In this document: positions 1-38,216 of the stretch, piece by piece | How positions within the stretch are numbered: the stretch's first letter is position 1 | How the letters are laid out: the number at the start of each line of letters is the position of its first letter | IMG/VR virus record: IMGVR_UViG_3300025086_000089 | Location: 1-38,216 of that record | Strand: one strand, 5' to 3' | DNA from: a virus | Length of the DNA: 38,216 bases | The notes under the pieces: generated by a model | What the model saw: the letters and a program-made list of their open reading frames with translations, nothing else | Told to the model about the DNA's origin: nothing | Databases searched by the model: none | Translations under genes and position numbers: made by a program

Positions 1-2
1 CA

Positions 3-3000
3 CTCTTCTTCCCAACCTTTGCGACTACCGATACCGAGCATGTTTCTCCAACAAATGATGATTACCTAAAATTAGTTCCATATTCTGTTAAAGAATATTT
101 GAATATTTTAGATATAAGCACTAAGAGAATGTTTTTGTTTTCTAATTGTGATATTTCTCCTTATTCTAGAAAAAGAACAACAAGCCTATTATTTGGAACT
201 AAAACGATAGGCGACTACTCTATACTAGGGATAAAAGAACCATTTTCATCCGGACGCTCCGATGTAAAAGATGATGTATTATCTACTGAAACTATTAACC
301 TAAATGACGATTCTTATTCTTCTAGTAACATTGTAGAAGCCAATAAAACCATAACTAACCTAAAGGGTTTTTCTATGATGAGGCTTACTGAAGTGTGTTT
401 AGATTGGGCTTTTAATCAAGTAAATCCTGAATCACCAATAGATAAAAAAGCAACAATACCACAATTAGATACCGCAGGTTATTCCTTTTCATCTATAGGA
501 ACTGGGATAACTGTTACTGCTAGTAATTATGAAGTTAATGCATTAGGTAATTATTCACAAAACTCATTTGGGATATTAGCCGATGGCAATGCAAATTGGG
601 CGGCTACTCCGGGTGGTGGTCATTCTTTGGTTGTAGGAGATATAATTACAGACGGTAATGGAAGATACATAGGAACTGTGGCGAGTTTTGCATCACCGGG
701 AGCAACAACCAATTCAGTTTGTATGTTAGATAGAATACCATACAGAACAGATGGTGATAATTACTTTACCGGACAAGTATTCAAAATAAGAAGAAGTGAT
801 ATTCTTACAGATTTACAAATCAACGGTAAAGGAGGTGTAGATACCTTTACTTCAGTAGAAGAAGATATTCATATGTTTAAATCGGCTTTTATGAGTCGTG
901 GAAAGTTTGAATTTATGAAACAAAAAGTTGCCTTTACTGTTAGTGCCACAGCAAATGACATAGATACTGGTTCTGAGTTTCTATTAATAACATTACCAAA
1001 AGAAGACGGCACTACTGCTAATTTTTACATTTATTATAGTATTGGTGGGAGTAGTGCGCCTTCTTCTCATGCATCTACATATCCCACTTACGGCCTTATT
1101 GAAGTCCCTATTGATGGAATAAATAGCGTTGCTTATTCAGACAAACAGGCAAGACTATTAGCATTATATAATGCTCTAATAGGTAACTCAACTTTTATGT
1201 CCCATGTATACAGTATTGGTCATGCAAGCAATACCATACATCTAATTCCTGTAATAACTGTTGAGGCTTTTAATAATCCTACAATTTTTGATATGACTGG
1301 TTTTCCTACTAATCCTATTGGTGAATATTCTGCACCTACCTCTACAATGGGAGGAGTTCACAAAATGGGATATGGTCAAGATGGGACTGTTAGTTTCAAC
1401 AATGATGAGATATTAAATACAGCAATAATTATAACTGGTTCACATACTTTTAGTGCAGGAGAAGGCTATGGAGGAAGTAAAGATAGTTCTTGGCGACAAA
1501 AATCCGATGAAACATTAGGTGGTAAAATAACAGATGAATCTTATATTATGCATTCTGTTTTACCAATTACTACTAATTTAAATCAAGCACGAATATTTTA
1601 TCCATTTAGTATTTTTAGATGGTTGGCTAATCTTCCTAAAAGTGACAAAACCATATCTAGTAAAGGTCTTGGTCTAAGAACAACAACTACTGGGTATTGG
1701 GAATTCCTCTACAAATTCTTTAATACGGTGTGTTTAGAAAGGTATGATATTGAGGATAATGTTGGTGCTAAGGCCGTAGCAGGAATGTCTACACCTTATA
1801 TTAGAGGAATATTTAGAAAAGAATACACAACTTCATTGAATAAAGCACTGTATGGAATAAATTATCTTGGAGGTAGTTTTGGTGATTTATTAGTCACTGA
1901 AGCCAATACCATAACAAAAGCCGGTACTAGTGTATTTCCTAGAGAAAGATTTCAATTGACTGATAATCAAGAATTCGCACTAAAAGAATTTGACGGTAAT
2001 CCTTCAACAACTGGATATAATCAAGAACTAAGAGAGGCTGATGGTGCTTTAACAGTATTTAAGCCAAAACTATTTGTTAGTGCTGATGTGTTTGCGACAG
2101 AATCAACACAAATAGGTCTAGGAAACCATACTCAATATAAATACACTTTTACTAGTGGGAATTATCGTGGTGCATCTACAAATGTTTCTCAATACACTTG
2201 GTTAAATTTTGTAGATTTAACTGGTTGTTATTTAGCCTCTAGCCGAGGAAAGAAATATAGAACAGATGGTTCCTCTACAATTACAGACACAACCGGACTT
2301 AGTGTTCCGTCTTCTAAAACAACCGACTATACACCCGAAACATTAGCCTATGTTTTATCACATGAATTAGATACTACTAATGCAGTAAATAAACACATTA
2401 TTATTGTAGATAAACGATTGAATACAAATGAACTTTATTCATTATTACAGCCAAACCACAGATTCTCACATAGTTTTAGTCCCAACAATATTAGATTGAA
2501 TGAACTTTCAAGCAAATATACAAAGTTAGCAAATGAAAATTCTATGTATAAAAACATTAAAAATTACTCGGCTTTATCTAATGCTTTAGAAATAAACGGA
2601 GAAAGAGAAGGTGTAATGTCAATGTATGTTATTGCTGATATAGACGGACAAACTAATAGTGGAGAAATAGTGATACGCAACCCAAATACTCTCTCAGATA
2701 ATAATGAAAGTATTATTGATTTACCTCCTAATATGATAATCAGTGATGGAGAAAACACACATAAAGTATCAGTAGAGATGGAAAATTTAGGAGACACTAT
2801 TGGGTATTATCTTTCTTTATCGGATATGTATGACCTAAAAGGAATAATAAGTTTAACAGAATCTATTACTTTAACAGTAGGAAAAGAATTCGATAGCGAA
2901 TCAAAGAGATGTTTAATTGGTTCCGGAGTAAAAATATGCAATGAAGCAGAAGACTTGATTAACAATCTATTAGAAGAGGAAGGATTAGAATTTAATTTAG

Positions 3001-3845
3001 ATTCTGTTGATTATCCTTTATTTGTTGCTCCAAACTTTCAAGGCTCAACGCTTATGGATGCTTTACACTTTTTAACAGAAAAGAAAGATAAAACTATTGT
3101 TTATGAAAATGATTTGTTTTCTATAAAAGATAAAGAATCTAATGATTTCTTTTCTAACATATTGATTAACGATACAGGAGAGTATCAGATACTAGAATAT
3201 GAAAAAGTTAGAACTACTTTTGACTTACACAATGAAATTATAGTTTATGGAAATAGTCATAAAGCAACTAAAAAGGATTTAAGAAGCATACAGAAAAGAG
3301 GAAGAAAAACTCTAGAAGTTTTTGAAAGAGAATTAATTACTCAAGATGAAGTAAATAAAAGAGCAAAAAACCTTCTAAAGATTCATTCTACACTCAATAC
3401 CAAATTAATAATCACTGTCAGTTCTAAAGGATTAGGACAACTAAAAGCAGGAGACTTAATTCAAGTACAAATAGAAAGAGAGAATATAGAAAGAGGTCAA
3501 TTTTTAGTATTGCAAATAGAGCATAAGATGACTGGTCTATTAAAATTAGAACTAGGAAGATACTCAAAGCAATTAGAAGATAGATTTGCAGAACTACTAA
3601 TTGCTAATAAGAAAACTAATTCAGCCATTCGCAATCAAAAATTCAGTGAACCGACTACTGGCTTTGACTTCATAGATAACACAAGCGTTAAAGAAATAAG
3701 GTTGCACATTAGAAAAAGAACAACTAGTGGAACAGTATTAACATTAGGTTTTGGAACAACCCTAAATACAAGCACTATAGAACTAGGGTTTGAAGGTGGG
3801 GGCAGTATCACTCTCACCACTTTGATTGATGAGGATTTGCTATGA
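3..3845 (+). CDS. Giant tail/baseplate hub-like structural protein, 5'-truncated by the window edge
   Basis: The frame is open from the first bases, so at least 1280 residues are seen and the true start lies upstream; the TTG at 99 is an internal codon. The N-terminal two thirds is a Ser/Thr/Gly/Asn-rich beta-type sequence without a family I recognise. The last roughly 300 residues look like the hub/late-control type of tail proteins: a stretch with FDLHNEIIVYGN, then a 'SIQKRGRKTLEVFERELITQ' segment followed by 'RAKNLL', then a beta-rich region with KAGDLIQVQ. That pattern is typical of baseplate hub proteins, which join tail tube to fibres. Its stop overlaps the next start (ATGA), so it belongs to the tail operon. 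The structural role is fairly likely; the exact hub assignment is inference from motif style and position. Confidence 0.6.
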   Translation, partial: LFFPTFATTDTEHVSPTNDDYLKLVPYSVKEYLNILDISTKRMFLFSNCDISPYSRKRTTSLLFGTKTIGDYSILGIKEPFSSGRSDVKDDVLSTETINLNDDSYSSSNIVEANKTITNLKGFSMMRLTEVCLDWAFNQVNPESPIDKKATIPQLDTAGYSFSSIGTGITVTASNYEVNALGNYSQNSFGILADGNANWAATPGGGHSLVVGDIITDGNGRYIGTVASFASPGATTNSVCMLDRIPYRTDGDNYFTGQVFKIRRSDILTDLQINGKGGVDTFTSVEEDIHMFKSAFMSRGKFEFMKQKVAFTVSATANDIDTGSEFLLITLPKEDGTTANFYIYYSIGGSSAPSSHASTYPTYGLIEVPIDGINSVAYSDKQARLLALYNALIGNSTFMSHVYSIGHASNTIHLIPVITVEAFNNPTIFDMTGFPTNPIGEYSAPTSTMGGVHKMGYGQDGTVSFNNDEILNTAIIITGSHTFSAGEGYGGSKDSSWRQKSDETLGGKITDESYIMHSVLPITTNLNQARIFYPFSIFRWLANLPKSDKTISSKGLGLRTTTTGYWEFLYKFFNTVCLERYDIEDNVGAKAVAGMSTPYIRGIFRKEYTTSLNKALYGINYLGGSFGDLLVTEANTITKAGTSVFPRERFQLTDNQEFALKEFDGNPSTTGYNQELREADGALTVFKPKLFVSADVFATESTQIGLGNHTQYKYTFTSGNYRGASTNVSQYTWLNFVDLTGCYLASSRGKKYRTDGSSTITDTTGLSVPSSKTTDYTPETLAYVLSHELDTTNAVNKHIIIVDKRLNTNELYSLLQPNHRFSHSFSPNNIRLNELSSKYTKLANENSMYKNIKNYSALSNALEINGEREGVMSMYVIADIDGQTNSGEIVIRNPNTLSDNNESIIDLPPNMIISDGENTHKVSVEMENLGDTIGYYLSLSDMYDLKGIISLTESITLTVGKEFDSESKRCLIGSGVKICNEAEDLINNLLEEEGLEFNLDSVDYPLFVAPNFQGSTLMDALHFLTEKKDKTIVYENDLFSIKDKESNDFFSNILINDTGEYQILEYEKVRTTFDLHNEIIVYGNSHKATKKDLRSIQKRGRKTLEVFERELITQDEVNKRAKNLLKIHSTLNTKLIITVSSKGLGQLKAGDLIQVQIERENIERGQFLVLQIEHKMTGLLKLELGRYSKQLEDRFAELLIANKKTNSAIRNQKFSEPTTGFDFIDNTSVKEIRLHIRKRTTSGTVLTLGFGTTLNTSTIELGFEGGGSITLTTLIDEDLL

Positions 3846-4192
3846 TAACAAACAAATTAAGAGAACTTTTGGCTACACAAGTAAAAACATTAGCAGATGC
3901 TGGTAGTGGTCAAGTTGGCTACGGAGGCAACTCTACAAGTCCGTTCTCTAGTGTTCTTGATGTACCTGCGGGAGTGGGTGTTCCAGTATCAATAGTAACA
4001 GCAAATGCTGATGAAAATGTTATTGAAATAAAAGCAAGCGTTGATGGCGCAAATGTTACTGGGCGTGTTTTAAGAGAACTGGGTATTTTTGATGGGTCAT
4101 CAAACATGCTTACTAGAGTTAATTTTGACGGTATCGGGCCATTTTCAGCAGGAGAAACAATTGAATTTTTTATAACGATAGAGGTAGAATAA
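3842..4192 (+). CDS. Small tail/baseplate-associated protein (116 aa)
   Basis: The ATG overlaps the stop of the giant tail gene by four bases (ATGA), which suggests translational coupling. The C-terminal half (RVLRELGIFD, then NMLTRVNFDGIG and an 'ETIEFFITIEVE' end) resembles the N-terminal attachment or collar domain of phage tail fibres, where a conserved 'E-hydrophobic-G-hydrophobic-F/Y-D' turn is followed by beta strands. There is no signal peptide or membrane segment. It lies between the hub-like gene and the fibre-like gene, so a connector or baseplate wedge role is plausible. The family match is by eye and moderate. Confidence 0.55.
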   Translation: MITNKLRELLATQVKTLADAGSGQVGYGGNSTSPFSSVLDVPAGVGVPVSIVTANADENVIEIKASVDGANVTGRVLRELGIFDGSSNMLTRVNFDGIGPFSAGETIEFFITIEVE

Positions 4193-4193
4193 T

Positions 4194-6350
4194 ATGAGCC
4201 AAACAGAAAACAATAAACATAAATTTACACAAAGTTCAACTGGATTAACTTTGTCAGAAATACAAGACGGTGTTGATTTTCCGCATACTGGACTATTAAA
4301 ATCACTACTTCAAACCGCCAAAGGAAACCATGTAGTTAAAACAGGAAATGGTAATTCAAATGATGATTTTGCTATAACTAGAAGTAATTCTACAACTATA
4401 ACGGTAAAAGGAGGTTCTTATTATAGGAATAATAAATTACACACTATTACTGATTCTGATGCTTCTCCTACGGTTACTCTTACTTTAGGATTTACTACGG
4501 CTAATGCTTATCATCTTTTAGTAATAAACGAAGCAGGTCAATTCGCAATAAGAAATCCAACTGCCGCAAATAAAGTAGCAGATACAGAATTGAATGATGT
4601 TATTGTTGCCGTATTAACTTATACGGGTGCTGATATTCATGTTCAATACTTAACAAATGACAAATCTGCTAATTCTTTGAGTATTGCTCATGATAATGGA
4701 GGTTCACAAGCGACGGCTGTTTATACTGAAGTTGGTGAAATAGCGCATGACTCAGCAACAAATGGAGTTAAATTCAAAGTAACAGCAGGTGATTTAACAA
4801 TTGAAAATGATGCGGCTGATGGCGATATTATCTTCAAAGGTAACGATTCAGATGGAACTGCTGATTTAACTGCATTAAGTCTTAATATGAGTCTTAATGG
4901 AAAGGCTACATTTAGCGGAGATGTTGTTTCGGGTACAACAACATTAACTGGCGGTAGTGTTGCTAATGAAGGCAATAATAGAGTCACTACCTCTACTGGT
5001 AGTAATGGTGATTTAAATGCAGAAGCAAACTTAGTTTTTGATGGTTCTAGTTTAGGAATAGGAACTGCAACTCCGGGATTTACATTAGATGTAGTAGGAG
5101 GAATTAGGTCTAGTCTTAATATGTTTTCACAGACAGACATTTCAGCAAGTAATGGAACTGTTAGTGGAGATAATATAGCAGCAACAACTAATCTTTCTAA
5201 TAGCGGTTCAAGAACCAAAAGCAAATTAAAAGCCGCTAGAGTACAAGGACATGCTGCTGCATCTGTATATGCCCATGCAACTATAAGTCAAGCGGTACAA
5301 CATGGCGGTTTAATTGATGCCGCAAAAGAAATATATTATGTTGGTATGAATACTAATAGTGGTGCCTCTCATCAAAATACTCTTCTAAATGGTATACCTG
5401 TAAATGCCGGTAGCAATAACCCTTCAGATTTTTATACAATAACAGAAGCAAATTACAATGTATTGAATTCCGGTGATGTAGTAAATGGCCATACTTATGT
5501 TGCAGAAAGTGTTTTTGGAGGCGGAGCAATATTTGTAGGTTTAGTAGCGCCTGAATATGCATCGGATAAGGAAGTAATAATACATAATGTAACAGGGTTT
5601 GCATTATATGTTATTGCTATTAATCCTGCTATAGACCCAAGCAATTTTGACCACATAGCAAGAAATAGATTTAATGGAGGTTATCATCATCATACTCAGT
5701 TTGCTAATGTTACTGGTAATGATAGGCTTTTTGATTTAGGAAGACTATTATTAGGAGCGCCTTCTGCTTCTAATTTTAATTTTTCACCGGGCATACCAGT
5801 AGCGCCACATAATAATCCTTACAATAAAGATGCTATTCTAATAAAACCAAGAGAATCAGTAAGGCTAACTGCAATGAAATCCTCAACAGGAGAAGGCGGT
5901 ACTAACTTTGAAACAGATTGGCATATTCAACAAGGACTATTAAATGTTTTTTCCGGAGACTTTCTATCTTCTCAATGGATGATTACTTCTTCTTCTAGTG
6001 GTACTGATAAAGCACAAATGGTAGAATTATTAGATTCATTTATGCATGTTCCTGTACATTATACTGGAACAACTTTTATTTGCGAAGGAGATAATGAAAT
6101 AGTATTGCCCAATTATCCCGAAGATGGTACACAATTTGCTTTTTTATGTATACAAGGTACGACAACAATTACTTTACCAACAACATCAAACGCAATTTCT
6201 CAATTTGGGCAAAATATGCTTCCTCCTTCTTTTTTTGAAGTAGGTACAAACCCTGCTTCAAGTATAACTTTAACTGCCGGAGATGCTCGTACTTTTGTTC
6301 ATTATACTTCTCAAATCGCTAGTACAAGAGGCTATCAAGTAATAGGTTGA
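4194..6350 (+). CDS. Tail-fibre-like structural protein (718 aa)
   Basis: The ATG is two bases after the preceding stop. The protein starts with a polar region, then beta-rich Thr/Ser/Gly/Asn sequence. Around residues 225-300 are strand repeats of the kind NGKATFSGDVVSGTTTLTGG and a short LGIGTATPGFTLDVVGG segment. 'GIGT-x-x-P-x-x-x-L-x-V-x-G' is a common element in the shafts of phage tail fibres and adhesins. The C-terminal half contains His-rich turns (GGYHHHTQF) and ends in beta-type sequence, probably a receptor-binding or trimerising head. I see no intramolecular chaperone or lyase motif. It probably recognises the host cell surface; the host receptor cannot be read from the sequence. 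Confidence 0.65.
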   Translation: MSQTENNKHKFTQSSTGLTLSEIQDGVDFPHTGLLKSLLQTAKGNHVVKTGNGNSNDDFAITRSNSTTITVKGGSYYRNNKLHTITDSDASPTVTLTLGFTTANAYHLLVINEAGQFAIRNPTAANKVADTELNDVIVAVLTYTGADIHVQYLTNDKSANSLSIAHDNGGSQATAVYTEVGEIAHDSATNGVKFKVTAGDLTIENDAADGDIIFKGNDSDGTADLTALSLNMSLNGKATFSGDVVSGTTTLTGGSVANEGNNRVTTSTGSNGDLNAEANLVFDGSSLGIGTATPGFTLDVVGGIRSSLNMFSQTDISASNGTVSGDNIAATTNLSNSGSRTKSKLKAARVQGHAAASVYAHATISQAVQHGGLIDAAKEIYYVGMNTNSGASHQNTLLNGIPVNAGSNNPSDFYTITEANYNVLNSGDVVNGHTYVAESVFGGGAIFVGLVAPEYASDKEVIIHNVTGFALYVIAINPAIDPSNFDHIARNRFNGGYHHHTQFANVTGNDRLFDLGRLLLGAPSASNFNFSPGIPVAPHNNPYNKDAILIKPRESVRLTAMKSSTGEGGTNFETDWHIQQGLLNVFSGDFLSSQWMITSSSSGTDKAQMVELLDSFMHVPVHYTGTTFICEGDNEIVLPNYPEDGTQFAFLCIQGTTTITLPTTSNAISQFGQNMLPPSFFEVGTNPASSITLTAGDARTFVHYTSQIASTRGYQVIG

Positions 6351-6355
6351 TTAAA

Positions 6356-7015
6356 ATGAATCCACTTTTTCTTATTACTAAAGGCATTAAAGCCAAAAAG
6401 AAAAGATTAGCAGGAGGAGGAGGCGGCGGTGGTATTTCTGCTGGAACTAAATTAATCGCACGAACAAGTAAAGTTAGCCCGGTTACAAATCATGCTGAAG
6501 TAGTTTTACAAATAGAAGATATGACCAACGGACAATTCCATGTAGACCCAATAAGCGGTTCTTTAATTAGAAATGTTGTTGTTAGTGATGCTGTTGCCAT
6601 TTCTAATTCTGTTGCTGGAACTTCGGCAGTATTAACTAATGGTACTGCTACATTAAGTATTGGTAATGATTATGAAATAAGACCTGACGCTTTTTATGGT
6701 AGTGCTAGTTCAGCAAGCCCCACAGGAACAGAACAATTAACTGTTTCAGTAATACAAGATACTGCTAATAATGTATCAAATGGTCATGTTGGCATTGGTG
6801 GACTTAATCTTGCTGGCGGTCTAACTTTTAGTTTAAGCCACCCATATAGGTCAACTTTTAATATAGGTAATATAGGAATTAGTTCTAATGCTTTAGCAGG
6901 AAATCTTACTTTTAAATTACAAATAGTAGGAGGAACAACCGATACAGATGCAAATGTACTTGCTGGAACTGCGGCAACTTCCGATAGTTATTATTTGAGG
7001 GTAATTTTACAATGA
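6356..7015 (+). CDS. Glycine-run structural or tail-tip protein (219 aa)
   Basis: I chose the ATG at 6356, which has an AGGT eight bases upstream; a TTG at 6347 in the same frame would overlap the fibre stop and add three residues. The N-terminus (MNPLFLITKGIKAKKKRLAG) is hydrophobic then basic, and is followed directly by seven glycines, a flexible hinge also seen in small tail-tip proteins. The remaining roughly 180 residues are Ala/Ser/Thr/Asn-rich with alternating hydrophobics, so probably all beta. No enzyme motif is visible. Its place directly after the fibre gene suggests a virion component or a fibre-associated adhesin. Function is not recognised. Confidence 0.6.
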   Translation: MNPLFLITKGIKAKKKRLAGGGGGGGISAGTKLIARTSKVSPVTNHAEVVLQIEDMTNGQFHVDPISGSLIRNVVVSDAVAISNSVAGTSAVLTNGTATLSIGNDYEIRPDAFYGSASSASPTGTEQLTVSVIQDTANNVSNGHVGIGGLNLAGGLTFSLSHPYRSTFNIGNIGISSNALAGNLTFKLQIVGGTTDTDANVLAGTAATSDSYYLRVILQ

Positions 7016-7027
7016 AGTTTTGATTTT

Positions 7028-7153
7028 ATGTTTATTAAACTATTAATATACTTTTTACTTAGTTTTATCGTTGGTTATTTAACAGTTAGCGCACTATTAG
7101 TTGAAAATAAACCATTAGGTTTTATTATTTTAGAAGAAAAAAATCTTGATTAG
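7028..7153 (+). CDS. Small single-helix membrane peptide (41 aa)
   Basis: This short gene follows the structural operon by 12 bases. The peptide begins MFIKLLIYFLLSFIVGYLTV, one continuous hydrophobic helix, followed by a short polar tail ending in EEKNLD. It is the last gene before the terminator zone. Small one-helix proteins at the end of a tail operon are often holins or membrane-acting lysis peptides, but nothing here proves that. The frame is supported mainly by its clear hydrophobic organisation and tight spacing. Confidence 0.5.
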   Translation: MFIKLLIYFLLSFIVGYLTVSALLVENKPLGFIILEEKNLD

Positions 7154-7177
7154 CCCAACAAAATTGAATTTTAAGTG

Positions 7178-7231
7178 TTTTTTTAAAAAGACCAAAAAAA
7201 AATCGAGGGCGGGGCTTATGCCCCTACCCTC
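7178..7231. terminator. Bidirectional terminator zone between convergent gene blocks
   Basis: A run of seven T (7178-7184) lies downstream of the + strand operon, suiting archaeal T-tract termination. A GC-rich hairpin follows at 7205-7231: GAGGG-c-GGGGC, loop TTAT, GCCCC-ta-CCCTC. Read on the - strand, the hairpin is followed at once by nine T (complement of the A run 7194-7202), the form of an intrinsic terminator for the long leftward transcript. It is the only strong hairpin plus T-tract I noticed, and it sits exactly where the two transcription directions meet. Confidence 0.7.
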
Positions 7232-7365
7232 TTATTAGACCAAATGGCTAAACAATTTCTACATTCCCATAATTTAATTTGTTCGTTTGAACCAACATAA
7301 AAACCAAGTATTCTTTTGGCTACTGTTGCTTCTTTACAATACGGACAAATTTGTTTAAGGCTCAT
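7216..7365 (-). CDS. Small zinc-ribbon protein (49 aa)
   Basis: The protein begins MSLKQICPYC and carries a second pair, CRNC, near residue 35, giving a four-cysteine C-x2-C...C-x2-C zinc ribbon that covers almost the whole chain. It overlaps the upstream membrane protein gene by 11 bases. It is the last gene of the leftward array, and its stop codon lies in the loop region of the terminator hairpin. A DNA/RNA-binding or protein-adaptor role is possible; no specific function can be given. Confidence 0.6.
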   Translation of the reverse strand: MSLKQICPYCKEATVAKRILGFYVGSNEQIKLWECRNCLAIWSNKRVGA

Positions 7366-7507
7366 TTTTATCGCCAATATCCATCAAACGCTTCATATAT
7401 TCCTCTACGCTTTCGTCGGTAACGCTAGTTCCTCCAAAGGCGGCAAAGAACAAAAGCATTAGAACAGTGACAAAAACGAACAAGCCGAACCATTCCCAAC
7501 CAGTCAT
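7355..7507 (-). CDS. Small membrane protein (50 aa)
   Basis: The start overlaps the stop of the upstream exonuclease gene (TAATG). The N-terminal half (MTGWEWFGLFVFVTVLMLLF and on to AAFGG) is one transmembrane helix, followed by a charged tail with VEEYMKRLMD and ending GDKNEP. One-helix proteins of this kind are common in archaeal viruses; holin, antiholin or membrane anchor are all possible. The overlapping junctions on both sides support it as a real gene. Confidence 0.6.
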   Translation of the reverse strand: MTGWEWFGLFVFVTVLMLLFFAAFGGTSVTDESVEEYMKRLMDIGDKNEP

Positions 7508-8109
7508 TACCACTTCACCTCCAAGTCTTTTTGTTTTTCTTTTTCAATAGAAAACGCCTTTACTATACCGTTTTCTTTACCATATTGCCATAAATCATAT
7601 ACTAACTTTGTATCTTTCATACAATAATCAACAACTTCATTGTATTTTCCCATCTTCCACAGTTTTGGTGCATCTGCACTATCCATTAGTTTAGAATCTT
7701 GCATTGTGCATTTCACTAAATTCTTAAGTTGGAATCTCTCACCGTGTTCTTTTAATAAGATTTTAGAAGTGTCTATGTATTGTTTTTCTTCTAAAAACTT
7801 TCTAATACAATATATATCTAAAGAGTCCCTAAGTATGGGTAAGTCAAACGCTACTATATTATGTCCTAATAGTTTTACACCCTTTTGTAGATGTTCATCT
7901 AAATCAAACTTAAGTTGTCTTAGGGGCTTAACGATAAAATTAGATTTATTAATGCTATCTAATCCTTCATCTAAATACACAGTACCAGTGTTACCATCCC
8001 AAGTAGCAACAGTAGAAACTTGAAACATATGCGTATTAGAAAAGCCGCCTATTTCATAAGACATATTCTTTGTCTCTATATCAAGAGCCAAAACCGACAT
8101 ACTTCTCAT
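7507..8109 (-). CDS. DEDDy-type 3'-5' exonuclease (RNase H-fold, 200 aa)
   Basis: All exonuclease motifs of the DnaQ/PolB-exo class are readable: Exo I LALDIETK (Asp10, Glu12), Exo II GHNIVAFDLPIL (Asp89), and Exo III as Tyr162-x3-Asp166 in VVDYCMKDTKLV, the Y-x3-D (DEDDy) form. It should remove nucleotides 3'-5' from DNA or RNA using two metal ions. The split polymerase of this virus keeps its own exonuclease motifs, so this free enzyme is extra and may serve repair, recombination or host nucleic acid degradation. The ATG at 8109 overlaps the preceding stop (ATGA). Confidence 0.85.
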   Translation of the reverse strand: MRSMSVLALDIETKNMSYEIGGFSNTHMFQVSTVATWDGNTGTVYLDEGLDSINKSNFIVKPLRQLKFDLDEHLQKGVKLLGHNIVAFDLPILRDSLDIYCIRKFLEEKQYIDTSKILLKEHGERFQLKNLVKCTMQDSKLMDSADAPKLWKMGKYNEVVDYCMKDTKLVYDLWQYGKENGIVKAFSIEKEKQKDLEVKW

Positions 8110-8339
8110 TCCTTTGAAGGACTAGACCAAAGTTTTGCGACTTTCTGTTCTTCCTTATTGACTGTAGGTTCTGCATCTATGTCTGTTCTTCTTTTTAAGA
8201 AACAAACTATTTGCGAACCGGCTACAATCAATTGAGAACAACATTCCCATCCTTCGTCACCATAAGTATTCAATGTATCTATAATTACTTTCGGCCCCTT
8301 TGCTACTTCAAAAACTAGGTATGTATTTTCCCACTTCAT
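8106..8339 (-). CDS. DUF4177-like small protein (77 aa)
   Basis: The chain has the strand-helix-strand layout of the DUF4177 family: a start 'ENTYLVFEV', a central LNTYGDEGWECCSQLIV (the conserved 'lnelG-eGWe-v' turn) and a final strand CFLKRR. Members are small proteins of unknown role found in bacteria, archaea and phages. It is coupled by ATGA overlaps to the AAA+ helicase before it and the exonuclease after it, so it travels with the replication genes. Confidence 0.6.
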   Translation of the reverse strand: MKWENTYLVFEVAKGPKVIIDTLNTYGDEGWECCSQLIVAGSQIVCFLKRRTDIDAEPTVNKEEQKVAKLWSSPSKE

Positions 8340-9805
8340 TTATCTTCACCTCTCATTACTAACTTAATATAAGTGCTTCTTCCTTCTCTTACTTCTTCAA
8401 ACTTATGTTTAATGATATCATAATATCTGTATATTTGTGACCTTGATTTTTTTGCTTTCTTTCTAACATCGGTTAAGAACAGGCTTTTGTTTATATATCC
8501 ATTTTCGTCTTTCTTTATTTTATCGTATGTTGCTAGGAATAGTGGTTCTAGTGAATTCTCGGCTATACTTTGCCTCTTGACCTTTAGGCTTTGCTCTAAC
8601 CACATAACCAATGTCTTATAACATTGTTGCACAAGAAGGGATGCTTGATGCACATGAACACCACTTACAATGAAGCGGTCTTTCTTAGAAGTAATGGAGG
8701 GAGCGGAAGCAACTGAACATAAAACGGACATCTTAATCATTATTTTCATTAATCTAGTTGTGAAATTAGAACAAATCTTAGCAACATCCGGTCTAGTATT
8801 TTGTAGTTCAATGTTCATTTTAGTATATTCTAACTTCAATGCTTGTCTAAAGTCCGGACTATAAGTGATAGTCTTGAGTGGATTTTTACCTACCTCGTCA
8901 TATCTCTCTCTAACTAAGTTGTATATGGCTACCAAAGAATCAGCGAACTTATCAACGGGTGCATTTACTTCTTCTATAGTTCCTGCTTTGTCAATCTGCT
9001 CTATTCTCATTTCATCTTGAATGTATTGTGGAACATCCCAAACATAAAGAAGCATCCTTTGTAGAACACCTTTTTCTGCCATAATAGTATTTAGATTATT
9101 AGGGGGATAAGTCATTGCTAATACTGACCTCTCACAATAACAATTCATTGTTTGACCATCCATTGAGTCTAAGGCTTTTGAGATGACCCAAGATTCTCCG
9201 GCTAATGAATTCATTAAAGTATTCAAATAAACAATGCTTTGTTCTTTATGTTGAGATTGTTTAAATATTCCCGAATATTCAAATTCATCCCAATGGGCTA
9301 AACCATTTCCTTCAAGAATACCCGGTCTTCTTCTCCAATCCACCTCACCATCTTCATTTTCATCTTTAACATATTTACCAATCAAGACTGAATCAGTATA
9401 ATCGGTTACTGAAAATGTATTGAAAATTCTTTCCATAGGGAGATTATTTTCATTTCTGTATGGTGGATGTTTGCCTATCGCATTTATTTTCTCAAATGTC
9501 TTGTTTGCTACTTTACCCACAAAGTTCCAAAGAGTAGATTTACCCGTTCCCGATGTTTGAACCCAACAAAAATGTATTCTGCTATCTTCAATATTTCTGC
9601 CATTTGGAATCCTAATAAAATCTTTACAGATTTGTCCTAACATAACAAAGTAGGATATACTAGCCGGTATTGGATTTGAGTGTGATACTTCAAGTGCCGA
9701 GTTTTTAAATTCTCTAACTACATAAGGTAGGGCTTGGTTCAAAATCTTTGCGTCTTCTTCAAAGGAATCGTATTCCTCATTTTCTATATTTTCTTCTTCA
9801 TTCAT
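8336..9805 (-). CDS. AAA+/P-loop ATPase, probable replicative helicase (489 aa)
   Basis: Walker A is TSGTGKST (residues 84-91) and Walker B is HWDEFE (Asp173-Glu174). The N-terminal part is helical and acidic. The C-terminal 60 residues (from about 430, with KKSRSQIYRYYDIIK) look like a winged helix. The layout resembles DUF3987/DnaB-like or SF3/MCM-like viral helicase ATPases more than a full-length MCM. It is followed by the DUF4177-like gene and directly preceded, in an overlapping chain, by an XPF-type nuclease and a primase, the usual company of a replicative helicase. ATPase is sure; helicase is inferred from context. Confidence 0.65.
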   Translation of the reverse strand: MNEEENIENEEYDSFEEDAKILNQALPYVVREFKNSALEVSHSNPIPASISYFVMLGQICKDFIRIPNGRNIEDSRIHFCWVQTSGTGKSTLWNFVGKVANKTFEKINAIGKHPPYRNENNLPMERIFNTFSVTDYTDSVLIGKYVKDENEDGEVDWRRRPGILEGNGLAHWDEFEYSGIFKQSQHKEQSIVYLNTLMNSLAGESWVISKALDSMDGQTMNCYCERSVLAMTYPPNNLNTIMAEKGVLQRMLLYVWDVPQYIQDEMRIEQIDKAGTIEEVNAPVDKFADSLVAIYNLVRERYDEVGKNPLKTITYSPDFRQALKLEYTKMNIELQNTRPDVAKICSNFTTRLMKIMIKMSVLCSVASAPSITSKKDRFIVSGVHVHQASLLVQQCYKTLVMWLEQSLKVKRQSIAENSLEPLFLATYDKIKKDENGYINKSLFLTDVRKKAKKSRSQIYRYYDIIKHKFEEVREGRSTYIKLVMRGEDK

Positions 9806-10491
9806 ATTTTCACCTTCTCTTCCGAGTTTAATGTGGAGAGTATTCTGTTGGCTAGGGCTTCTCCAATCCCGTCAATTACTTGGAGTTGATACTCCGAGCA
9901 TTCTCCTATTTCCATAATAGAGCCAAATTCTTTTATTAGTGCTTTTGCTTTTTTAATTGATATTCCTTTAATACTGGTTAATAAATCTAATCTTAAATCA
10001 TCTGTTGTTATTCTTTTAAACACTTGTGGGGATATTGTATTTCTTGTTATTGGTTTCATTTTGCTTACTGCTGTTATTATTAATGCTGCTTCTTCTTCAT
10101 TACTTACCCAAATGGGTTTTATGTCTGTATCTAATATTATTCTTCCTAATGCTCCTAAAAACTTATTATTTAGCATTACCTTTCTTGAAGAAATAGGCAT
10201 TTTTGTCTTTGAATTAGCCAAGATATTTAAAATTGCTTCTTCTAAAGACCCATGTATAATGACTACATTTGTTTTGTAGTGTCTATCCATATTATCTAAT
10301 TGAGTCCAAAGCCTTTTTGACAAAACTGAACCTAAGAAATCTATAGTAGACTTTGCTTCAAAACAAACATCATCATATACATAATCACCTATTTCAATCC
10401 ATTTCTTTTCATGGGGTATATTAAGAGCCTTAGCCTTCTTCATTACCAATTCAGCAAGATTTGACTTTTCTCTTGAATCAATTACTAGCAC
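9802..10491 (-). CDS. XPF/ERCC4-type structure-specific nuclease with tandem HhH
   Basis: The ERCC4 nuclease core is clear: VIDSREK near the N-terminus (catalytic D/R/E), IEIGDY, then CFEAKSTIDFL, which corresponds to the V-E-R-K-x3-D motif but with Ala in place of Arg. The C-terminal 70 residues form two helix-hairpin-helix units (SIKGISIKKAKALIKEFGS and IDGIGEALANRIL). There is no helicase domain, so it is the short archaeal-type form. I chose the GTG at 10491 because a perfect GGAGGT (10498-10503) lies six bases upstream; the frame stays open to a GTG at 10518. It probably cuts flaps, forks or recombination intermediates. Confidence 0.88.
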   Translation of the reverse strand: MLVIDSREKSNLAELVMKKAKALNIPHEKKWIEIGDYVYDDVCFEAKSTIDFLGSVLSKRLWTQLDNMDRHYKTNVVIIHGSLEEAILNILANSKTKMPISSRKVMLNNKFLGALGRIILDTDIKPIWVSNEEEAALIITAVSKMKPITRNTISPQVFKRITTDDLRLDLLTSIKGISIKKAKALIKEFGSIMEIGECSEYQLQVIDGIGEALANRILSTLNSEEKVKI

Positions 10492-11518
10492 TGTGATACC
10501 TCCAACATTTACCAACACAAAATCCTTCGCTAATTAACTTGTCACAATGAGGGGTATTATAATTATTGAATACTGTAAACTTTGCATGTTTTTTTGTGGT
10601 ATGTTTATCCCAATCTAACCAAACTGTATCTGAATCTCCAAAAACTCTTTCTAACTCTTCTATTACCAAATCTAATGTTTTTTGTTTTTCTTCAATAATT
10701 GTTAAATCACGATAGCCCGAAATCAAATCCCTATACCAAGATACTAGATATGCTCTTGCTATGTGGGAAGGATTCTCCGTCATGACAGCATTGTGTAAAC
10801 AAGGCAACATGGGTAATTTTCCTACCGTATCGGGAACAGAAACTTCCCCTTCAATCTCTTGAATAGGGGGTGCTTCGGGAAATACCACTAGTTTTTTTCC
10901 CTGTTTTTTGAAGGGTATATGGCGAGGTTCTTTTGCTAATAAAACCAATTGACTGAGAGGCAGTTTTAAGTCTTCTTTTAGTAAAGGAATGCAATAATAT
11001 GGCATTTTATTTTCGTCGGATGATGACATATTTACTGTGTTAGGAACTCTTCGCAATCTAGTAGTTTGACCTACTCTATCATCTAATGAATTGTTTTCAC
11101 CTACTTTAGAAACTAAGTGAGTTTTTATCTCTCTAAACTTTATCTGTATGTTTCTCATATTATGAGTTTCTTCACCAAATAAGAACAAATGGAAGCCTCT
11201 TCCTGAAAAGAAAAGAGTATGTTCATACTCTTTAGAATATACTAATTCCATTACTATTTTTAAATCATTCCATGCTTTTTCTAAGTCATCTTCGTGAGCA
11301 TCAAAGTCTAAAAAAATTCTATCTAATATTACAGTAGAATCTATCTTTGCTTTTTCAGTAAATTGTCTAAAATCATATACAGTGGTATAGACATTCATCC
11401 TATTGTTTTGAGCATTAACAAAACCAATGTACTCATTTCTATTGAATACTATTCTTCTCTTCATCTGTGGAGCGTTCTTTATGTGACTCCCCGCCCACAC
11501 TTCCCTCGGAAACTTCAT
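10478..11518 (-). CDS. Archaeo-eukaryotic primase (AEP) catalytic protein
   Basis: The ATG at 11518 has GGAGGT (11526-11531) seven bases upstream and gives 346 residues; a TTG at 11533 would overlap that site. AEP motifs are present: FLDFDAHEDD (catalytic Asp71 and Asp73), FFSGRGFHLF (the S-G-R-G-x-H nucleotide-binding motif, His110) and DDRVGQTTRLRRVPNT (third motif with Arg residues). The C-terminus has a short Cys cluster in a CDKLISEGFCVGKCWRYH segment, like a PriCT/primase C-terminal zinc or cluster element. It should make primers for the virus PolB. It overlaps both neighbours, and an AAA+ helicase follows two genes later. Confidence 0.88.
   Translation of the reverse strand: MKFPREVWAGSHIKNAPQMKRRIVFNRNEYIGFVNAQNNRMNVYTTVYDFRQFTEKAKIDSTVILDRIFLDFDAHEDDLEKAWNDLKIVMELVYSKEYEHTLFFSGRGFHLFLFGEETHNMRNIQIKFREIKTHLVSKVGENNSLDDRVGQTTRLRRVPNTVNMSSSDENKMPYYCIPLLKEDLKLPLSQLVLLAKEPRHIPFKKQGKKLVVFPEAPPIQEIEGEVSVPDTVGKLPMLPCLHNAVMTENPSHIARAYLVSWYRDLISGYRDLTIIEEKQKTLDLVIEELERVFGDSDTVWLDWDKHTTKKHAKFTVFNNYNTPHCDKLISEGFCVGKCWRYHSASN
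10498..10503 (-). promoter_or_regulatory. Ribosome binding site of the XPF-type nuclease gene
   Basis: On the - strand this is GGAGGT, six bases before the GTG at 10491. It lies inside the 3' end of the primase gene and decides the nuclease start against the GTG at 10518. Confidence 0.7.
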
Positions 11519-11804
11519 TTTTATTACCTCCAAAATTTACTGTTGCTGTACCTAGCATTTGTTTTATTACTTCTGCTACATCAGCCTGTATTTGTATTAA
11601 CCCAATGTCTCTAAAGACATCTTCATATGCTTTTCCTAGCATATTATCATTTATTCTAATTTCTCTTACTAAGTCAAATCTTTCTTTAAGCGATAGTTCA
11701 ATGTATATCTCTTTGGCCAAAAGACCAATAGAGTTTGCTAAATCACTTACTTCTAGAAATGACCAGTTCTTAGACAGCACCTTACTTTTAATTAAATCTT
11801 TCAT
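11439..11804 (-). CDS. Helical protein of unknown function (121 aa)
   Basis: I chose the ATG at 11804 (MKDLIKSKVL), four bases after the stop of the upstream nuclease gene; upstream in-frame starts would run far into that gene. The body is helical (SDLANSIGLLAKEIYIELSL, then a region ending in AEVIKQMLG) and the C-terminus is charged, Glu/Lys/Ser-rich and probably disordered. It overlaps the primase start by about 80 bases, an unusually long overlap. I recognise no family. Position between a RecB-like nuclease and the primase suggests a replication accessory role. Confidence 0.6.
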   Translation of the reverse strand: MKDLIKSKVLSKNWSFLEVSDLANSIGLLAKEIYIELSLKERFDLVREIRINDNMLGKAYEDVFRDIGLIQIQADVAEVIKQMLGTATVNFGGNKNEVSEGSVGGESHKERSTDEEKNSIQ

Positions 11805-11808
11805 ATTA

Positions 11809-12714
11809 TCACAACCATGTATCTTCATTCGCACCATCACATATTCCAAAATAACTACAGTGTTGGCACATTCTATAAAAGAACTTATGAGGAAATTCCT
11901 TCCTTTCATAAGCATATATCAATTTAGCAATATTGTTCATTACAGAAGTCATTGAAGCCTTCTTAATTGGTTCGGCATAAACATAATTAGAAACAGGATA
12001 ATACCAACCCCAATGACTAACTTTCATGTCTCTAGTTAATCCGTTTTTAATTAGAACTTCATCGGGTGCATTCTCTATTAGAAGTTGATAGAAAGCCATT
12101 TCTTGCCTCATAGAAGTTGTTTTGTAGTCTTTCCAGCCACCAGTTTTATATTCAAAAGGAATTAACTTACCATCTTCGATGAAGATTCGGTCAATTATGC
12201 CTTGAATATGTATAACATAATCTCTAGATAATGTGAATTTTTTATTCGTATCTGCCCTAATTGTAATCTCAGCATCAAACTTTCCTTCATTTGAGATAGG
12301 TAAGAACTCATGGGTTTTATTTTCAGATACTGATTCAATGAATCTTTGGGCTTCAAAGGCCGCTACTGTTAAAGATATGTCAAAATATTCATCTACTGGC
12401 ATTAAACCAGTGGCATATTCTACTATTTCTGAATTATTCATAGTAGTGGCTTTTTGTATATCAAAATCATTAAAGAAATTTTCTCTATGATTATGTAATA
12501 TTGTACCTTTACGCATTGCTTCTGTTTGGTCTTGTGGTAATCTTTCAATGTAGTTATATTTATATTTTAAACTACACCAGTTAAAAGAACCTAGAGAAGA
12601 TTTAGTTATCTTCAAAATAGGTTGTGATGGGTCATCGAAATTATCGGGTTGCCACTGATATGTGTAATCTTTCATTGTTGCTATTTTTGCATTATATTTT
12701 TCATCTGTATTCAT
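11809..12714 (-). CDS. Cas4/RecB-like PD-(D/E)XK nuclease with iron-sulfur cysteines (301 aa)
   Basis: The PD-(D/E)XK core is visible: GTILHNH (His74), GIIDRI (Asp175) and IPFEYKTGG (Glu188, Lys190). One cysteine near the N-terminus (Cys47 in FNWCSLKYKYNY) and three near the C-terminus (CQHCSYFGIC; 283, 286, 292) match the four-cysteine 4Fe-4S arrangement of Cas4/AddB-type nucleases. Such enzymes resect DNA ends, usually single strands. It lies after the polymerase C-terminal gene and before the primase, and shares a 14-base overlap with a 47-residue gene. A role in recombination-dependent replication is likely; there is no CRISPR array in the window. Confidence 0.85.
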   Translation of the reverse strand: MNTDEKYNAKIATMKDYTYQWQPDNFDDPSQPILKITKSSLGSFNWCSLKYKYNYIERLPQDQTEAMRKGTILHNHRENFFNDFDIQKATTMNNSEIVEYATGLMPVDEYFDISLTVAAFEAQRFIESVSENKTHEFLPISNEGKFDAEITIRADTNKKFTLSRDYVIHIQGIIDRIFIEDGKLIPFEYKTGGWKDYKTTSMRQEMAFYQLLIENAPDEVLIKNGLTRDMKVSHWGWYYPVSNYVYAEPIKKASMTSVMNNIAKLIYAYERKEFPHKFFYRMCQHCSYFGICDGANEDTWL

Positions 12715-12844
12715 CTTTTATTTCCCCTATAATAAAAATCATATAATCTTCAAAATCATAGTCCTCAAAATATCCTTCAACTTGTGCTGATTGATAGTCT
12801 TTCCATAACTCTTCTTTTCTTTTATCTAATTCTTCTCTATTCAT
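12701..12844 (-). CDS. Small acidic protein (47 aa)
   Basis: The start follows the stop of the polymerase C-terminal gene directly (TAAATG). The peptide starts MNREELDKRKEELWKDYQSA and continues with an acidic aromatic stretch and IFIIGEIKDEYR. The stop lies 14 bases inside the nuclease gene that follows. No family is recognised. The close junctions on both sides are the main support. Confidence 0.5.
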   Translation of the reverse strand: MNREELDKRKEELWKDYQSAQVEGYFEDYDFEDYMIFIIGEIKDEYR

Positions 12845-13759
12845 TTAAAACCACTCCGTTAAGGACATTGGAATCCAACCTGTTCTAATACTTGAAATAT
12901 CCCAATCCATAGCCTCATAGATTGGTTTTGCTTTTTTGATAATTTGCTCGGCATAATGTTCATGAGCAGGAATTTGTTTCTTAAAATCAGTAGCGATGTT
13001 ACCTGCTACGAACTCTACATTCTTTTTCTCTTTGGTTAGAGGATTAATATAAGTTTCATTTAAAGGTCTTACTTTCATAAACAAATAAGAATCTTCAAAA
13101 TTATCTTCTCCCTTTTGCCAAGAATATAAAACACCTGCTATTCCCGAACCAATAGAAGGTCTTTTCTGTTCTATCGTTAGAAACTCACTTACAGGAGTTC
13201 CACATTTATGGGTTCCTGCTCTACCTTCATTTTCACCACATAAGGCTAATTTAGTCAAATTTTTGAGATGATATTTTCTCTTACAGGATTGACACTGAAC
13301 CATAAATCTAGATTCTTTAAGTCTACTTCTTTTTAATAGGAGAGAATTATCTACTTCCCCACTAAGAATATTATTGTAAATAGTGCTAAGGTAATCGTTT
13401 ATTTCTTTCATGCTTCTTTTAGTGACCCACATTTTAAGAGCCGTTGTTTGAACATCTTTTTCTAATTGTGTGGCGCTGACTCTTTTGGCAGTAAACCCAG
13501 TCATAACAAACTCCGGTTCGTCTAACCATTCTCCATCTTTCCATGTAATCATACCTGCATTTCTATTCTTAGTTGTGCCTACCCCTAATGCTGAATAATA
13601 TTTCTCAAACTCTAACACAACAGGGTGTTGTTCTAATCCCATAACATTAGGAAAGTGTTCTCTTACACTAGTCTCAATCTCTTTGATTACTTCTTCGGCT
13701 TTCTCAACAGAATCTATTTGCACATAGATTGAATCTGTGTGTCCGTAAACTACTTTCAT
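12845..13759 (-). CDS. polB: Family B DNA polymerase, C-terminal fragment (motif C and thumb)
   Basis: The ATG at 13759 opens MKVVYGHTDSIYVQ, so the gene begins exactly at polymerase motif C (usual Y-G-D-T-D-S, here with His for the first Asp; Asp9 is the metal ligand). A TTG nine bases upstream is possible but less likely. Downstream, KNRNAGMI corresponds to the KKRY motif and TGFTAKRVSATQLEKD to the thumb entry. A Cys pair (CQSC) plus two later Cys (near residues 173 and 185) could bind zinc. The C-terminus MSLTEWF resembles a PCNA-interacting peptide. It must pair with the N-terminal fragment (14686-16338) to make an active enzyme. Confidence 0.9.
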   Translation of the reverse strand: MKVVYGHTDSIYVQIDSVEKAEEVIKEIETSVREHFPNVMGLEQHPVVLEFEKYYSALGVGTTKNRNAGMITWKDGEWLDEPEFVMTGFTAKRVSATQLEKDVQTTALKMWVTKRSMKEINDYLSTIYNNILSGEVDNSLLLKRSRLKESRFMVQCQSCKRKYHLKNLTKLALCGENEGRAGTHKCGTPVSEFLTIEQKRPSIGSGIAGVLYSWQKGEDNFEDSYLFMKVRPLNETYINPLTKEKKNVEFVAGNIATDFKKQIPAHEHYAEQIIKKAKPIYEAMDWDISSIRTGWIPMSLTEWF

Positions 13760-13760
13760 T

Positions 13761-13907
13761 TTAACCAATCCTTTGATGTGTAATAATACCTATTCTTTTG
13801 CCATTGACATATAAAGATACTATGTCGTTATTAACCATAACAGTAGTAACATCATCTACATATCTTTTCATCCAACCAATAAGTTCTCTTTCTGTTTTCT
13901 TATTCAT
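13761..13907 (-). CDS. Small protein (48 aa) in the polymerase split
   Basis: ATG overlaps the preceding stop (ATGA at 13904-13907); its own stop is two bases before the polymerase C-terminal start. The sequence MNKKTERELIGWMKRYVDDV is followed by a beta-like VMVNNDIVSLYVNGKRIGII. No family is recognised. It is the last of six small genes lying between the two polymerase halves, and its translation may be coupled to that of the C-terminal half. Confidence 0.6.
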   Translation of the reverse strand: MNKKTERELIGWMKRYVDDVTTVMVNNDIVSLYVNGKRIGIITHQRIG

Positions 13908-14104
13908 GACATTCCCACCCTAGTTGGTGCAAGTATCTTATTAATAGGATAAAAGTCGCCTTTATCTCTAAGATACTCTTGTATCTCACATACTGCTCTT
14001 GCTAATTTAGCATTGTCTATCTCAAATAATGTATCTAGGTCTTTTTCTAAACCTTTGATTTTATTTTCTAAATTTTCTATTCTTCTTTTTGTATTTTCAT
14101 TCAT
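13904..14104 (-). CDS. Coiled-coil protein (66 aa) in the polymerase split
   Basis: The first 35 residues (RRIENLENKIKGLEKDLDTL) form a clear heptad coiled coil; the rest is a short helical and Pro-containing tail (PINKILAPTR). Its start and stop overlap the neighbours by ATGA. It may dimerise or bridge proteins. No family is recognised. Confidence 0.65.
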   Translation of the reverse strand: MNENTKRRIENLENKIKGLEKDLDTLFEIDNAKLARAVCEIQEYLRDKGDFYPINKILAPTRVGMS

Positions 14105-14229
14105 AATATCACCGTTATTATAGTTATGATGGTTGCTATGTTTACGATATTTACCATCATTAATATCTTATTACTTCTTGCTATCATAGCCAGCAATTCT
14201 TCTAATAACTCATTCGTTCTGTCCATCAT
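14101..14229 (-). CDS. Small membrane-anchored protein (42 aa) in the polymerase split
   Basis: MMDRTNELLEELLAMIARSN is an amphipathic helix and is followed by a purely hydrophobic C-terminal helix (ILMMVNIVNIATIITIITVI). The stop overlaps the next start as ATGA, and the start overlaps the preceding gene by 20 bases, in keeping with the compact chain. A tail-anchored membrane peptide inside a replication cluster is unusual. The second ATG (14226) is an equally good start. Confidence 0.55.
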   Translation of the reverse strand: MMDRTNELLEELLAMIARSNKILMMVNIVNIATIITIITVIL

Positions 14230-14383
14230 CATTTTTATCTACTCCTTGTTCGATGTCAATGATAACAGCATTACGCTTCAAATTATTCATCATTTGAAAT
14301 ATCTCCTCAACTTCTTGTAAAGTAATAACCCAAGTTTCTTCTGTATCATAAGATACCTTTACTGTTACATATTTTGTCTTCAT
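14210..14383 (-). CDS. Small protein (57 aa) in the polymerase split
   Basis: MKTKYVTVKVSYDTEETWVI gives two beta strands, then a helix (QEVEEIFQMMNNLKR), a strand AVIIDI and an acidic tail. The start overlaps the preceding stop (ATGA). No family is recognised. Confidence 0.6.
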   Translation of the reverse strand: MKTKYVTVKVSYDTEETWVITLQEVEEIFQMMNNLKRNAVIIDIEQGVDKNDDGQNE

Positions 14384-14586
14384 AGTTCTTTCCTCCTATA
14401 TACTCCGTTTCTTAACTTCTCTACATTAGGAAGCCTGTTCAATAACCAACCAATTGCTGATGCGGTTCCTATACTAGAAGTATTTCCTTTATTATGAATA
14501 ATTCTATCTAGAATTTGACCGGAAGTAAACTCCCCGTTCATAGTTTCTACCGTTTCTGTTATCCATTTTCTAAATATCTTATTCAT
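14380..14586 (-). CDS. Winged-helix-like small protein (68 aa) in the polymerase split
   Basis: The chain MNKIFRKWITETVETMNGEF, then 'TSGQILDRII', 'AIGWLLNRLP' and 'LRNGVYRRKEL' has the helix-helix-helix-wing order of a winged helix, with a basic end. It may bind DNA or be a small regulator. Start and stop overlap the neighbours. The fold is inferred by pattern only. Confidence 0.6.
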   Translation of the reverse strand: MNKIFRKWITETVETMNGEFTSGQILDRIIHNKGNTSSIGTASAIGWLLNRLPNVEKLRNGVYRRKEL

Positions 14587-14689
14587 CGTTAGACCTCATT
14601 TTTAATTCTTCTGCACATCTTTTACAATGAAACTTACCCTCAAATTGGGGATTGTGTACTAATGGTTTCATACATTTTATTCTATTCAC
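14579..14689 (-). CDS. Very small zinc-binding-like protein (36 aa) in the polymerase split
   Basis: A GTG at 14689 overlaps the stop of the polymerase N-terminal gene (GTGA); an ATG at 14671 would give 30 residues. The peptide has KCMKPLVHNP and FHCKRCAEEL, so one Cys, two His and a C-x2-C pair that could hold a zinc. The stop overlaps the next start. It is supported by the overlap pattern and the Cys pair, but is very short. Confidence 0.4.
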   Translation of the reverse strand: MNRIKCMKPLVHNPQFEGKFHCKRCAEELKMRSNDE

Positions 14690-16338
14690 ACTTGCAACTC
14701 CTTAGCCTTAAACGCTGCCAATCTAATTGCTTCTCTTGCACTAGCAGTAATGCTAGCGGCTAAATCTACATCAGCCCATCCGAACCCTTGAAACGCTAAT
14801 ACACCATAGAAAGAAGCCATTAGTCTTTTTACTGCCATTTGGTTATTGTACCATTTAGAGTATTCATTGTTGTCTTTGGCACCTTTCATTCTTTTCTTGT
14901 ATTCATTTCTTAGTTCCTTTAATTCAAGAACTGCTCTAGGTAAAAGACCTAAACTATCTGTTTTGTAGTAGAGCATTTCTTGATTAGTTATAGCAGTAAA
15001 GTCTCTAGGAGTTGATATATTTACACCAAATTCGGTAGGTGTTTCACTCTTAGTTTCCCAAGATATGTTTCTAGCAACCATCATTGAAGGATATAGTTGT
15101 GCAAAATCAAAAGCCGCTACATTAAGATGAAGACCTTGAGTTTGTTCACTTAAAGGGTCATAAATCATAGCCCCATCATATTCTTTTCTCTCTACATTTC
15201 TATCTCCAGTTGGTGCTTTCCACCAAGCATTTCTCATAAAGTAAATACTTCCCATATGAGAAGCATAGAAACAAGCATCGAATGGTGCTTTTAGTAGTCT
15301 TTGTAATGACAATATTGCTTCGCTACAATAATTCATTTCATCAATTCTAACAATAAGTTCTACATCTTTTAGAGCGTATTCAAGATAAGTTTCTGTATCT
15401 TCTAACCAAGCCCTACGGAAAAACTCATTCTTATCGCTGAATTTACTTTCTTTTACCTTACCTTCTTCAAAGAGTAATTGAGATACATATTCTAAAGATA
15501 AAGATGGTAGTGTTCCTCTTTGGGAATCAGTCCATTGCCTTTCAAATGCTACTTCAAGAGAGAGCGTTATGCGGCCTCCTATAGGTTGTTCTATTGAATT
15601 GAATCCTCTTTCAGCATTAGCAAAAGAAAAGCCCTCAGTAGTCTTCTTAACTCCCTTAACATAGGCAATAGGAGACATTATTTGTGGGTCTAATCCTACA
15701 GCACATGCCCTATCTATTAGTTTAGGAATATCAGCAAAGTTACCAAACCAAGCAATTAACATATCAGGGTCTTTTACAACCATTGTAGTCATGAAGTCTT
15801 CAAGCATATCTTTTTCATTATCAAAGACTCTTTCTTTGTCATGAAAATAAATACCGCCTGTATTAACACTGTTGGGAAACCAAGCCCACTGATAGTATTC
15901 TTTATCATAATTATCATATGCTACAATAGTAGTAATACAATCGTGATAATCTCCACCTTGTTGCCATTCCATATCCCAATACCATTTTCTTAAATCATAT
16001 TCGGGCATTTCATCAATACAATCAACTGCATATCTAAAATGAAAAGGAACATCTGCTTCATAAGTTTTTTTAAACTTTCTTTTTGCCTTTTCCAAATCAT
16101 AAGAATTTTCTACATAAACTCGCTTTAATTGTTTTTTATTCAAGTTTAAAAAATCGCCCTTTTCATACTCAAAATCTCTTTCAATATATTTGGAAGCATT
16201 GTATGAAGTAGGTTCTTTTACCTTATCGGCAATATAGAAATATGGCTTGTATTCTTCTATCTTGTGTTCTTTTATGCCGTTTGTTCTCCAAGAAGTATAG
16301 ATGCTTTTTCCATCGTTACATCTACTTATTATCATCAA
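14686..16338 (-). CDS. polB: Family B DNA polymerase, N-terminal fragment (exonuclease, motifs A and B)
   Basis: The 550 residues carry the proofreading exonuclease: Exo I YWDMEW (Asp122, Glu124), Exo II AWFGNFADIP (Asp203) and Exo III YALKD (Tyr321, Asp325). Polymerase motif A is AFDFAQLYPSMM (Asp411) and motif B is AVKRLMASFYGVLAF (Lys504, Tyr511, Gly512). The chain then stops after AAFKAKELQV, just where motif C would follow. Motif C opens the gene at 12845-13759, about 0.9 kb downstream. This is a true split, with clean ends and not a frameshift, because six small genes lie between. The start is either of two adjacent ATGs (16338 or 16335). Confidence 0.93.
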   Translation of the reverse strand: MMIISRCNDGKSIYTSWRTNGIKEHKIEEYKPYFYIADKVKEPTSYNASKYIERDFEYEKGDFLNLNKKQLKRVYVENSYDLEKAKRKFKKTYEADVPFHFRYAVDCIDEMPEYDLRKWYWDMEWQQGGDYHDCITTIVAYDNYDKEYYQWAWFPNSVNTGGIYFHDKERVFDNEKDMLEDFMTTMVVKDPDMLIAWFGNFADIPKLIDRACAVGLDPQIMSPIAYVKGVKKTTEGFSFANAERGFNSIEQPIGGRITLSLEVAFERQWTDSQRGTLPSLSLEYVSQLLFEEGKVKESKFSDKNEFFRRAWLEDTETYLEYALKDVELIVRIDEMNYCSEAILSLQRLLKAPFDACFYASHMGSIYFMRNAWWKAPTGDRNVERKEYDGAMIYDPLSEQTQGLHLNVAAFDFAQLYPSMMVARNISWETKSETPTEFGVNISTPRDFTAITNQEMLYYKTDSLGLLPRAVLELKELRNEYKKRMKGAKDNNEYSKWYNNQMAVKRLMASFYGVLAFQGFGWADVDLAASITASAREAIRLAAFKAKELQV

Positions 16339-17108
16339 TTACCACCGACATGGGGTGCTTTCATCAACATTCTATCGTTTGCTACTATCATCATAGGAAA
16401 CTCATCTCTTACATAGAAGTTCAACAATTGGTCTTTCTTGAAGAAAGAATACAACGGAGAACTAAAATCTAGAGTTGCTGATTCTCCAGTATTAAAAACA
16501 GCAGGTAAAACCTCTCTATACGAATTGGTGGCGTTGGTTGAAGAAGATATAACTACTTCTCCGTTATGGTAATTCAAATTATAAATTCCTTCACCGACTA
16601 ATTCACAATTACGCAAACAACTTTGGAAGTCTTTTTGGTTTAAAGTAAAAGAACCTTCATAGTTTAAATTACTAAATGTGAAAAGAGTTGTTGGTTGTGG
16701 CTCATATCTTATGTGGCTAGTCATTTCAATTAATCTAGACAATGCTTCTTCATGTGGATGATTAACTATCTTAGGAATACTAGCGGTTTTACTACCATTA
16801 GAAATAAGTATAAAATCACCAACAGTAATAGTTACAGTGCCATTAAATGATTTAAGGTACGGTAGAATAAGAGAAGCATCAGCATTACAGGTTCCTGTTT
16901 CGTGACCTTCTGTAGCAACCTCTAATGCTATCTTCAGCATAAAAGTAGAATCACCGTTTACTAAAAGAAGTTGATTATCAACTAAATTAGCAGTAAAGAC
17001 AGAACCAAAATTACCGGAACTAAATCCATTATTTGTTAGTCTCTTTCCTTTAACCTGTAGGCTTTCTAATGCTTCTTTAAGTTCAATACTATCTATTGTG
17101 AATCTCAT
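16335..17108 (-). CDS. pcn: PCNA-like DNA sliding clamp (257 aa)
   Basis: Length and layout match archaeal PCNA: MRFTIDSIELKEALESL at the start (domain 1 helix), a mid-chain linker near residue 125, a second domain beginning FTFSNLNYEGSFTLNQKDF, and a C-terminal strand set with LLNFYVRDEFPMMIVANDRM. Sequence is divergent, as usual for viral clamps, but the two-domain pattern and the position next to PolB are clear. It would form a trimeric ring that holds the polymerase, ligase and nucleases on DNA. The C-terminal Gly-Gly comes from the ribosome binding region of the polymerase gene it overlaps, so it is not a ubiquitin-like tail. Confidence 0.85.
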   Translation of the reverse strand: MRFTIDSIELKEALESLQVKGKRLTNNGFSSGNFGSVFTANLVDNQLLLVNGDSTFMLKIALEVATEGHETGTCNADASLILPYLKSFNGTVTITVGDFILISNGSKTASIPKIVNHPHEEALSRLIEMTSHIRYEPQPTTLFTFSNLNYEGSFTLNQKDFQSCLRNCELVGEGIYNLNYHNGEVVISSSTNATNSYREVLPAVFNTGESATLDFSSPLYSFFKKDQLLNFYVRDEFPMMIVANDRMLMKAPHVGGN

Positions 17109-17923
17109 AATTTACCATCTCTCAGTTCGGGAATACCATTCCAATTTACATTTCCATTTTTTATTTCTAAAGATTCCCAAACCTTTCCTACAAGGTTGGT
17201 ATTTGTTTTACTACTCAGTAGTTCTGCTTTATACACTACATTCCCCTTACGGAGTGTTCTTCGTGTATTGACTACTTGGAATAAGTAATCTCCCCAATTG
17301 TGCCAATTAGGTTTTGTTCCTACTACTTCTCCGGTTGCACCGTAGTCAGCCTTTGAATGAGTAATGTAGATTTGGTCACAATTAAGATTCTTACACATTG
17401 CTAATAATGAATAGAATGGAGCATTTCTTTTACCCCACTCAAACTTCATCTTTTGTGGTTTACCAATCTTAGAACTTCCTGTAACATGAAGCGTACAACA
17501 ATCTAACCATTTATCTACACCATCAAATACAAAAAGAACATCTTCTCCTTCTTCTATTTTAGACTTAACAAAAAGAACAAAATCTTCCGAGTTTGCTTCC
17601 GACCTTTGTATATCTAGTTCACCATTAGCATTTCTAATTTCAGGATTCCAAAGTGTGATTCTATCTGTCATTTCGTGGTTTTGTCTCCATGTTGGTTCAC
17701 AACCATCATCCCAATCCAAAACATAAATTTGTTTATCGGGGAAATCTAGTGCTAGACCGCTTTTTACAGTTTTAGGTTCTCCCCAAATACCGCAAACTAA
17801 TCTGCTGTTTCTTCCTTTTCTTTCGGTTAGTTGCTTAATCAATTTATCTTGAAAGGCAACCACTCTTGCGTTATTATTCATTTCGTTACTTACTGCTTTT
17901 CCTTTATTACTACTTAATCCCAT
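17105..17923 (-). CDS. RadA/Sak4-like recombination ATPase (272 aa)
   Basis: The core carries a Walker A-like loop GIWGEPKTVKSGLAL (G-x-P-x-x-x-K-S), a following strand IYVLDWDDG and Walker B VLFVFDGVDKW. This small RecA-fold arrangement without an N-terminal DNA-binding domain matches the phage Sak4/AAA_24 group, which promotes single-strand annealing or strand exchange. A strong GGAGGT precedes the ATG at 17923, and the stop overlaps PCNA. The neighbours (SSB-like protein, clamp, polymerase) support a recombination-replication role. Confidence 0.75.
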   Translation of the reverse strand: MGLSSNKGKAVSNEMNNNARVVAFQDKLIKQLTERKGRNSRLVCGIWGEPKTVKSGLALDFPDKQIYVLDWDDGCEPTWRQNHEMTDRITLWNPEIRNANGELDIQRSEANSEDFVLFVKSKIEEGEDVLFVFDGVDKWLDCCTLHVTGSSKIGKPQKMKFEWGKRNAPFYSLLAMCKNLNCDQIYITHSKADYGATGEVVGTKPNWHNWGDYLFQVVNTRRTLRKGNVVYKAELLSSKTNTNLVGKVWESLEIKNGNVNWNGIPELRDGKL

Positions 17924-17924
17924 T

Positions 17925-18191
17925 TTAATACCTCCTATTTGTGTATTCTATTTCTTCTTTATTGAAGAATATGTTTTTCATGCTTTTTGATGAAGCCCAA
18001 TTCTCTAGAATCGTTATTGTTTCATCTAATGATTTAGTCATATATCTTGCTTCTTTTGCACCCATATGAAACTTCATTTGCCATCTTTCGGGCTTATCTT
18101 CGTTTTGAGTATATGTTATAAAATCAACATTGTTGAAATCTATTACATATGCTCCTTTTTTGTTTAAAAATCTCTCTTCTTTTATATTCAT
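17925..18191 (-). CDS. Unknown protein (88 aa) upstream of the RadA-like gene
   Basis: The protein has beta strands at the start (AYVIDFNNVDFITYT), a central 'RWQMKFHMGAKEARYMT' and a helix with 'LDETITILENWAS'. The order suggests a small domain of strands followed by a long helix, but I recognise no family. Its stop is one base from the RadA-like start, so it is probably co-translated with it. Confidence 0.6.
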   Translation of the reverse strand: MNIKEERFLNKKGAYVIDFNNVDFITYTQNEDKPERWQMKFHMGAKEARYMTKSLDETITILENWASSKSMKNIFFNKEEIEYTNRRY

Positions 18192-18314
18192 ATTATTACC
18201 TCATTTAAGATAGGCTTCGCACCTATTCGAGTGTCAATTGTTTCCACAAGTTCACACTTACACTTGCCTCGTTTTATTTCCAACATGAATTCTGTAATGT
18301 TGCCAACACATCAT
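18188..18314 (-). pseudogene. Possible frameshifted zinc-finger gene in the 185-base gap
   Basis: This gap has no intact long ORF. One frame starts MMCWQHYRIHVGNKT (Cys and His spaced like a zinc finger) and ends soon after; the second frame reads KCKCELVETIDTRIGAKP and ends with an ATGA overlap to the next gene. Deleting one A in the AAAA run near 18258 would join the two into a protein of about 40 residues with C, H, H, C-x-C. It may be a decayed gene, a sequencing error or a coincidence. Confidence 0.3.
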
Positions 18315-18376
18315 ACCGCAATTTACCCGACTATATCAAAGCCGCAACATTCCTACGGGGAAATAAAGGAATCTAA

Positions 18377-19585
18377 TCAAAACCAGTCGAAGTCTTCCTC
18401 CGTTGGCTGATTTACTTCTACCGCAGAACCGTGTCTATCTGTACATAATAGTCCAGTAGTATTGATAGTAGCATTTTCAATTACACCATCAACAGTTCTT
18501 TGGCTTGTTCTTCCAACAATAATCACATTAGAGCCGATACCGAAGTCTAATTCAAGATGTTCGGGAATCCAACAAGTAAAGATACCTGTTTCATCTTCAT
18601 CTAATGTTGCATCCAAGTCAGAAATATTTATTATTCTGTTACCATTCTTAGTAGGTATCATATTCATAGTGATAACTGTTCCATCAGTAACAATAAATCT
18701 CTCCTTAGAAGGCAAAGCCTGTCTTTGGATATGTGCTTTATCTAATTCCACAAGAGGAATAATGTGACTATCAAAGTTATCTTGTAGACACTTTTGGAAG
18801 TCAAAATCACCCATATCTCGGAACGCTTCATTTTCAGGGTCTAGAGAACTATTAAGAGTTAAACTGTTAATAGTCATATCTGTAGCACCGTAAATGTCTG
18901 TTCCATTAGAACCTTCAATACATAGGAAATGAACCCATTCAAATGTATTTGGCTTGAAGTCTAATCCGCCTTGATTCTTGTAAGAGAAATAATACATTTT
19001 CATTTCTTCTTGACCAACAGAACCAAAGAAGATGCCCGACCTTCTAAATTGTTCTTTAGGTAGGGGAGTACCGTATTTGTTGTTCTTTCCGCCATTCATA
19101 TATGTAGCAGTATTATCCAAAGGAATAAATGTTCTACCATCTTCTAGAATTTCTGCTCCTTCCGGTAGGCTTGATAGAACTGCTTCTTTATATTCGCCAT
19201 TATGATATCTAGATACAGTAAATTTACCAATAGCATTTTCATTTGCTACGGCAACAATTCCCTGTTCTAAAGCGTTATCGGAGTCTCGCAAAAACTCTTC
19301 TTTTGCTTTTGCTCTATTCCAACTCATCATATCTCTAGGTGTTTCTAGAGCGATAAAGAAACCGAATGCATTCTTATAGTAAGAGTCATTATTGTTTTGG
19401 TTTCCACTTTTTTGGCTTCTTCTTGCATTAGCCACATAGTTTCTCCAAAGACCCAAACCGATTCGGTTGTCCTTTTCTATTCCGTTCTCTTGACAAAGTT
19501 CTTCGTACTTTGCCATTGCCTCATCTTGAGTAAGTCCCAAGACTTCGGCTCCTTTCTGTATTTCTTTTTTCGTATTTTCATCCAT
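18377..19585 (-). CDS. Putative single-stranded DNA-binding protein, RPA-like (402 aa)
   Basis: The N-terminal 60 residues are helical, then long beta-rich regions follow. The last roughly 130 residues (from SKERFIVTDGTVITMNMIP to FGIGSNVIIVGRTSQRTV) have OB-fold strand character. The C-terminus is acidic and ends EEDFDWF, like the acidic aromatic tails of SSB proteins that recruit partners. It sits between the RFC genes and the RadA-like gene, where an SSB is expected, and no other SSB candidate is visible in this replisome set. The ATG has GAGGTG upstream. Family is inferred, not a clear match. Confidence 0.55.
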   Translation of the reverse strand: MDENTKKEIQKGAEVLGLTQDEAMAKYEELCQENGIEKDNRIGLGLWRNYVANARRSQKSGNQNNNDSYYKNAFGFFIALETPRDMMSWNRAKAKEEFLRDSDNALEQGIVAVANENAIGKFTVSRYHNGEYKEAVLSSLPEGAEILEDGRTFIPLDNTATYMNGGKNNKYGTPLPKEQFRRSGIFFGSVGQEEMKMYYFSYKNQGGLDFKPNTFEWVHFLCIEGSNGTDIYGATDMTINSLTLNSSLDPENEAFRDMGDFDFQKCLQDNFDSHIIPLVELDKAHIQRQALPSKERFIVTDGTVITMNMIPTKNGNRIINISDLDATLDEDETGIFTCWIPEHLELDFGIGSNVIIVGRTSQRTVDGVIENATINTTGLLCTDRHGSAVEVNQPTEEDFDWF

Positions 19586-19611
19586 AGTTTTTCACCTCAT
19601 TTTTCTTTAAT

Positions 19612-20523
19612 TTACAATAGTTGTCCCACCATCCATGATATTAGCACTTTTGGGGTCATACTATTGGAACGCCATTCTGTTTCTCCTATTGTTCTTAACA
19701 ATTTGAATTTCAACATCGTATCTAATCCCTCCGAATTAACGATGACATCATGTAATCCATTACAGATTTCCTTGATGGTTTTTCCTTGATAGAGTAAGTC
19801 ATGTATTTCACCTAGTATATTTTGATTCTTATTTGTTATTTTTATTAGCAGTTCATTATATTCGCTAAGTGATACTTCTACTTGTTTTTTGAGTGTGCTA
19901 TTGCTAGACTTTGCGGCTTGGATTTCCGTGATTGCCCTCCGCATATCACCATTCATGGAGTATAAAAAGCCCCCTAACTCCTCGTCCGAGAATCGAGTGA
20001 TTTTTTCTTTCGATAAAATTTCTTTTATCATATCTAACATTTTATCATTAGATAAAGGCTTAAAGTTATAATTAGCACATCTACTTTGTAATGCAAAGAT
20101 AATTTTGTTTTTATCATTACAAGTGATAATAAATCTAATATTAGAAGAATATCTTTCCATTATTCTCTTTAATGCTCCTTGAGCATCAGAAGTCATATTC
20201 TCCATTTCATCTAATAAACATATTCTAAATGGTACATCGCCTAACGAGGCACTTTGAGCCGCTTGTTTGATTGTAGTCCTAACAGTTTCTAATCTTCTAT
20301 CATCGCTAGCATTAATTTCAAAGAAATTGTCTTTGAATCCTTCGCCTAATATTTCTTTAGCAAGGACTATTCCTGCCGTTGTTTTACCATTACCGGGATT
20401 GCCGTATAATAATACATTAGGCATGTTTCTTTCTTCTTTCCATGATTGAGCATCCATAACAAAGTTTTCTTGTCCGTAGATATCTCCTATTCTTTGTGGT
20501 CTATATTTTTCAGTCCATAACAT
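19612..20523 (-). CDS. rfcS: Replication factor C small subunit (clamp loader, 303 aa)
   Basis: It opens with the RFC box MLWTEKYRPQRIGDIYGQEN. Walker A is GNPGNGKTT (41-49), Walker B is LLDEMENM (Asp105, Glu106), and the SRC motif with the arginine finger is QSRCANYNF (147-149). The last 100 residues are the helical collar. These are the features of archaeal RFC small subunits, though about 15-20 residues shorter than usual. It should form the clamp-loader ring with the larger protein encoded two genes upstream (20812-21663) and load the PCNA of 16335-17108. Confidence 0.93.
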   Translation of the reverse strand: MLWTEKYRPQRIGDIYGQENFVMDAQSWKEERNMPNVLLYGNPGNGKTTAGIVLAKEILGEGFKDNFFEINASDDRRLETVRTTIKQAAQSASLGDVPFRICLLDEMENMTSDAQGALKRIMERYSSNIRFIITCNDKNKIIFALQSRCANYNFKPLSNDKMLDMIKEILSKEKITRFSDEELGGFLYSMNGDMRRAITEIQAAKSSNSTLKKQVEVSLSEYNELLIKITNKNQNILGEIHDLLYQGKTIKEICNGLHDVIVNSEGLDTMLKFKLLRTIGETEWRSNSMTPKVLISWMVGQLL

Positions 20524-20524
20524 T

Positions 20525-20809
20525 TTAGTTACCTCCTATGTGGTGTTTTGGGTATTTGTGTGTTCTTCGATAAGCAATCCTATGATTATTTATCTTTCTT
20601 CTTTCTATTAAGCCTATATCGCATAGGTATTTGAAAAAGGTTCTACAAGCATCTATTCCAAATTTAGTATTAGAATACTTCAGTATTTCTCTAATAGATT
20701 TCCAATCGGTGTCTATATTAAGCAATACTTCTAACCAATCAGCATCTAAAAATGCATTCTCGCCAAATTCTATGGATGTTACAAATCCTCTTTTACTTTT
20801 TATTTTCAT
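20525..20809 (-). CDS. Winged-helix DNA-binding protein (94 aa)
   Basis: The order 'DADWLEVLLNIDTDWKSIRE' , 'ILKYSNTKFGIDACRTFFKYL', 'CDIGLIERRKINNHRIAYRR' is that of a winged helix, with a basic wing and tail. It may be a small transcription or replication regulator. It lies between the two clamp-loader genes, and its end contains the ribosome binding site of the RFC small subunit (the C-terminal Gly-Gly-Asn is encoded by GGAGGTAAC). Confidence 0.65.
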   Translation of the reverse strand: MKIKSKRGFVTSIEFGENAFLDADWLEVLLNIDTDWKSIREILKYSNTKFGIDACRTFFKYLCDIGLIERRKINNHRIAYRRTHKYPKHHIGGN

Positions 20810-20811
20810 AA

Positions 20812-21663
20812 TTAAGCCTCCTTAACAAACTGAAATAAAGAAGACTGTTGTAATTTAACAGGTTCTAATTTCTTTCTTTTTCTCTTTTCTCCTAAACTTA
20901 GTAGTCTGCAATCAGTGTTATTAAGTTTAGATTTAGCCCATTCTTTAAATTCATTATCTCTCAATAATTGGCGTAATACTTTGGGTTCTTTAACGCCTAA
21001 CTTTCTAGATAAGTAAGGTACTTTGCTGTACTTTCCTCTTTTAGGAAACTCTACTCTACCGAAGAAGTCTCCGCTATGAGTATATGCTAAAATGTCGTAG
21101 AAATATTTCATACTCCATCTTCTGCGAACCACTCCGTCTACAAACAGTAGGCGATTAGGTGGCATATTGCCCGATAGCCAAGTTAGTATTTGAGTATCTG
21201 CGGGCTTATTGAAATGTAATAGTTTTCTAACTAGTTCTCTATCTTTTATTTTAAGATAGTCAAAAACTAATTTGTAAGTATCTCTTTGATAAGAAAGAGG
21301 TTTATCGCTTCTAGGAGCGATTTCTTTGAGTTGTTCTTCTAAGAAGTTCTTAGAACCTGCTCTTTTAATTCTGCACATTGACTTTATACTGCTAGGGACA
21401 GATTTTTCATCAATAGAAGTAATAACTATTTGTCCTTTGTAAGTCCTAAGTATGTTTAGAATACCGTCTTTATCAGGTTTAATATGTATATCTTCTATAA
21501 TAATACCATTATCAGTAGGTATAGACAATATATCATAATCAACATCATCTGCATATAGAATAACTGGGTCATTAACGAAGGTTTTCGCCTTCGTAGACTT
21601 TCCTGTTCCTGTTTTTCCTGTAAGGAGAATTGCTCTTTTTGTTTCTAAATTAGTGAAGCCCAT
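20812..21663 (-). CDS. Divergent RFC large-subunit-like AAA+ ATPase with PIP box (283 aa)
   Basis: Walker A is LLTGKTGTGKSTKA (16-24); a Walker B-like acidic strand follows (GIIIEDIHIK). The middle is helical, and the basic C-terminus (EKRKRKKLEPVK) runs into QSSLFQFV (273-280), a fitting PCNA-interacting peptide (Q-x-x-L-x-x-F-V) almost at the very end. Archaeal RFC large subunits also end in a basic stretch plus PIP box, but are about 450-500 residues, so this is a short version. The RFC small subunit gene lies just downstream. Best reading is clamp-loader large subunit; another PCNA-tethered AAA+ protein is possible. Confidence 0.65.
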   Translation of the reverse strand: MGFTNLETKRAILLTGKTGTGKSTKAKTFVNDPVILYADDVDYDILSIPTDNGIIIEDIHIKPDKDGILNILRTYKGQIVITSIDEKSVPSSIKSMCRIKRAGSKNFLEEQLKEIAPRSDKPLSYQRDTYKLVFDYLKIKDRELVRKLLHFNKPADTQILTWLSGNMPPNRLLFVDGVVRRRWSMKYFYDILAYTHSGDFFGRVEFPKRGKYSKVPYLSRKLGVKEPKVLRQLLRDNEFKEWAKSKLNNTDCRLLSLGEKRKRKKLEPVKLQQSSLFQFVKEA

Positions 21664-22058
21664 TACAATACACCTTTTATTTTCATTAGCATTTCTAAAC
21701 CATTAAGGGTTTTATGCTTATTTTTATTTATAATATCTACTATTTGTTTGAATTCGTTTAAATCATTCCTATAATTAGGAACAATTGGTAATAAATCACT
21801 TATTATCTTTAAGTTCACTATACCAGTAATTTTTAAGAGAGGTCTTTTTCTTCTGGAGGATTCCTCCAATTTTATTTTTGACTTAACTCCAAATTGTAAT
21901 AATGAGCGTTTAACTGCCATTAAAAATAATTCATCACCTCTTATGTTTAAAGAGAAATTAACACTATAGCCTAATTTAGCCTTTTCATTAGCATAAATAG
22001 TTAGGTTATGTCTAGCAACTCCTAGTAAAATACCCCTTAGTACATCATTACTATACAT
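21663..22058 (-). CDS. LAGLIDADG-like protein lacking the catalytic acid (131 aa)
   Basis: The N-terminal helix DVLRGILLGVARHNLTI aligns with the LAGLIDADG motif, followed by strands SVNFSLNI, 'RGDELFLMAVKRSLLQFG', 'LLKITGIVNLKIISDLLPIV' and a tail KHKTLNGLEMLMKIKGVL, which is the order of a single LAGLIDADG domain (including the typical 'K-H-x-T-x-x-G-L' end). The acidic residue normally ending the first motif is replaced (G-V-A-R). It overlaps the RFC-like gene (TAATG). It may be a domesticated DNA-binding protein and not an active homing nuclease. By-eye match. Confidence 0.6.
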   Translation of the reverse strand: MYSNDVLRGILLGVARHNLTIYANEKAKLGYSVNFSLNIRGDELFLMAVKRSLLQFGVKSKIKLEESSRRKRPLLKITGIVNLKIISDLLPIVPNYRNDLNEFKQIVDIINKNKHKTLNGLEMLMKIKGVL

Positions 22059-22413
22059 TGCTTTTCACCTCTTTTGCTCCTAAGTATTCTGCTTTGTATC
22101 TTAAATATTCTATACCATCTAGAATAATAGTTTTGACTATTGTTTCTAAGTCTTCTTGTGTAGCAAAGGCAAAAGTAAGTATTGCTCCTCTATAACAATT
22201 AAAAGCAACTGCTCTTTCTTCGCTAATTTCTTCCGCAACAACTAGTGCATCTCCTTTCTCTAGTTTCCCTAGAAACTGAACATAAAGACCTCTTGCTAAC
22301 ATAGCAACTTCAGGTTCTTCGGGTAGGCCAAAGATTAGAAACCGATAGGTTTGAACAGTCTCATTAGCATTAATGAAATCTAATAAATCCCTTTCTATCT
22401 CAATATCGTTCAT
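22051..22413 (-). CDS. Unknown protein (120 aa)
   Basis: The N-terminus is helical (MNDIEIERDLLDFINANETV), then alternating strands and helices (ARGLYVQFLGKLEKGDALVV, CYRGAILTFAFATQEDLETI), ending in a long helix 'LDGIEYLRYKAEYLG'. No catalytic motif or family is recognised. It is coupled to the LAGLIDADG-like gene that follows by an eight-base overlap. Confidence 0.6.
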   Translation of the reverse strand: MNDIEIERDLLDFINANETVQTYRFLIFGLPEEPEVAMLARGLYVQFLGKLEKGDALVVAEEISEERAVAFNCYRGAILTFAFATQEDLETIVKTIILDGIEYLRYKAEYLGAKEVKSNV

Positions 22414-22417
22414 TCAT

Positions 22418-22858
22418 TCACCCTTTAATATAATTCTCATTATCTTTCCAATAGCCTTCTACCGCATAGTTTGTTTCCACCCAATAGATATGTGCCGCAG
22501 TAATTCTAGAATGACCAAGCCTAATAGCGTTTTTCTCCGCATTACTAACTACATTGGCAACTGCTGTCTCCAACCATTCCATCAAAAAGTTCTTTGCTGA
22601 ACGAGATATTTGTAAATCAGTGTTCTCCCTTATTAGAGAACTGAGGTTTACTTTGCTTTTGGTTCTAGGCTTTTTTACTACTATCTTTTCGGGAACAATC
22701 AACTGATTATCTTTAACAAAGGGACATTCATCTACTTTAATTTTTTTAGCCCTTCCTTGTTCATGAAGAATGTTCTTTAGATAAGCAAAACCCTCTTCTA
22801 TTTTTATACAAAGATAAGTGGTGGTTCCTATCATTGTTAGTTGTCCTTTCTCAATCAT
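22418..22858 (-). CDS. Histone-fold protein with N-terminal extension (146 aa)
   Basis: Residues 71-128 have the three-helix order of an archaeal histone: short helix NLSSLIRENTDLQ, ISRSAKNFLMEWLETAVANV as the long central helix with conserved small residues, and HSRITAAHIYWVE, matching the usual 'R-x-T-x-x-D/H-I' loop and last helix. About 70 residues precede the fold, with strands (TTTYLCIKIEEGFAYLKNIL) and a basic linker (KKPRTKSK). Typical archaeal histones are about 67 residues, so the extension is unusual. It could compact viral DNA or regulate transcription. Start 22858 overlaps the previous stop (ATGA). Confidence 0.75.
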   Translation of the reverse strand: MIEKGQLTMIGTTTYLCIKIEEGFAYLKNILHEQGRAKKIKVDECPFVKDNQLIVPEKIVVKKPRTKSKVNLSSLIRENTDLQISRSAKNFLMEWLETAVANVVSNAEKNAIRLGHSRITAAHIYWVETNYAVEGYWKDNENYIKG

Positions 22859-23061
22859 TCTGATTCCCCATTGAACAAAAAAGGCCTTCTATTCATTACT
22901 GATTCATATGCGTCAATTAACTTTTTAGCATTCCATATTTCGTCTGCGTGTATTGTGCCATTAATAATAAGTGCCTGTAATATCATACGAGCCTCTACAT
23001 CATGTATAACGGAGTTCTTGATTTTTTTTAGGTAAATATTTGCTCTTGTTTTTGGATTCAT
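22855..23061 (-). CDS. Unknown small helical protein (68 aa)
   Basis: I chose the ATG at 23061 (MNPKTRANIYLKKIKNSVIH), with GGAGAG upstream and an ATGA overlap with the 38-residue gene before it; a longer frame to 23124 would cover most of that gene. The chain is helical (VEARMILQALIINGTIHADE) and overlaps the start of the histone-fold gene. No family is recognised. Confidence 0.6.
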   Translation of the reverse strand: MNPKTRANIYLKKIKNSVIHDVEARMILQALIINGTIHADEIWNAKKLIDAYESVMNRRPFLFNGESE

Positions 23062-23174
23062 TCTAATCTCTCCTGTTCTATAGTTAATGCTATTGCTTCT
23101 TCGTATGCCTTCTTTATAGGCCAATTTTTTCTTAGCATAGCCATAAAATACATTCTATGTAGTGTCCAATTCAT
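23058..23174 (-). CDS. Small protein (38 aa)
   Basis: MNWTLHRMYFMAMLRKNWPI is followed by a short helix ending in EQERLE. It overlaps the ligase stop (ATGA) and the next start (ATGA). The double overlap and the ribosome binding site it carries for its neighbour are the support. Confidence 0.5.
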   Translation of the reverse strand: MNWTLHRMYFMAMLRKNWPIKKAYEEAIALTIEQERLE

Positions 23175-24700
23175 TCTAACCTCTCCACATCTTCTAAAGT
23201 ATTAATATCAGCAACGAATTTATCGTCTCTAATTCTTTTACATCTAGGGAATCTAAGTCCTAAATTATCTTTAGCATCTCTACTAACTAAATCTGCTGAT
23301 ACTTCTAATACAACTATAGGAGATACATAATAGGTTCCATTTGAATAAGTTACTATATTTTTCCTTAGTGTATTTGTTAGACTTAACAAATCAGCATCGC
23401 TAAATCCAGTACCAACGGAACCAACGCCTACAAACCCATTAGGGCTAGAAACAGCAATATCAAAAGAAGCAAACACATTTGCTTTAGCGCCGTCACCATA
23501 TCTAGCCTTAGTAATTACTACATCTAATTCAATGCGTGGAGGCTTGTATTTAGCCCACCCTGCGCTTCTCTTTCCTGCTTCATAGGGTAAACTAATATCT
23601 TTGACAATAATGCCCTCAAAACCATCGTTAATCGCTCTATTATAGAATGCTAGAACATCACCGCCCTCTTCCATTCTATGTGCTTGGTCGGGTAAGTCTT
23701 TCATTTTTACTAGCCTTTCAGAATAAGGTAGATTCATTAATGTTTCAAGTTCATATTTGAGACAATCAAATATTACCCATTTAACTTTGACCTTTTCTAT
23801 TGCTTCTTCGTGGTTTTTAGAGTGAACTCTAGTTCCCATTAGTTTATGTTCAGCAGGAGAACCATCTTCCTTTATTGGATATATCTCTCCATCTAGAATA
23901 CATCTAAGAATAGGATATTGTTGCACTTTCTCTACCACATCTTGGAACTGAGGAGTGACTATATTCCCTTTACGATTAAAGATAATTACATTGACTCCTT
24001 CTTTGTGTATTTGGTATCTATTACCATCATATTTGTAGTCTACAATCTTATTCTCCGGCCATTTATTCATAGGAACATCTTTTGCTAACATTGGCTTTAC
24101 AAAAGAACCATGCGATAAATTACACGGAGGTTCTTCTTTCATCGAATAGTACCTTGCTACATTCTCTACGCTATTGAAATTAAGATGTTTCTTAACATCT
24201 GCTAACTTCTTTTTGTAATGTTTAGCAAGAATCTTCTTTACTAGTCCTTCGTTTACACCGTGTCTAGGTGTTTTTAACCAATAACGAATAAACCATTTTC
24301 TTTCCAAAGAAGACATCTTTAGAATAGAAGTTTTGATTAACTCAAATTGAGTAGAATTCATTTTGGAAGAATCTAGTTCCAATAACCTAACAATACTATT
24401 GAGAGTATATCTCCCTTCATTTTCAGAAGAGTAGTCTAAATAGTAGATTGCATCTCCCAAGTCATTCATATGGGCGATATACTGCCCTTCTATTTCATCT
24501 TCAAATATATCAAAAATGCTTGCTAACCATTTCTTAGCCCTTGCTAAACCAATGTTATTAGATTCATAATCCAAAGATAATATCTTTAGAAATAAAGGAG
24601 AATCGAACTCCAATAAATCATTTGCTATTTTTGTTACAATTGTAGTCGGTATTCCATTTTCAGTTGCTTCAAGTAATCTACTCGCTTTCTCCCAAGTCAT
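23171..24700 (-). CDS. lig: ATP-dependent DNA ligase (509 aa)
   Basis: Motif I is VDYKYDGNRYQ with the adenylated lysine at 223. Further nucleotidyltransferase motifs follow: LDGEIYP (III), WVIFDCLKYE (IIIa), GFEGIIVKD (IV) and WAKYKPP (V). The N-terminal 200 residues match the archaeal/eukaryotic ligase DNA-binding domain, and the C-terminus an OB-fold. The length is typical of archaeal Lig1-type enzymes. It would seal Okazaki fragments and recombination nicks. The start overlaps the stop region of a 49-residue gene. Confidence 0.95.
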   Translation of the reverse strand: MTWEKASRLLEATENGIPTTIVTKIANDLLEFDSPLFLKILSLDYESNNIGLARAKKWLASIFDIFEDEIEGQYIAHMNDLGDAIYYLDYSSENEGRYTLNSIVRLLELDSSKMNSTQFELIKTSILKMSSLERKWFIRYWLKTPRHGVNEGLVKKILAKHYKKKLADVKKHLNFNSVENVARYYSMKEEPPCNLSHGSFVKPMLAKDVPMNKWPENKIVDYKYDGNRYQIHKEGVNVIIFNRKGNIVTPQFQDVVEKVQQYPILRCILDGEIYPIKEDGSPAEHKLMGTRVHSKNHEEAIEKVKVKWVIFDCLKYELETLMNLPYSERLVKMKDLPDQAHRMEEGGDVLAFYNRAINDGFEGIIVKDISLPYEAGKRSAGWAKYKPPRIELDVVITKARYGDGAKANVFASFDIAVSSPNGFVGVGSVGTGFSDADLLSLTNTLRKNIVTYSNGTYYVSPIVVLEVSADLVSRDAKDNLGLRFPRCKRIRDDKFVADINTLEDVERLE

Positions 24701-24827
24701 CTATTATCACCAAATTTTTATTTACATTAATAACCAGTTCTTTTAGAAGGCGGGATATCTCACCTTCATTTTTTTCTGAATAAGTCCACATAGCATTTGC
24801 TAAGTAAATCCATTCACTCTTCTTCAT
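24678..24827 (-). CDS. Unknown small protein (49 aa)
   Basis: The peptide begins MKKSEWIYLANAMWTYSEKN and has a second helix (ISRLLKELVINVNKN). It overlaps the ligase start by 23 bases and the preceding stop by 14. No family is recognised. Confidence 0.55.
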   Translation of the reverse strand: MKKSEWIYLANAMWTYSEKNEGEISRLLKELVINVNKNLVIIDDLGESE

Positions 24828-25164
24828 CTACTTCACCATCTAATTTAGATAATAATCGTAAGAAGTTTTGCATCATCATACTTACAACTTCTATTTCTTC
24901 TTCTGCTCCCATCTCTATAAAACGATGTAACAGATGAATTAGTGATGCTTGAGTCATAGCAGGGGCTAATTTAGCCAAACTACCATTAGAATATATTTCC
25001 CAATAACAAACAAAGGTCGCTCTAGGTAGATAACTACTGTTCACTATTTCTGAATGACCGCTAACAAAATGTTCTAAAGCCGCACCATTTAGTTTCTTTT
25101 TCGTTCTTTTACACCATGCTTCAAATTTCTTATCGTTTACTGTTGTTAAATATATTTTATTCAT
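24814..25164 (-). CDS. Unknown helical protein (116 aa)
   Basis: The N-terminus has MNKIYLTTVNDKKFEAWCKR, then several helices (NGAALEHFVSGH, TQASLIHLLHRFIEMG, VVSMMMQNFLRLLSKLDG) and an acidic end EVDEEE. No catalytic motif is visible. Start and stop overlap the neighbours. I recognise no family. Confidence 0.6.
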   Translation of the reverse strand: MNKIYLTTVNDKKFEAWCKRTKKKLNGAALEHFVSGHSEIVNSSYLPRATFVCYWEIYSNGSLAKLAPAMTQASLIHLLHRFIEMGAEEEIEVVSMMMQNFLRLLSKLDGEVDEEE

Positions 25165-25442
25165 TCTTCTTCACTCTCCTCTTCAATGGAATCTACAAAT
25201 TCTCTTATAGCAATATACATCTTATTGTAAGCATTCTCTACATGAACACCCGTTAGTCTACTTCCTCTTCCTATTTTTGGATAGGATTTTTCCACAAATA
25301 AACAAAACAGTTCTACTATACTATAAGAACACAAAGCCGCTTTTGTTATGGCTTCTTTTGTCATGCTTCTTCCTTTGTTATTGTTTTTAATAGCCGCATC
25401 TCTTAGTGCTATTTCTGCATGTTTCTTTAATATTTTAGTCAT
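25161..25442 (-). CDS. Possible second histone-fold protein (93 aa)
   Basis: The order is a basic first helix (KKHAEIALRDAAIK), a loop with GRSMTKEAI, a long central helix (TKAALCSYSIVELFCLFVEK), then GRGSRLTGVHVENAYNKMY, which fits the loop and last helix of a histone ('R-x-T/L-x-x-H/D-V-x-x-A'). The tail is acidic (EEESEEE). The match is weaker than for 22418-22858, and other small helical folds are possible. It overlaps both neighbours. Confidence 0.5.
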   Translation of the reverse strand: MTKILKKHAEIALRDAAIKNNNKGRSMTKEAITKAALCSYSIVELFCLFVEKSYPKIGRGSRLTGVHVENAYNKMYIAIREFVDSIEEESEEE

Positions 25443-25653
25443 CTAACTCCCTCTTTAATATATCTAGAAGTTTCTTTGCTTCTTCTTTGTTTAGTCTTAT
25501 TCCTTTATATGAGGGTTTACTATTTGCATACCATCTAATATCTACGACTTCAATCATCCTGTATGTTCCCGTATTAACCAAAACTTCTTGTGTTGCATTT
25601 CTAGGTATTCTACCTACAATTTCTAATCCTTTATTTTCGCTCAATTCATCCAC
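25435..25653 (-). CDS. PC4-like transcription coactivator/ssDNA-binding protein (72 aa)
   Basis: The core VDIRWYANSKPSYKGIRLNKEEAKKLLDILK matches the PC4/p15 pattern 'V-D-I-R-x-Y/W...K-G-I-x-L-x-x-E/Q...L' of four strands plus one helix. PC4 proteins bind single-stranded DNA as dimers and act at promoters; small PC4-like proteins occur in phages and archaea. It lies among small genes between ligase and GroEL, and may act with the viral TFB. Fairly clear by motif. Confidence 0.6.
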   Translation of the reverse strand: MDELSENKGLEIVGRIPRNATQEVLVNTGTYRMIEVVDIRWYANSKPSYKGIRLNKEEAKKLLDILKRELDD

Positions 25654-26039
25654 CCCTGTTTAAACTTCTCAAGTTCTTGTCTTGAAGTAAAATATCTTGG
25701 AGTATCTAAAGCATCTAAACGATTCACAACCCAACAAGCACCACCAAGAGAGGATATTTGGACTATTTCAAACTGGCCATCGTTTATCTCTAAAACTTCT
25801 TTTGTTTGTATTTCGGGAGTTAATCCATATTTTTTAGTTATTTCATTAGCAACATCATGAATATTATCTACAACATATTTGATAATATGCGCTCTTTGAA
25901 TAGGTATCTTGGGTGCAACATCTATTTTAATTGAACCTGTCATATTACAAACTACACATTTGTTGCCTTTACAGATAGGACATTGAATTTGGGCTTTATG
26001 AGGAGCCGGTAATGTTACTGTAATTGCTTTCTTTTTCAT
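25641..26039 (-). CDS. DnaJ-type zinc-finger-containing protein (132 aa)
   Basis: Near the N-terminus is a zinc element of the DnaJ type: CPICKGNKCVVCNMTGS (C-x2-C-x-G...C-x2-C-x-x-x-G). The rest has a helix (HIIKYVVDNIHDVANEITKK), a strand-rich middle and WVVNRLDAL. A J-domain is not seen, so it is not a full co-chaperone. The zinc element may bind unfolded protein or nucleic acid. Its end overlaps the PC4-like gene. Confidence 0.6.
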   Translation of the reverse strand: MKKKAITVTLPAPHKAQIQCPICKGNKCVVCNMTGSIKIDVAPKIPIQRAHIIKYVVDNIHDVANEITKKYGLTPEIQTKEVLEINDGQFEIVQISSLGGACWVVNRLDALDTPRYFTSRQELEKFKQGWMN

Positions 26040-26128
26040 TTTTCTTCACCTTCTAAACATACCTTACATTGATTATATCTTCTAGCATAATACTTAGACA
26101 TATTTCTCCCACAGTTAGGACATTCCAT
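26036..26128 (-). CDS. Tiny zinc-ribbon protein (30 aa)
   Basis: MECPNCGRNMSKYYARRYNQ continues with CKVC, giving a complete C-x2-C...C-x2-C ribbon in 30 residues. Both ends overlap neighbours (TAATG before, ATGA after), which supports it strongly for such a short frame. Function unknown. Confidence 0.6.
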   Translation of the reverse strand: MECPNCGRNMSKYYARRYNQCKVCLEGEEK

Positions 26129-26784
26129 TAATTATCACTCCAAGTATAGCCAAACTTATCCATTAGTTCCGGAGATAAAAAGTATTTCCCCATTGCTCTT
26201 TGCTTTCCATGTGTAGGGTCTATTTCTACACGGTGTTTTGTTGAAAGCAAGTATCTCTTTTCTTCTTCCGTTGAAGCCTCTTTTATTGCTTTGTTCATAC
26301 TAACATTAAAGATTTCTTTGGCAATGGTAGTGTTAGGCATAATGGATTGTTCGTTATATCCAAAATCTAATTTGTAGTCTTCGGGATAAACCCACATATG
26401 AAACTGATTACAGGTATCAACTAGTTTACTCATAGGAGGAAAAACTTCTACTGCTGTTCTTTCATGACCACATATTTCATTCTTCATCATCTGCATATCT
26501 CTCCAATCGTGAGCATGGTGAGAGTTTCTTAAATTTCTAAAACATAACCATGTAAACTTGTTATTAGGGAATTGATGAACAGGATTATCCGGATAATATA
26601 CTTTAACAATATATTCGTTATTCATCCAATATTCATCATATTCCAAATCATCTACATTAACTTCGGGAAAGTTTTCTTTTGATAATTCTATCCTAACTAA
26701 AGGAGTCCAAGCCTTCTTTTGGGATTTGTTTAGGTGCTTAACTAAATTTGCCCTTCTTTGTTTCTTAATAGTATTATATTTCAC
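26128..26784 (-). CDS. Conserved phage-type protein of unknown function (218 aa)
   Basis: The central region (FRNLRNSHHAHDWRDMQMMK, then NEICGHERTAVEVFPP, LVDTCNQFHMWV) is a pattern I associate with a phage-borne domain with a 'W-R-D-x-Q-x-x-K-N-E-x-x-G' core and a 'D-x-x-x-Q-F/Y-H-x-W' end. The role of that domain is unknown to me. Flanks are basic N-terminally and helical C-terminally. No signal or membrane segment. Confidence 0.55.
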   Translation of the reverse strand: MKYNTIKKQRRANLVKHLNKSQKKAWTPLVRIELSKENFPEVNVDDLEYDEYWMNNEYIVKVYYPDNPVHQFPNNKFTWLCFRNLRNSHHAHDWRDMQMMKNEICGHERTAVEVFPPMSKLVDTCNQFHMWVYPEDYKLDFGYNEQSIMPNTTIAKEIFNVSMNKAIKEASTEEEKRYLLSTKHRVEIDPTHGKQRAMGKYFLSPELMDKFGYTWSDN

Positions 26785-26999
26785 TTTATGTCCTCCACCA
26801 AAGTATAATATTTTTTATGTTCCTGCGTTGCCTTGTATTTCTTAGTGCTACCTGCAACAAACATTAAGAAGAACTCACTTTCGGAAAGTTTAATCTTTCT
26901 ATCAACTAAGTCCACTTTTAGATATACATAATAATCGCTAGAAAATAATTTCTTTTGTATTCTATATACTGACTTCTTTGTAAAACTTATTTTTACCAT
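26781..26999 (-). CDS. Unknown small protein (72 aa)
   Basis: MVKISFTKKSVYRIQKKLFS is followed by beta strands (DYYVYLKVDLVDRKIKLSES) and a basic C-terminal half. The start follows the GroEL stop with a GAGG ribosome binding site. No family is recognised. Confidence 0.55.
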   Translation of the reverse strand: MVKISFTKKSVYRIQKKLFSSDYYVYLKVDLVDRKIKLSESEFFLMFVAGSTKKYKATQEHKKYYTLVEDIK

Positions 27000-27001
27000 A
27001 T

Positions 27002-28489
27002 TTATTCCTCCACTAATACTGCTACATCTGTTGAATAGAATAACTGTGCTATTGACATTGCCGCTAAGAAACTGTTCTTAGTAACTTTAACTGGGTCAAA
27101 TACTCCGAATAGAGAAAGGTCACAAACTACTCCGGTAAGAGCATTAAAGCCTGTAGGGTATTCTGTAAAGGGAATAAATTCAGTATTGCTATTTTCAAAT
27201 AAAGTCTTATATGGAGCCGACATTGCTGTTTTAAGCCACATAGGAGCCTCTATGGACTTTGCACACTCCATTAGGGCTAGACCTCCACCAGTTACAATAC
27301 CTTCCGATAAGGCCGCTCTAGTAGCGTTTAGAGCATCATCTAATCTTTCTTTCTTTTCTAGCATTTCCATAGAAGAAGAAGCACCAACTCTAATAGTTGC
27401 TACTCCGCCTTTTAATCTAGCAATTCTTGATTTAATCCTAGCAGACTCAAAGCCTTCCATTGTTTTCAATAAGCCTTTCAAAGATTCTATTCTTTCGGAA
27501 GTATCTCCTTTAGCACCAATAACTATTGTTCTTTCTTTGTGGACTTCAATCATTTCACAGTTACCAAAATCAGTTTCCTTGAAAGAAGTAGGTCTATCTT
27601 TACTTTCTTCAGTGAAGATAGTTCCACCAACCATAGCCTGTATATCTGCTAACTCATCTAGTTGTTGGTCGCCAAAATTAGGGGCTAAGCATACAACACA
27701 CTCAACAGTTTTATTCATGATATTCATTAGTAAATTGTTAAGGGCTGAACCGTCCATTCCTTTACAAAAGATAACTAGAGGTCTATTAGTGGTAGCAGCA
27801 TGTTCTAACATAGGAAGTAGGTCTTTGAAGTTTCTAAACTTTAGATTAGACATAAAGATTAGAGGATTACTAAACATTGCTTTACCATCATCAGTATTAG
27901 CCATTAAATGACTGATATATCCTTCAGTAAGTTGCATGCCTTCTCTAACCATTAGTTCAGTTATATGAGATTTTGATTCTTCAACAGTAACTATTCCTTC
28001 TCTACCAACTTTAGATATGGCTTCTCCAATTAATGTTCCCAAAGCCATATCGTTATTTGCGGCAATGGTGGCTACATCTATTATTTCTTCATCTTTAATA
28101 TCTAAGGCCAAATCATCTAATCTAGTTATCATCTCTACTTTGAATGATTCAAGAATATGATACACTTCGTGAGTAGTCATAGGTTCTTCTACACCAAACA
28201 TATGATTACACAATGCTTGAGCAAGAATACAAGCGGTAGTAGTTCCATCACCAGAATTATCTTGTGCTTTACTTGCTAAGTTTTGAACCATTTGAATGCC
28301 CATTTGAACATAGGGGTCATCATGAGATATGTGTTTTGTTATTGTTACACCATCATTTACTATAATAGGAGGATTACCTTGTAGAATAACTGTTTTGGCT
28401 TGTGGCCCCAAAGTTGGGCTTACCGTATTAGCAACTAAATTAATTCCTTGTAGTAGTTTTTCTTTTACTTCTTTTCCGTGTATAATCAT
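27002..28489 (-). CDS. groEL: Group I chaperonin GroEL (Cpn60, 495 aa)
   Basis: The sequence is GroEL-type (group I), not a thermosome: VANTVSPTLGPQAKTVILQ, VNDGVTITKHI and NSGDGTTTACILAQAL form the ATP site, and ERLDDALNATRAALSEGIVTGGGLAL carries the catalytic Asp equivalent to E. coli D398. The apical domain is present (EGMQLTEGYISH onward). It is shorter than E. coli GroEL (548) and lacks the Gly-Gly-Met tail. I chose ATG 28489, with GGTGGA upstream and an ATGA overlap. It would fold viral structural or replication proteins with the GroES encoded at 28698-28913. Confidence 0.93.
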   Translation of the reverse strand: MIIHGKEVKEKLLQGINLVANTVSPTLGPQAKTVILQGNPPIIVNDGVTITKHISHDDPYVQMGIQMVQNLASKAQDNSGDGTTTACILAQALCNHMFGVEEPMTTHEVYHILESFKVEMITRLDDLALDIKDEEIIDVATIAANNDMALGTLIGEAISKVGREGIVTVEESKSHITELMVREGMQLTEGYISHLMANTDDGKAMFSNPLIFMSNLKFRNFKDLLPMLEHAATTNRPLVIFCKGMDGSALNNLLMNIMNKTVECVVCLAPNFGDQQLDELADIQAMVGGTIFTEESKDRPTSFKETDFGNCEMIEVHKERTIVIGAKGDTSERIESLKGLLKTMEGFESARIKSRIARLKGGVATIRVGASSSMEMLEKKERLDDALNATRAALSEGIVTGGGLALMECAKSIEAPMWLKTAMSAPYKTLFENSNTEFIPFTEYPTGFNALTGVVCDLSLFGVFDPVKVTKNSFLAAMSIAQLFYSTDVAVLVEE

Positions 28490-28701
28490 TCTTCCACCAA
28501 CCTTGTTTGTATTCCTCTCCACAAATCATAGGCTTGTTTCTTTTCGGGAATCGTAGTCAATAATGTTTTTATCATCATTAGTAAAAACTCTAATTCACCA
28601 ACCAAAAGCCTATCATCTATTTCTTCTCTAAATAAATCTCCATTTTCAGTAACATCAATCATTCTTAACAAAATACTTTCATATAATTCTATATCGTTCA
28701 T
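28486..28701 (-). CDS. Unknown small helical protein between groES and groEL (71 aa)
   Basis: The chain is helical: MNDIELYESILLRMIDVTEN, 'VGELEFLLMMIKTLLTTIPE', 'AYDLWRGIQTRL'. No family is recognised. ATGA overlaps on both sides tie it to the chaperonin pair, so it may be a small adaptor or simply a co-expressed gene. Confidence 0.6.
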   Translation of the reverse strand: MNDIELYESILLRMIDVTENGDLFREEIDDRLLVGELEFLLMMIKTLLTTIPEKKQAYDLWRGIQTRLVEE

Positions 28702-28913
28702 TCTAACACCGCCATTATCTTATCATAAGGAACAAACTTCATTCCGTCGTATTCTTGTATTGACCTTTCAGTGGAAAATATTACTACTTTACCTTCTAAA
28801 TCGGGTTCTATTAAACAGGATAATACTCTTCCTACATTGTTTTCTTTCATCATAATCTTTCCACTACCTTGTATTTCAGGTTCTACAATTACATAATCAT
28901 TCTTCGCTTTCAT
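28698..28913 (-). CDS. groES: GroES-like co-chaperonin (Cpn10, 71 aa)
   Basis: The beta-barrel pattern of Cpn10 is readable: KNDYVIVEPEIQG at the start, a mobile-loop-like segment GSGKIMMKENN, then VGRVLSCL and GKVVIFSTERSIQEYDGMKF ending VPYDKIMAVLE (the usual 'Y-d-g-x-x-y-x-h-x-x-x-x-h-x-A-h-h'). At 71 residues it is well short of the usual 95 or so, mainly in the roof region. It directly precedes the GroEL gene with one small gene between. It should cap the viral GroEL. Confidence 0.8.
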   Translation of the reverse strand: MKAKNDYVIVEPEIQGSGKIMMKENNVGRVLSCLIEPDLEGKVVIFSTERSIQEYDGMKFVPYDKIMAVLE

Positions 28914-29070
28914 TATTCTTCACCATACCGCCGTCTAATTCATTTTTTTTATTCAATTCTCTCTCAAACATTTCTAGAGCAGAATGAATAACCGGAGTTC
29001 CATTACCTTCGGCTATTATCTTTTTCATTCTCTTAATCGCCATCAAGTAATCGTGTTTGAATACAGTCAC
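28897..29070 (-). CDS. Unknown small charged protein (57 aa)
   Basis: The GTG at 29070 overlaps the JAMM gene stop (GTGA) and has GGAGAG upstream. The chain is VFKHDYLMAIKRMKKIIAEG, then a helix SALEMFERELNKKNE and an acidic end. It overlaps the groES start by 17 bases. No family is recognised. Confidence 0.55.
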   Translation of the reverse strand: MTVFKHDYLMAIKRMKKIIAEGNGTPVIHSALEMFERELNKKNELDGGMVKNNESEE

Positions 29071-29717
29071 TCTTCTTCACTCTCCGTCTCTTGACCCCAA
29101 TATTGCATTCTTTCTAATTGACGATTACGATAGATTGCTAATTGTTTTGGTTTGGTTTGTTGCCACCAACCATAGTGTTCAACCCCACTACCTCCCAAAA
29201 CAAATGCTTCTGTCATTAGAGGCTTCCATTGAGATACTGTTCTAATATCTACACCACTAAAATAGGCGGCACCAAATGGATGAGTATGAGTCCAACATCT
29301 AATAGGAAGTTTCATTCCTACAGGAGGCTTCATTCCAAATTCTACATAGCCCGGAGAACCAGTAGTAACATAACAGTCATTATTTCCATCAATCACTACT
29401 TGCACTTCAAGACCCGGTAATATCTCGGTAGAAGCATGCCAAATAGCACCAAAGAATAGTTCGCTCTTATAGGATGTCATATCTACTGTGTGTCTATTAT
29501 TCCAATCAACACCAATGCTTTTCAATTCTAACATTGCTTCTTCGACCCAAACATTTAGAATATGTTGTTCAGCCCGTTCTCTAGCCTTTTCTAAAGCCTC
29601 AAATTCCTTTTCTGCTTCAGCAATCTGTAAATCTTCAAGGTACTTATCATACCCATCATCATCATGATAGCCTCTTTTTTCTTCTTCTCTTAAATTCCAA
29701 TCACTTGTCTTACTCAT
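29067..29717 (-). CDS. JAMM/MPN+ metalloprotease (ubiquitin-like deconjugase type, 216 aa)
   Basis: The zinc site is complete: CWTHTHPFGAAYFSGVDIRT contains H-x-H-P-x6-S-x2-D (His144, His146, Ser154, Asp157); a Glu at 98 or 103 can supply the fourth catalytic residue. The first 55 residues form a charged helix absent from minimal JAB domains. JAMM enzymes remove ubiquitin-like proteins or process their C-terminal tails. The E1-like gene lies 11 bases upstream, and a ubiquitin-like gene ending GGQQ lies about 4.5 kb upstream in the same array. A free phage tail-type JAB role is the alternative, but this gene is not in the tail operon. Confidence 0.85.
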   Translation of the reverse strand: MSKTSDWNLREEEKRGYHDDDGYDKYLEDLQIAEAEKEFEALEKARERAEQHILNVWVEEAMLELKSIGVDWNNRHTVDMTSYKSELFFGAIWHASTEILPGLEVQVVIDGNNDCYVTTGSPGYVEFGMKPPVGMKLPIRCWTHTHPFGAAYFSGVDIRTVSQWKPLMTEAFVLGGSGVEHYGWWQQTKPKQLAIYRNRQLERMQYWGQETESEEE

Positions 29718-29728
29718 TTCTTTTCACC

Positions 29729-30292
29729 TCACATATTAATTACTTCATAATCCTTAACTGTCTCATTATCTTGAAACCATCTTTGAATCCATTGTGCGCC
29801 CAATCCTGCAATTGCCACTTGCATAAAATGAACTCCTTCTGTTGAACCATCCCATGTTTCTCCTTGACAACTAAACGAACCATCCTTTCCTGCTAAAAGC
29901 GTATCATACATCTTAGGGTCTGCTTTATGCGACACAAGTGCGGCATTCCTACCTTGCGCTCTCAAATCAAGCCATTTAATATTTGTGTTGTATAAAGTTC
30001 TTCTAACTGATAAATTATCTACACAACAAATAACCAAGTCATATCCTTTCATTTGTTTTTCTGTTAGAATAGGATATTGAGAACCACCCATTACACTACG
30101 GTATTTATTACCCATAACCGATGCTTTGTTTTCTCCTACATCATCAGCACTAAAGTTTTGATATGGTAAATTTTTATTTTCTACCTTATCAGGGTCTGCT
30201 ACTGATATGTTATACAATTCTACTTTATCTAAAAGCGGTAACAAGAAACTCCCGATACCACCTGCTCCAATTATTAATATTTTTCTTTTCAT
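29729..30292 (-). CDS. E1-like/ThiF-MoeB adenylyltransferase (187 aa)
   Basis: The Rossmann ATP-binding start ILIIGAGGIGSFLLPLLD (Gly-rich loop 9-15) is followed by ADPDKVENKNLPYQNF, the 'D-x-D-x-V-x-x-x-N-L' element, and YDLVICCVDNLSVRRTLYN, the 'D-x-V-h-x-x-x-D-N-x-x-x-R' element. Cys142 in GSFSCQG could be the thiol acceptor. The Arg usually after N-L is missing (N-L-P-Y-Q). The protein is short, about 60 residues under ThiF, and has no C-x2-C zinc site. Start ATG 30292 has GGAGG seven bases upstream. It probably adenylates the Gly-Gly end of the viral ubiquitin-like protein. Confidence 0.85.
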   Translation of the reverse strand: MKRKILIIGAGGIGSFLLPLLDKVELYNISVADPDKVENKNLPYQNFSADDVGENKASVMGNKYRSVMGGSQYPILTEKQMKGYDLVICCVDNLSVRRTLYNTNIKWLDLRAQGRNAALVSHKADPKMYDTLLAGKDGSFSCQGETWDGSTEGVHFMQVAIAGLGAQWIQRWFQDNETVKDYEVINM

Positions 30293-30294
30293 TT

Positions 30295-30624
30295 TTATTC
30301 CTCCCAATATGGGTCTAGTTTGTCATTAGGTAGCATATCCCAACTACCTTTCATAGAATGTTCAAACGATACATCCTCTACAAAATCAGGATTCTTAAGC
30401 AATAACAAGGGCTTGTGCCAATTATCATCCGCTTGCGCTTGTTCTATTACTTTGTTCATCTGTTCTGCTTTGTCATCGGGTAATTCTACCCAATAAACCA
30501 TAGCGTGTCTTTGTCTATTTAGTCTCGCTCTCATGGTTATTGTCATTGGAGCATATCCTACACCTTCACATTCCATAAAAGATTCTAAACCGTGAGCATC
30601 TGCTATTCCACAATATGTTTTCAT
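30295..30624 (-). CDS. Unknown protein upstream of the E1-like gene (109 aa)
   Basis: MKTYCGIADAHGLESFMECE is a distinctive start: Cys5 and a following strand-turn 'G-I-A-D-A-H-G-L-E-S'. The middle has RLNRQRHAMVYWVELPDD and a helix EQMNKVIEQAQ; the end is acidic and Trp-rich. I recognise no family. It is two bases upstream of the E1-like start and shares its ribosome binding region, so it is a candidate partner of the tagging module, perhaps an E2- or adaptor-like element, without evidence beyond position. Confidence 0.55.
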   Translation of the reverse strand: MKTYCGIADAHGLESFMECEGVGYAPMTITMRARLNRQRHAMVYWVELPDDKAEQMNKVIEQAQADDNWHKPLLLLKNPDFVEDVSFEHSMKGSWDMLPNDKLDPYWEE

Positions 30625-30625
30625 T

Positions 30626-30784
30626 CTAATCTCTCCTAATTATTCCTTTATCACTTTTGTTGGGGTCAAAGGTTTCCCCTGTAAATTTTGCTTGTTTTTC
30701 CCAACATTCTATATTGCACCAATTCCTACTATTGATAGTAACTGTTGTAAACTTTCTACATCTTGGTCGGCTACATCTTCCCAT
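30626..30784 (-). CDS. Small zinc-finger protein (52 aa)
   Basis: MGRCSRPRCRKFTTVTINSR carries Cys4 and Cys9, and WCNIECWEKQ carries a second pair, a plausible four-Cys zinc site. The start follows the previous stop by one base (TAAAATG). It ends with IIRRD, and the GGAGA sequence at its end is the ribosome binding site for the next gene. Confidence 0.55.
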   Translation of the reverse strand: MGRCSRPRCRKFTTVTINSRNWCNIECWEKQAKFTGETFDPNKSDKGIIRRD

Positions 30785-30785
30785 T

Positions 30786-30992
30786 TTATTCACCTCTACT
30801 AATTATTTTCTTTTCTATCAATTCAGCGTAGTTATCCATCCAGTTTGCTACAACCTTTATTGATTCTCTTCGGCCTAAACCGAACTCCTCTCTCAAATAT
30901 GGAGCAGAACCAAACATATTGGTTACTCCACTTTGCCGTAATTCTTCTAAATACACATAGTATTCAATCCATTCTTCATTTATTCCTGTCAT
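30786..30992 (-). CDS. Conserved phage-type small protein (68 aa)
   Basis: The pattern 'YYVYLEELRQSGVTNMFGSA' followed by PYLREEFGL and a helix ending 'VVANWMDNYAELI' has the look of a family common in marine phages, of unknown function. It is helical without membrane segments. Its start overlaps the previous stop. Confidence 0.55.
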   Translation of the reverse strand: MTGINEEWIEYYVYLEELRQSGVTNMFGSAPYLREEFGLGRRESIKVVANWMDNYAELIEKKIISRGE

Positions 30993-31222
30993 TGTTTATT
31001 CCTCCATATTATATTGTTATGTATTTTACAAAATCCTGCTTTTTCATAATGAATTCTAAGAATCATTTGTAATTGATTAGGAGATACATGCCCCTTTTTA
31101 ACTGGTCTACCGTTTGCATTTTTAGCATTAGATAATCTTTCTTTAATTTCTGTTGTTGTCAATTCTTCTTTATCTAACATTGACTTTATTTTTAGATGCG
31201 CCCATTTATTCTTTTTTGGCAT
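30989..31222 (-). CDS. Small basic helix-turn-helix-like protein (77 aa)
   Basis: Helices KIKSMLDKEEL, TTTEIKERLSNAKN and SPNQLQMILRIHYEKAGFCK, with a basic sequence throughout, suggest a winged helix. A strong GAGGAGG ribosome binding site precedes the ATG at 31222. It may bind DNA. Fold inferred from pattern. Confidence 0.6.
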   Translation of the reverse strand: MPKKNKWAHLKIKSMLDKEELTTTEIKERLSNAKNANGRPVKKGHVSPNQLQMILRIHYEKAGFCKIHNNIIWRNKQ

Positions 31223-31224
31223 TA

Positions 31225-31338
31225 TTATTCCTCCTCTAATGGTTTAAGATTGTCAAATGATTTTTGACCCTGTTTTCTAAACCGAAACTTTAGTTTGGCT
31301 TTCTTTAAAATTTCAGCAAATCTTTCTAATCTAAACAC
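31225..31338 (-). CDS. Very small basic protein (37 aa)
   Basis: A GTG at 31338 directly follows the stop of the MazG-like gene. The peptide is FRLERFAEILKKAKLKFRFR, then a short polar stretch ending in LEEE; the end contains the ribosome binding site of the next gene. It is supported only by spacing. Confidence 0.4.
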   Translation of the reverse strand: MFRLERFAEILKKAKLKFRFRKQGQKSFDNLKPLEEE

Positions 31339-31662
31339 TTAAAACGCCTTCCCATGCATAAATTCCCGATTCTTATTATAATCTAGTTTGGCCAGTAATG
31401 CTCCTGCTACATCTAAATCCTTACCAAAAGCATAATCCATAATGCGAATTATGGCATCTGCTAGTTCTTCTTCTACACTAGAAAACTCTAGAATTTTAGA
31501 AGAAGTGGGGTTGCCGTTTCTCATAGCCTCTAATGCTTCGCTTATTTCCGAATGCACCAAAGCCATAGCCTCTCCGTCATTTCTTTCTTCTTTCCAAAAG
31601 CCGTGATTTACAGCATTTTTATATATTATTTTGGCCACTTTATTCCATTCTTTTTCAAACAT
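31339..31662 (-). CDS. MazG-like NTP pyrophosphohydrolase (107 aa)
   Basis: The MazG helices are clear: ALVHSEISEALEAMRNG (metal-binding E-x2-E) and VEEELADAIIRIMDYA (E-x2-D/E), followed by the usual end KLDYNKNREFMHGKAF. This is the single-domain phage form. It hydrolyses NTPs or dNTPs, and in phages may lower ppGpp or clear altered nucleotides. It lies just after the TFB gene. Confidence 0.85.
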   Translation of the reverse strand: MFEKEWNKVAKIIYKNAVNHGFWKEERNDGEAMALVHSEISEALEAMRNGNPTSSKILEFSSVEEELADAIIRIMDYAFGKDLDVAGALLAKLDYNKNREFMHGKAF

Positions 31663-31664
31663 TT

Positions 31665-32519
31665 TTATTCACCTATTTTATTTACATCTTTTCCTCTTAA
31701 TTGTTTTACATTGGTTAAGCCCAATAGCGTTAGAAGTGATTTAGTTTGTAAATAGATGCACTTCTCATCTATTTCTGCCTTTTCAGCAATTAAACTTCTA
31801 GTATATTCTCTAACAAATACATTAGAAGTTATCCAACAAATACTTGCATAATACGACCTGCTTTTCGTATAATTAGCATTTAATAAAATTTGCTCAAATC
31901 TAGTCAATACCTCAATACTTTGATTGTAAAAAGATAAGTCATTTGTTATCTTTACTAGAGTTCTTCTTAGATAAGATTCTGGATTTACAGGAGTATAATT
32001 TATTTTATTTTTATAAAAAGAATTAATCTTCCTAAGAATCTTTTTGACTAGTTTAGTTTCTACTTGGAATTCTTTACAGACTTCTTTTAAAGAAACAGGA
32101 TTACCTTGTTCCTTCAAAACATAATACACTATTGCTGTTGCTCTATTTTCATAGGTGTATTTTTTGAAAGAATCTAGCGAAGCATATAGTTCTAAATACA
32201 CTTCTTCTATTCTTTCTTTGGCTTCTAAAGAAGAAGAAACATTACTCAGTACCATATTACAATATATGAGTGCAGTTCTAATATGAGGAGGGGTTGCCGA
32301 ATAGTTTCTTCTATTGTATTTAGAAGAACCTTTTCCAGTAATTATTGACCCTAAATTACCTTTATCCGAACTATGTTTCAGTTCACCTTTACCGTCCAAT
32401 ATGTGTACTGTTTCTTCAAATATTTCTTGAACTAAGACTAGGCCGCATTCGGAACATACTCTTTCTCCTAATCTTTCATCAAAGTAGTTTTCTTTACTTG
32501 AGCATTCTTCACAAATCAT
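31665..32519 (-). CDS. tfb: Transcription initiation factor TFB (284 aa)
   Basis: The N-terminus is a TFIIB zinc ribbon: ICEECSS (Cys3, Cys6) and RVCSECGLVL (Cys22, Cys25). The linker has the GKGSSKYNRRNY stretch (B-finger-like), then two cyclin-like repeats: about 110-180 and 200-280, with 'YENRATAIVYYVLKEQGNPV' and 'TKSRSYYASICWITSNVFVR'. I chose ATG 32519 because the ribbon should start near the N-terminus; two ATGs upstream (32540, 32546) lie inside the preceding gene. TFB recruits RNA polymerase to TATA promoters, so a viral copy can direct host polymerase to viral genes. Confidence 0.9.
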   Translation of the reverse strand: MICEECSSKENYFDERLGERVCSECGLVLVQEIFEETVHILDGKGELKHSSDKGNLGSIITGKGSSKYNRRNYSATPPHIRTALIYCNMVLSNVSSSLEAKERIEEVYLELYASLDSFKKYTYENRATAIVYYVLKEQGNPVSLKEVCKEFQVETKLVKKILRKINSFYKNKINYTPVNPESYLRRTLVKITNDLSFYNQSIEVLTRFEQILLNANYTKSRSYYASICWITSNVFVREYTRSLIAEKAEIDEKCIYLQTKSLLTLLGLTNVKQLRGKDVNKIGE

Positions 32520-33657
32520 CCATATCAATCCTATTTTCATTTTCATTATCTGTAATATACGAATTAATCGTATTAACTATTTTTATTGTGTGAGTGTCAT
32601 TCATTAATGCTAATGCTCTACCGGCAAACTGGTCGCCAACAGGAGTATGATTACCCATATTATCTATGCAGATAGAACCTCTCCAACCGCATTTACCGAA
32701 ATTAAACTCATCAGTTTTGTTGCCGTCATCATCATATACATAATTTTTTTCGGGTTGCCAAATATAAGTAGATACTGCTTGATTAGCACTTTTACCTTTA
32801 TATTCTAACTTCCAATCGAATTCCCTTCCTCGGACATATAGCGTTTGTAGTTTATCTTCTTTATAATTGGCTCGTAGTTTGCTAGGGTATTGTGCTAACA
32901 TTTCTTGTACTAATTCATATGCTTTCTTTTCAACAATATCTGCTTTTCTATTTTGTTTTAGAAAGGCAACTAAAACTTTCAAATCAGATTCTGATGGAAA
33001 TTTACCCATTAACCTATAATAGAACTGTTTTGGAGAAGTATATTTCCAAGAACAATTCTTGGTGTTTTTGGTATCAATATAAAAACTAGAATACTTTATT
33101 AGTTCTTTAATAGAAATAGAACCCCAAATACCATCTCCTATCTCTATGGCGCATTCATCGGGGGATATTTGTTTTACATTCAAACGAACTTCGTGTTTTA
33201 CAAAGTCACTATAAAACCAATACGGTAGTCTATTTTCAATGACATATTTGACTACTTCGGGTAGTTTAGTAGTTTGATAAAGATATGGCATTAGTTTAAG
33301 TGGGTCTTTTTCAAAACAACTTTTGAATAAAACTCTTGCTAAGGCATGACATAATTCATCCATTAGCATAATTTTGCCATTAATATAGTACCTAGACGAT
33401 TTTTGGATAACGAATGGTGTTTCTCCTATCATTAGGGTAGTCGTTCCTTCCGGAATGCCATGAAAAAACTTTTGTGTGCCTCTTTTATTTTTAAAGGAAC
33501 TCAAAAAGTGTTGATAAATAGACTGGTGAATAGGGTCTTTAGCGCTAACTGGATGAATTGTTGCAATTGAACCATGTATGTTCCTACCAACAATATTTAG
33601 TTCAGTTTCCCAATATTCATTTGCTCCGTCATGTGGTTTTCTAATTCTTATTTTCAT
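32509..33657 (-). CDS. Unknown protein (382 aa)
   Basis: The N-terminus MKIRIRKPHDGANEYWETEL leads into a beta-rich region, helices around 110-170, and a C-terminal beta domain containing GKCGWRGSICIDNMGNHTPV and DQFAGRALALMND. No catalytic motif is sure. The tail is acidic (DNENENRIDMDDL) and overlaps the TFB start. Mixed fold suggests a multi-domain soluble protein; I do not recognise it. Confidence 0.6.
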   Translation of the reverse strand: MKIRIRKPHDGANEYWETELNIVGRNIHGSIATIHPVSAKDPIHQSIYQHFLSSFKNKRGTQKFFHGIPEGTTTLMIGETPFVIQKSSRYYINGKIMLMDELCHALARVLFKSCFEKDPLKLMPYLYQTTKLPEVVKYVIENRLPYWFYSDFVKHEVRLNVKQISPDECAIEIGDGIWGSISIKELIKYSSFYIDTKNTKNCSWKYTSPKQFYYRLMGKFPSESDLKVLVAFLKQNRKADIVEKKAYELVQEMLAQYPSKLRANYKEDKLQTLYVRGREFDWKLEYKGKSANQAVSTYIWQPEKNYVYDDDGNKTDEFNFGKCGWRGSICIDNMGNHTPVGDQFAGRALALMNDTHTIKIVNTINSYITDNENENRIDMDDL

Positions 33658-33662
33658 TTATA

Positions 33663-33824
33663 TCACATCATATATACATTTTTATTATCTTTGTTGCATT
33701 TTTCATGCATTTCTATTTTTATTTCTTGTGGAGTGTAAAGTTTGCCGCCACACACTCGACAGTGCGTAGCAACCATGTTATTTTTTCTGTTATTTAAAAT
33801 ATGCTTAGGGTCTTTTTCTTTCAT
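33663..33824 (-). CDS. Small zinc-ribbon protein (53 aa)
   Basis: After a basic N-terminus (MKEKDPKHILNNRKNN) comes HCRVCGGKLYT and later MHEKCN, so Cys-x2-Cys plus His/Cys make a zinc site. It overlaps the upstream stop (TAATG). Function unknown. Confidence 0.55.
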   Translation of the reverse strand: MKEKDPKHILNNRKNNMVATHCRVCGGKLYTPQEIKIEMHEKCNKDNKNVYMM

Positions 33825-34180
33825 TAGTATTCCCCAAATAAATAATCAATGTTTTTCTTTCTTTCGTTGCATATTTTACATTCTTTTTTACCATCTAATA
33901 AAACACAATTTTTTTCATGGTATTTTGATAGATGGTAATAGTAGTTTATTTTATTGTCAAGATAAATACTAAATCCTTTATCTACGGCAAGCGGAACCTG
34001 CCAAAATATATCGTATAGTGTTGTCTTTAACATGAATTTTTTGTCTCTATCTGAGTAGTTAGAAGACATAATGGTGATGTTTCTTATTATATTTTTATCT
34101 TCTGCTTTTAATTCTCGCATAAATAAAATTGTTGCATCCAATACACCGCTATAAGGCAGTTTATTGAACACGATGAACAC
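33824..34180 (-). CDS. Unknown protein with C-terminal Cys pair (118 aa)
   Basis: The body alternates strands and helices (SGVLDATILFMREL, NIIRNITIMSS, GFSIYLDNKINYYYHLSKYH) and the end has ECKICNERKKN. The likely start is GTG (34180 or 34171), directly after the hairpin region 34190-34226, with no Shine-Dalgarno site. This is the only gene here with so structured a leader. Could be a nuclease-like fold with a His-Cys end, but no motif is sure. Confidence 0.55.
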   Translation of the reverse strand: MFIVFNKLPYSGVLDATILFMRELKAEDKNIIRNITIMSSNYSDRDKKFMLKTTLYDIFWQVPLAVDKGFSIYLDNKINYYYHLSKYHEKNCVLLDGKKECKICNERKKNIDYLFGEY

Positions 34181-34189
34181 CGAAGGGTT

Positions 34190-34226
34190 GGAAAGCCACT
34201 ATCTAGGGTTAGGATAGTGACTCTCC
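34190..34226. repeat. Imperfect hairpin in the gap after the ubiquitin-like gene
   Basis: Arms GGAAAGCCACTATC (34190-34203) and GATAGTGACTCTCC (34213-34226) pair at 12 of 14 positions with a nine-base loop. It lies between the ubiquitin-like gene and the next start. There is no T-run after it on either strand, so it does not look like a plain terminator; a structured RNA leader or processing site is possible. Confidence 0.5.
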
Positions 34227-34231
34227 ACAAC

Positions 34232-34251
34232 AAACAGAATAAATACTGTTT
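34232..34251. repeat. Short inverted repeat beside the ubiquitin-like stop codon
   Basis: AAACAG (34232-34237) and CTGTTT (34246-34251) can pair around an AT-rich loop, right behind the stop of the ubiquitin-like gene. With the larger hairpin next to it, this makes the most structured gap in the leftward array. Confidence 0.4.
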
Positions 34252-34456
34252 ATTGTTGACCTCCAACAATCGCAGGGGTTAAGTCTACTGATGTAACATC
34301 ATCCCAATTAATTCCTGTAATCTCTTCTCTCGCTACCATTTCCCCATCAATAAAGCACCAATGGGTTGGGTGTCGGTCTATCTGTTCAATTATCTCTTCT
34401 TTTGCGAGAGATAGCGTTGTGTGTCCTGTCTCGTTTAATATTCTTAATGTAATCAT
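34250..34456 (-). CDS. Ubiquitin-like beta-grasp protein ending in Gly-Gly-Gln-Gln (68 aa)
   Basis: The layout fits a ubiquitin-like fold: strand MITLRILNETG, strand HTTLSL, helix AKEEIIEQIDRH, strand HWCFIDGEMV, and a final strand VTSVDLTPAIVGG with the Gly-Gly at 65-66. Two residues (QQ) follow the Gly-Gly, so activation would need trimming, a job suited to the JAMM protease encoded at 29067-29717. An E1-like enzyme is encoded at 29729-30292. Most C-terminal Gly-Gly ends in this genome come from ribosome binding sites, but here no start codon follows GGAGGT at useful distance. A TATA-like box lies upstream. Confidence 0.7.
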   Translation of the reverse strand: MITLRILNETGHTTLSLAKEEIIEQIDRHPTHWCFIDGEMVAREEITGINWDDVTSVDLTPAIVGGQQ

Positions 34457-34496
34457 AATTCTTCACTTCCTCTTGTTTTATCTAATCTGTTTGCCA

Positions 34497-34504
34497 TATT
34501 TAAA
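34497..34504 (-). promoter_or_regulatory. Candidate TATA box before the ubiquitin-like gene
   Basis: The - strand reads TTTAAATA here, about 41 bases before the ATG at 34456. Transcription starting about 25 bases later would leave a short leader that includes a GAGGAAG ribosome binding site. It could give the ubiquitin-like gene its own promoter. Prediction by eye in AT-rich DNA. Confidence 0.35.
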
Positions 34505-34509
34505 ACACC

Positions 34510-34674
34510 CTATACTGGTTCATTGTCTTGAGAATCAATCACTTCATAAATGTTTAATCCTACTCCAAGTGCGACAATGCTTGCACTTCCCCATAATAGT
34601 CCTTTACCAATTAATTTGGTAATCGTCCACATTACTTCTGCGGGGTCTTCTCTTTTAAAATTCTTTTTTGACAT
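34510..34674 (-). CDS. Small membrane protein (54 aa)
   Basis: MSKKNFKREDPAEVMWTITK is followed by LIGKGLLWGSASIVALGVGL, one transmembrane helix, then an acidic tail ending DNEPV. It overlaps the end of the 427-residue gene by 20 bases. Function unknown; possibly a membrane anchor. Confidence 0.55.
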   Translation of the reverse strand: MSKKNFKREDPAEVMWTITKLIGKGLLWGSASIVALGVGLNIYEVIDSQDNEPV

Positions 34675-35938
34675 CTATCTTTTCCTCCTTTTGTATTAGA
34701 ACTTCAGCCTCTAATCTATTTATTAGACCATATTCGATACCGATATCTAAAGCCTCGAGTTTCTTTATTTGCTCAACTGTTGGTGCTTTGGTAAGAAAGA
34801 ACTGACAGTTTTTTAGCCAATACATACCATCTATTAATTTAGATTCAGTTTCCCGCATTAATGATGATAATATTTTCATCTCTTTCAAAGAATCACATAC
34901 TCTAAGGGTAAGAATAGGAACTCCTAAGAATTCAAGGTTTTGAGCATAAATATCTGTTACTGGTTCAGAAAGTCTACGATTCAATCGTCGTATTTGTTTT
35001 TCTTCTTCTGCCTTTTCTCTCGCTAATCGTTCTTCTCTAGCGATTCTTCTTTCTTCTTCTCGCATCATTCGTTCTCTTGCTCTTTTCTCTACATTTTCGG
35101 GTAGATTATAGATTCTATCGGCCTCTATTCTTTGTGCCTCTATTTTTACTTGTCTTTCTGCTCTAGCCTTTCGTTGAGCCTCTCTTTTGTCGGTAACTTC
35201 TTTAGCCTTAGCAATCCTATCTTCTTTCCATTTAGTGTATTTCTCCAATAAAGGGTCACTAGTTACATAAAGATAGGCTAAGTCCTGCATTAGTTTAGCA
35301 TTAGGATAACCATGAACAGTAAATTGATTTTTAGGGTTATCGGGATGATTCCATCTCCAAACAATAGAAGCCATTTTATAATCGTAACTTCCAAACCGGC
35401 CTTTACCTTTCTTTCTTAGGATTCTTCTTGGTTCTGTTCTACACAAAGCAGAATTGTAGTGCCAATCTTTTTTGTGTACATTATACCAACAATCCAATTC
35501 TTTAATTTTATCAAACATTAATTTGAATGAATCTCCATTCTCAGCCCACCATGCTTCTGCTTTCATAGAACCGACTCTAACTTTAATCCATTCAGCAACT
35601 TGTTCATCAGTTACTTCACCAACAACAAGTCCTTTCTCTTCTGCGATTTGTCGCATAATAAGGTAACTGTTGATGTGGTCACTACCTACTATTTCTTCAA
35701 TACCGTTTTCAGTATTTCTAATACGGAAGTGATAAACAATTGGATGGCCACAAAGACACTGATTTGGATGGCTACTTGAGGAAACCCAATCGGGAATATC
35801 CCCATTACCATTCCACCAAACATCTCCAGTGGCTATCCACTCATCTTTAGCCTCATTATAATTATCAGCAACAGAAAGTTCTGTCATTTTTCTAATAAGT
35901 ATTCTATCCCAACGGCCTTCGCCTAATTCTCTTTTCAT
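34655..35938 (-). CDS. Large coiled-coil protein with N-terminal Cys element (427 aa)
   Basis: The N-terminal 150 residues include CLCGHPIVYHF and IVGSDHINSYLI, a phage-type element ('C-x-C-G-H ... V-G-S-x-H/C-I') that may bind zinc. Residues about 235-315 are a long, highly charged Arg/Glu/Lys coiled coil (for example EERRIAREERLAREKAEEEK). The C-terminal 100 residues are mixed alpha/beta. I recognise no function; a DNA- or scaffold-binding role would suit the charge. Confidence 0.6.
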   Translation of the reverse strand: MKRELGEGRWDRILIRKMTELSVADNYNEAKDEWIATGDVWWNGNGDIPDWVSSSSHPNQCLCGHPIVYHFRIRNTENGIEEIVGSDHINSYLIMRQIAEEKGLVVGEVTDEQVAEWIKVRVGSMKAEAWWAENGDSFKLMFDKIKELDCWYNVHKKDWHYNSALCRTEPRRILRKKGKGRFGSYDYKMASIVWRWNHPDNPKNQFTVHGYPNAKLMQDLAYLYVTSDPLLEKYTKWKEDRIAKAKEVTDKREAQRKARAERQVKIEAQRIEADRIYNLPENVEKRARERMMREEERRIAREERLAREKAEEEKQIRRLNRRLSEPVTDIYAQNLEFLGVPILTLRVCDSLKEMKILSSLMRETESKLIDGMYWLKNCQFFLTKAPTVEQIKKLEALDIGIEYGLINRLEAEVLIQKEEKIDVKKEF

Positions 35939-35940
35939 TT

Positions 35941-36321
35941 TTATTTCTCCTTGATTAATTTGTTGTTTAACTTAAATAATAAGTTTTCTTGTTTAGTTAA
36001 ACGCTTATTCAATGCAATGTTTTCATCTACTAAATGTTGCATAGTATTCGCATACATTTTTTCTAATTTTTTATTTTTTTCATTAAGAATAGTTTCTATT
36101 ATTAGTTCTATGTTAGAAAACTTGTCTTCGCACTTAGATAACCTACTGTTAAATGCCATTATTTCATGCTGAGTTCCTTTGTTTAGGCTCTTGATGCTCT
36201 TAGCAGTTTTATTTTTTCTTCGGCAGTTATCACATACTGGTTTAAACTTAGCAATCCTTTCTGCTAAAACAGTTGATTTAACCACAAAAGGAGTATTGCA
36301 CAATACACAAACAAAATGCAT
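35941..36321 (-). CDS. Zinc-ribbon plus coiled-coil protein (126 aa)
   Basis: CVLCNTPF and VCDNCRRKNKT form an N-terminal four-Cys zinc ribbon (first 35 residues). The remainder is a long helix or coiled coil with NIELIIETILNEKNKKLEKM and NIALNKRLTKQENLLFKLNN. It may be a DNA-binding or oligomerising adaptor. No family name. Confidence 0.6.
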   Translation of the reverse strand: MHFVCVLCNTPFVVKSTVLAERIAKFKPVCDNCRRKNKTAKSIKSLNKGTQHEIMAFNSRLSKCEDKFSNIELIIETILNEKNKKLEKMYANTMQHLVDENIALNKRLTKQENLLFKLNNKLIKEK

Positions 36322-36567
36322 TTAACCACCGTAGTCTCTATCTTCTATTTCAAAATTGTATTGTTCTTGAAGATAACTTGTTAAAATCATATCCATCTTT
36401 TCTTGAAGGCTTCCTATGATACCTGCAATAATTCTGCGATTTAAACTAATCCATAGTCTATGATAAGTGTTTATCACTACTTTTGGTTCGTTATTTTCAT
36501 TCTCACTTATAACAATCGGAGGTAATTCCGATGTATTTATTATTCTAAATTCTACTTCTTTATTCAT
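36322..36567 (-). CDS. Unknown small protein ending Gly-Gly (81 aa)
   Basis: A strand (VEFRIINTSELPPIVI), a strand KVVINTYHRLWISL, a helix RRIIAGIIGSLQEKMDMILT and an acidic end RDYGG. The final Gly-Gly codons (GGTGGT) sit before the next start and probably serve as its ribosome binding site, so I do not treat it as a ubiquitin-like protein. No family is recognised. Confidence 0.55.
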   Translation of the reverse strand: MNKEVEFRIINTSELPPIVISENENNEPKVVINTYHRLWISLNRRIIAGIIGSLQEKMDMILTSYLQEQYNFEIEDRDYGG

Positions 36568-36848
36568 TTTAAATTCACCTCTAAGAAACTCATAATTGAT
36601 ATATAGTTCTTCTCTTTTAGCATTGTCTCTAATCTACTAGAGTCTATTTTTTTAACACAAAATACTGCTAACATTTTGCTCATTTTTTCTTGGCTTGTTT
36701 TGCTAATAAGTTTAGCAGTTCTACTCAACAAATCTTGTTGGTATTTTTCTTCTGCTAAACAATCTAAACATTGAGTCCATTCCATAACTTCATGTTGATA
36801 ATTGGGCTGTTGAAACCAACCTGCTCCATTACATATTTCACATTCCAT
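36564..36848 (-). CDS. Zinc-finger protein (94 aa)
   Basis: MECEICNGAGWFQQP and QCLDCLAEEKY give two Cys-x2-Cys pairs, the first with the DnaJ-like 'C-x-x-C-x-G-x-G' form. The rest is helical (TAKLISKTSQEKMSKMLAVF). It overlaps the next gene by four bases. Function unknown. Confidence 0.6.
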   Translation of the reverse strand: MECEICNGAGWFQQPNYQHEVMEWTQCLDCLAEEKYQQDLLSRTAKLISKTSQEKMSKMLAVFCVKKIDSSRLETMLKEKNYISIMSFLEVNLK

Positions 36849-36850
36849 TT

Positions 36851-37000
36851 TTATTCCTCACTTATCATCCAACCACTACCACACATCATATGCCATATAG
36901 CATCGCCTTTTGTTTTGAAGAACTTTGCTTCTTCTTCATCATCATCAATGTGTAATAATTTCCATTTGTATGTTTTTGTTTTTGTTGTTTTGTAATTCAT
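36851..37000 (-). CDS. Unknown small protein (49 aa)
   Basis: MNYKTTKTKTYKWKLLHIDD, an acidic patch DDEEEAKFF and a C-terminal 'AIWHMMCGSGWMISEE'. The layout suggests a small alpha/beta domain. No family is recognised; the close junctions support it. Confidence 0.5.
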   Translation of the reverse strand: MNYKTTKTKTYKWKLLHIDDDEEEAKFFKTKGDAIWHMMCGSGWMISEE

Positions 37001-37002
37001 TT

Positions 37003-37659
37003 TTAAGCCTCCTTAAGTAGAGTTTGTGGATATTTAGGATTAGTTGAGTTATATGCTCGTACTCCCACATTATACTTTACAGCAAAATGATTACTAGGCC
37101 ACCACTTAGGCATCTGACCTTGAGGCCATTCCGCAAATTTCCATTTACCTTCTAAGTAATAGTGTTTGTATGAGTCTATAACAAAATCCCATTCATCGTT
37201 ATTAGGATTGTTTTTGAAATAATCTTCTTTATCTAACCTATAGACATCAAGCATAGCAATTGATACAGGGGTTGCTTCACTTGCATCAGCATCATAATCT
37301 ATTGCTGTTTGAAGTATTCTTTCAAAACTACCATGTTCTTTATTGTATCTTGAATTGTATTCTCTACATAGTTCAACACCATGTTGAAATAACCATAGTG
37401 CGTTGTTATTGTTTTGCCTAGCCCAAATAGTGCTAGGATGATTGAGCATAGCAGGTTTCATTAGAATAGAACCACTATCACTATGATATTGTTTTAGTTG
37501 CGCTAGTGTAGGTTCATAGCCAAACTTATCAGTGAATTCATTACATAACTCATTGGTATGTAGCATTTGACAAGTTTCCGTTGGCATTTTTACAACATGC
37601 TTGTTTAGCATTTGTTGTGCTGATTCTTTTGGGCATCTTGATAATGCAAATATATTCAT
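37003..37659 (-). CDS. Conserved phage protein of the KHVVKM type (218 aa)
   Basis: The start MNIFALSRCPKESAQQMLNK followed by HVVKMPTETCQML matches a family widespread in phages that usually begins 'MNIF-x-L-x-x-D-P-x-x-x-A-x-x-x-x-D-K-H-V-V-K-M-x-x-E-T-A-Q-h-L'. The Lys/His pair in that motif may be functional, but the family's role is unknown to me. The rest has HPSTIWARQNNNNALWLF and conserved Trp residues near the end. Confidence 0.65.
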   Translation of the reverse strand: MNIFALSRCPKESAQQMLNKHVVKMPTETCQMLHTNELCNEFTDKFGYEPTLAQLKQYHSDSGSILMKPAMLNHPSTIWARQNNNNALWLFQHGVELCREYNSRYNKEHGSFERILQTAIDYDADASEATPVSIAMLDVYRLDKEDYFKNNPNNDEWDFVIDSYKHYYLEGKWKFAEWPQGQMPKWWPSNHFAVKYNVGVRAYNSTNPKYPQTLLKEA

Positions 37660-37793
37660 TTTCCTTCACCTTCTATTAATACTAAATCATCCATGCTTAT
37701 GTCGCAAAGCCATGAATGGTCGTAGCCTAACCTTGTTGTGTATAATTTACCATCTATTTCATAGGTTATGTCGAATAACATTATATCGCTCAT
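37656..37793 (-). CDS. Unknown small protein (45 aa)
   Basis: MSDIMLFDITYEIDGKLYTT is followed by RLGYDHSWLCDISMDDL and an acidic end. Beta strands dominate. ATGA overlaps on both sides support it. No family is recognised. Confidence 0.55.
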   Translation of the reverse strand: MSDIMLFDITYEIDGKLYTTRLGYDHSWLCDISMDDLVLIEGEGK

Positions 37794-38032
37794 TCTTCTT
37801 CACCTACTATTGAGTTATAATGGTCTAGGGCTTGAACCCAAGATGTGCAAGTTATAGTTAGTTCTCTTCTATCAACTTCCCATGTATTGCCATCATCTTC
37901 GGGTCTATTAGTCCATATTTCATCTCTAAAGAATAGCATCATAGATACTACATCTTCAAAAATATATTTGACCTTCATAGCAATTGTTCCATCATTGTAA
38001 ATTGTATTTCCAAATTCTTGTTTTACTTTCAT
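37790..38032 (-). CDS. Unknown small protein (80 aa)
   Basis: Strands (VKQEFGNTIYND, IAMKVKYIFEDVVSMMLFF) and a C-terminal 'WVQALDHYNSIVGEEE' helix. No family is recognised. Its start overlaps the previous stop (ATGA). Confidence 0.55.
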   Translation of the reverse strand: MKVKQEFGNTIYNDGTIAMKVKYIFEDVVSMMLFFRDEIWTNRPEDDGNTWEVDRRELTITCTSWVQALDHYNSIVGEEE

Positions 38033-38216
38033 TCAATCATCTCCTTCCATGTTTCGGGTAAGTCTAATCCTTGTTCAAGTGCTTTCATCATTTCAACATG
38101 GCTCGCATAATTTCTAATCATTTCATCTAATGTTGTAAGAACATCACCTTTCTTTTTACTCTCTTCACTCAACCGCTTGACTTCTTCAAGGAGTAGTGGT
38201 GCGTCTCTCAATAGTG
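38029..38216 (-). CDS. Helical protein, 5'-truncated by the window edge
   Basis: The frame is open to the last base, so the visible 61 residues are the C-terminal part of a longer or slightly longer protein; the TTG at 38211 is not needed as a start. The visible part is helical: LLEEVKRLSEESKKKGDVLT, then LDEMIRNYASHVEMMKALEQ. No family is recognised. Confidence 0.5.
   Translation of the reverse strand, partial: LLRDAPLLLEEVKRLSEESKKKGDVLTTLDEMIRNYASHVEMMKALEQGLDLPETWKEMIE

Follow-up and report, generated by a model that had tools for sequence, protein, structure and literature searches.

Modules that combine a ubiquitin-like modifier (UBL), an E1 enzyme and a JAMM protease are known from cells, and some of the bacterial ones are anti-phage systems. 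Described systems that share features with the locus reported here are sampylation (SAMP, UbaA and HvJAMM1, and the PfSAMP2-PfJAMM1 pair), CBASS Cap2/Cap3 together with Bil and Bub, PRTRC of plasmids (ThiF with proteins A, B, C and E), the gp76 ThiF and gp77 metalloprotease of the Steigviridae (crAss-like phages), and the deSAMPylases of archaeal Borg elements. Magroviruses, a virus family infecting ocean archaea and reported in marine samples with a global distribution, have a UBL, an E1-type and a JAMM-type enzyme of their own, and no published account of this set was found in the literature searched. The window analyzed here, a stretch of 38,216 nt (IMGVR_UViG_3300025086_000089), is a magrovirus sequence. 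Since a UBL, an activating-type enzyme and a removing-type enzyme are encoded together, magroviruses probably tag and untag proteins in infection, as judged from sequences and structural models.

Gene order, linkage and constraint

Table 1. Features in and around the UBL-E1-JAMM locus of the window.
Feature	Position	Strand	Basis or occurrence
Chaperonin, GroEL-type	27002..28522	-	Pfam Cpn60_TCP1 1.1e-38; phmmer synteny; family profile
GroES-like ORF, 71 aa	28698..28913	-	label by position and resemblance
57-aa ORF overlapping the JAMM stop	28897..29070	-	4/112 fetched loci
JAMM/MPN+ metalloprotease, 216 aa, HTHPFGAAYFSGVD	29067..29717	-	motif, profile, AlphaFold2 structural matches
E1/ThiF-like adenylating enzyme, 187 aa	29729..30292	-	Pfam ThiF, motifs, profile matches
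109-aa ORF just upstream of E1	30295..30624	-	only 7/99 loci
107-aa ORF, presumably MazG-like	31339..31662	-	within the interval in 31/99 loci
Transcription factor B (TFB) homologue	31665..32546	-	Pfam Zn_Ribbon_TF 2.6e-7
382-aa protein, candidate transfer (E2-like) or effector	32509..33657	-	invariant Cys330; locus conservation
118-aa protein without assigned family	33824..34180	-	between UBL and JAMM in 67/99 loci
UBL, ubiquitin-like modifier, 68 aa, end ...AIVGG-QQ	34250..34456	-	AlphaFold2 beta-grasp, structural matches, invariant GG, dN/dS

The original prediction described the UBL, E1 and JAMM genes as one co-oriented array, and the three ORFs were recovered at the positions given (Table 1), all on the minus strand. 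Their shared orientation stands, but the UBL gene does not lie beside that of the E1: the two are 3.9 kb apart, with the TFB homologue and the 382-aa protein in the interval. Of the loci fetched, 99 contain UBL together with JAMM; gene order is identical in all of them, and every one has TFB between UBL and E1 and also contains the 382-aa protein. The co-occurrence of the three genes in relatives was borne out, with all of them present in 66 of 74 merged locus groups and the remaining eight coming from loci that stop short. Among 20 records picked by their DNA ligase, the same 18 carry UBL, E1 and JAMM, and the remaining two records stop close to the ligase. The 109-aa and 57-aa ORFs occur in so few loci (Table 1) that they fall outside the core set. 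A GroEL-type gene is found downstream of JAMM in most loci; chaperonin genes had been predicted to follow directly, and the downstream position is correct, but in the window the 57-aa and GroES-like ORFs separate JAMM from the GroEL-type gene. Pfam gives no GroES match for the GroES-like ORF; GroES has been named as a gene of the magrovirus family.

Replication-type genes accompany the cluster on the minus strand, and the long, structural-looking ORFs are on the plus strand. This position on the replication side points to a role early or midway in infection. Median dN/dS values across 57 common loci, which are rough because dS is near saturation, were 0.16 (UBL), 0.17 (E1), 0.38 (JAMM), 0.38 (382-aa protein) and 0.45 (TFB), so that constraint is strongest on the UBL and E1 among the five proteins compared.

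Modifier, activating enzyme and protease

The AlphaFold2 model of the UBL (pLDDT 87, pTM 0.70) has the order strand-strand-helix-strand-strand-short helix-strand, a predicted ubiquitin fold that agrees with the proposed beta-grasp protein. Its structural matches are mostly to MoaD, SUMO, ubiquitin, SAMP2, ThiS and a bacterial Ubl, with TtuB also listed, and the scores are middling (best Z 6.0, to MoaD; PfSAMP2, Z 5.1, rmsd 2.8 over 53 residues). Giant-virus ubiquitin-like proteins make up three of the first six rows in a viral structure library. A Foldseek search of the PDB with the model gave no match at E 0.001, and a Pfam search found no ubiquitin family at E 1. The main Pfam resemblance is to the Lon inhibitor PinA (PF10465), which 34 of 61 members match with an E value of 1 or lower (best 1.4e-4); the window protein lies below the cut-off of 27 (18.2 bits, E 0.0024), and a PHROG Lon-inhibitor family is matched by 14 of the 61 (best 0.0085). 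The window UBL ends in VGGQQ, and its Gly-Gly is conserved as predicted, being invariant in 61/61 distinct relatives, a count whose weight is limited by close kinship (lowest pairwise identity 54% over 57 loci). Two residues follow the Gly-Gly in 45 of these sequences, one in nine and none in seven, and a tail that varies freely after a fixed Gly-Gly is expected if those residues are dispensable.

The assignment of the adjoining gene to the E1/ThiF type was confirmed by Pfam ThiF (PF00899, E 1.8e-16, score 60.4 bits, cut-off 28.1). The GxGGxG and DxD motifs and a catalytic-type Asp92 are invariant in 56 aligned sequences, and Cys142 is invariant in 77/77. No rhodanese domain was found in the protein by Pfam. 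Profile matches include UBA5, Cap2, the NEDD8 E1, MccB, MoeB and ThiF (about 1e-5 to 1e-8), and the nearest relative type is PRTRC ThiF, one of which gave E 7.9e-14 over 164 columns in a single-pair profile comparison.

The JAMM protein consists of an N-terminal helical extension followed by the JAMM domain, and its structural matches span about residues 67-208. The reported H-x-H-P-x6-S-x2-D site is intact in 76/76 relatives, and Glu104, His144, His146, Ser154 and Asp157 are invariant. Against Pfam Prok-JAB (PF14464) the window protein falls below the cut-off (E 0.03); 57 of 61 relatives match this family with an E value no higher than 1 (best 4e-5), and a profile built from the 61 matches AMSH-LP (2e-4). 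Matches of the AlphaFold2 model (pLDDT 86) include PfJAMM1, AMSH, BubCD and Rpn11, and again the scores are middling: Pyrococcus PfJAMM1 is at the top (Z 8.2, rmsd 3.3, 109 residues), AMSH is tied with it (Z 8.0), and the list also contains RadC (Z 7.5) and cytidine deaminases (Z 6.3-6.7). Foldseek gave no PDB match for this model at E 0.001.

A predicted modification cycle and its alternatives

The reading as a ubiquitin-like cycle was upheld on each of three points examined, namely the beta-grasp prediction, the conserved Gly-Gly and the co-occurrence of the genes. A virus-encoded, reversible protein-modification cycle without a recognized E2, in the shared gene set of the fetched magroviruses, is in our judgement the likely explanation, and it is based on fold predictions, the conservation of catalytic residues, the linkage of the genes and purifying selection. 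In such a cycle, JAMM or a host protease would trim the zero to two residues past the Gly-Gly, a step that 7/61 UBLs would not need. In all seven loci with these UBLs JAMM is kept with its motif intact, and therefore trimming is not its only job there. The E1, with its conserved ThiF site, would then adenylate the exposed C-terminal glycine, and Cys142 may carry the UBL as a thioester. Transfer to amino groups on viral or host proteins might be direct or might pass through a partner, for which the 382-aa protein with its invariant cysteine is the best candidate. JAMM, given its fold and intact site, would remove the tag. The likely purpose is control of the activity or stability of host or viral proteins.

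The statement that there is no E2 holds, in that no E2 family was recognized among the cluster proteins scanned. PADLOC E1-E2 models match the viral E1 protein in the E1 part only, and a UQ_con search found no match, in a setting where controls likewise went without one. The 382-aa protein has no NCBIfam or PDB family match, and any given Pfam family is matched by at most three of 57 members; PDB and Pfam searches gave no E2 match, and a profile comparison with six Prok-E2_B domains gave P 0.22. As a co-conserved protein with an invariant cysteine, it could be doing the job of an E2. A fuller version, in which magroviruses have a complete, self-sufficient cycle of UBL, E1, JAMM and the 382-aa protein as an unrecognized E2-like enzyme acting through Cys330, joined by the viral TFB and tagging host or viral proteins as a core lytic function, is rather doubtful; if true, it would be a prokaryotic-virus counterpart to eukaryote-like ubiquitylation.

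ThiS, MoaD, TtuB and CysO donate sulfur as thiocarboxylates, and in the CysO pathway Mec is the releasing protease. The magrovirus E1 might similarly convert the C-terminus of the UBL to a thiocarboxylate, from which sulfur would pass to tRNA, cysteine or a cofactor, and JAMM would release the product. MoaD, ThiS and TtuB are among the structural matches of the UBL (MoaD as the best row), the E1 resembles ThiF and MoeB too, and bacterial clusters of a ThiS/MoaD-like protein, a JAB protein, an E1-like protein and sulfur genes, described in part of PMC1779556, offer a precedent. Nevertheless, this is unlikely: the E1 lacks a rhodanese domain, and rhodanese (PF00581), ATP_bind_3 (PF01171; TtuA/TilS) and PALP (PF00291; CysM) were each matched in 0/25 near-genome-length magrovirus records (86-97 kb) and in 13, 14 and 14 of 14 control genomes, respectively, although a host might supply these functions.

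Another possibility is counter-defense alone, with JAMM stripping host-attached modifiers off viral proteins and the UBL and E1 acting as decoys against a host Ubl defense. Borg elements with many predicted deSAMPylases, thought to oppose host tagging (in the relevant part of PMC12660748), and the anti-phage action of bacterial Ubl systems (from portions of PMC10097602 and PMC12948488) are in its favor. It is distinctly unlikely, as JAMM is less constrained than the UBL and E1, and the E1 retains catalytic-type residues that a decoy would not need. A role in virion assembly, where JAMM would process the UBL during tail formation as in lambda TAPI/TAPK, can draw on phage tail clusters with a ubiquitin-like TAPI and a JAB-bearing TAPK (part of PMC1779556) and on tip attachment protein J, which occurs twice among the top ten hits of the UBL in the viral library. 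It is highly improbable: with its 68 residues the UBL stands alone and does not form a domain within a longer tail protein, NlpC/P60 was unmatched in JAMM and 60 relatives (20 families being found in all), an E1 is present, and the cluster lies apart from the structural-looking ORFs, on the opposite strand. That the UBL is instead a PinA-like inhibitor of host Lon, with the E1/JAMM pair serving another purpose, is scarcely credible, as the sub-threshold PinA match of the window protein covers only residues 8-53 and leaves out the invariant VGG end.

If the proposed cycle is correct, a prokaryotic virus would be employing ubiquitin-like tagging for its own ends. For an archaeal virus to hold the whole set, conserved and constrained, is a reversal of the anti-phage role known from cells. 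Because magroviruses have been reported in marine samples worldwide, the system may operate at a large scale, and the three genes form a small, tractable module for conjugation without a known E2.

Comparison with known systems

CBASS, Bil and Bub share with the magrovirus set activation by an E1 type and deconjugation by a JAMM, and Cap2, BubCD and a bacterial Ubl-DUB complex appear among the structural or profile matches. Their owners are cellular and have an E2 domain or protein, whereas here the owner is viral and none was recognized; the E2 required for membership in CBASS type II, Bil or Bub was not found by PADLOC and Pfam scans of the cluster proteins.

In PRTRC, the ThiF can be aligned with most of the viral E1, the cysteine falling in register (seen for one PRTRC ThiF), and small protein C and protein A, which we take to be JAB-like and which has an HSHG...S..D stretch, are encoded near the E1 gene. 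The viral E1 scores 49.6 bits against a PRTRC ThiF cut-off of 144.75. Protein C of PRTRC locus L180 has VGTKG at its end and could not be aligned with the viral UBL; proteins C, A and B of that locus gave no significant alignment to magrovirus proteins, and the UBL, JAMM and 382-aa protein had no match of any kind in NCBIfam (the sole search for protein E).

The Steigviridae also encode an E1 and a JAMM-motif protein side by side, close to replication genes, with single-pair profile matches to the magrovirus proteins of 4.5e-15 (E1) and 2.2e-5 (JAMM). They differ in that gp76 of crAss001 is larger (383 aa) and no small, free, GG-ending UBL was seen within 4-5 kb at five loci. At Steigviridae locus L114, a 187-aa ORF has Gly-Gly four residues before its end. 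Borgs, as far as described in the relevant part of PMC12660748, resemble magroviruses in placing AMSH-like JAMM proteins on archaeal extrachromosomal elements, but they carry JAMM in numerous copies; a SAMP is described for one Borg, and the E1 is encoded in the genome of the host.

The likeness to sampylation put forward in the original prediction holds as an analogy and not as family membership, with the viral E1 at 29.2 bits, far under the cut-off of 450 for the UbaA-type SAMP E1 (NCBIfam NF047750). The magrovirus set differs in being virus-encoded and clustered, in a UBL that matches no established Ubl family by sequence and in the N-terminal helical extension of its JAMM. Both have a free beta-grasp modifier with a C-terminal Gly-Gly, one E1, a JAMM protease and no recognized E2, and the Pyrococcus pair is found on both sides of the structural comparison, PfSAMP2 among the matches of the UBL and PfJAMM1 at the head of those of JAMM.

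Gene content and linkage of the cluster

The window (38,216 bases) is a virus record in its own right. Its minus-strand ORFs include what we take to be parts of PolB, a sliding clamp, an RFC small subunit and an ATP-dependent ligase; structural-looking long ORFs (judged by eye) lie on the plus strand, and Pfam confirms the transcription factor B homologue (TFB) and the chaperonin. This gene content agrees with that of the magroviruses, a group of tailed viruses that infect marine Poseidoniales archaea. Their family profile lists genes of the PolB, clamp, RFC, ligase and TFB types together with GroEL and GroES (PMC10768690); the chaperonin is also treated for magroviruses in the accessible part of PMC5332604, in which clade 1 is the one with a thermosome. 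Several minus-strand ORFs of the window end in EE or EEE (e.g., at 29067, 28897, 28486, 25161, 24814 and 37790), perhaps because the 3' end of such an ORF overlaps the ribosome-binding site (GAGGAG/GAAGAA) of the gene that follows. The ubiquitin-like protein (UBL), the E1/ThiF-like enzyme (E1) and the JAMM metalloprotease (JAMM) are 100% identical in record IMGVR_UViG_3300025102_000012 (92,808 bases).

Searching viral contigs with the UBL yielded 86 relatives, and 80 of them were retained; 104 of the 112 fetched loci had a UBL match, which gave 61 distinct complete sequences. A scan of genome contigs found UBLs only on NZTP01000027.1 and NZTP01000030.1 (fetched as L119 and L120), both binned in an Altibacter MAG; since the encoded proteins are magrovirus UBLs (78–79% identical), this bin probably contains virus sequence. 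In all 99 loci holding both UBL and JAMM, the genes for E1, the 382-aa protein and TFB lie between them, and the same-strand order is UBL, 382-aa protein, TFB, E1, JAMM, with GroES-like and GroEL-type genes next in most. The chaperonin is linked to the UBL/E1/JAMM set by position only. These loci overlap, as several derive from one contig, and those sharing an exact 300-mer were merged into 74 groups, with all three genes (UBL, E1 and JAMM) in 66 and one or two missing in 8. In all eight incomplete groups the sequence ends near the detected genes; the JAMM missing from loci L015 and L073 was found at the opposite end of the same records (stretches G301 and G318), and the E1 missing at L029 was found elsewhere on its record (L151). 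Since records should not be picked by the trait itself, a further sample was drawn by searching with the ligase gene, which returned 80 records, and the 20 of at least 40 kb were taken. UBL, E1 and JAMM were each present in the same 18 of the 20, most of which also belong to the UBL-search set. The two remaining contigs break off 2.5 and 1.1 kb from the ligase, in the direction in which the cluster is expected, so that no true absence is demonstrated.

Sequence conservation and predicted structures

The Gly-Gly of the UBL is invariant (61/61 sequences) and is followed by two residues in 45, one in 9 and none in 7, with 24 different endings. Because these relatives are close kin, the contrast between a fixed GG and a varying tail weighs more than conservation as such. 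The invariant positions are N8, G11, H12, I26, H29, P30, H32, W33, R43, W51, L59, A62, V64, G65 and G66. In the AlphaFold2 model (pLDDT 87, pTM 0.70) strands (E) and helices (H) follow one another as E2-8, E11-17, H19-28, E32-36, E39-41, H43-46, E56-61. Foldseek against the PDB ranks mainly ubiquitin, SUMO, ISG15, MoaD and ThiS at the top, with a best E of 5.7e-3 and none at E 0.001 or better. Comparison by VIA-align gave Z 6.0 with MoaD (rmsd 3.8, 63 residues), 5.3 with a bacterial Ubl complexed with its deubiquitinase (2.8, 61 residues), 5.1 with PfSAMP2 (2.8, 53 residues) and 5.0 with ThiS (2.8, 57 residues). For the modeled structure these Z values are middling, yet one fold dominates the match list. 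Pfam and PDB sequence searches do not assign the UBL to any ubiquitin family; its profile drew two PDB rows, both at chance level, and a search of phage records hit a single phage, represented by two records, at E 0.2, which is regarded as a chance match.

E1 scores far above the Pfam ThiF cut-off, and a profile built from 56 relatives hits UBA5, Cap2, NEDD8 E1, MccB, Uba4, MoeB and ThiF. It is not followed by a rhodanese domain. Cys142, Asp92 and Arg111 are kept in 77 of 77 distinct sequences. Matches were found in 63 phage and 311 plasmid records, every one below 60% identity, and 10 of these records were examined. In JAMM the putative active site is conserved in all 76 distinct sequences, each with a complete H-x-H-P-x6-S-x2-D motif and with Glu104, His144, His146, Ser154 and Asp157 unchanged. 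A 61-sequence profile matched human AMSH-LP at 2e-4, and the model (pLDDT 86) aligned with PfJAMM1 (Z 8.2, rmsd 3.3, 109 residues), AMSH (Z 8.0) and BubCD (Z 7.3); the structural list also holds RadC (Z 7.5) and cytidine deaminases (Z 6.3–6.7). The first Foldseek rows were Rpn11, CSN5-type and AF2198 JAMM proteins (best 2.2e-3, none at E 0.001), a search that barely covered the helical N-terminal part before about residue 67. By tblastn against 50,697 phage records, neither JAMM nor the 382-aa protein found anything at E 1.

Pairwise identity and dN/dS were computed in the 57 loci holding all five genes (1,596 pairs per gene), excluding from dN/dS any pair with pS or pN of at least 0.7 or dS of 0.05 or less, which left 658 (UBL), 941 (E1), 1,191 (JAMM), 904 (382-aa protein) and 721 (TFB) pairs. 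Median identity and dN/dS were 71% and 0.16 for UBL, 66% and 0.17 for E1, 47% and 0.38 for JAMM, 39% and 0.38 for the 382-aa protein, and 34% and 0.45 for TFB. Synonymous sites are close to saturated, which makes the order of the genes more reliable than the individual figures. Such strong constraint on a modifier and its activator would be expected if they have many binding surfaces.

In the 382-aa protein, Cys330, Asp342, Gln343, Arg347, Asn353 and Asp354 are kept in 78 of 78 sequences and are also invariant in the 57-member alignment. The C-terminal part reads V-S-T-Y-V-x-Q-P ... W-x-G-P-I-C-I-D-N, from which some members deviate, and the latter stretch resembles what we take to be the active-site segment of UBC (E2) proteins. 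An E2 identity was tried and found no support in any homology test. Neither the full-length nor the C-terminal profile found a PDB entry at E 10, and the 25 Pfam families listed, out of 32 for the 57 members, include no E2. Comparison with six Prok-E2_B domains gave P 0.22, within the range of unrelated controls (0.07 to 0.61); comparisons of its profile with PRTRC B (P 0.29) and crAss gp78 (P 0.23 to 0.59) also failed, and that with crAss gp75 reached only P 0.045.

Function of the UBL/E1/JAMM set

The rhodanese, ATP_bind_3 and PALP families were found in none of 25 records of 86–97 kb, while the same searches detected 13, 14 and 14 of 14 control genomes. This argues against a self-contained sulfur pathway, not against recruitment of sulfur enzymes from the host. 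All seven loci in which the UBL ends in GG and needs no trimming retain a JAMM with an intact site, which suggests that it probably removes conjugates. In a haloarchaeon, Ubl conjugation is supported by the E1 UbaA together with the non-E2 protein MsrA, according to the accessible part of PMC5587910. On these grounds reversible protein tagging is favored, and we predict it with reasonable confidence as the function of the set. TFB and the 382-aa protein, both of which accompany the set in all 99 loci, would be the obvious first candidates for substrates or partners.

The sulfur relay was rejected as a reading of the set, as was processing in tail assembly, although phage tail clusters do contain a Ub-like and JAB pair (PMC1779556, accessible part). 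PinA, a Lon inhibitor, is the main Pfam resemblance of the UBL, matching 34 of 61 relatives at E 1 or below (best 1.4e-4) with the window protein sub-threshold; a PinA-like inhibitor was likewise rejected, and so was a decoy.

Comparison with known systems

No publication describing the magrovirus cluster, and none joining magroviruses with ubiquitin, was found in a literature of limited coverage, so this absence is weak. The ICTV profile (PMC10768690) names GroEL/GroES and no ubiquitin system, and the accessible parts of PMC10160649, PMC5332604 and PMC8651126 do not mention ubiquitin, ThiF or JAB. In bacteria, gene clusters that encode E1-like, JAB and Ub-like proteins have been documented since 2006 (PMC1779556, accessible part).

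Phage loci with E1/ThiF genes (L numbers are fetched loci)
Feature	Locus	Positions	Remarks
crAss001 gp78–gp76	L114	1986–5657	Same gene set also in L113, L115, L182 and L183
Xanthomonas phage PhiXhv-12 (227-kb genome), E1/ThiF gene preceded by gene for 893-aa Cys-rich protein	L116	1253–4806	

In Steigviridae (crAss-like) phages, E1/ThiF (gp76) adjoins a JAMM-motif gene (gp77, HSHNNMATFFSGTD), and the two match the magrovirus E1 and JAMM profiles at single-pair E values of 4.5e-15 and 2.2e-5. A small GG-ending UBL was not seen near these genes. Their gp78 has a conserved HSH...C-x-G-x-GPI stretch and gave no match to Prok-E2_B (P 0.2). The 893-aa protein of PhiXhv-12 carries an HPHM...HGSLCLG stretch that by eye is E2-like in appearance.

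PRTRC ThiF is nearest to the magrovirus E1: it is the top NCBIfam match, under the family cut-off, and one such protein aligned over 164 columns (single-pair E 7.9e-14), with the cysteine of the viral S-F-S-C-Q falling on that of PRTRC S-P-S-C. By the tests applied, the set belongs to none of the PRTRC, SAMP, CBASS, Bil and lambda-tail systems. In its predicted way of working, sampylation would be the closest to it.
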